From: Eubacteriaceae bacterium
GTDB taxonomy: Bacteria; Bacillota; Clostridia; Eubacteriales; Anaerofustaceae
DNA: 37,655 nt
Assembly (NCBI GenBank): GCA_012727485.1
Contig: JAAYHF010000123.1
Span: forward strand, 1 to 37,655
Direction of reading: 5' to 3'
Shown here piece after piece: positions 1 to 37,655 of the stretch. The stretch's first letter is position 1. Each line of letters opens with the position of its first letter. The notes beneath the pieces were generated by a model. That model was given only the letters and a program-made list of their open reading frames with translations, had not been told where the DNA came from and searched no databases. The translations under genes were made by a program, and so were the position numbers.

Positions 1-726
1 GCGATAGTGACCGGAGGAACAAGGGGTATCGGTCTGGCTACTGTGGAAAAATTCCTTGAAAACGGGGCGGCGGTCGCCTTCTGCGGTTCGAGGGAGGATT
101 CCGTCAAGAAAGCCGAGGGCGAGCTACTGCAAAAATATCCCAACGGTAAATTCATGGGGATATGGCCCGATTTGACGAATTACGAATCCGTTAAGGAGCA
201 ATTCGCAAAGGTGGCCGAGAAATTCGGCAGAGTTGACATTCTCGTAAACAATGCGGGAGTGAGCGCAAGGGATAGCCTATTCGACTATAAGGTTGAGGAT
301 TTTGACGCAACGATAGCCCTTAACCTGAATGCCGTGTTTTACTGCTCCAAGGTGGCGGCGCAGTACATGAAGGATAACGGCGGCGGAGTAATCCTAAACA
401 CCAGCTCCATGGTTTCCATTTACGGACAGCCCGCGGGAGTCGCCTACCCCGCTTCCAAATTTGCGGTGAACGGACTTACCAAATCTCTGGCGAGGGAACT
501 CGGCAGATACGGGATAAGGGTGAATGCGGTGGCCCCCGGGGTCACAAGAACGGATATGGTGGCCGCCCTTCCCAAAGATATGGTGGAAAGGCTCGCCGCC
601 CCGATCCCCCTGGCAAGGTTGGGAGAACCCGAGGATATAGCCAACGCCTTCCTTTTCTTGGCAAGCGATATGGCAAGCTATGTGACGGGAGTGGTCTTGT
701 CGGTGGACGGAGGAACGATCAATTAA
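1..726 (+). CDS. SDR-family oxidoreductase (FabG-like 3-oxoacyl-ACP reductase), 5'-truncated at window edge
   Basis: Frame is open from base 1 (AIVTGGTRGIG). TGxxxGIG cofactor motif, NNAG, YxxSK (YPASK) and C-terminal DGG are all present. Confidence 0.9.
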   Translation, partial: AIVTGGTRGIGLATVEKFLENGAAVAFCGSREDSVKKAEGELLQKYPNGKFMGIWPDLTNYESVKEQFAKVAEKFGRVDILVNNAGVSARDSLFDYKVEDFDATIALNLNAVFYCSKVAAQYMKDNGGGVILNTSSMVSIYGQPAGVAYPASKFAVNGLTKSLARELGRYGIRVNAVAPGVTRTDMVAALPKDMVERLAAPIPLARLGEPEDIANAFLFLASDMASYVTGVVLSVDGGTIN

Positions 727-759
727 CGCTTCCATTCTATAAAATACTATGTAACTATG

Positions 760-789
760 ACCGGACGGCGGCGGGCTGTCCGGTTTTTT
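760..789 (+). terminator. Rho-independent terminator after SDR gene
   Basis: ACCGGAC-ggcggcgggct-GTCCGGT followed by TTTTT. Confidence 0.85.
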
Positions 790-1144
790 GCGGCCTGCGG
801 GTTTTGGGGCTGTGAAGGAAATCCATCAGCAATACCTTTAGAATAAAAAGAATTAAAGCAACGCCGCCAGTCCGAGATAAACTATTTTATAACAACATCT
901 GATGCTTTTTCCAACGGGCAATTTCTGCTTTAGCCGGGCTAATCTCCTTGCGGGGCATTATATGGTTTGTGCGGTGTATCGGTTTATCCCTGTTTCGGCA
1001 GAAATATCCGTCCGCCCTTCGCCCGCCCTGCCGCCGTTTTTCCCACGGGTATCTTTATTGCAAGCCATAACAACAAGAAAAGCCAAGCAAAGCCCCGCGC
1101 TTATAAAAAGGATTTCCTCAATCGGGGAATAGCCCGAATTCCAT

Positions 1145-1173
1145 GAATAAATCCCCTTTGGGCGGTAATAATA
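1145..1173 (+). promoter_or_regulatory. Candidate forespore sigma (SigF-like) promoter for the M23 peptidase gene
   Basis: GAATA, 14 nt, GGTAATAATA; the -10 fits a GGNRANANTW-type SigF -10 as remembered. It lies about 27 nt upstream of the ATG. Confidence 0.35.
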
Positions 1174-1199
1174 ACCTCACAAGAACAACGGAGGTAATT

Positions 1200-1964
1200 A
1201 TGAAAAGGAAGAATGAAAAATATACCGCCCTTTTAGCCGGTCTTTTGACCCTTACCGCCATAGCCGGCACATTCATCGCGGCCGAAAGTATTCGCGACAG
1301 CAGAGCGGGAGAAGATATTATACAAGGCGGGAACGATATAATCCCCAACCAACCCGGGATAGAGGATTTTGAGGATTTGTTACCCAATGAGCCTTCGGAA
1401 AATACAAATGATCCCGAATTGGAGTCGAATACAGAGGTCACTCCCCCGACGGAGGAAAAAAAGCCCGTGGCAGTGAGCGCCGAAAAGCCCTCTCAGGTCA
1501 TCGGTGAGGACGAAACGGTGAGCGTATCTGTGGACGGCTTTGACATTGGCAAGGCGGTCTGGCCCGTTTCATCGAAGGTGATAACCTACGATTACAGCTA
1601 TAAAACTTCGCCCGTTTATTCGGTTACTTTCAAAGAATACAGAAGCGACCACAACGGCGTTGATATAAGAGCCGACCTTGGCGAAAATGTCAAATGCGTT
1701 TACGAGGGAAAGGTTTCCCAAATAACCAAGGACGCCAAACTCGGCAACACCGTCACCATAGACCACGGCAACAGTATTATTTCGATTTATGCCAATCTCT
1801 CCGAGGATATTAAGGTCACCGTCGGCGAAAAGGTGGGGGCGGGAAAAGTATTAGCCACCGTGGGAAGCAGTGCCGCCTACGAATTGGCCGATGAACCCCA
1901 CCTCCATTTCGGAGTGAAAGCCTTCGGTGATTATGTCAACCCCATGGATTATATAAATAATTAA
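1200..1964 (+). CDS. M23/LytM-domain peptidase with N-terminal transmembrane segment, SpoIIQ-like
   Basis: ATG at 1200 preceded by GGAGG. N-terminal hydrophobic segment, Pro/Glu-rich linker, then an M23 domain with HNGVDI and HLHFG metal-ligand motifs. The ORF-track start at 1143 lacks an SD. Confidence 0.85.
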   Translation: MKRKNEKYTALLAGLLTLTAIAGTFIAAESIRDSRAGEDIIQGGNDIIPNQPGIEDFEDLLPNEPSENTNDPELESNTEVTPPTEEKKPVAVSAEKPSQVIGEDETVSVSVDGFDIGKAVWPVSSKVITYDYSYKTSPVYSVTFKEYRSDHNGVDIRADLGENVKCVYEGKVSQITKDAKLGNTVTIDHGNSIISIYANLSEDIKVTVGEKVGAGKVLATVGSSAAYELADEPHLHFGVKAFGDYVNPMDYINN

Positions 1965-1987
1965 CCTGCACTTATATTTAACCCCTT

Positions 1988-2017
1988 ATATCCCCCTGCC
2001 GCGGCGGGGGATATTTT
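1988..2017 (+). terminator. Rho-independent terminator after M23 peptidase
   Basis: ATATCCCCC-tgccgcggc-GGGGGATAT followed by TTT. Confidence 0.75.
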
Positions 2018-2077
2018 ACGATGATAATCATGAAAACTTTATTGGAGAATAATTAAACCATACAAGGGGCAATTCTG

Positions 2078-2120
2078 TTAGCACTCGCATATTGACACTG
2101 CTGATAAGTTGAGATATAAT
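2078..2120 (+). promoter_or_regulatory. hslVU promoter: TTGACA-N17-TATAAT with an upstream-overlapping CIRCE-like element
   Basis: Perfect sigma-A consensus, TTGACA at 2092-2097, 17-nt spacer, TATAAT at 2115-2120. TTAGCACTC at 2078-2086 equals the left CIRCE half; CACTGCTGA 9 nt later matches 6/9 of GAGTGCTAA. Confidence 0.8.
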
Positions 2121-2226
2121 AAGACCGTCAATCGGGAGCGAAATGTTTCAGCCTAATTGAATTTTCTGCTCTGAAGCATTTTCGAGCATATAATAAAGGG
2201 TTGACAGATCAAGGAGAATAATAAAC

Positions 2227-2772
2227 GTGTTACACGCAACCACAATACTTGCCGTCAGAAAGAACGGCGTAACCACAATAGGCGGAGACGGGCAGGTCAC
2301 TTTAGGGCAAACCACCATCATGAAGCACACCGCCGAAAAAGTCAAAACGGTTTACGGAGGAAAAGTTGCGGTGGGCTTTGCGGGCAGTGTTGCCGATGCC
2401 TTCAGCTTATCCGAGAAATTCGAAGCCAAATTGGAACAGTATTCGGGCAACCTTCAAAGGGCCGCCATTGAGCTTGCCCGGGAATGGAGAACGGATAATT
2501 ATTTGAGAAAGTTAGATGCCATGCTCATCGTCTGCGATGCGGATAATCTTTTGATTGTAAGCGGCGACGGAGAGGTGGTTGACCCGGACGACGATGTGGC
2601 TTCCATCGGAAGCGGCAGTATGTACGCCTTGGCGGCGGCAAGGGCCCTTTCCCGGCACAGCGATTTGGACGCCGAAACCATTGTGAAAAGCTCGCTTAAG
2701 ATAGCCTCCGAAATATGCGTATTCACCAACGACAATATTAAAACCATAACTCTGAAAGGAGAAGGCAAATGA
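2227..2772 (+). CDS. hslV: ATP-dependent protease subunit HslV (ClpQ)
   Basis: GTG start. [45 protein letters not shown] and [15 protein letters not shown] are typical of HslV. Confidence 0.97.
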
Positions 2773-4184
2773 ATCAACTTACCCCCTCTCAAATAGTAAA
2801 AGAACTCGATAAATATATCATCGGTCAGGACGATGCGAAAAAGAGCGTGGCCGTGGCTCTGCGAAACAGATACCGCAGAAAGCTTCTTTCCGAGGAAATG
2901 AGGGACGAAGTAACCCCGAAAAACATAATCATGATGGGCCCCACCGGGGTCGGCAAAACAGAGATCGCCAGAAGGCTTGCCAAACTCGTGGACGCTCCCT
3001 TTATTAAAGTCGAAGCCACAAAATACACCGAAGTGGGTTATGTGGGAAGGGACGTGGAGAGCATGGTGAGGGATTTGGTCACTGTGGCGATCAGAATGGT
3101 TAAGCAAAGGGAAATGGAGAAGGTGGCGGAAAAGGCCAAGGAAGCCGTGAACGAAAGGCTCATGGACGCCATTTACCCCGCCAGCAGACGCCAAGCCCAG
3201 AGAAGCGCCTACGAGCTTTACATTAACGGACGCCCCGCCTCCTTCCAAGGGCAGGGACAACAAGCCGCCTCCCAGCAGGCCGCCCCCAATGCGGAGATAC
3301 TCCAGACAAGGGAAAACCTTAAAAAGCAGCTTTTGGCCGGGGATTTGGAAACCATGCAGATAGATATTATGGTGGACGACAACAGCTCCGTGCCCATAGG
3401 AGTGATAGGTCAAAACGGCGGGGACGAGATGACCATGAATGTGGGCGGAATGTTCCAAGGCTTGCTCCCCCAAAAGAAGAAAAGAAGGAGAATGAGCGTT
3501 TCCTCCGCCAGAGAATTGCTTCTTGCCGAAGAAAGCCAGAAGCTTTTGGATATGGACGCCATAAACGAAGAAGGTTTAAGGTGTGCGGAGCAGGAGGGAA
3601 TAATTTTCCTCGATGAGATAGATAAAATTTGCGGAGGCCACGGAGGAGCCGGGCCTGATGTTTCCAGAGAGGGCGTTCAGAGAGATATTCTGCCCATAGT
3701 TGAGGGAAGCACCATAACCACGAAATACGGCGCGGTAAAAACAGATTATATGCTCTTTATCGGAGCAGGAGCCTTCCACACCAACAAGGTTTCCGACCTT
3801 ATCCCCGAGCTTCAGGGAAGATTCCCCATAAGGGTAAAACTGAACAGCTTAACCGAGGATGATTTCCGCAGAATACTCACCCAGCCCCAAAACGCCATCA
3901 TTAAGCAATATATAGAGCTTCTGCGCACCGAAGGGGTGGAGCTGAAATTCGACGAAGAAGCGCTGGAGCTTTTGGCGAAAATGGCCTATCTCGAAAACGA
4001 AACGGGAGAAAACATCGGCGCAAGAAGGCTTTACACTGTAATAGAAAAGCTTTTGGAAGAAATATCCTTCCATGCTCCGGATTACGACTGCGATGAGTTC
4101 GTTGTGACAAAGGATTACGTTAAAACCGTTTTCAAGGACGAGGAGGAGGATTTCAACCGGGACGCCGGCAGATATATCCTCTGA
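2769..4184 (+). CDS. hslU: HslU ATPase subunit of HslUV protease
   Basis: ATGA overlap with hsl[35 protein letters not shown], Walker [17 protein letters not shown], Walker [11 protein letters not shown]. Confidence 0.98.
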
Positions 4185-4220
4185 AATCCGCAGAAAACCG
4201 CAGAAATACACTGAAAATAT

Positions 4221-4249
4221 TTGATTATTTCCGCAGGCTGTGGTACAAT
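4221..4249 (+). promoter_or_regulatory. Putative sigma-A promoter for rpsB-tsf
   Basis: TTGATT (4221-4226), 17-nt spacer, TACAAT (4244-4249). Confidence 0.65.
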
Positions 4250-4381
4250 TCATAATTGTTGCAGCCTGTATTTCTTTACAAGGCGCAAAATAAAATACAC
4301 ACGCACTTCATTAGGGCTAAAACATTGGTGCCGTAAAGGTATGGCCGTAAAAGTGCGGAGGGTTAACCAATAGGAGGAACC

Positions 4382-5203
4382 ATGAGCTACATCACAATGA
4401 AACAGCTTCTGGAGGCCGGAGTTCAGTTTGGTCACCAGACAAGAAGATGGAATCCCAAGATGAAAAAATTCATCTACACCGAGCGCAACGGGATTTACAT
4501 CATCGACTTGCAGCAGACAGTCGGCCTTTGCAACGACGCCTGCGAATTCATCAAGCAAAAGGCGATGGACGGGGAGACTTTCCTTTTCGTGGGAACGAAA
4601 AAGCAGGCCCAGGATTCCATAGCGGAAGAAGCAAAGAGATGCGGAGCATTCTATGTCAACCAGAGATGGCTTGGCGGAACGCTCACCAACTTCGCCACCA
4701 TCAGCAAGAGAATAGAGCGCCTTCACAAGCTCTATGAAATGGAGGAGGACGGCACCTTTGAAGTGCTTCCGAAAAAGGAAGTTGTCGATTTAAAGAACGA
4801 AAGAGAAAAGCTTGAAAAGTTCCTCGGCGGCATCAAGGATATGAAGAGCTTGCCTTCGGTAATGTTCGTAATAGACCCCAAGAAGGAAAGAATAGCCGTT
4901 TTGGAAGCCAAGAAGCTGGGAATACCCATCGTATCAGTTGTGGATACCAACTGCGACCCGGACGACGCCACCTACCCCATTCCCGGCAATGACGACGCTA
5001 TCAGAGCAGTTGCCCTTTTATGCAGTACCGTTGCCAACGCCATATTGGAAGGCAAGCAGGGTGAAAGCTTCTATGTGCCCGAAGAAGCCCCCGTTGAGGC
5101 GCCTGCCGAAGAAGCGGCCCCCGAAGAAGAACTGACAAAGTCACAGCAGCTTCAGGCCCAGGCAGTCTACACCACAGCAACAGAGGAAGTAACCGAGGAA
5201 TAG
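4382..5203 (+). CDS. rpsB: 30S ribosomal protein S2
   Basis: [69 protein letters not shown] at 4363-4368 region. Confidence 0.99.
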
Positions 5204-5213
5204 GAGAGAATAT

Positions 5214-6107
5214 ATGATTACAGCCGCATTAGTAAAAGAACTCAGGGATAAGACCGGCGCGGGAATGATGGATTGCAAGAAGGCGCTGAACGAAACCAAC
5301 GGCGACATCGACGCCGCGGTGGATTACCTCAGAGAAAAGGGTATTGCCGGAGCCGCCAAGAAAAGCGCAAGAGTAGCCGCCGAAGGAACTGTGGCCGCAT
5401 TTAAAACCGATTGCGGATGCCTCGCTTCCCTGATCGAAATCAACAGCGAAACCGACTTTGTCGCCAAAAACGAGAAATTCCAGAATTTCGCCAAGCAGAC
5501 CGCAGAATTCGTAGCCAAAAACGACGGGGCGGACATCAGCGCCGAACTCGAAGCCAAGGCCAAGGAAATGATAGCCGCCATAGGCGAGAATATCGTAGTC
5601 AGAAGATACACCGTTTATAAGCTCGAAGGGGCGGGTATAATCTCCACCTATATTCACATGGGCGGAAAAATAGGCGTTATGGTGCAGTTTGACTGCGACG
5701 AAGCTTTAAAGGAAAATCCCGAAGTTATCGAATACACCAAAAACATCGCAATGCAGATTGCCGCGGTGAACCCCACCTACCTCAATCCGACCGACATACC
5801 CACCGAGGAACTTGAGCATGAAAAGCAGGTTCTCATCGCCCAAGCCGAAAACGAAGGAAAGCCCAAGGAAATCGCCGAGAAGATGGTTCAGGGAAGAATT
5901 CAAAAATTCTATAAGGAAATTTGCCTGAACGAACAGCCCTTCGTCAAGGACGACAAGCTTTTCATCAAGGATTATACGAAGCAAACCGCAAAGAATGTCG
6001 GCGGCAAGCTGGAAATAGTCAAATTCGTCAGATACCAGATGGGCGAAGGTCTTGACAAGAGAAAGGACGACTTTGCCGAGGAGATCGCAAAGCAGATCAA
6101 CGGTTAA
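5214..6107 (+). CDS. tsf: Translation elongation factor Ts
   Basis: LVKELRDKTGAGMMDCKKAL, INSETDFVAKN; downstream of rpsB. Confidence 0.98.
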   Translation: MITAALVKELRDKTGAGMMDCKKALNETNGDIDAAVDYLREKGIAGAAKKSARVAAEGTVAAFKTDCGCLASLIEINSETDFVAKNEKFQNFAKQTAEFVAKNDGADISAELEAKAKEMIAAIGENIVVRRYTVYKLEGAGIISTYIHMGGKIGVMVQFDCDEALKENPEVIEYTKNIAMQIAAVNPTYLNPTDIPTEELEHEKQVLIAQAENEGKPKEIAEKMVQGRIQKFYKEICLNEQPFVKDDKLFIKDYTKQTAKNVGGKLEIVKFVRYQMGEGLDKRKDDFAEEIAKQING

Positions 6108-6121
6108 AAGTTTAGCCATTT

Positions 6122-6173
6122 AAAGAGCATAAAGCCCAAGGTTCATAATCCCCGCGGCTTTATGCTCTTTTTT
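6122..6173 (+). terminator. Rho-independent terminator after tsf
   Basis: 15-bp perfect stem AAAGAGCATAAAGCC / GGCTTTATGCTCTTT with a T tract. Confidence 0.9.
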
Positions 6174-6205
6174 CATATAAAAAACTCAAAAATACAAATC
6201 AGTCA

Positions 6206-6214
6206 TGTTATAAT
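6206..6214 (+). promoter_or_regulatory. Extended -10 promoter of pyrH placing the likely TSS at or beside the ATG
   Basis: TGTTATAAT (6206-6214) ends 6 nt before the ATG at 6221; no Shine-Dalgarno lies between. Confidence 0.6.
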
Positions 6215-6220
6215 ATAGCC

Positions 6221-6925
6221 ATGAATGCATTATTTAAAAGAGTATTATTGAAATTAAGCGGCGAAGCTTTAGGCAAGCAGGACGGCGGGGGCATGGACGA
6301 GCAGAAGGTTTATGCCGTGGCCGAACAGCTCAAAGCGGTGAAGGAACTTGGGGTTGAGGTGGCAGTGGTTATCGGAGGCGGCAACTTTTGGAGAGGCCGC
6401 ACCGGGGAAGGCATACAGCGCCCCACCGCAGACAGCATGGGAATGCTCGCCACCGTCATGAACGCCCTTGCTCTGGAGGATCTTTTCAACAAAGCTTCTC
6501 TCCCCGCAAAGGCGCTTTGCGCCCTGGAAATTCCCGGGGTCATGGAGGTATTCAACTATAAAAAGGCGATAGAATACCTCGAAGAAGGTTTTACCGTCAT
6601 CTTCGGAGGAGGAACGGGAAGACCCTTCTTTTCCACCGACACAGCCGCCGCCCTCAGGGCCGCCGAAATATCCGCAGATATAATTCTTTCCGCAAAAAAT
6701 GTGGATGGGGTATACGACAGCGACCCGAAAACAAATCCCGACGCGAAAAAATTCGAAGAATTGACCTATTCGAAGATCATCGAAATGGGATTAAAGGCGA
6801 TTGATACCGCCGCCGCCGCTTTCTGCATCGAAAGCGGTATTCCCCAGATGGTTTTTTCCCTCAATGAGGAAGGGAACATTATAAAAGCCGTTTGCGGAAT
6901 CAATACCGGAACATTTATAAAATAG
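6221..6925 (+). CDS. pyrH: UMP kinase
   Basis: FKRVLLKLSGEALGKQ, VIGGGNFWRGR, AKNVDGVYDSDPK. Confidence 0.98.
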   Translation: MNALFKRVLLKLSGEALGKQDGGGMDEQKVYAVAEQLKAVKELGVEVAVVIGGGNFWRGRTGEGIQRPTADSMGMLATVMNALALEDLFNKASLPAKALCALEIPGVMEVFNYKKAIEYLEEGFTVIFGGGTGRPFFSTDTAAALRAAEISADIILSAKNVDGVYDSDPKTNPDAKKFEELTYSKIIEMGLKAIDTAAAAFCIESGIPQMVFSLNEEGNIIKAVCGINTGTFIK

Positions 6926-6934
6926 GAGGCTAAT

Positions 6935-7492
6935 ATGATAAATGACATTAACACCAACGCCAAAGAGAAAATGCAGAAAACCATCGAAACCTTCAGCAGT
7001 GATCTCGAAACACTGAAGGCAGGCAGGGCAAATCCCCATATGCTGGACAAGATAACCGCCGAATATTACGGCGTTCAAACTCCCTTAAGCCAGCTCGCGG
7101 GAATCGCTTCCCCCGAACCGAGGATATTAACCATCACTCCCTGGGATCAAAAAGCCCTCAAGCCCATCGAAAAAGCCATTCAAGCATCGGATTTGGGGCT
7201 AAATCCCTCAAGTGACGGTAAAATGATACGCCTTATCATTCCCCAGCTGACCGAGGAGAGAAGAAAAGAACTCGTCAAGCACGTCGGAAAGGCGGGAGAA
7301 GAAGCGAAGGTGGCTCTACGCAATATTCGCCGCAATGCCATGGAGGAATTGAAAAAGAACGAAAAGGCCGGGGAGATAACCGAGGACGATGTGAAGGCGG
7401 GGGAAAAGGCCGTGCAGAAAACATTGGACGATTACATCAAGAAAGCGGACGAGATCATCAAAGCCAAGGAAACGGAGATAATGACCGTATAA
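6935..7492 (+). CDS. frr: Ribosome recycling factor
   Basis: LKAGRANPHMLDKITAEYYGVQTPLSQLA, ERRKELVKHVGKAGEEAKVALRNIRR; SD AGGAGG before ATG. Confidence 0.98.
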   Translation: MINDINTNAKEKMQKTIETFSSDLETLKAGRANPHMLDKITAEYYGVQTPLSQLAGIASPEPRILTITPWDQKALKPIEKAIQASDLGLNPSSDGKMIRLIIPQLTEERRKELVKHVGKAGEEAKVALRNIRRNAMEELKKNEKAGEITEDDVKAGEKAVQKTLDDYIKKADEIIKAKETEIMTV

Positions 7493-7506
7493 ACAAAGGT
7501 GAACAA

Positions 7507-8085
7507 ATGAAAACCTGTTGTTTTACCGGACACAGGAGTCGTATTTTTCCCTTTTCTCAGACCGATGAGCGATGCGGGATTATTAAAAAAGAAATGAAAA
7601 TGTTGATTGAAGCCGCCCTCAACGACGGTTTCAATCATTTTATCGTGGGCGGAGCGAGCGGGGTGGACGAATGGGCCCTTGAGATCCTTCGGGAGATGAA
7701 AACCCTCGTGCATTCTTTCAGCGTAACCCTCGCCCCTCCCTACCCCGGCTTCACCGATGTCACACAGGGCGCAGACGAGATCATTCCCTTAAGCAGTCAA
7801 GATGACCCCTCTTGCTTTTTCAAGCGCAATATGTATATGGTGGATAATTCCCAAAGGATAATCGCCGTTTACGACGAGGCTTTCCCGGTTGAGGGAGGCA
7901 CCCTTCAAACGCTGAATTATGCCAAAACCAAGCAAATAACCATCGAACAGCTCAGATGGAAAAAACTGCTCGATGGTTATTATCTTCATATTCCGGAGAA
8001 GGTGGGCTACAAGGGTTCACCTGCTCAAAGCAGTTTCCCGCTAAACGAACAGGGCGTGTTTTTGGTGGAGGCGCCCGAGAAATAA
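7507..8085 (+). CDS. SLOG-family (DUF1273/YpsA-like) protein
   Basis: N-terminal CCFTGHR and FIVGGASGVDEWALEI, both typical of YpsA-like Rossmann SLOG proteins. Confidence 0.8.
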   Translation: MKTCCFTGHRSRIFPFSQTDERCGIIKKEMKMLIEAALNDGFNHFIVGGASGVDEWALEILREMKTLVHSFSVTLAPPYPGFTDVTQGADEIIPLSSQDDPSCFFKRNMYMVDNSQRIIAVYDEAFPVEGGTLQTLNYAKTKQITIEQLRWKKLLDGYYLHIPEKVGYKGSPAQSSFPLNEQGVFLVEAPEK

Positions 8086-8089
8086 ACGG

Positions 8090-9280
8090 CTATTTAAAAG
8101 AGTCGAAAAACCTTTTTATTTTTACTTCGCCCGCTTTGCAGTTGCCCTGAATCATAACCGCGCTTCCTCCGCCGTTTCCCTTTAGGGCTTCGTTTATCTG
8201 ACATAGCTTCTCCTTAAGATCAACAGCACTGCTCGATATGCAATAGCGATAACCCTCCCTGTCACTGCCGCAGAAAACCGCGGCTATAGCATCTGTATGC
8301 AGGACAGCCTCATTCGCCAAGGCTCTGGCGCAGACCGCATCGAAGTAGGCGGACTCAAAAATGCAGATATTGCCCTCTACCCTTTCGGGGAGGGAAGCTA
8401 TCCTCATTTCAAGCACACTGCGGTTCAGGGAGGAAAGAGCCTGCTTAGTTATTTCCTGCTGAGCGACAAGCCGCTCCACCGCCTTTGAGGCGCTGTCCTG
8501 CTTTGCCGAAACTGCCCTTGAAATTAAGGATAATTCCTCGCTTTTTCTGTTGTAATCCTCCAAGGCGTCCATGCCGCAGACAACATTCAATCTTGTGCCG
8601 CCCCGATTGGGCAGGAACTTCAATATTTTGATTATACCCACCTCCCCCGTTTGTTTAACATGGGGAGCGCAACAGGCGCATCTGTCCGCCCCGGTTATTT
8701 CCACTATCCTCACCTGCCCCGAAAGCTCGCCCTTACTGCGATAGGTAATCTTATCCAATTCATCGTCCTTCGGAAAAAGGATATTCACGGGATTATTTGC
8801 GGCGATAATCTCATTTGCCCTTTTTTCGATATGTTTTATATCTTCTCCGTTTAATTTACCGCTAAAATCTATTTCCAAAAATTCACTGCCCATGTGAAAG
8901 CCCACATTATCAAAGCCGTATTCGCTGTTTATCAACCCCGAGAGAATATGTTCGCCGGAATGGTTCTGCATACGACTCAGGCGGCTTTCCCAATCTATCT
9001 CCCCTATCACCGACTCGCCCGCCGTCAGCTTTAAGGCGATGCAATGGATAACCTCATCGCCGCGCTGTTTCACTGCGGTGACTTTAATTCCGTTGATTGT
9101 CCCGCCGTCCGCCTTTTGTCCTCCCCCGCCGGGGAAAAATGCGGTTTTATCCAACACAACCTCAAATAAGGCTTCCTCGTTGCTTGATGATTTATTTTCC
9201 GAAGGCATTTTCTCGCAGGACAGCACCTTTGCTTCAAATCTTCTAATATGGCTGTCCCTCTCGTAAAGTTTATCCGTCAT
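8090..9280 (-). CDS. AlaX-type alanyl-tRNA editing protein with C-terminal DHHA1-like domain
   Basis: FFPGGGGQKADGG, zinc motifs HSGEH and CCAPHVKQTGEVG, C-terminal GNGGGSAVMIQG DHHA1-like motif. Confidence 0.88.
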   Translation of the reverse strand: MTDKLYERDSHIRRFEAKVLSCEKMPSENKSSSNEEALFEVVLDKTAFFPGGGGQKADGGTINGIKVTAVKQRGDEVIHCIALKLTAGESVIGEIDWESRLSRMQNHSGEHILSGLINSEYGFDNVGFHMGSEFLEIDFSGKLNGEDIKHIEKRANEIIAANNPVNILFPKDDELDKITYRSKGELSGQVRIVEITGADRCACCAPHVKQTGEVGIIKILKFLPNRGGTRLNVVCGMDALEDYNRKSEELSLISRAVSAKQDSASKAVERLVAQQEITKQALSSLNRSVLEMRIASLPERVEGNICIFESAYFDAVCARALANEAVLHTDAIAAVFCGSDREGYRYCISSSAVDLKEKLCQINEALKGNGGGSAVMIQGNCKAGEVKIKRFFDSFK

Positions 9281-9725
9281 TTTTGGGCGTTCCTTTCCGC
9301 AGTTGTCAAATCGGCGCGGCGTTTACCCGCCGGGTTTGTGTTTCGGTTATTATAACATATTTCACCGCTTTAAGCACTGCTTCGGGTTGTATTGCCCGCA
9401 GGCGGCGTATAAACTCTTTTACACGGCGAATTATAAAACGGCGAACAGTATTTAAAACCCTTAATATCCAGACATAGATTTGACGAAGTAACCGAATCCT
9501 CAAAAGCAACTCCGTTATATAGAGTGATAAAATGTGAGCAAGAATTACGCTGATTACAGTTAAACCTTTATGTAAGCGACCGGATCACCTTAAGAAAAAC
9601 GATAGCATTTTTGTTTGTCTTTTGTGAGGTATTACCTTAATTCCTGCTTTAATATACCTTCTTATAAAGAAATGCGTTTTATTCGGAAAACAATCGGTCG
9701 TAAACGGCGGGTTTACGCCGAAATT

Positions 9726-9757
9726 AAAAAAGAAGGCGGGTTTGCGCCTTCTTTTTT
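9726..9757 (-). terminator. Terminator at the 3' end of the opp operon (potentially bidirectional)
   Basis: AAAAAAGAAGGCG-ggtttg-CGCCTTCTTTTTT, 13-bp stem with A/T tracts on both sides. Confidence 0.85.
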
Positions 9758-9761
9758 AATC

Positions 9762-10688
9762 TTATTTCGTCCACTTCTCAAATTCTTCATCGGTGGCAAG
9801 CACCATGTGGGTTCCGCCGACATTATGCTCCGTACCGGCTTCATAATCTATGCCGCTTTCGTAATAGTCATAGGTCATATATTTCCTTCTCTTTTCCATG
9901 CGGGGATTGGGAGAGGGAATTGCGGAAAGCAGGCTCTTTGTATAGGGGTGAATGGGATTATCGAAAATTTCTTCCCGGCTTCCCGTTTCAACCATGTGTC
10001 CCAAATGCAAAACCCCGATGCGATCCGATATGTATTTGACCATGGAAAGGTCATGGGCTATGAATAAATAGGCGCAATGGGTTTTATCCTGAATGTCCTT
10101 CATCAGATTGACCACCTGGGCCTGAATACTCACATCAAGTGCGCTTATACATTCGTCGGCTATAACCAACTTCGGATTCATGATAAGGGCTCTGGCGATT
10201 CCGATTCTCTGGCGCTGACCGCCCGAAAATTGGTGCGGGTAGCGGGTGGCGTGGTCGGGGTCAAGACCCACTTCCTCCAGCATTTTTACCACCATTTCCT
10301 TACGCTGAGCAGGGGAAGAATACATTTTATTAATGTCTATCCCTTGGGCTATAATCTGCTCGACCTTCTTGCGGGGGTTAAGGCTCGCCATCGGATCTTG
10401 GAAAATCATCTGCATATTGCAGTGGAGCTTTTGGAAGGTGGGTTTGTCCATCTTCCCTGAAATATCCATTCCGTCAAAGGTTATCTTGCCCGCGGTGGGG
10501 TCGTAAAGGCGGATTATGCTTCTGCCTATGGTGGTTTTACCGCTTCCGGATTCTCCCACCAACCCATAGGTTTCCCCGGGGTATATTTCGAAGGAAACTC
10601 CGTTGACGGCTTTAACCGTATATTTGCGGTTTATCCTGAAATACTGCTTGAGATTTTCTACTTTAAGCAGGGGTTCATTGGTCGTCAT
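9762..10688 (-). CDS. oppF: Oligopeptide ABC transporter ATP-binding protein OppF
   Basis: Walker A GESGSGKTT, signature FSGGQRQRIGIARAL, Walker B LVIADECISALD; last gene of the opp operon. Confidence 0.93.
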   Translation of the reverse strand: MTTNEPLLKVENLKQYFRINRKYTVKAVNGVSFEIYPGETYGLVGESGSGKTTIGRSIIRLYDPTAGKITFDGMDISGKMDKPTFQKLHCNMQMIFQDPMASLNPRKKVEQIIAQGIDINKMYSSPAQRKEMVVKMLEEVGLDPDHATRYPHQFSGGQRQRIGIARALIMNPKLVIADECISALDVSIQAQVVNLMKDIQDKTHCAYLFIAHDLSMVKYISDRIGVLHLGHMVETGSREEIFDNPIHPYTKSLLSAIPSPNPRMEKRRKYMTYDYYESGIDYEAGTEHNVGGTHMVLATDEEFEKWTK

Positions 10689-11754
10689 GATTTTCCTCCT
10701 TTTTCATTCTTGCTATTCTGGCGGCTATCTCCGGGGGCATATCGAATTTGGGCGCTCTTTCGTCCAAAAGCCAGGTGGCGGCGTAATGGGTATCGGTGAG
10801 CTTGAACATCGGAGGATCCAGACGGTTGTCGATATTAAGGGCATATTGGTTGCGGGGGGCGAAGGCGTCTCCCGGTATGGGTTTCATCATATTCGGGGGC
10901 GAGCCGGGTATGGTATAAAGTCTTTCGTCCCGGGTGTCCAAATCCGGCATGGCGGAAAGCAGTCCCCAGGTGTAGGGGTGATGGGGCTCGTAGAATATTT
11001 CGTCTATCGTTCCCTTTTCAACCAACTTTCCCGCATACATCACATCCACATAATCCGCCACCTTTGCCACAACTCCGAGGTCGTGGGTTATATATATGAC
11101 TGAGATATTCTTCTTATATTGAATATCCTTTATCAATTCAAGTATCCTCGCCTGAATGGTGACGTCCAAGGCGGTGGTGGGTTCGTCGCAAATGAGCAAA
11201 TCCGGGTCGCAGGCCATTGCTATGGCTATAACAACTCTTTGCCTCATTCCCCCTGAAAGCTGATGGGGATAGTTTTTAATACGCTTTTCCGGTTCGGTTA
11301 TTCCCACCAGGCTCAAAAGCTCGATTGCCTTTTCCTCGGCTTCCTTTTTGGGGGTTTTGTAATGCCAAATCATGCTTTCGGTGATCTGCTTACCGATCGT
11401 CATGGTCGGGTCAAGGCTTGTCATGGGATCCTGAAAGACCATGGCGATATGCTGACCGTTAATTTCACGGCGAATATCGCTTTTCTTCATTTTCAGGATA
11501 TCCACGGTTTTGCTGACGCCCTTGTTATCATAGGTGAATTTAACGCTACCGCTGTTGACTATGGCGTTTGATGCCAATATTCCCATCATGGCCTTTGCGG
11601 TGACGGATTTTCCGCTTCCGGATTCCCCCACTATCGCCACGGTTTCCCCGCGGTATAAATCCATATCCACGCCCCTTATGGCGTTGAGTATTCCGCTTGT
11701 TGTTTTAAATGAGATCGAAAGATCTCTTACTTCCATTATTTTTTCTCTTGCCAT
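10675..11754 (-). CDS. oppD: Oligopeptide ABC transporter ATP-binding protein OppD
   Basis: Walker A GESGSGKSVTAK, LSGGMRQRVVIAIAMACDPDLLICDEPTTALDVTIQ; overlaps oppF by 14 nt. Confidence 0.94.
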   Translation of the reverse strand: MAREKIMEVRDLSISFKTTSGILNAIRGVDMDLYRGETVAIVGESGSGKSVTAKAMMGILASNAIVNSGSVKFTYDNKGVSKTVDILKMKKSDIRREINGQHIAMVFQDPMTSLDPTMTIGKQITESMIWHYKTPKKEAEEKAIELLSLVGITEPEKRIKNYPHQLSGGMRQRVVIAIAMACDPDLLICDEPTTALDVTIQARILELIKDIQYKKNISVIYITHDLGVVAKVADYVDVMYAGKLVEKGTIDEIFYEPHHPYTWGLLSAMPDLDTRDERLYTIPGSPPNMMKPIPGDAFAPRNQYALNIDNRLDPPMFKLTDTHYAATWLLDERAPKFDMPPEIAARIARMKKEENHDDQ

Positions 11755-11763
11755 CTCATTCTC

Positions 11764-12837
11764 CTACATCTGCGCCATCTTCGGGTCGAGGGCGTCTCTG
11801 AGTCCGTCGGCCACCATGTTGAAGCTGAGCATCAAAAGAGCTAAAACGATGAGCGGCGGGAGTATCTGATAGGGGTGCATCGTGAAGGTATTGTATCCCG
11901 AACTTATGAGAGAACCCAATGAAGCCTGGGGCGCGGGAACGCCCAGTCCCACAAAGGAAAGGAAGGCTTCGGTGAAAATTGCGTTCGGAATGGAGAACAT
12001 CGTATTGGTTATGATGGGTCCTATGATATTCGGCAAAACTTCCTTGAAGATTATCGTCATATTCGAAGCTCCGAAGGTGTGGCTGGCGAGGATATATTCC
12101 TGCTCCTTAAGCTTTAGCATCTGCGCTCTGGCTATTCGGCTCATGCCTATCCAACCGGAAATCATCAAAGCCAAGATGATGGTCATCAGCCCCGGCTTAA
12201 AGACAAGCATCAGAAGGGTGACGATAACAAGGGTGGGTATGGAGTTCACCACCTCCACAATCCTTTGCATCACCGAATCCACAGCCCCGCCGAAATAGCC
12301 TGAAACAAGGCCGTAGCCCATGCCTATGAGCATATCTATCAAAACGGCGGTGACGGCGATGATAAGGGAAATTCTCGTGCCCATCCAGGTGCGCGTCCAA
12401 ATGTCTCTGCCGAGGTTGTCCGTGCCGAACCAGTAATAAACATCGGAAGCGCCCTCGGTGGTGTTGTATTTATCCAGCACAACCTTACTGCCGCCGGATA
12501 TCCTCATGGACTCCGTGCCGTCGAAAATGCCTATTTTCTCAAGGCCGGGAATACGGGGGGCGAAATCCTGAAATTCTATCGTTTGCTCATAATAGGTGTA
12601 ACCGCTTACCATTGGGCCGACTATCGCCATTATCACCATTATTATTATGACAAAGAAGCCTATGACCGCTCCCCTGTTTTTGCGGAATCTCATCAGTACA
12701 TCTTTCCAATAATCCTGACTTGCGAAGGTGGAGTCGATATGCTCCTCCGGGCGATTGCCCACAAATTGGAAATCGTCGGGTCTGAATTCGATGGAATCAA
12801 TGTCGTAATTATCTGTTGCTATTTTATATTTATTCAC
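11764..12837 (-). CDS. oppC: Oligopeptide ABC transporter permease OppC
   Basis: Binding-protein-dependent permease motif GASNMTIIFKEVLPNIIGPI; GTG start at 12837 with AGGAGG 6 nt upstream is preferred over the ORF-track ATG at 12855. Confidence 0.92.
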   Translation of the reverse strand: MNKYKIATDNYDIDSIEFRPDDFQFVGNRPEEHIDSTFASQDYWKDVLMRFRKNRGAVIGFFVIIIMVIMAIVGPMVSGYTYYEQTIEFQDFAPRIPGLEKIGIFDGTESMRISGGSKVVLDKYNTTEGASDVYYWFGTDNLGRDIWTRTWMGTRISLIIAVTAVLIDMLIGMGYGLVSGYFGGAVDSVMQRIVEVVNSIPTLVIVTLLMLVFKPGLMTIILALMISGWIGMSRIARAQMLKLKEQEYILASHTFGASNMTIIFKEVLPNIIGPIITNTMFSIPNAIFTEAFLSFVGLGVPAPQASLGSLISSGYNTFTMHPYQILPPLIVLALLMLSFNMVADGLRDALDPKMAQM

Positions 12838-13771
12838 CTGAACCCTCCTTGGCAAGCCTGATGCGGGGATCTATAATCCCGTAGGATATATCCACCACAA
12901 GCATTATCACTATATACATCAAGCTGTATATATAAGTTGAGGCAATGGTGACATTGTAGTCGTTGGCTTGTATTGCCGCCGTTGTCATCGCACCCAGCCC
13001 GGGAATGGAGAATATCTTTTCCACCACCAGTGAACCGGTCATAAGACCGACCACCAGAGGCCCGAGAACCGTGACGATGGGGATAAGGGCATTTCTAAGC
13101 GCGTGCCTGAAGATAAGCGCCGAACCTGAAATTCCCTTGCTTTCCACCAAGAGTATGTAATCGCTGTCCAAAACCTCAAGCATTTCCGTTCTTGTGAAGC
13201 GGGCGATGGAGGCTATTGTGAACATACTCAGGGAGAAGGTCGGCAATAGGCTCGATTGGAACGGGTGGACTTTGGAATAAAGCAACGGGAACAACTTCAG
13301 CTTGAAAGCGAAGACATAGAGCAATCCCAAAGCAAATACATAGCTCGGCACCGAAACGCCCAAAACCGAAATCACGGTGGTCAGGTTGTCCCATATTGTA
13401 TTATGCTTAAGAGCAGCGACTATTCCGAGGATAAGTCCTATCACGGTTCCCAGCGCGACCGCCTGCAAACCTATGCGTATGCTGGTGGGAACTCTTGTCG
13501 AAAGCATGAGATTTATCGAAATATCCTTATTGATAACATAGGATATGCCGAAATCGAATTTAACAAGATTTACCACATACTTGAAAAATTGCACATACAA
13601 CGGTTTATCCAAGCCGTATTTCGCCATAAGGGAGGCAATTTTTTCAGGAGGCAGTTTCTCGTCGTTAAAGGGCGTTCCCGGCATGAGCTTCATCATCATA
13701 AACAATATGAATACTATGACCAATAATGTCAATGCGGCTATTCCGAGGCGCTTGAGTATATATTTATTCAT
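12830..13771 (-). CDS. oppB: Oligopeptide ABC transporter permease OppB
   Basis: MNKYILKRLGIAALTLLVIVFILFMMMKLMPGTPF; TRTEMLEVLDSDYILLVESKGISGSALIFRHALRNALIPIVT. Confidence 0.94.
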   Translation of the reverse strand: MNKYILKRLGIAALTLLVIVFILFMMMKLMPGTPFNDEKLPPEKIASLMAKYGLDKPLYVQFFKYVVNLVKFDFGISYVINKDISINLMLSTRVPTSIRIGLQAVALGTVIGLILGIVAALKHNTIWDNLTTVISVLGVSVPSYVFALGLLYVFAFKLKLFPLLYSKVHPFQSSLLPTFSLSMFTIASIARFTRTEMLEVLDSDYILLVESKGISGSALIFRHALRNALIPIVTVLGPLVVGLMTGSLVVEKIFSIPGLGAMTTAAIQANDYNVTIASTYIYSLMYIVIMLVVDISYGIIDPRIRLAKEGSGE

Positions 13772-13843
13772 TTTCCCCTTCCTTTCTTTTTGGTATCTGT
13801 ATCAGAAAGTGAGTTTTTCATTCAAATCCGTATTTTTTAAATG

Positions 13844-13879
13844 AAGTGCAGTAACGTCGAAAACGGCGTCACTGCACTT
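13844..13879 (-). terminator. Intercistronic hairpin between oppA and oppB
   Basis: AAGTGCAGT / ACTGCACTT 9-bp stem between the substrate-binding protein gene and the permease genes. No strong T tract, so an attenuator or 3'-stabiliser is more likely than a full terminator. Confidence 0.55.
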
Positions 13880-13928
13880 GCTTAGCTTTGTGTTTCTTTT
13901 TCCGTCTGAAAATTCAGATTTCTAAAAT

Positions 13929-15650
13929 TTATTTTTCGATATAAGCGTTCTTGTAGTTGGTGGGCAGTCCGAGGGCATGGAACTCTATTCCCTTGACATT
14001 TGCCTTGATGAGAGAAGCATCGTTCTTCTGGTAAACAGGGGAGATGATCGCTCTGTCAAGAATGTACTTTTCGCAGTCCTTGAGGACTTCCCAACGCTCT
14101 TCGGCGGTGAGGGAGCCGTCCTTGCAGGACTTGATCATTGCGGAATAAGTATCGTCAACCCAACCGCTTCCGAGACCGTCCGAGCTTGTGGTGTAGTCCC
14201 AAAGGTCGGCGTAGGTCATGGGATCGCCGTAGTCCGGGCCCCAACGGGTAAGACCGATCTCAAAGTTGCCGTTCTTGGCGTTCATGGCTTCAAGTCTTGC
14301 CTTCTTGGTGGTGGTCTTGAGGTTTACGGTGATGTGACCCTTGAAGGTTTCTGCGATTTCCTGCTGAATGAAGGCTGCGACATTCTTTGCGGCTTCATTA
14401 TCTTCAACGATGAGTTCGAAGGTGAAATCGGTCACTCCGAGTTCAGCCGCGGCCTTTTCATAGAATTCATAGGCTTTGGTTTCGTTGTACTGGGTATCGG
14501 GATAGGCTGTCACAGCGTTGACGGCGGTGCGGTAATCCTGTCCGTCCGGGCCGGTGGCAAGTCCTACGGGATAGATATAGCCGGCAGCCCAAGAACCGTC
14601 TTTGAGGACGTTATTGGCGATGGCTTCTCTGTCATAGGAGGCCGAAATGGCGTGTCTTAAGTTCTGATTGGCAAGATATGTGACATTGGCATTCTTGCAG
14701 GTTCCGTCGGCGTTGGTGCCGAAGGTCTTGGTATTGTTGATGTTGAAGGCAAGATACCAGAGGTATGAGCCGGGCAGAACTTTGAATTCTTCGGAACTCT
14801 TGTATTGGTCAACAAGGCTTCCGTCCAAAACGGTGTAGTCAACTTCGCCGTTTTCATAGGCGAGAACAGCAGACTGGGAATCCTTTATAACATGATAGCG
14901 GAGTCCGTCGATCTTGACCTTATCGGCATCATAATATTTTTCATTCTTTTCGAGAGTGAAGGTTTCAGCCGAGGGTTCGTAATCAGTCAACTTGAAGGCG
15001 CCGCAGCTCAGATATGTATCGGCACTGGTTCCGTAGGTCTTTGTGGCATCAAGAGGATCCACAAAGGCGTCGTTACGGGGATAGAAGGACGGGAACAAAA
15101 GCAACGGAAGCATGAAGGGGCAGGGTACTTCCAACTCGATGACCAGTGTTTTGGCATCGACGGCTTTAATACCGAGTTCGTCGAGCTTACCGTAAAGAGC
15201 GTTGTCGGGATCGACGACGGCTCTGCCGTTTTTAACCTGCATTATCTCGGTGGACATATACTGATAATCAGAGTTATAATCCGGGTCGGTGAGCTTCTGG
15301 AAGGCGTCCACGAAATCCTGGGCGGTAACGGGGGTTCCGTTTGTCCATTCGGCGTTGTCGCGGATCTTGAAGGTCCAGGTCAGTCCGTCTTCGGAAACTT
15401 CCTGCTCGGTGGAAAGGGCGTCTATGATATTTCCGTCCTTATCCATGCTGACAAGCCCTTCGATGCAGGATGCGATGACGGTGAAGGAAGTACCGTCGGT
15501 GGCATACTGGGCGTCCATGGTGTTGACTTCGGTGAAGATCTGTATGTCGATATAGTTATCGACCTCTTCACCGCCGCCTCCGCAGGAAGCGAAGCTGCAA
15601 GCCATAAGCACTACGAGCAATAATGCTGACAGTTTTTTAGCGATTTTCAT
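13929..15650 (-). CDS. oppA: Oligopeptide ABC transporter substrate-binding lipoprotein OppA
   Basis: Lipobox ACSFASC-GGG; SBP family 5 features (MKDLTWTFKIRDNAEWTNGTPVTAQDFVDAF); adjacent to oppB. Confidence 0.94.
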   Translation of the reverse strand: MKIAKKLSALLLVVLMACSFASCGGGGEEVDNYIDIQIFTEVNTMDAQYATDGTSFTVIASCIEGLVSMDKDGNIIDALSTEQEVSEDGLTWTFKIRDNAEWTNGTPVTAQDFVDAFQKLTDPDYNSDYQYMSTEIMQVKNGRAVVDPDNALYGKLDELGIKAVDAKTLVIELEVPCPFMLPLLLFPSFYPRNDAFVDPLDATKTYGTSADTYLSCGAFKLTDYEPSAETFTLEKNEKYYDADKVKIDGLRYHVIKDSQSAVLAYENGEVDYTVLDGSLVDQYKSSEEFKVLPGSYLWYLAFNINNTKTFGTNADGTCKNANVTYLANQNLRHAISASYDREAIANNVLKDGSWAAGYIYPVGLATGPDGQDYRTAVNAVTAYPDTQYNETKAYEFYEKAAAELGVTDFTFELIVEDNEAAKNVAAFIQQEIAETFKGHITVNLKTTTKKARLEAMNAKNGNFEIGLTRWGPDYGDPMTYADLWDYTTSSDGLGSGWVDDTYSAMIKSCKDGSLTAEERWEVLKDCEKYILDRAIISPVYQKNDASLIKANVKGIEFHALGLPTNYKNAYIEK

Positions 15651-15724
15651 TTTTTTCTCCTTTTATTTATTAGCTTTTGCCGAAATGAAATTGTTGAACT
15701 CATTTGCAAAAAACTATTAGGCAT

Positions 15725-15753
15725 ATTATACAGGGCTTAAAATCATTAATCAA
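15725..15753 (-). promoter_or_regulatory. Putative sigma-A promoter of the opp operon
   Basis: On the minus strand TTGATT-N17-TATAAT upstream of oppA. Confidence 0.7.
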
Positions 15754-15997
15754 GTATTAATTCAACGAAAAACTATTTTTCTAAAGCTTTTTTGCCAAAT
15801 CGGTTAATTTTTTGTGACAAACTGAAGCCAACGGATAGTTTTATCCGCATTTTCTCCCTTTTGGGGTTTTAAAAATGTCGTTGAATGGATTAAATTAAAA
15901 TCTATTCAATTATTTAAGAGCCGTTTCTCTCGTTCAAACCTGCCGCAAAGCTTGCCAAACGGAAAAAACTCATTCCTTTCCGATTGATAAGGGAACT

Positions 15998-16768
15998 TTA
16001 AAATCTCAGGGAAAGACAGGAAAGCCCTCCGTCTATCTTGCGGAATTCGGAGGTATCCACCAAAACCACCTCGTAGCCCGCCTGCTCTATTAACTTAGCG
16101 GTAATAGGATAACCCGCAGGCACAAGCACCTTTGAATTCACCCATATACAATTTGCGGCGTAGCTTTCGCTTTCGGGGATTATTATCTTCTTATAATCCG
16201 AAAAGACTTTTTTATCAATAAATTCTCCGCATACAAGCAGAGTGTTGTTTTCGATATAATTCACCCCGGTTTTAAGATGCAATACACGCTCGAGGGGTAC
16301 GGGAATCACCTTGTAACCGTACTTGGACAAAATATCGGTAAACTGCCCTATTCCTTCTTCGTTTGTTCTGGCGCTTTTCCCCACATAGAAGGTATCCCCC
16401 GCCATCATCACATCTCCCCCTTCGAGGGTGGCGGGCGCCTTTATGTATTCTATGACGCCGCTTTCATAGAAATTACTTATCACGGGAATAATTCCCTTCG
16501 TTTCACCGTTGCGGCTTGCGGCCCCGGGGTTGGTTATAACGGCGCAATTTTCCGTTACCACCGCCACATCTTCCACGAAACAACTGTCCGGATATTCATC
16601 GTCGGCTTCAAGCAGGGTGACCTTGACGCCACAGCCCTTGAGAGCCTCAATATAAGCGCTGTGTTGAAGCAAAGCCTTTTCGTATATGGGCTTTCCCAAT
16701 TCGGGAGCGCCGGTTATTCCTTCGCATACATTCTTACAGGGGGTTTTTACTATTACATTTTTAAACAT
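15998..16768 (-). CDS. Dimethylarginine dimethylaminohydrolase (DDAH)-like / arginine deiminase-related protein
   Basis: DSCFVEDVAVVTE, LEGGDVMMAG, LHLKTGVNYI and C-terminal GGLSCLSLRF with catalytic Cys. Confidence 0.85.
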   Translation of the reverse strand: MFKNVIVKTPCKNVCEGITGAPELGKPIYEKALLQHSAYIEALKGCGVKVTLLEADDEYPDSCFVEDVAVVTENCAVITNPGAASRNGETKGIIPVISNFYESGVIEYIKAPATLEGGDVMMAGDTFYVGKSARTNEEGIGQFTDILSKYGYKVIPVPLERVLHLKTGVNYIENNTLLVCGEFIDKKVFSDYKKIIIPESESYAANCIWVNSKVLVPAGYPITAKLIEQAGYEVVLVDTSEFRKIDGGLSCLSLRF

Positions 16769-17023
16769 TGTCCGCTCCTTGCCAAAGCTTTAATCTAGAG
16801 CCTTTTTAATTAAAGTTCGGTATAAATAATCGTTAATTTTTGTAATTATAACACTACTTTCGGATTATCAAAGGGTTTTTACATAATTTTTATGCGTTTA
16901 TGCTTATATTTGTTCCTATTCCCACTCAACGCCCCTTTACCGGAGGGATTTTCTTGCGCCTGAGGAAAAATTGCGCTTACCACTTTACCGAAGAAACTTT
17001 TGGTGATAATATATGAGGAGCGT

Positions 17024-17095
17024 ACCCCCGTAGCTCAGTGGATAGAGCACAGGTCTCCGAAGTCTGGTGCATGAGTTCGATTCTCACCGGGGGTA
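17024..17095 (+). tRNA. tRNA-Arg (anticodon CCG)
   Basis: Cloverleaf: ACCCCCG/CGGGGGT acceptor, GCTC/GAGC D-stem, CAGGT-CTCCGAA-GTCTG anticodon arm with CCG at 17057-17059, ATGAG-TTCGATT-CTCAC T arm. CCA is not encoded. Confidence 0.93.
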
Positions 17096-17460
17096 CCGGG
17101 AACGCTTTGATAAAGCAGAGCTTAATGAATGATGAATATTGAAGAATGAATAAATAAGAATACTTCAGAGCAAAACCCAAGCATCTCCGTACTATATATA
17201 TTTCAGTTTTTATTATTCACCGGAAAAAATATATATAATAATTAAGTGAAATTGTTCACGGCTCCAAAGAACCATTTATCACATCTGTTCTTTATACTAC
17301 ACATAAACACTTATCCAAGGCAAAGCTCGATTTTTCATTATTCATTAAAGAATTTGCTATAAACACGGGGAGGTTTTGTTGATTCGCTTCGATAATTGCT
17401 CCTCTTTTGCGCTTTTTCGATGCTCCCACAAAAATTTATGACAGCAACTCAGTTAAAAGA

Positions 17461-17492
17461 AAAACGGCGAAACCGATCCTTTTCGCCGTTTT
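17461..17492 (-). terminator. Terminator downstream of PepSY lipoprotein gene
   Basis: AAAACGGCGAAA-ccgatcct-TTTCGCCGTTTT, 12-bp stem. Confidence 0.8.
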
Positions 17493-17525
17493 ATTGTTGT
17501 TTGTCGGGTATAAATCCGAAACTGC

Positions 17526-18068
17526 TTATTCCGTTACTTTCTTAAGTATATTCCCGTTTACAGCCGAAATCGTATAAGAGGTGGTCTTTCCATCAAAAGA
17601 ATAACTGCACAACCAAACCTTCTCTCCGTTTTCGGTGGTCTTTTTTACTTTTATATCCTTCATATCCGCCACGGTAACGCCCGAAGCGCCCGCATCGGCA
17701 AACATAATATCCAAGGCGGCGGAGTCCGTGAGATCCCCTTCGCTTTGGGGATTAGAGGAAGGTGAGGAACTTTTGTCTTTGACTTGGGCGGTGAGCGAGT
17801 CTATTTGATAAATATAATCCTCGCTTTTGTGAGTGAAGCTTATCTCATAAACGCCTTTATCGGAATTGTATTTGATCTTTATATTGTCGGCATCGGTCAT
17901 GGAAATGCCCAAATCACCAAAGGCGGCATCCATGGCTGCATCGTTCCCTACCGGTTCGGGATCCCCGATAGGATCGGGGTTCTTCTCCTTTGAACCGCCG
18001 CAACCGCACAAAAGCGTTGTAACTAAAAATAAGAGCATTATAGCGGCAAAAATTGTTCTTCTTTTCAT
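17526..18068 (-). CDS. Lipoprotein with two PepSY-like repeats
   Basis: Signal peptide and lipobox LLCGCGGS; two repeats of roughly AALDxxFADAG...VKKTxENGxxxYxxSF..YxYxIxAxxGxI. Confidence 0.8.
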   Translation of the reverse strand: MKRRTIFAAIMLLFLVTTLLCGCGGSKEKNPDPIGDPEPVGNDAAMDAAFGDLGISMTDADNIKIKYNSDKGVYEISFTHKSEDYIYQIDSLTAQVKDKSSSPSSNPQSEGDLTDSAALDIMFADAGASGVTVADMKDIKVKKTTENGEKVWLCSYSFDGKTTSYTISAVNGNILKKVTE

Positions 18069-18247
18069 ATTTCCCTCTTTTTTACTTTATTATATATTTT
18101 AAAACCGCAGCAAACAACAGCATTTATCTTTTCGGTTCATAAAAAGCGATTTTGCGGAGAAACTAAGCGGGAAGAAACGAAATTCGGCATATTGCGGCAA
18201 ACTTGGCTTGTTTGTTTTGCAAATCGCCGTCATAAGGAAGGGGAAAA

Positions 18248-19018
18248 ATGGCTGTCGCGCATAAGGGGGCAATATCCTTCGGGCTGGTTAATATTCCGGT
18301 GGCTTTATACACCGCCACAAAGGATAATGATATTCACTTCAACCAACTGCACGAAGAAGATAATTCGAGAATACGCTACAAAAAGGTCTGTTCGCATTGC
18401 AATAAGGAAGTAACCGAAAATCAGATTGTAAAGGGTTTCGAATACGACAAGGATAAATTCGTTATAGTAACCGACGAGGATTTAGAAAAGATTAAAACCG
18501 AGAAGGACCGCAGTTTGGAAATATTGCTTTTTACGGATAAGGGAAACATAAAGCCCATTTATTATTCCAGAAGCTACCATGCACTTCCCCAAACGGGAGG
18601 GGAAAAGGCCTTCGAGCTTTTAAGAAAGGCGATGCTCAAAAAGAAGAAGGTGGCGGTGGGTAAAACGGTGATTGCGAGCAAGGAAACACTGCTTGCGATA
18701 ATTCCCAACGAAGAAGGGCTTGTCGTTCAGACGATGTATTTCGAGGAAGAGCTGAAGGAAATTCCCAAGCAGTTCCCCCGCCCCGATGTAGACGAGCAGG
18801 AGCTGAAAATGGCTGAAAAGCTCATCGGCTCAATGGAAAAGGCTTTTGAACCCGAAAAATACAGGGACGAATACCAAACCCGCTTAAGGGAGCTTATACA
18901 AAATAAAATAGAGGGAAAACAAATCGTCACGCCCGAAGAAAAGGAGCAAACTGCCGTCACCGATTTGATGGAAGCCTTAAAGCAAAGCATCGAAAAGGAA
19001 AAGAAAAGGGCTGTATGA
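18248..19018 (+). CDS. ku: Ku protein (non-homologous end joining)
   Basis: AHKGAISFGLVNIPVALYTATKDNDIHFNQLHEEDNSRIRYKKVC, typical bacterial Ku N-terminus. Confidence 0.97.
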   Translation: MAVAHKGAISFGLVNIPVALYTATKDNDIHFNQLHEEDNSRIRYKKVCSHCNKEVTENQIVKGFEYDKDKFVIVTDEDLEKIKTEKDRSLEILLFTDKGNIKPIYYSRSYHALPQTGGEKAFELLRKAMLKKKKVAVGKTVIASKETLLAIIPNEEGLVVQTMYFEEELKEIPKQFPRPDVDEQELKMAEKLIGSMEKAFEPEKYRDEYQTRLRELIQNKIEGKQIVTPEEKEQTAVTDLMEALKQSIEKEKKRAV

Positions 19019-19956
19019 GAAAAGATACCCTGCCCGAAGCCATGCTCATCGGAAGGGAAGGCGCCGCCTTTGACGACGGGGATTATATTTACGAATTCAA
19101 ATTCGACGGGGTGCGCTGTCTTGCCCTTCTGGATCCGGCGGGAAAAACCCTTCTGATAAATAAGCGCCAAATAAATGTCACCCCCACCTACCCCGAGCTG
19201 AGGGATATAAACAAGCAAGTAAAGAAAAGCTGTCTTTTGGACGGAGAGGCGGTTATCTTTGTGAATAACAGACCCGATTTTTCAGCCATTCAAAGGCGCT
19301 CTCTCATGAGCGACAAGGTAAAAATCGCCATTGCCGCAGATTTATCCCCGGTAACATTCGTTGCCTTCGATATTCTTTCCTTGGAAGCCGCCGACCTAAC
19401 GCAACTTCCCTTAATACAAAGAAAGGCGATTTTAAGCGAAAACACCATGCCGGGGGGCAGGCTTATGATAAGCGAATATATCGAAAGGGAGGGCAAAAGG
19501 CTTTTTGAAATATCCGAAAAGAATGCCTTAGAGGGGATAGTCGCCAAGAGAAAGGCGAGCCTTTATTTCCCCGGGAGGCGCACAAAGGATTGGATAAAGA
19601 TAAAAAACCTTCAAGACGACGATTTTATTATATGCGGCTATATTCCCAAGGAGGGTGCGGCAATAAGCCTGATACTTGCCCAATATGTATCGAGCCGCCT
19701 GACCTATATGGACCATGTGGCGCTGGGGAGATTCTCCGGGGATTTTCGGCTGTTAAAGGAAATGCCCAAAACAGAAGCTTCGCCCCTGAAATATGTACCC
19801 AAGGGAAACGAGAATGCGCTTTGGCTCGAACATTACGCGGTGGGAAAGGTTTCCTTTATGGAAAGAAGCCCCTCCGGGAAGATGCGCCAAGGGGTTTTTC
19901 GGGGCATAAGGGAGGATAAAGCGCCCGGGGAATGTGTCTTTTCGCCCACGGAGTAA
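19015..19956 (+). CDS. ligD: ATP-dependent DNA ligase, LigD ligase domain only
   Basis: Motif I FKFDGVR, motif IV EGIVAKRKASLYFPGRRTKDWIKIK; ATGA overlap with ku. No polymerase or phosphoesterase domain is present. Confidence 0.93.
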   Translation: MRKDTLPEAMLIGREGAAFDDGDYIYEFKFDGVRCLALLDPAGKTLLINKRQINVTPTYPELRDINKQVKKSCLLDGEAVIFVNNRPDFSAIQRRSLMSDKVKIAIAADLSPVTFVAFDILSLEAADLTQLPLIQRKAILSENTMPGGRLMISEYIEREGKRLFEISEKNALEGIVAKRKASLYFPGRRTKDWIKIKNLQDDDFIICGYIPKEGAAISLILAQYVSSRLTYMDHVALGRFSGDFRLLKEMPKTEASPLKYVPKGNENALWLEHYAVGKVSFMERSPSGKMRQGVFRGIREDKAPGECVFSPTE

Positions 19957-20350
19957 TCGGCGCTTTAATGAGGTGGGCTTCGTTTGATTTCAAAAAAGCG
20001 ATTAGGAAAACAGAGCTTTGCAGAGGGGATTAAGGGTAGGTTTCTCAACATCGGCATACTCACCCGAGAAGCTTACCTAATTACTACAAATCATAATTGT
20101 TATCTTAAAGGGCTATATTGCTCAAAAACAAATCATAAATAAGCAACCGACCCATGATTATAAAAGGCAAAAATCACCACAGTTGAATTTCTCCGAGGAT
20201 TTTTACACTTGACTTTTAAAATATGCTTCCGAAATAGCGATGTCACTATTGCAAACAGCACCTCACATATTATAAGGAAGAAATCCAATCCGTCTTTATT
20301 TAAACGGAAAAAGCCCGTTTATTTCCTTTAAATTACAATGCGGCATTACC

Positions 20351-22837
20351 TCAAATTTCGCTTAACACGCACAGATAGACGGGTATATTATCCTCTCCCG
20401 TATGAACGAGGGTTATTTTATTGCTATATGCCCTTTCCTTACCGCCGATCACCTTACATTCAAAGGAAACGCTTTTGCCGCCGCAGGATTCCTTAAGCTT
20501 TTCGGATAGGCTTATCTCGTCCCGGGCTTCTATCATCTCCTCGAATTTCAAGGGCTTATCCCTGAGTTGGGCCTTTGTGTGGCCCAATATTTCGTGGAAG
20601 GCATCGTTGGAAAACATCAGCTCAATATCGCCGCCTTTTACGGTAAACACTGCGGCTCCCTCGGGAAAGTTATTGAGAACGCCGCTTAGGATAAGCTCTG
20701 CCGAAATGCTTTTCTGCTGTTGCTCGCCCAGCATTTTCACCAGCATACTGTGGGAGGTGGTGTTTTCGCTTACGCAATAAACCAACATTCTCTCCGAAAC
20801 CGTGGCAATGATGCGAACGGAGCATTTAAGATAGGTCTTTTGGGGGCAGTGGGGCAGATCGTAAAACAAATATTCCCCGGTGACTTCCTTTTTTATCCTC
20901 GCCGAATGGTCCAATGCGGCCTTAAGCTCCAAGGCGGAATTTTCATCGAGATGCTCATGCCATTTGATCTCCAAAAGATTTTCCACGCTCATTTCGGGCC
21001 CGAAAACCATGTGGGCATATTGTTCGGAAACCCTTATCATCTCCATTGAGCCGTTATTATATTCGAAAACACAGGCGGCTCCCGAAAAACTGTTGAAAAT
21101 CAGGGTATCAAAGCTGTCCGGATTCCAGAAAAAGCTGTAATCCAGGCCCTGAACCGTCTGCGGAGAGAAAGAAAGCTCCTTTATCCCCGCCCCGCCGCAG
21201 AGAGCTTCGTATTCCGAGGCTACCATCGGACGGGCATATAAATAACCCTGCACATAGGTGCAACCTATGGATTTAAGGAAATCGGCCTGATTCTTTTCCT
21301 CCACGCCCTCCGCCAATACGGTGATTCCAAGCCATTTCGTCATGCGGACGATGGATTCGAGGATATTGCCTCCCCTTTGGGATTCGTCGTCCCCCTCAAG
21401 GAAGCGCATATCCAACTTTACCACCTGGGCGGGTACATTCTTCAGGGTGTTGAGAGAGGAATAGCCGCTGCCGAAGTCGTCTATTTCGAGGGTAAAGCCG
21501 AGGTTTATCAGTTGTTTTACTATTTTTACTATCAGATCCGTGGAAGTGGAAAAGGCGGATTCGGTTATTTCCAAGCGCAATAGGTCCATGGGTATATTGT
21601 ATTCTTCCACAAGCCCCACTATCACATCTATGAAGTCATCGCAAAATATATCGTATCGGGAAACATTCACCGAAACGGGGAGGGGATCTCTCCCCTCGTC
21701 CAGCCATTTACGCAAATAGGCGCAAACCCTTGCCCATACATACTTATCAAGCTCATATACAAAGCCCGTCTGTTCGAAAAGTGAAATAAAATCCCCGGGG
21801 GATATGATGCCCTTTTTCGGATGTTTCCAACGAACCAAGGCTTCTGCCCCTATGAGCTTGCCGTTTTCGTGATTGAATTGGGGCTGAAACCACACCTCAA
21901 ATTGATTTTCCCGAAGGGCCGTTTCCATCTCCGAGGTTATCTGCTGATTTAAAACGAGCTTTTCAAGCATCGGCTCGTCGAAATAGGCCAGATGCTTGTC
22001 GTATCTGCCCTTAACGGACTGCTTTGCTATATAAGCCCTGTCGTAAAGGGCGCTGGCGGGCAGGGAAAGGTCGGTTATGACATATCTGCCTATGCTGAAG
22101 GCGATTATCTGCTGTTCGCTGAGAACAAGCCTGCGGGATCTCAATGCCGCAATCAAATCGAAATCCCTGTATTTTTCCGGATAAAGGAGGGCAAAGTTAT
22201 CCGCGGAGATTCTGCCGGCGACCCCGGAGAGCTTTTCCATCTCCGCCCTTATCGTTATGCCTATCTCCTTGAGGATCTCATCTCCCCTTTCTGCCCCGTA
22301 TTGATCGTTGACAAGCTTGAAATTATCTATGTCAAAACTCGATAAGATATAAAAACCCTCCCGCTTGTCTTTTATCGCATGGGTCACTTTCTCGAAGAAG
22401 GCTTCCCTGTTGAAAACTCCGGTGAGCTTATCCTTTTGAATTGCATTTACTATCGAAGCGGTCTCCCTTAGGGCTATGTTATTTCTGAGACAATGCCTTA
22501 CTATTTCCGGATTGAAGGGTTTTATGATAAAATCGTTCGCCCCCAAAGAAAGGGCTTTTACCCGGGCTTGTTCGTCCTCATTGCCGGTTATTATTATTAT
22601 GGGCAATTGAGCGAAAAGGAAGTTTTCCCTCACCCTGCGAAGCACCTCATAACCGTCAATACCCGGCATTACTATATCCAAAAGCACGGCTGATAAGATT
22701 TTATAATTACGATGAATAAGGGAAAGGGCGTCTTGACCGTTGGAAGCTTCGAGAATATCGTAATCTTCGCGTAAAGTACCCGTGAGCAATTCACGGACAA
22801 TCGCATTATCGTCAACAATCAGAACTTTTCTGGGCAT
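20351..22837 (-). CDS. Response regulator with REC, degenerate GGDEF, EAL and C-terminal PAS-like regions
   Basis: REC: VLIVDDNAIVRELL..LLDIVMPGIDGYE. GGDEF site reads SADNF. EAL: EALVRW, VNVSRYD, EITESAF, IDDFGSGYSSLN, AEGVEE, VQGYLYARP. Confidence 0.92.
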   Translation of the reverse strand: MPRKVLIVDDNAIVRELLTGTLREDYDILEASNGQDALSLIHRNYKILSAVLLDIVMPGIDGYEVLRRVRENFLFAQLPIIIITGNEDEQARVKALSLGANDFIIKPFNPEIVRHCLRNNIALRETASIVNAIQKDKLTGVFNREAFFEKVTHAIKDKREGFYILSSFDIDNFKLVNDQYGAERGDEILKEIGITIRAEMEKLSGVAGRISADNFALLYPEKYRDFDLIAALRSRRLVLSEQQIIAFSIGRYVITDLSLPASALYDRAYIAKQSVKGRYDKHLAYFDEPMLEKLVLNQQITSEMETALRENQFEVWFQPQFNHENGKLIGAEALVRWKHPKKGIISPGDFISLFEQTGFVYELDKYVWARVCAYLRKWLDEGRDPLPVSVNVSRYDIFCDDFIDVIVGLVEEYNIPMDLLRLEITESAFSTSTDLIVKIVKQLINLGFTLEIDDFGSGYSSLNTLKNVPAQVVKLDMRFLEGDDESQRGGNILESIVRMTKWLGITVLAEGVEEKNQADFLKSIGCTYVQGYLYARPMVASEYEALCGGAGIKELSFSPQTVQGLDYSFFWNPDSFDTLIFNSFSGAACVFEYNNGSMEMIRVSEQYAHMVFGPEMSVENLLEIKWHEHLDENSALELKAALDHSARIKKEVTGEYLFYDLPHCPQKTYLKCSVRIIATVSERMLVYCVSENTTSHSMLVKMLGEQQQKSISAELILSGVLNNFPEGAAVFTVKGGDIELMFSNDAFHEILGHTKAQLRDKPLKFEEMIEARDEISLSEKLKESCGGKSVSFECKVIGGKERAYSNKITLVHTGEDNIPVYLCVLSEI

Positions 22838-23060
22838 CGAAGGTATGCTCTCCTAAAGATTGATTCTCTAAACCGAACCTTTTTAATCAATATATCATGT
22901 TTCGACAAGAAACACAATACAATTCAAAAACGCTTCTTTCTATTTTGTTTTTAAAGATATATTTGAATAATTTGCGCATTATATTGAAAAAGCAGAAACA
23001 AAAGATTAAAATGGTTACATATCGGAATAGAAATATTCAGTATTTGAATGGAGGATTGAA

Positions 23061-24056
23061 ATGGAGATCACACCTAAACAGAACTATATGCTTATGCTGG
23101 CGGGGGAAATCCCCGAATATGTTCCTTCCCGCTTCTTCCCCGCTTCCGACAGCGTATCAGAGGAACTGCTCACCCCCGTTTCCGCCCCGCAGGGCACCTA
23201 TGTCACTTCCCTGGGAGTGGAATACACAGGAAGCGCCGACCTGAACATGGGGGCACTGCCCACCCCGGGCAAGATAATCCTGCCGGATATAACCCAATGG
23301 GACAAATACATACACCGCCCCGACACCTCGAACAGGGATTGGGAGGGTTATTATATGGCGCAAACGGAAAGATTCGACCGCGAGAACCGTATGCTCAAAA
23401 TCGGCGGAGGGGATTATTTCTTGACAGCGGTTTCCTTCATGGGCTTTGAAAACACCATTTTGGCCATGTATGAAGAACCCAACGCCCTGCTTGCCATGCT
23501 CGAATATGTTTCGGATTTCTACATTGAGGTGATGAAACAGCAGATCTATTATCTCAAGCCGGACGGGGTGAGTTTGATGGACGACGACTCCGCTTACAGA
23601 ACTCCCTTTTTCTCCGTGGAAATGTACCGTAAATTCTTCAAGCCCTTCCAGAAAAGGCACTGTGATTTAGCCCTGGAAAACAATATGACCATAGAGCGCC
23701 ACGACTGCGGCAAATGCGAACAGTTCATTCCCGATTGGGTTGAAATGGGAGTAAGGGGCTGGAACCCCGCCCAAACCAGCAACGATTTGCCCGCCATAAA
23801 GAAAAGATTTCTTCATAAACTTTCCATAAACGGCGGGTGGGATTCCCAGGGGGAATTAAGCGACCCTATGGTGGATAAAAAGGTGCTAAAAGATGCCTTG
23901 GCCGAATATGTGGACACCTTGGCGCCGGGGGGAGGCTTTGTTTATTCCCCGATGATCAGGGGGGATTTCAAAGATCCGCAGGTGATGGAGCGCAACGAAA
24001 TAATTAAGGATTTCTATTTCGATTACGTAAAGGATTATTATAAAACCCACGCTTGA
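23061..24056 (+). CDS. Uroporphyrinogen decarboxylase-like (MtaA/corrinoid methyltransferase-type) protein
   Basis: UroD-fold family features; ERHDCGKCEQFIPDW resembles the HxCG zinc site of methyltransferase-type members. Confidence 0.8.
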   Translation: MEITPKQNYMLMLAGEIPEYVPSRFFPASDSVSEELLTPVSAPQGTYVTSLGVEYTGSADLNMGALPTPGKIILPDITQWDKYIHRPDTSNRDWEGYYMAQTERFDRENRMLKIGGGDYFLTAVSFMGFENTILAMYEEPNALLAMLEYVSDFYIEVMKQQIYYLKPDGVSLMDDDSAYRTPFFSVEMYRKFFKPFQKRHCDLALENNMTIERHDCGKCEQFIPDWVEMGVRGWNPAQTSNDLPAIKKRFLHKLSINGGWDSQGELSDPMVDKKVLKDALAEYVDTLAPGGGFVYSPMIRGDFKDPQVMERNEIIKDFYFDYVKDYYKTHA

Positions 24057-24341
24057 GAAAACCCTTCTCGCACAAAAGCCGCTTGACGGCACACTCAATC
24101 GAATATCAGACAAAAGCAGGGATAGCTCAATATAAAAGGTAACTTGACGCGGAACAATTATTTAAAACCGATCAAAAAATGCTTTTTATAACCCCCGGGG
24201 GGCTCTGCTTTGATGCGCTAATGTAATTCTAATTTACATTTTTTTGCCGATATGCTAATATATTACAGTGTTAAATCACAACTTTGAGTGAACTCCGGCG
24301 TTTACCCAAGGTTTTATAATGCGGAAAGGAATGGATAAAAT

Positions 24342-25172
24342 ATGGATTACAGAATAGTGGCGGACAGTTCCTGTGACGCAATGGGGGAATTGAAGCAGCA
24401 GCTTCGAATAACCAAGGTTCCCCTTTCGATGAGCTTCGGAGATACGACTTATGTGGACAGCGACGATATGGATATTGACGCATATGTGCAGGCAATGATT
24501 CTCTACGAAGGCAAGACCACCACCGCCTGTCCTTCCCCCGGGGATTACAAAAATGCCTTTATGGGAGAAGGCACCGCCTTCGGAATAACCCTCTCGGGCA
24601 ACCTATCCGGCTCCTATGCCAGCGCAATGGAGGGAAAAGCCCTTGCCGAACAGGAGGGGGCCGATGTTCATGTTTTCGATTCCAAAAGCGCCTCTGCGGG
24701 GCAGACCTTAATCGCCATAAAGATAAAGGAGCTTGCCGAAGCGGGGCTCGATAAGTTGGGCATCATCGAGAAGATCAACCAATACATAAAGGAAATGAAA
24801 ACCTATTTCGTGCTGGACAGTTTGGAAAACTTTATCCGTAACGGCAGAGTTCCCCGGCTGAAGGGAAAGCTCGTCAGCGCCCTGAATATAAAGCAGATAC
24901 TCGGCAGTGACGGGGACGGAAACATCGTACTTTACCACAACTGCAGGGGAATAAACCAAATTGTGGAAAAAATGGCCTCTCTGGTCATCAAAAGCGGCAA
25001 AAACTTTGCCGAAAACAACCTCGTTATAACCCATTGCAGGAATTTGCCCTTGGCAAGCGCCATTAGGGACGCGATAGTTAAAAGTTGCCCCTTCAAACAG
25101 ATATATATGATGCAGACAAGGGGGCTTAGTTCTACTTATGCTTATGAAAAGGGCGTAATACTATCGTTCTGA
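24342..25172 (+). CDS. DegV family fatty-acid-binding protein
   Basis: YRIVADSSCD, TACPSPGDY, LSGNLSGSYASA, FVLDSLENFIRNGRVPRLKG. Confidence 0.95.
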   Translation: MDYRIVADSSCDAMGELKQQLRITKVPLSMSFGDTTYVDSDDMDIDAYVQAMILYEGKTTTACPSPGDYKNAFMGEGTAFGITLSGNLSGSYASAMEGKALAEQEGADVHVFDSKSASAGQTLIAIKIKELAEAGLDKLGIIEKINQYIKEMKTYFVLDSLENFIRNGRVPRLKGKLVSALNIKQILGSDGDGNIVLYHNCRGINQIVEKMASLVIKSGKNFAENNLVITHCRNLPLASAIRDAIVKSCPFKQIYMMQTRGLSSTYAYEKGVILSF

Positions 25173-25198
25173 AAGCTTTGCTTTCAGAACGATAGTAT
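25158..25198. repeat. Perfect 19-bp inverted repeat with TTT loop (hairpin 1), overlapping the degV 3' end
   Basis: ATACTATCGTTCTGAAAGC-TTT-GCTTTCAGAACGATAGTAT; degV stop TGA (25170-25172) is inside the left arm. Confidence 0.98.
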
Positions 25199-25200
25199 GG

Positions 25201-25241
25201 GCAATATGACTAAAAGTATTTTATACTTTTAGTCATATTGC
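25201..25241. repeat. Perfect 19-bp inverted repeat with TTT loop (hairpin 2), 2 nt after hairpin 1
   Basis: GCAATATGACTAAAAGTAT-TTT-ATACTTTTAGTCATATTGC. Confidence 0.98.
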
Positions 25242-25467
25242 TTTAAGGGTGGTGGAATTACCTCTTTTTATGGGTAATGGTTTTATAAATAATCAATACA
25301 TTAAGCTTTTATAATACAGCCAAACGACGGAATTGCATTGTTTCGGCTTGGTATATATACAGGGTTTTGAACTACTCGACGAAGGCGGGGGGAAGGTATG
25401 TGCTGTTGGGCTCGCCTTCTTACGGCTTATATATAGACATATCAAATCACGGCAAAGAGAGATTTTT

Positions 25468-26757
25468 ATGGAAAAACAAGACAAAATAAAGCCTTCGACA
25501 TGGGCGGTGATGCTTATGACAGGGTTGGTGGGACAGCTTTGCTGGAATATCGAGAACCAATGGTTTAACACCTTTGTTTACGCCAAGATAGCGCCCGATC
25601 CCAATATCATATCTTGGATGGTGGCGGCCACGGCTGTAACCCAGGTTATCTCGACGGTTTTTTTCGGCACTTTGAGCGACAGAATGGGCAAGCGCAAGTT
25701 CAATATAGTATGGGGATACTTTATATGGGGAATAACCATAATCCTTTTCGGCACGACCCAATTCCTCTCGGGAAACAAGGCGCTGGGGGCAACCGCGGTG
25801 ATCGCGGCGGACTGCCTGATGACCGTATTCGGCTGTATGGGCTACGATGCGGGTTTTAACCCATGGACGACGGATATTTCCGCCAAAACCAAAAGGGGGG
25901 CAATCGGCGCCATGTGCGCTCTGTTGCCCGTGGTGGCGACCATACTCGGCTCGCTCATCTTCGGCAATATAATAGAAAAAATAGATTATATGCTTTTCTT
26001 CACGGCGATAGGGATTTCCGTCATACTGCTTTCCCTTTTGATGATGATAACGGTAAAGGACTCCGAGGAGCTGAAAGCCGTCGCCGACCCCGGCGGGTTT
26101 TGGCGGCAGTTCGGCAAATTCTTCAATTTCGGCGTTTTAAAGGAAAACCCTCAGCTCAAATGGGTTTTGATTGTTTTTTCCACCTATTTCATCGGCTTTC
26201 AAATGTATTTTTCACATTTGACAAATTACCTAATCTATTCCTTGGGCAATCCCACGGGTAAAGCGGGGGTGATATTTGGCGTAAGCCTTATTTTTGCCAC
26301 TCCCGCCACCATAATCGGCGCGAAGATGATAGATAAAAAGAAATATTATCCAATGATGTATTTTTCCGTTGCCGCCACTGTAATCGGGCTTGTCTGCGCA
26401 GGGGTCTCAAAGAAATTTATCCCGACGGTGATCGGGCTTTTCGGCATAGGAGTGGGATATATGTCGATCTTCCAGACCTTGATGGTATTGCTCAAAAACC
26501 TTTATCCCCGAGGGGCAAAGGGGCAGTACGAGGGATTAAGATGCGTTTTCTATGTCTGCATACCCATGTGCATCGGCACTCCCATCGGTTCGGCCATAAT
26601 CAACTCGACCGGGGTGGAAATGGTGAACGAATACGGCGTGGCGGGTCATGCGGCGAACAACAACATATTCCTCTGGGCGGCGGCATGGATAGCACTGACA
26701 ATCATTCCCATATATTTTGCCGACCGCTCGCAAAGGGCGGAAGGGGAAATGCCGTGA
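25468..26757 (+). CDS. MFS transporter (GPH/SLC45-like)
   Basis: ATG at 25468 with purine-rich SD (AAAGAGAG). Many TM segments; motif GTLSDRMGKRK. The ORF-track start at 25333 is likely too far upstream. Confidence 0.88.
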   Translation: MEKQDKIKPSTWAVMLMTGLVGQLCWNIENQWFNTFVYAKIAPDPNIISWMVAATAVTQVISTVFFGTLSDRMGKRKFNIVWGYFIWGITIILFGTTQFLSGNKALGATAVIAADCLMTVFGCMGYDAGFNPWTTDISAKTKRGAIGAMCALLPVVATILGSLIFGNIIEKIDYMLFFTAIGISVILLSLLMMITVKDSEELKAVADPGGFWRQFGKFFNFGVLKENPQLKWVLIVFSTYFIGFQMYFSHLTNYLIYSLGNPTGKAGVIFGVSLIFATPATIIGAKMIDKKKYYPMMYFSVAATVIGLVCAGVSKKFIPTVIGLFGIGVGYMSIFQTLMVLLKNLYPRGAKGQYEGLRCVFYVCIPMCIGTPIGSAIINSTGVEMVNEYGVAGHAANNNIFLWAAAWIALTIIPIYFADRSQRAEGEMP

Positions 26758-26932
26758 GCTTCCTTTCATCGGGAGCGCCTGCGGGGAAAGTCCCTTTCAT
26801 TAAAAAATGAAATTATGATTTGCAGGCAACGCACAGCCGTTTGCCCTTCGCCTGTAAAAAATACCGAAACATAATAAAAGATTAACATAAGGTTCGCCCA
26901 TTTATAAATGAACCCCTAAAAAAGGAGAAAAC

Positions 26933-27439
26933 ATGAATTGCCTGATTTTACCCTGGAAAGCCGATTATGCCGATGACTTGGCGGCGGCCTTAAACAACAA
27001 GAACATCACCGACAATCTAAGGGACGGCCTTCCCTCCCCCTATACTAAGCAGGACGCCTTGAATTACATTTCCGCAATGCTCGGCGCCGAAAAGGACAGT
27101 CAATATCCCTTCGCCATCACCCTCGAGGGGCAAGCGGTGGGGAGCATCAGCGCCTCCCGCCAGAGCAACATACACAGCCGCACGGCGGAAATCGGCTATT
27201 ATGTAGCTCAACCTTATTGGGGAAAGGGCATCTGCACCTCAGCCGTCGGACAGTTGGCCGAATTCATTTTCACCAACACCGATATTATCCGCCTTTTCGC
27301 CCAGCCCTTTGCGGACAACGCCGCTTCCTGCCGCGTGTTGGAAAAATGCGGTTTTATTTGCGAGGGCATATTGAGAAAAAACGCCGTTAAAAACGGGGTC
27401 GTGCGGGATATGAAAATGTACGCTTTATTAAGGGATTAA
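26933..27439 (+). CDS. GNAT N-acetyltransferase (RimJ/RimL-like)
   Basis: EIGYYVAQPYWGKGICTSAV, NAASCRVLEKCGFICEGILR. Confidence 0.92.
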   Translation: MNCLILPWKADYADDLAAALNNKNITDNLRDGLPSPYTKQDALNYISAMLGAEKDSQYPFAITLEGQAVGSISASRQSNIHSRTAEIGYYVAQPYWGKGICTSAVGQLAEFIFTNTDIIRLFAQPFADNAASCRVLEKCGFICEGILRKNAVKNGVVRDMKMYALLRD

Positions 27440-27453
27440 TCATTCGATATGAT

Positions 27454-27484
27454 AAAACGGCGGTGTTGATACCGCCGTTTTTTT
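27454..27484 (+). terminator. Rho-independent terminator after GNAT gene
   Basis: AAACGGCGGT-gttgat-ACCGCCGTTT followed by TTTT. Confidence 0.9.
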
Positions 27485-27563
27485 GTTGATAGATCAATCG
27501 GGCTTTTAAGGCAAGCCCCGCAATGGTTTTATGGGGGCTAATATCGGGAAGAAAGCCCCTCCC

Positions 27564-28226
27564 CTACTTAATCACCTCGTATTTAAGTTGTATATAGGAA
27601 TCCTCAAGGGTATTGGCTTCCAAAAGCCGCAGGGGTCTGATAAGGGAAAGTTGCAGGGGGCTTGTTATAGCCTGCCCGTCTATTATGCTCGGGGTATCTT
27701 TGCCGCCCACCAAAACGGGAGCGACGACTATATTCACGAAATCAAAGAGATTTTCCCTTAAAAATGCGCCGTTGAGGGTGCCGCCGCTTTGGACGGTGAG
27801 CCGCTCCACCCCCTTTTCGTAAAGCATCTCCAACATATCCGCAAGGCTCAATTTCCCGCTGTAGGGCAACATCACAATGTTATCGAACTTTTCACAAAGA
27901 GCATGGGCGGGGTGGGAAGGGTTGTTAGTGACGACGAAGAACCTCTCGGAAATACGGGCATAATACTCAACCCCATGCTCGTTCAAATGGGGAAGATTGT
28001 CCACGGCGATGAAGCTCACCCCCCATTTATCCCCGAAGGGTCTTTCGTTTGCCCCCACCTTCGCCATCACCCTGCCCGTGTTGAGGGAATAGCAGTCGGT
28101 GGTTTGCTCTATTTCGTAATATTGATGAAGCCCCTCCTTGATGTGGGGAATATTGCACCAATCCCTGTCCACATCGAGTTCATCGGAGGAGCCGCTGTTT
28201 ATCTTGCCGTCCAAGGACATGAGCAT
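27564..28226 (-). CDS. RibD C-terminal domain / dihydrofolate reductase-fold protein
   Basis: MLMSLDGKI, LTVQSGGTLNGAFL, VNIVVAPVLVGGKDTPSI. Confidence 0.85.
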   Translation of the reverse strand: MLMSLDGKINSGSSDELDVDRDWCNIPHIKEGLHQYYEIEQTTDCYSLNTGRVMAKVGANERPFGDKWGVSFIAVDNLPHLNEHGVEYYARISERFFVVTNNPSHPAHALCEKFDNIVMLPYSGKLSLADMLEMLYEKGVERLTVQSGGTLNGAFLRENLFDFVNIVVAPVLVGGKDTPSIIDGQAITSPLQLSLIRPLRLLEANTLEDSYIQLKYEVIK

Positions 28227-28265
28227 AAAAGCGTTACGATCGGTTTTCTTCCCATTTCCAACCGC

Positions 28266-28694
28266 TTAAAGCTTATAAAAAGCAAGCAGGCAGAGGCTCG
28301 AAAGCACCAAAAAACAAAAGCCCGTTAAAAGCACGGGTTTTGCGGGTACATTGGCCCTGTGCCTGTTCTTTTTATATTCGTGGAAGGGTTCGTCTTTTTT
28401 CAGCTTGTCCTCGTAATCCTTATTTATCAGATAGGAAAACTTGCGGGAAGCGTAGGTAAAGGCATCGAAAAAGCCGTCATTGGCAATGACAATCACAAGC
28501 CCCGTTACGATATAAAGCATTGCGGGAATAAAGCTCGCATCGCAAAGGACGAAGAAAGTTTTATTGATTTCCCCCTGCGAAAATGCCCCCCCGAAGATCG
28601 CATAGATAAGGAAAAAGACAGCTCCGAGGGCAAAAAGGACGGCGTAGGCTTTTTTATGGTCAGCTTTGTTTGCGGTTTTGTTTTCTTTGTTCAA
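28266..28694 (-). CDS. Small membrane protein, DUF3899-like
   Basis: Two N-terminal TM helices, FFDAFTYASRKFSYL motif, C-terminal TM helix. Confidence 0.7.
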   Translation of the reverse strand: MNKENKTANKADHKKAYAVLFALGAVFFLIYAIFGGAFSQGEINKTFFVLCDASFIPAMLYIVTGLVIVIANDGFFDAFTYASRKFSYLINKDYEDKLKKDEPFHEYKKNRHRANVPAKPVLLTGFCFLVLSSLCLLAFYKL

Positions 28695-29007
28695 TGTTTG
28701 CTCCGATAATAAATTTTCTCATGTATTCTATACCATTTTTCGCCCCTTTGTCAATCGCGCGCCGATTGTTAAGGTTTAAAACAAATTAAAAGAAAATTCG
28801 GTAAAATTCCAAAGTAACCGAATTATTTATGGGCTGTTTTGTTTTCCTCTTATGTGCTGTTTTCCGCTAAATCCTCGGACAGGGGAAGGGCTTCGGGCAG
28901 TAAGCAAGACTGTTTCAGCCGTAAGTTCGCTTGTATCTCTTTGCCCCTTTTATTTACCCTTACTGCCGAAGCAATTTTGAGATAATGCGCCGAAGTCCTC
29001 TTCTTTA

Positions 29008-29036
29008 TTTACAAATTCGCCCATGGGGAGTATAAT
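29008..29036 (+). promoter_or_regulatory. Putative sigma-A promoter of serine-hydrolase/GNAT fusion gene
   Basis: TTTACA-N17-TATAAT ending about 32 nt before the ATG. Confidence 0.65.
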
Positions 29037-29068
29037 GATTACAATACTATTCAAGAATCGGAGAAATA

Positions 29069-30544
29069 ATGGACATTGACAAATTAAAGGAAACGCTCGG
29101 TGAATGCACGAAACAGTGGGACGCCACGGGGATATTCGCCTACAACATCTCAGAGACAACCGCCCTTATGGCCGCTTACGGTTACGCCGACAGGGGCGCG
29201 GGACGCCCTCTCGCCCTAAAGGACACCTTCCTTTTACCCCTGCGCTCCAAACTATTTACCGCAGTGAGCATCTTACAGCTTGCCGAAGGGGGTAAGCTGA
29301 AGCTGACCGATAAAATCGACAAATATCTGCCCGAGTGTATACATTCGGATAAGATAACAATAGATAATCTTTTGATGAGGGAAAGCGGTCTGCCCGATTA
29401 TTTCTATGAAAAGCTCATAATCGACCTTAATTCCGATGAAACCTACGCCGAACTTCCCCGGGAGGAGAAGGTTAAAAGGGAGGCGAAGTTGGAGGGGGGC
29501 AAGATTTCCTTAGGGGAAGTGATTGAAATGGTAAACGGTATGGAAATGAAGTTTGCTCCCGGGCAAAGGCACAACAGTTCCAGCACCACAGAGCTTGTTT
29601 TCCTCAAGGGAATAATCGAGGCGGTCAGCGGAATGTCCTTTTTCGATTATCTGAAAACGAATTTTTTCGAACCCCTCAAAATTACCGGCGCAACCCCCGG
29701 GATAAGGGCGACAACCCTGCCCGTGCTTTGCCCCGCGGACGACAAACTCGTTTTAACCGACAACGAGGGGGCGGATTATGAATGTGTAAGCGTGACAATC
29801 GACGATGTGCTTTTAATCGCAAAGGCCCTCCAAAGCAGGGACGATCGCTTGCTGAGCCGCAGAATGTGGGATAAAACCCTTGTTTTTAAGCATAATAAAA
29901 AGGGCTACCTCGGCTCAATCGAAAACGGCACCCCCACCGCCCCCATGAGCCTGAGCGGTTATTCCCTTAATATCTGCTACGAACCCGAAGGAGATTTCTC
30001 CTATGTTATATTATCCAACGAAAAGCCCATATATAAGGTTATAAACAACAGATGGAGCTGTTACACCACCTCCCTCATCGACTTCATCAATTCCCAAAAT
30101 ACTTATCCGAAAAACACCCGCCTTGTGCCGGTGAACGAGAACAATGTTTGGGATGCGATGGATTTGCAGGTAAGCGATGAGCAGATGTATTTTGTGGACG
30201 ATGCGAGAAGCTCCATAGCCATGTGCATGAGCAACCCCCGGGAATTAAAACCCTTGGTTTTGATGGAGGGCGAAAGGAGCGTGGGGTTGGCTGTGTTGAA
30301 GGTGAACGCCAAAAAGGGTATATACTATATTGAAATAATCCAAATAGACAAGAATTACCAGAGCCGAGGTTACGGAAAGATATTAATGCGGGAGGTCGTG
30401 AAGTATCTCAAGGAGAAGGGCGCGGTCAAGCTCGAAATTGATGTGGCGCGGGATAATGAGGTGGCCCACAGGCTTTATCTTTCGACGGGATTTAAGGACA
30501 GCGCCATATACGGCGGAGTGATACACATGACATCGGTTTTATGA
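29069..30544 (+). CDS. Fusion: class-C beta-lactamase-like serine hydrolase domain plus C-terminal GNAT acetyltransferase
   Basis: N-terminal FTAVSILQLAEGGKLKLTDKIDKYLPE and ITIDNLLMRESGLPDY are beta-lactamase-like; C-terminal IEIIQIDKNYQSRGYGKILMREVVKYL is GNAT. The nucleophile position is not conserved. Confidence 0.85.
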   Translation: MDIDKLKETLGECTKQWDATGIFAYNISETTALMAAYGYADRGAGRPLALKDTFLLPLRSKLFTAVSILQLAEGGKLKLTDKIDKYLPECIHSDKITIDNLLMRESGLPDYFYEKLIIDLNSDETYAELPREEKVKREAKLEGGKISLGEVIEMVNGMEMKFAPGQRHNSSSTTELVFLKGIIEAVSGMSFFDYLKTNFFEPLKITGATPGIRATTLPVLCPADDKLVLTDNEGADYECVSVTIDDVLLIAKALQSRDDRLLSRRMWDKTLVFKHNKKGYLGSIENGTPTAPMSLSGYSLNICYEPEGDFSYVILSNEKPIYKVINNRWSCYTTSLIDFINSQNTYPKNTRLVPVNENNVWDAMDLQVSDEQMYFVDDARSSIAMCMSNPRELKPLVLMEGERSVGLAVLKVNAKKGIYYIEIIQIDKNYQSRGYGKILMREVVKYLKEKGAVKLEIDVARDNEVAHRLYLSTGFKDSAIYGGVIHMTSVL

Positions 30545-30566
30545 AACCGGAAAGGATAATGAGAAT

Positions 30567-31265
30567 ATGAAACCCATGATAGGCATAATCGGCAAGGCGG
30601 AAACGAAATACGACGAGGATTTATGGAACAGAATAACCCTTTGGGATGAATTCCGCTATATGATAGTCAAAAACGGGGGCATAGCCCTTATGTTGCTGCC
30701 GAGTCAAGAAACCCTGACATTCAACGACGACGATATAAGAGACGACACCGTTTTGACCGAGGAGCAAAAGGAGGATATGTTGGATCAAACCCTTATCTGC
30801 GACGGATTTATCCTTCAGGGAGGGCTTGCCAGCAGCAGTTACGAGATTGAATTCGCAAAGATGGCGATAGAGCAGGATAAGCCCCTTTTGGGGATTTGCG
30901 CGGGATTCAACAACATATTAAGGGCGCTGGGCTCCGATGTGGTTTTAGACAAAACGGGCAATCACAATCACTACGACATTTCCTACCGTCACCCCGTTAA
31001 AATCGAAAAGGGAACAATGCTTTATGAGCTTATCGGCTCCAAGGAATATTCGGTGAACAGTATTCACACCATGGTGGCGCAAAAAGATATGGTTTCTCCC
31101 TTTGCCGACATAAACGCCTATTCCGAGGACGGACTCGTGGAGGGTTTTGAGATGGACGACATGAATTTTGTTTTAGGTTTAAAATGGCACCCGGAACTGA
31201 TGAGGGAAGAAAAATTCACTCAAAGGCTTTTCGAGGTGTTTATGGATCAGTGTAGGGAGTTTTAG
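30567..31265 (+). CDS. Gamma-glutamyl-gamma-aminobutyrate hydrolase-like class-I glutamine amidotransferase (peptidase C26)
   Basis: DGFILQGGLASSSYE, LLGICAGFNNILRALG (Cys), VLGLKWHPEL (His). Confidence 0.87.
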   Translation: MKPMIGIIGKAETKYDEDLWNRITLWDEFRYMIVKNGGIALMLLPSQETLTFNDDDIRDDTVLTEEQKEDMLDQTLICDGFILQGGLASSSYEIEFAKMAIEQDKPLLGICAGFNNILRALGSDVVLDKTGNHNHYDISYRHPVKIEKGTMLYELIGSKEYSVNSIHTMVAQKDMVSPFADINAYSEDGLVEGFEMDDMNFVLGLKWHPELMREEKFTQRLFEVFMDQCREF

Positions 31266-31506
31266 CCGATAGAATTTCCCCGAAGGCGACGGGCTTTATC
31301 TAAAGCGCATAGACCTTGGAGGAAAAGAAGGATATTTGCAAAAAGAATTGTTGTTTATGGTCTGCATATACGCATAGACTTTTATATGTAGTCCGGACTT
31401 TCTTCGGATATAACGGCGAGTTTTCCCGTTGGATTTAAATGTGGCTTTTCCCTTATTTGCGGCGGTAAGGGGAGCGACGGCTTTTTTCGACGGCGTTACG
31501 CAAAGC

Positions 31507-31545
31507 AAAAGGGCTGTAAGCCGAAAGAACGGTTACAGCCCTTTT
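31507..31545 (-). terminator. Terminator downstream of GyrI-like gene
   Basis: AAAAGGGCTGTAAgCC-gaaagaac-GGTTACAGCCCTTTT, one-nt bulge; flanked by A/T runs. Confidence 0.7.
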
Positions 31546-31566
31546 AATTTATGGCAAAATGAAAAC

Positions 31567-32031
31567 TTACAGCCTTTTGATCGGGAAAAACATATAATCC
31601 TTGCCGTCCTTGGGGCAGGAATGGTCGTATATCGCCCCGCAGAGGAAAAGGGCGTTTTGCTCCATATAATCAAGCACCTTTTGAACCGTTTGAGGCCCCT
31701 CGCTTTGCACATAGATAAATTCATAGGCGGGGGATTCCCATTTAACCCAACCCTCGGGGGGAACTGCATCGAAGGCGACCTGCGCGCCCGCCAGATAAAG
31801 CCCCTTTGTAAAGCCCTCCTCCCAGGGAGCGTAGCTTCGGGAAAAATCGGTCATAAGTCCCCATATACCCACCGGAAGGCCCTGCTCGTCCCTTAAGACC
31901 AAATCGGCTATCTGCCCGAAATCGGCATTGGCTTCCTTCCAAAGGCGAGCCACAAAGCCCTCTCCCTCGTCGGTGGAGCCCTCCTTTCCTATCACATAAA
32001 ACCTATCCATGGTACATTTTTTAATTTCCAT
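31567..32031 (-). CDS. GyrI-like / AraC effector-binding-domain protein
   Basis: MEIKKCTMDRFYVIGKEGSTDEGEGFVARLWKEAN; SD AAGGAGG inside the upstream gene. The ORF-track start at 32064 is replaced by the ATG at 32031. Confidence 0.75.
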   Translation of the reverse strand: MEIKKCTMDRFYVIGKEGSTDEGEGFVARLWKEANADFGQIADLVLRDEQGLPVGIWGLMTDFSRSYAPWEEGFTKGLYLAGAQVAFDAVPPEGWVKWESPAYEFIYVQSEGPQTVQKVLDYMEQNALFLCGAIYDHSCPKDGKDYMFFPIKRL

Positions 32032-33172
32032 TTTCTTCCTCCTTTTTCTCAAAGACCTCCGCAACCTCTCTTAAAAGGGAGCGTATCTCGAGATGCTGAG
32101 GGCAGGCGTCCTCACATTGACCGCAGTCGATGCAATCCGAGGCCTTGCCCCCCGAGGCGGTGTTCACTTCGTAATAAAACTCGCTTCCCCATTCGTTGAA
32201 GCTCCTTTTACTGTTAAGGCAGGCGAATAAATCGGGTATCCTTATATTTTGGGGGCAACCCGAAGTGCAGTAGCGGCAGTTGGTGCAGGGTATGGCATCG
32301 GTCGCCTTAAGAATTTCGTTCACCTTTTCCAATGCTTCGTATTCGCGGGGGTTTAGGGGAACAAAATCCTTCATAAAGGAAGTGTTTTCCACAACCTGCT
32401 CGAGATTATTCATGCCGGAAAGCACCATCATTATCCCCTCAAAGGAAGCGGCAAAGCGGATAGCATAGGAAGCGGGGCTTGAGCCGCGCGAGGGCGAAAC
32501 CGAAAGCTCCTCATTCAGCTCGGAAATCACAGCCATGGCCCGCTCGGGAAGTCGGGATAAAATGCCGCCCTTGACCGGCTCCATAACCAGCACCGGTTTA
32601 TTATGCTTTCTTGCGGTTTCATACACTCCCCTGCTGTCTATGCCCGTATCCCGATAATCCGCATAATTGAATTGTATCTGCACCACCTCTATTTCGGGGT
32701 GAGCGGTTAAAATCTCATCTAAAAAATCGCTTTTATCATGATATGAAATGCCGATATGCTTTACCAAGCCCTTTTCCTTAAGGGGGCGAAGTATTTCCAA
32801 GGCGCCGCAGGAAAGGAACTTGGGATAGGTGAGCCTGCTCACGGAATGAAGGAAATAGTAATCGAAATAACCCGCCCCCGTCACTTTAAGCTGATTTTCA
32901 ATCAAAGGAAGTATATCCTCCCTTGTTTTGAAGTAATCCACGGTGAGCTTATCGGTTAAAACATACTTATCTCTTTCATATCTTTGGGCGACGCATTTAT
33001 TAAAAGCCGCTTCGCAGTTGCCCTCCATATAGCCCCGGGCGATATCGAAATAGGTGAAGCCCTGCGAAAGGAAATAATCCACCATTTCAAAGGCCTTTGG
33101 ATAATCTATATCCCCCTCGCCCCCGCCGGGCAGGGTGGGAAGGCGCATGAAACCGAAACCGAATTTTTTCAT
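32021..33172 (-). CDS. Aldo/keto reductase with C-terminal [4Fe-4S] ferredoxin-like domain
   Basis: MKKFGFGFMRLP, YFDIARGYMEG; CTNCRYCTSGCP and CIDCGQCEDACPQHLEI cysteine clusters. Confidence 0.94.
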   Translation of the reverse strand: MKKFGFGFMRLPTLPGGGEGDIDYPKAFEMVDYFLSQGFTYFDIARGYMEGNCEAAFNKCVAQRYERDKYVLTDKLTVDYFKTREDILPLIENQLKVTGAGYFDYYFLHSVSRLTYPKFLSCGALEILRPLKEKGLVKHIGISYHDKSDFLDEILTAHPEIEVVQIQFNYADYRDTGIDSRGVYETARKHNKPVLVMEPVKGGILSRLPERAMAVISELNEELSVSPSRGSSPASYAIRFAASFEGIMMVLSGMNNLEQVVENTSFMKDFVPLNPREYEALEKVNEILKATDAIPCTNCRYCTSGCPQNIRIPDLFACLNSKRSFNEWGSEFYYEVNTASGGKASDCIDCGQCEDACPQHLEIRSLLREVAEVFEKKEEENGN

Positions 33173-33195
33173 CTTTACTCCTTTAAATCTGCTTT

Positions 33196-34671
33196 CTATT
33201 CAACCAATTCCAAATTCTGACCGTTCGCATCCACCCTATAGAGCTTATCGTCCTCTTTGTTTATGTAAAAGACCCAGCCGTCTGCTATGGAGATGCTCTC
33301 CGCTTTGTGGGGGCTTATTTCCACAGCGGCGTTTTTATTCAGCGGCAGTTTGTAAATATGCTGTTTATTCACTCCGCTGTGGGCGATGATGCCATAATCG
33401 GAAACGGTTAGGTAATAAAAATAGTCGGAATAAAGCTCGGTGTCCTCAAAGGTGGTCATATTCATCGCACGGACGGAGGAAGCCTTTGAGGAGGGAGCGA
33501 GGGTATAGACGATATAGCCGTCGGATAAGGCGATGCTGTCCACACTCTGTTCGGAGAGTTTCACAGGCTCGCTTCCGTCCAAATTAACCCTCCACATACA
33601 GCCGCCGTCCGCCTGATTGCTGTAATATACTTTTCCTTCGGCGATGGCGAAGTGGTAAAGTTTATCTATCTCGTTGAGCATTTGCGGATTGGTTCCGTCA
33701 AGGTTCATGCTTGTCAGGTGGAGGGATTTTCTGCCGTCTTTAAAATAAAGCTTATTATCTATAATGCGTAAACCCTCCGTGTGTCCTTCGAAAAGCAATT
33801 CGGTTGCGCTCCCGTCGATTTTTGTGCGATGAATGGAGCTTGGCGAATTGAAATCGCTGTAATAAACCCAGCCGTCGTAAACGCTTATATTCTTAACGCC
33901 GCCTTCGGTCAGCTTGACTTTATTCTTTCCGTTCGCCTCCATTTTATATAAGCAGTGGTTGTCATTGGAGGAATAATAGATCATTCCTTCATAAGAGGCG
34001 GCTATTCCGCCGTTGGAAAGATTGCATTGCAAATTGCCTGTGGTGTAGCTGTTTTCGGGATCTTCAATAAAAGCTCCTTCGTTGGAGGGCACCGCCACCG
34101 ATGAGGGCGTTTTTCCGCCCGCTTCACCTTTATTAATTAACTTGCCCGCCGCCCATGCCCCTCCGCCGACGATAAGGGCACCCGCCAAAATATAGGAGAG
34201 GATTTTAACGGCGCTTGCTTTTTTCCTTTTTATTTTAACGGGCTGTATTTTTTGGATATTGTCCGTATCCATATCCAAAACCGCAAGCACCCGCTTTGTG
34301 AGCTGTTCGATATGATCGCTGAGCTGTCCGTCAAAGGCGTCCAGCCAATGAATGGCATTCAAATAATACTCCATACTGCCCGTGGGGGGGATATTGTCAA
34401 TTTTGAAGGGGATAAGGGTGAGCTGGGAGGAAACGGCCTTTGCCACTTCCCTGATGACCTGTTTGGAAATATTCGAGGATTCCGAGAAAACAAGTACAAA
34501 GACCTTTCCCCGGGGAATGGCTTCAATTATCGCATTCGCCCATTCCTTGCCCGGCTCTATATCCCTCGGGGCGTACCAACAGCGAATGGAATTTCGCTCC
34601 AATCCGGAGCAAATTGCGTCCGCCACCTGCTTGTCCTTGTGCGAGTAACTTATGAATACATCGTGTGCCAT
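33196..34671 (-). CDS. TIR domain - transmembrane - extracellular YWTD/DUF5050-like beta-propeller protein
   Basis: ATG at 34671 with SD GGAGGG. TIR: MAHDVFISYSHKDKQVADAICSGLERNSIRCWYAPRDI; TM: SAVKILSYILAGALIVGGGAWAAG; about seven YY/WxYY...LDG-type repeats. Confidence 0.88.
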   Translation of the reverse strand: MAHDVFISYSHKDKQVADAICSGLERNSIRCWYAPRDIEPGKEWANAIIEAIPRGKVFVLVFSESSNISKQVIREVAKAVSSQLTLIPFKIDNIPPTGSMEYYLNAIHWLDAFDGQLSDHIEQLTKRVLAVLDMDTDNIQKIQPVKIKRKKASAVKILSYILAGALIVGGGAWAAGKLINKGEAGGKTPSSVAVPSNEGAFIEDPENSYTTGNLQCNLSNGGIAASYEGMIYYSSNDNHCLYKMEANGKNKVKLTEGGVKNISVYDGWVYYSDFNSPSSIHRTKIDGSATELLFEGHTEGLRIIDNKLYFKDGRKSLHLTSMNLDGTNPQMLNEIDKLYHFAIAEGKVYYSNQADGGCMWRVNLDGSEPVKLSEQSVDSIALSDGYIVYTLAPSSKASSVRAMNMTTFEDTELYSDYFYYLTVSDYGIIAHSGVNKQHIYKLPLNKNAAVEISPHKAESISIADGWVFYINKEDDKLYRVDANGQNLELVE

Positions 34672-35074
34672 TTTCCCTCCGATAATGAAATTTGATTTTA
34701 TTATTATGGTATGTATATCATTATACTCCCTGTTTATTTGAGTCCATAAGGGTTTATCGTAATTTTTAGAGCTTGTGCTTGGTTCGCAAAGGAGCGGAAC
34801 ACTTACTGTAAACGGCTCAAAAGAATGGAATAAGAGCATTTTTACAAGCAAGCGACCCATAGGTTATAAACACAAGCATAAAAGAACAAAGCACTTTCCA
34901 TGCAAGAACAGCCTACCCAAAATTCGCTTTACCGAGCGGGGGTTACCCGTCGTAAATTTTTTTTGATGATGGCGTATATATAACCGAAATCTGCGGGGTT
35001 GCCATATATAAATCAATAAATTACTCTTTATATGCAACCTGCTTCACCGCATTTCACATGCTTTACAAAGTTTT

Positions 35075-35103
35075 TTGCTTTTCCATAAATTTAATGCTAT
35101 AAT
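35075..35103 (+). promoter_or_regulatory. Putative extended -10 promoter of the esterase cassette
   Basis: TTGCTT-N17-TATAAT with TGC preceding TATAAT; TTG start codon at 35140. Confidence 0.7.
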
Positions 35104-35139
35104 AAATATTATAAAACCCAAAAGAGAGCAGGTGTACTA

Positions 35140-36030
35140 TTGCCCACAATCAACAGCGATCTGATGAGAGCGCAGATAAAGATATTTAAACCTCTCCTGA
35201 AAAGACTTGATATATCAGCCCAGAGGAAATTGCAGGACGCCCTGGGGAACCTGGGAGCCAAGGTCTTTTCGGACGACATCGTATATAAGGACGAACCTTT
35301 TTACAATTTCAAAGCAAGCTGGGCCATACCCATGCAGCGTTATCCGCAAAATGCCCTTTTGTACCTCCACGGCGGGGGCTACACCGCAGGCACACTGGAT
35401 TATGCGAAGGGTTTCGGCACAATCTTGGCAGATGCCACCGAAATATCCACCCTTTTCATAGGCTACAGACTCGCTCCCGAAAACCGCTTCCCCTGCGCCC
35501 TGGAGGACGCCTTCGAAGCTTATAAGAGGCTACTCACGAAATACGAGGGCAAAAACATCGCCCTGGTGGGAGAGTCTGCCGGAGGGGGGCTTTGCTATGC
35601 CCTTTGCCTTAAGATAAAAAGCGAATCCCTGCCCATGCCCGGCTGTGTTGCGACCATCTCCCCTTGGACGGATCTCACCTTAAATATGCCTTCCTTGGAA
35701 AAGAATAAGGATAAGGACCCCGTTTTATTTAAAGATGATTTGGAATTTTTCGCCCAATCTTACAGCGCGGAAAAAAGCGCCGACCCGCTGGCTTCCCCGA
35801 TTTTCGGTAATTTGAGCGATCTGCCGCCCTCGCTGATATATGTGGGATCGAGTGAAATCCTTTTGGACGATTCCCTGACCATGGCAAAGCGGCTCGAAGA
35901 ATACGGCTGTGAATGTGAATTGCATGAAGTGGAGGGAATGTGGCATGTATTTGTGCTTTACGGCACGCCGGAGGCAAAGCTTGCCCTAAAACGCATCACC
36001 TCCTTTATACACCGCCATATAGACAGATGA
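35140..36030 (+). CDS. Alpha/beta hydrolase (HSL-type esterase/lipase)
   Basis: TTG start. LYLHGGGYTAGTLD oxyanion motif, GESAGGGL nucleophile, HVF near the C-terminus. Confidence 0.9.
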   Translation: MPTINSDLMRAQIKIFKPLLKRLDISAQRKLQDALGNLGAKVFSDDIVYKDEPFYNFKASWAIPMQRYPQNALLYLHGGGYTAGTLDYAKGFGTILADATEISTLFIGYRLAPENRFPCALEDAFEAYKRLLTKYEGKNIALVGESAGGGLCYALCLKIKSESLPMPGCVATISPWTDLTLNMPSLEKNKDKDPVLFKDDLEFFAQSYSAEKSADPLASPIFGNLSDLPPSLIYVGSSEILLDDSLTMAKRLEEYGCECELHEVEGMWHVFVLYGTPEAKLALKRITSFIHRHIDR

Positions 36031-37337
36031 TGAACACCGCTGACCACGAAGGGCTTTCTGCGAATAGAATAAAATGGCTGAAGCTGGATAACGCGGCAAA
36101 GATTTATCCCGCCGCCGCTTCGAGAAATTGGCTCGCCATGTTCCGCCTTTCCGCCACATTGAATGAAAAGATTGATCCCCGTTGCCTCCAGGAGGCCCTG
36201 AATATCACCATAAAGCGCTTCCCCTCCTTTGCCCTGAGATTAAAGCGGGGATTGTTTTGGTATTATTTGGAACCCATCAAAACCATGCCCTTAATAGGGG
36301 AAGATGCGGGAAATCCCTGCATTAATATGCGTATGGAAAACCACAGGGGCTATATGTTCCGAGTGAGATATTACGAAAATCGCATTGCGGTTGAAATATT
36401 CCATGCCTTAACCGACGGCACGGGGGGGCTCAGTTTTCTTGAAACCCTCACCGCCCAATATTTAAGGGTGCGCCACGGCGTAAAAATACCCGCCGGGGGT
36501 TTGATTTTGGACGCAGACGAAGAACCCAAGCCCGAGGAATGGGAGGATTGCTTTGTGAAATATGCCCGCAACGCTTCCATAGGCAGGAGTCAGCCCGCCG
36601 CCTATCATATCAAGGGTACTCCCGAACCCAAGGACTTCGTCAATATCATCACCGCTTCCATTCCCGTTGATCAGATAAAAACGATCTCTAAAAAATATAA
36701 TGTATCAATAACCGAATTCATCGTGGCCAATCAACTTTTTGCGCTCCAACGAATGCAGAAAGAGGAAATAAGAGCTTCCCGCAGGGCAATGCTGTTGAAG
36801 GTGAGCGTTCCCGTAAACCTCAGGCAGTTTTACAATGCGAAGACCGTGAGGAATTTCTCAAGCTATGTTAATCCGGACATCGACCCCAAATACGGCGAAT
36901 TCACCTTTGAGGAAATATGCTCGAGGGTGAAGCATTTCATGGGATTGGAAGTGACCGAAAAGCGAATGAATGCGAGAATGAGCGCCAATGTCATGACCGA
37001 AAACAACGCCATAATCAGGGGCGCGCCTTTAATCATCAAAAACCCGGCGATGAAATTTTTCTATTATCTACAGGGCGACAGATGCAATTCCATGAATCTT
37101 TCCAATCTCGGAATAGCCTCACTGCCCGAGGAAATGGACAAATATGTGCAAAGAATCGATTTTATAATCGGCCCGCTTAGTTACAACCCCATCACCACCT
37201 CCTGCATATCCCACAAGGGAATACTTTATCTCACCTTCACGAGCAAGATAAAGGAGGCGACGATACAAAGATATATCCTGACGCAGATGGTAAAGATGGG
37301 CATTCATGTAAAAGTAGAAAGTAATCAAATGGAGTGA
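36027..37337 (+). CDS. Condensation/alcohol acetyltransferase-like (HxxxDG) acyltransferase
   Basis: FHALTDGTGG active-site motif; ATG at 36027 overlaps the esterase stop (ATGA). The ORF-track start at 35940 is inside the esterase. Confidence 0.82.
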   Translation: MMNTADHEGLSANRIKWLKLDNAAKIYPAAASRNWLAMFRLSATLNEKIDPRCLQEALNITIKRFPSFALRLKRGLFWYYLEPIKTMPLIGEDAGNPCINMRMENHRGYMFRVRYYENRIAVEIFHALTDGTGGLSFLETLTAQYLRVRHGVKIPAGGLILDADEEPKPEEWEDCFVKYARNASIGRSQPAAYHIKGTPEPKDFVNIITASIPVDQIKTISKKYNVSITEFIVANQLFALQRMQKEEIRASRRAMLLKVSVPVNLRQFYNAKTVRNFSSYVNPDIDPKYGEFTFEEICSRVKHFMGLEVTEKRMNARMSANVMTENNAIIRGAPLIIKNPAMKFFYYLQGDRCNSMNLSNLGIASLPEEMDKYVQRIDFIIGPLSYNPITTSCISHKGILYLTFTSKIKEATIQRYILTQMVKMGIHVKVESNQME

Positions 37338-37341
37338 AAAT

Positions 37342-37655
37342 ATGGCTTATTGCGTAAAATGCGGAGTTGAACTTGCGGGCGGAGAGCCCAAATGCCCTCT
37401 TTGCCAAACAAAGGTGATGCTCGCCGAGGAAGAAAGCGGAGCCGCAGTGCGCCCTTATCCGAAAAGGCTGGATAAAATAGAACAGAAGATCGACAGGAAA
37501 TACGGCGCGGTCTGCGCCTCCATGATACTCGCCATACCCATCGGGGTATCCCTCATAACGGATTTCTCCTTAAGCGGGCGCATAAGCTGGTCCGCCTATG
37601 TTATCGGGGCGGGGCTGTGCCTTTTCTTCTGGATACTTCTGCCCATGTTTTACAC
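37342..37655 (+). CDS. Zinc-ribbon membrane protein (DUF6320-like), 3'-truncated at window edge
   Basis: MAYCVKCGVELAGGEPKCPLCQTKV zinc ribbon followed by TM helices; open to the window end. Confidence 0.8.
   Translation, partial: MAYCVKCGVELAGGEPKCPLCQTKVMLAEEESGAAVRPYPKRLDKIEQKIDRKYGAVCASMILAIPIGVSLITDFSLSGRISWSAYVIGAGLCLFFWILLPMFY

Follow-up and report, generated by a model that had tools for sequence, protein, structure and literature searches.

How did two perfect hairpins come to stand side by side at the stop codon of a bacterial gene, and what, if anything, do they do there? The question is raised by the 3' end of degV in the 37,655 nucleotides of a Eubacteriaceae bacterium that were analysed here as a single stretch (hereafter the window). 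Each of the two hairpins (25158-25198 and 25201-25241) has a stem of 19/19 base pairs that is 100% complementary and closed by a TTT loop; on re-measurement, the coordinates, stem lengths, loops, GG spacer and stop codon position given in the initial annotation all proved exact. The left arm of hairpin 1 (25158-25176; like degV and the other parts of the pair, on the + strand) encodes I-L-S-F-stop followed by AAGC and contains the degV TGA (25170-25172). Beyond its loop (25177-25179) lies a right arm (25180-25198) that repeats the 3' end of degV in inverted form without a mismatch. The GG junction (25199-25200) leads to the left arm (25201-25219), loop (25220-25222) and right arm (25223-25241) of hairpin 2, behind which stands a TTTAAGGGTGGT tail (25242-25253). 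The window contains no other hairpin of more than 16 bp. A perfect 16-bp A-run/T-run hairpin that adjoins a gene 3' end at 9723-9760 is an ordinary bidirectional terminator.

The degV gene (24342-25172) encodes 276 amino acids with an intact C-terminus and matches Pfam PF02645 over its full length (E 5e-51); in itself DegV is an ordinary protein. Its orthologues within the order are full-length and 42-48% identical, and their C-terminus is conserved to the last residue (G-(I/V)-(I/V/L)-(I/L)-(A/S/C)-(F/Y)-stop). Given this common ending across the order, the stop and C-terminus have not been remodelled. A GTDB-wide search for orthologues returned only two distant loci (40-41% identity), and the single genome of the same genus has no degV orthologue (best match 31%). 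In the distant orthologue at L013, too, a perfect hairpin of 21 bp begins within the stop codon, and hairpins that overlap stops are found in the relative G009 as well, so the overlap does not set this gene apart. The next gene on the same strand starts ~230 bp downstream and, to judge by its translation, is probably an MFS-type transporter.

No copy of the degV-pair stems was found elsewhere in the 2.11-Mb genome, where the only matches were weak and at chance level, and a plasmid search with the pair gave no match. Membership of a REP/BIME or MITE family, which calls for a conserved sequence in several copies, was rejected for the pair, whose only matches of note in the genome are to itself. 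The architecture of the pair is another matter. The host draft genome (2.11 Mb in 230 contigs, 92% complete, contamination 0.24%; the contigs were taken as one organism) was surveyed over 1,093,020 bp, or ~52% of its length, for hairpins with a matched-pair score of at least 11 and a loop of 3-10, genes in the sampled loci being simple ORF calls. The survey yielded 200 such hairpins, and Markov shuffles of part of the sample gave two in 397 kb and none scoring at least 15, so that chance is excluded. Among the 52 hairpins with a score of at least 15, the loop is 3-4 nt in 34. Ten pairs of neighbouring hairpins lie 0-2 nt apart in this 1.09 Mb and none lies 3-13 nt apart; random placement gave a mean of 0.17 pairs and a maximum of 2 in 500 trials. 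Seven of the ten, at the window, L051, L079, L124, L140, L145 and L188 (8159), each have a stem of at least 17 bp and unique stem sequences; the remaining three share a conserved-stem type and lie at L048 (two) and L188 (2322). A laxer rule (perfect stems of at least 8 bp, gap 0-3) brought the number of distinct pairs to 25, among them a weaker pair at L134 (13 + 10 bp); a 586-kb sample of relatives had just four pairs, all short-stemmed (8-12 bp). The dispersed palindrome family that had been proposed for these hairpins thus fails by sequence, the stems having no copies, and stands by architecture, with ten closely abutting pairs in half of the genome. The TTT loop was discarded as a family mark: the other pairs have different loops, and in the conserved-stem family the loop varies without restriction.

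Of the seven unique-stem pairs, three overlap a stop codon; the others lie in ORFs or between genes. Besides degV, the stop-overlapping pairs are those of an ACT-domain gene (L124), where KL-stop lies in the arm and the proteins of relatives align to the last residue, and of an SbcC/YhaN-like AAA gene (L188), where the arm starts in the TAA stop. Two further pairs lie in frame inside ORFs. The first of these ORFs (L051, 270-851) is small and, from a reading of its sequence, seems to be pyrophosphatase (PPase)-like, with no match in Pfam. Its double hairpin is carried by an in-frame insertion of ~47 amino acids absent in G001 and G005, where WVGSGEKTV or WKGTDGEVV stands, and the conserved portion of the arm is confined to the first codons (KG). 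The second (L145, 1777-3318), which a motif and a Pfam PALP match suggest to be diaminopropionate ammonia-lyase-like (DpaL-like), has ~134 extra amino acids, lacking in relatives and composed partly of 72-bp repeats, directly before the conserved FVTATDGNHG. The pairs at L079 and L140 are intergenic. The weaker pair at L134 lies within an EAL-domain gene (6712-7230), on the opposite strand, adjoining a conserved LPVSVN that is preceded by repeats of ~10 residues (EGKDPTGSLP and the like); a second EAL protein, encoded in the window, has no such repeat stretch at the LPVSVN position. Tandem repeats are found near two of the pairs, with 3 copies of 72 bp at L145 and 4.9 copies of 43 bp at L188, and in both cases a perfect copy adjoins unique sequence and decayed copies lie farther out.

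The conserved-stem double hairpins have the form AAAATTCGSC-N3-GSCGAATTTT, one base (S), AAAGTTCMCGCC-N3-GGCGKGAACTTT. With up to three mismatches allowed, they occupy 36 sites genome-wide (e.g., C3:4457, C121:1 and C200:446); no copy was found in 40 relatives, all of them distant, or, with the exact pattern, in viral contigs. The degV pair does not belong to this family, as 0 of the 36 sites falls there at the same tolerance. Palindromes of other kinds are also present in the genome. TGACC(C/G)GGTCA occurs 653 times genome-wide versus 0-7 times in 40 relatives and is absent from the window; it lies mostly in irregular clusters, spaced 35-250 bp apart, within long spacers (e.g., L042, 1742-11688; L074, 397-10170). 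The locus L006 (1-702, in G000:C133, and 871-1128) has an ORF of 234 amino acids of a diverged Y1 (IS200-like) transposase type, which recalls the transposases associated with REPs; four TGACCNGGTCA palindromes stand next to it.

For the degV pair itself, we put at about even the chances that it is a double hairpin of DNA origin, made from local sequence by fold-back or template-switch synthesis. Template-switch palindromes were among four options offered in the initial annotation, and they are now the best supported of these. At three loci one outer arm is made up of conserved codons of the host gene: degV (VILSF-stop), the ACT-domain gene (KL-stop) and the DpaL-like gene (FVTATDG). Since the other arm is its inverted copy, these stems look locally templated, and because the outer arm encodes conserved protein it must be the older of the two. 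Hairpin 1 thereby combines the perfect arms, the short loop and the single older arm that characterize a template switch. If each stem was copied from local host sequence, the absence of recurring stem sequences would follow. The accompanying tandem repeats with their decayed copies would also speak for a replication-type process. Template-switch mutations both generate hairpins and make existing ones perfect (PMC8794818), and template switching acts on quasipalindromes in E. coli (PMC7202029).

The course of events that we infer, comprising the fold-back step, its order and any effect on the mRNA, would be as follows. The 3' end of a stalled or broken nascent strand would fold back over 3-4 nt, copy itself for ~19 nt and then resume normal synthesis, and the second hairpin would arise likewise beside the first. 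Palindromes of this sort would survive in places that can bear them, namely right at stop codons, within spacers and, in frame, in the surface loops of proteins; at degV the outcome would be a short, strongly folded 3' UTR. Several points count against this origin. In rRNA data, template switching prefers loops of 4 nt, not 3 nt (PMC8794818), two independent fold-backs alone do not predict abutting hairpins, and the likeness of the tails behind four second hairpins, described below, hints at a shared sequence element. The abutment could be pictured, on geometrical grounds alone, as two broken ends that each fold back, fill in and then join. Loss of the nucleases that suppress template switching was considered as a cause and rejected, as both xseA and recJ are present. 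SbcD gives only a weak match (27.7 bits) and none of full length in this 92%-complete genome, and the same-genus genome has a full match; we do not use this as a cause because several relatives also lack a full match. It is a more doubtful proposition, which we advance tentatively, that a bacterial lineage carries double-hairpin elements in which the architecture recurs and not the sequence. Each would be built in place out of the host's own sequence and settle at a stop codon or in frame within a protein, so that an active palindrome-making process would reshape the ends of genes and the loops of proteins.

A different history, in which a mobile double-hairpin element, comparable to those of fungal mitochondria or to the in-frame palindromic elements of Rickettsia, inserts whole at gene ends, in spacers and in protein loops and its stems later diverge while keeping their pairing, seems to us rather unlikely. 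It would account for the abutment and for the in-frame insertions at L051 and L145, and the pairs share a common architecture with a junction of 0-2 nt. Moreover, double-hairpin units do spread in the host genome, to go by the conserved-stem family, which is built alike and numbers 36 copies in it against none in the 40 relatives. The tails behind four second hairpins are also alike (TTTAAGGGTGGT in the window, TTCGGGGTGGCT at L188, TCGGGTGTGGCA at L124 and TTTGGGGTAGAG at L134), which hints at a shared sequence element, although the resemblance was noticed post hoc and a fuzzy form of the pattern matches 0.6% of positions. The motif TTYGGGGTRG was rejected as a common mark, being post hoc, and is not built on here because at L134 it overlaps codons of the repeat. 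Against insertion of a preformed unit stands the host coding sequence in the outer arms of three genes, which such a unit leaves unexplained. No two unique-stem pairs have a stem sequence in common (by genome search for two of them and from the listed stems for the others), no target duplication was seen by eye, and the host genome contains just two Y1-transposase fragments.

Selection on a functional RNA 3' end, whose tandem hairpins would terminate transcription or block 3' exonucleases and thereby stabilize degV mRNA, we regard as no more probable than the mobile element. The pair sits right at the stop codon, and a distant degV orthologue also has a perfect hairpin (the 21-bp one at L013) from its stop. 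The predicted RNA fold of 25140-25290 is very stable (-69.7 kcal/mol versus a shuffled mean of -27.5, z = -11.7), and in it the two stems touch without a spacer because the GG junction pairs with U25242-U25243. The same two hairpins are formed by single-stranded DNA of both strands (about -37 kcal/mol, z = -17). The pair is nevertheless unlike the ordinary 3'-end hairpins of the host genome, which have A-run/T-run stems or U tracts (e.g., 9723-9760): its stems are low in GC (7/19 G-C pairs in hairpin 1, 5/19 in hairpin 2), and hairpins 1 and 2 are followed by GGGC and TTTAAGGG, with no U run. A terminator consensus scan reported no terminator at the pair. The earlier view that these hairpins lack a proper U tract and are not textbook terminators is accordingly upheld, and a canonical intrinsic terminator, with a G+C-rich stem and a U tract, was dismissed as a candidate. 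So too was a conserved Rfam element, the best score in Rfam 15 (24.4 versus 208 bits) lying far under the curated cut-off. Hairpins clustered <15 nt apart and no more than 80 nt from a stop have been proposed to end transcription, in many cases with no U tract (PMC8355165), and the degV pair, with a gap of 2 nt and a start inside the last codons, is placed in just this manner, so that an RNA role is conceivable. Selection for such a role fits the place of the pair at degV but not the like pairs that lie in frame inside ORFs, where termination would harm.

An assembly or amplification artefact is very improbable: the 230-contig, 92% complete draft is consistent with a metagenome-assembled genome, but the sequence is colinear on both sides of the pair with degV intact, stops and reading frames are preserved at several double-hairpin loci, and relatives with no gaps, or almost none, likewise have perfect hairpins at 3' ends.

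If palindromes arise from the sequence at hand with appreciable frequency and are retained in frame or at stops, this genome would offer a natural laboratory in which to study how 3' UTR hairpins and new protein loops originate; until now, this question has been approached chiefly by reconstructing the history of rRNA and of yeast. It would also caution annotators against taking every long hairpin 3' of a gene for a terminator. This significance rests on the recurring architecture; the degV pair alone deserves less.

Double-hairpin elements were reportedly described from Allomyces mitochondria by Paquin in 2000. As portrayed in later accounts (PMC2800124, PMC7218506, PMC5910586), these elements resemble the present pairs in being tandem hairpins, dispersed in the genome and with no flanking duplication noted; here, too, tandem hairpins are dispersed, with ten pairs of gap 0-2 in 1.09 Mb. 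They differ in being organellar, with a mobility inferred from related species, whereas the degV pair is bacterial and without copies. The Rickettsia palindromic elements are, like the pairs at other loci here, in-frame palindromic insertions in unrelated genes, but they form families of ~150 bp with a conserved peptide, whereas the degV pair stands at the end of a gene and belongs to no sequence family (PMC10969869). The clustered-hairpin terminators share with degV two adjacent hairpins near a stop and the absence of a U tract; the set described here, in contrast, also has members internal to ORFs (PMC8355165). REP/BIME palindromes (PMC2817692, PMC8266576) are similarly intergenic and often clustered, but are defined by a conserved high-copy sequence that the degV pair lacks. 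Template-switch (quasipalindrome) hairpins differ in that most documented events make one hairpin perfect or lengthen it (PMC8794818, PMC7202029), and the works consulted do not describe abutting pairs that recur in one genome. Their likeness to the degV pair lies in the perfect arms, the short loop, the copying of one arm from the other and the fact that no sequence family is needed to account for them (PMC8794818, PMC7202029).
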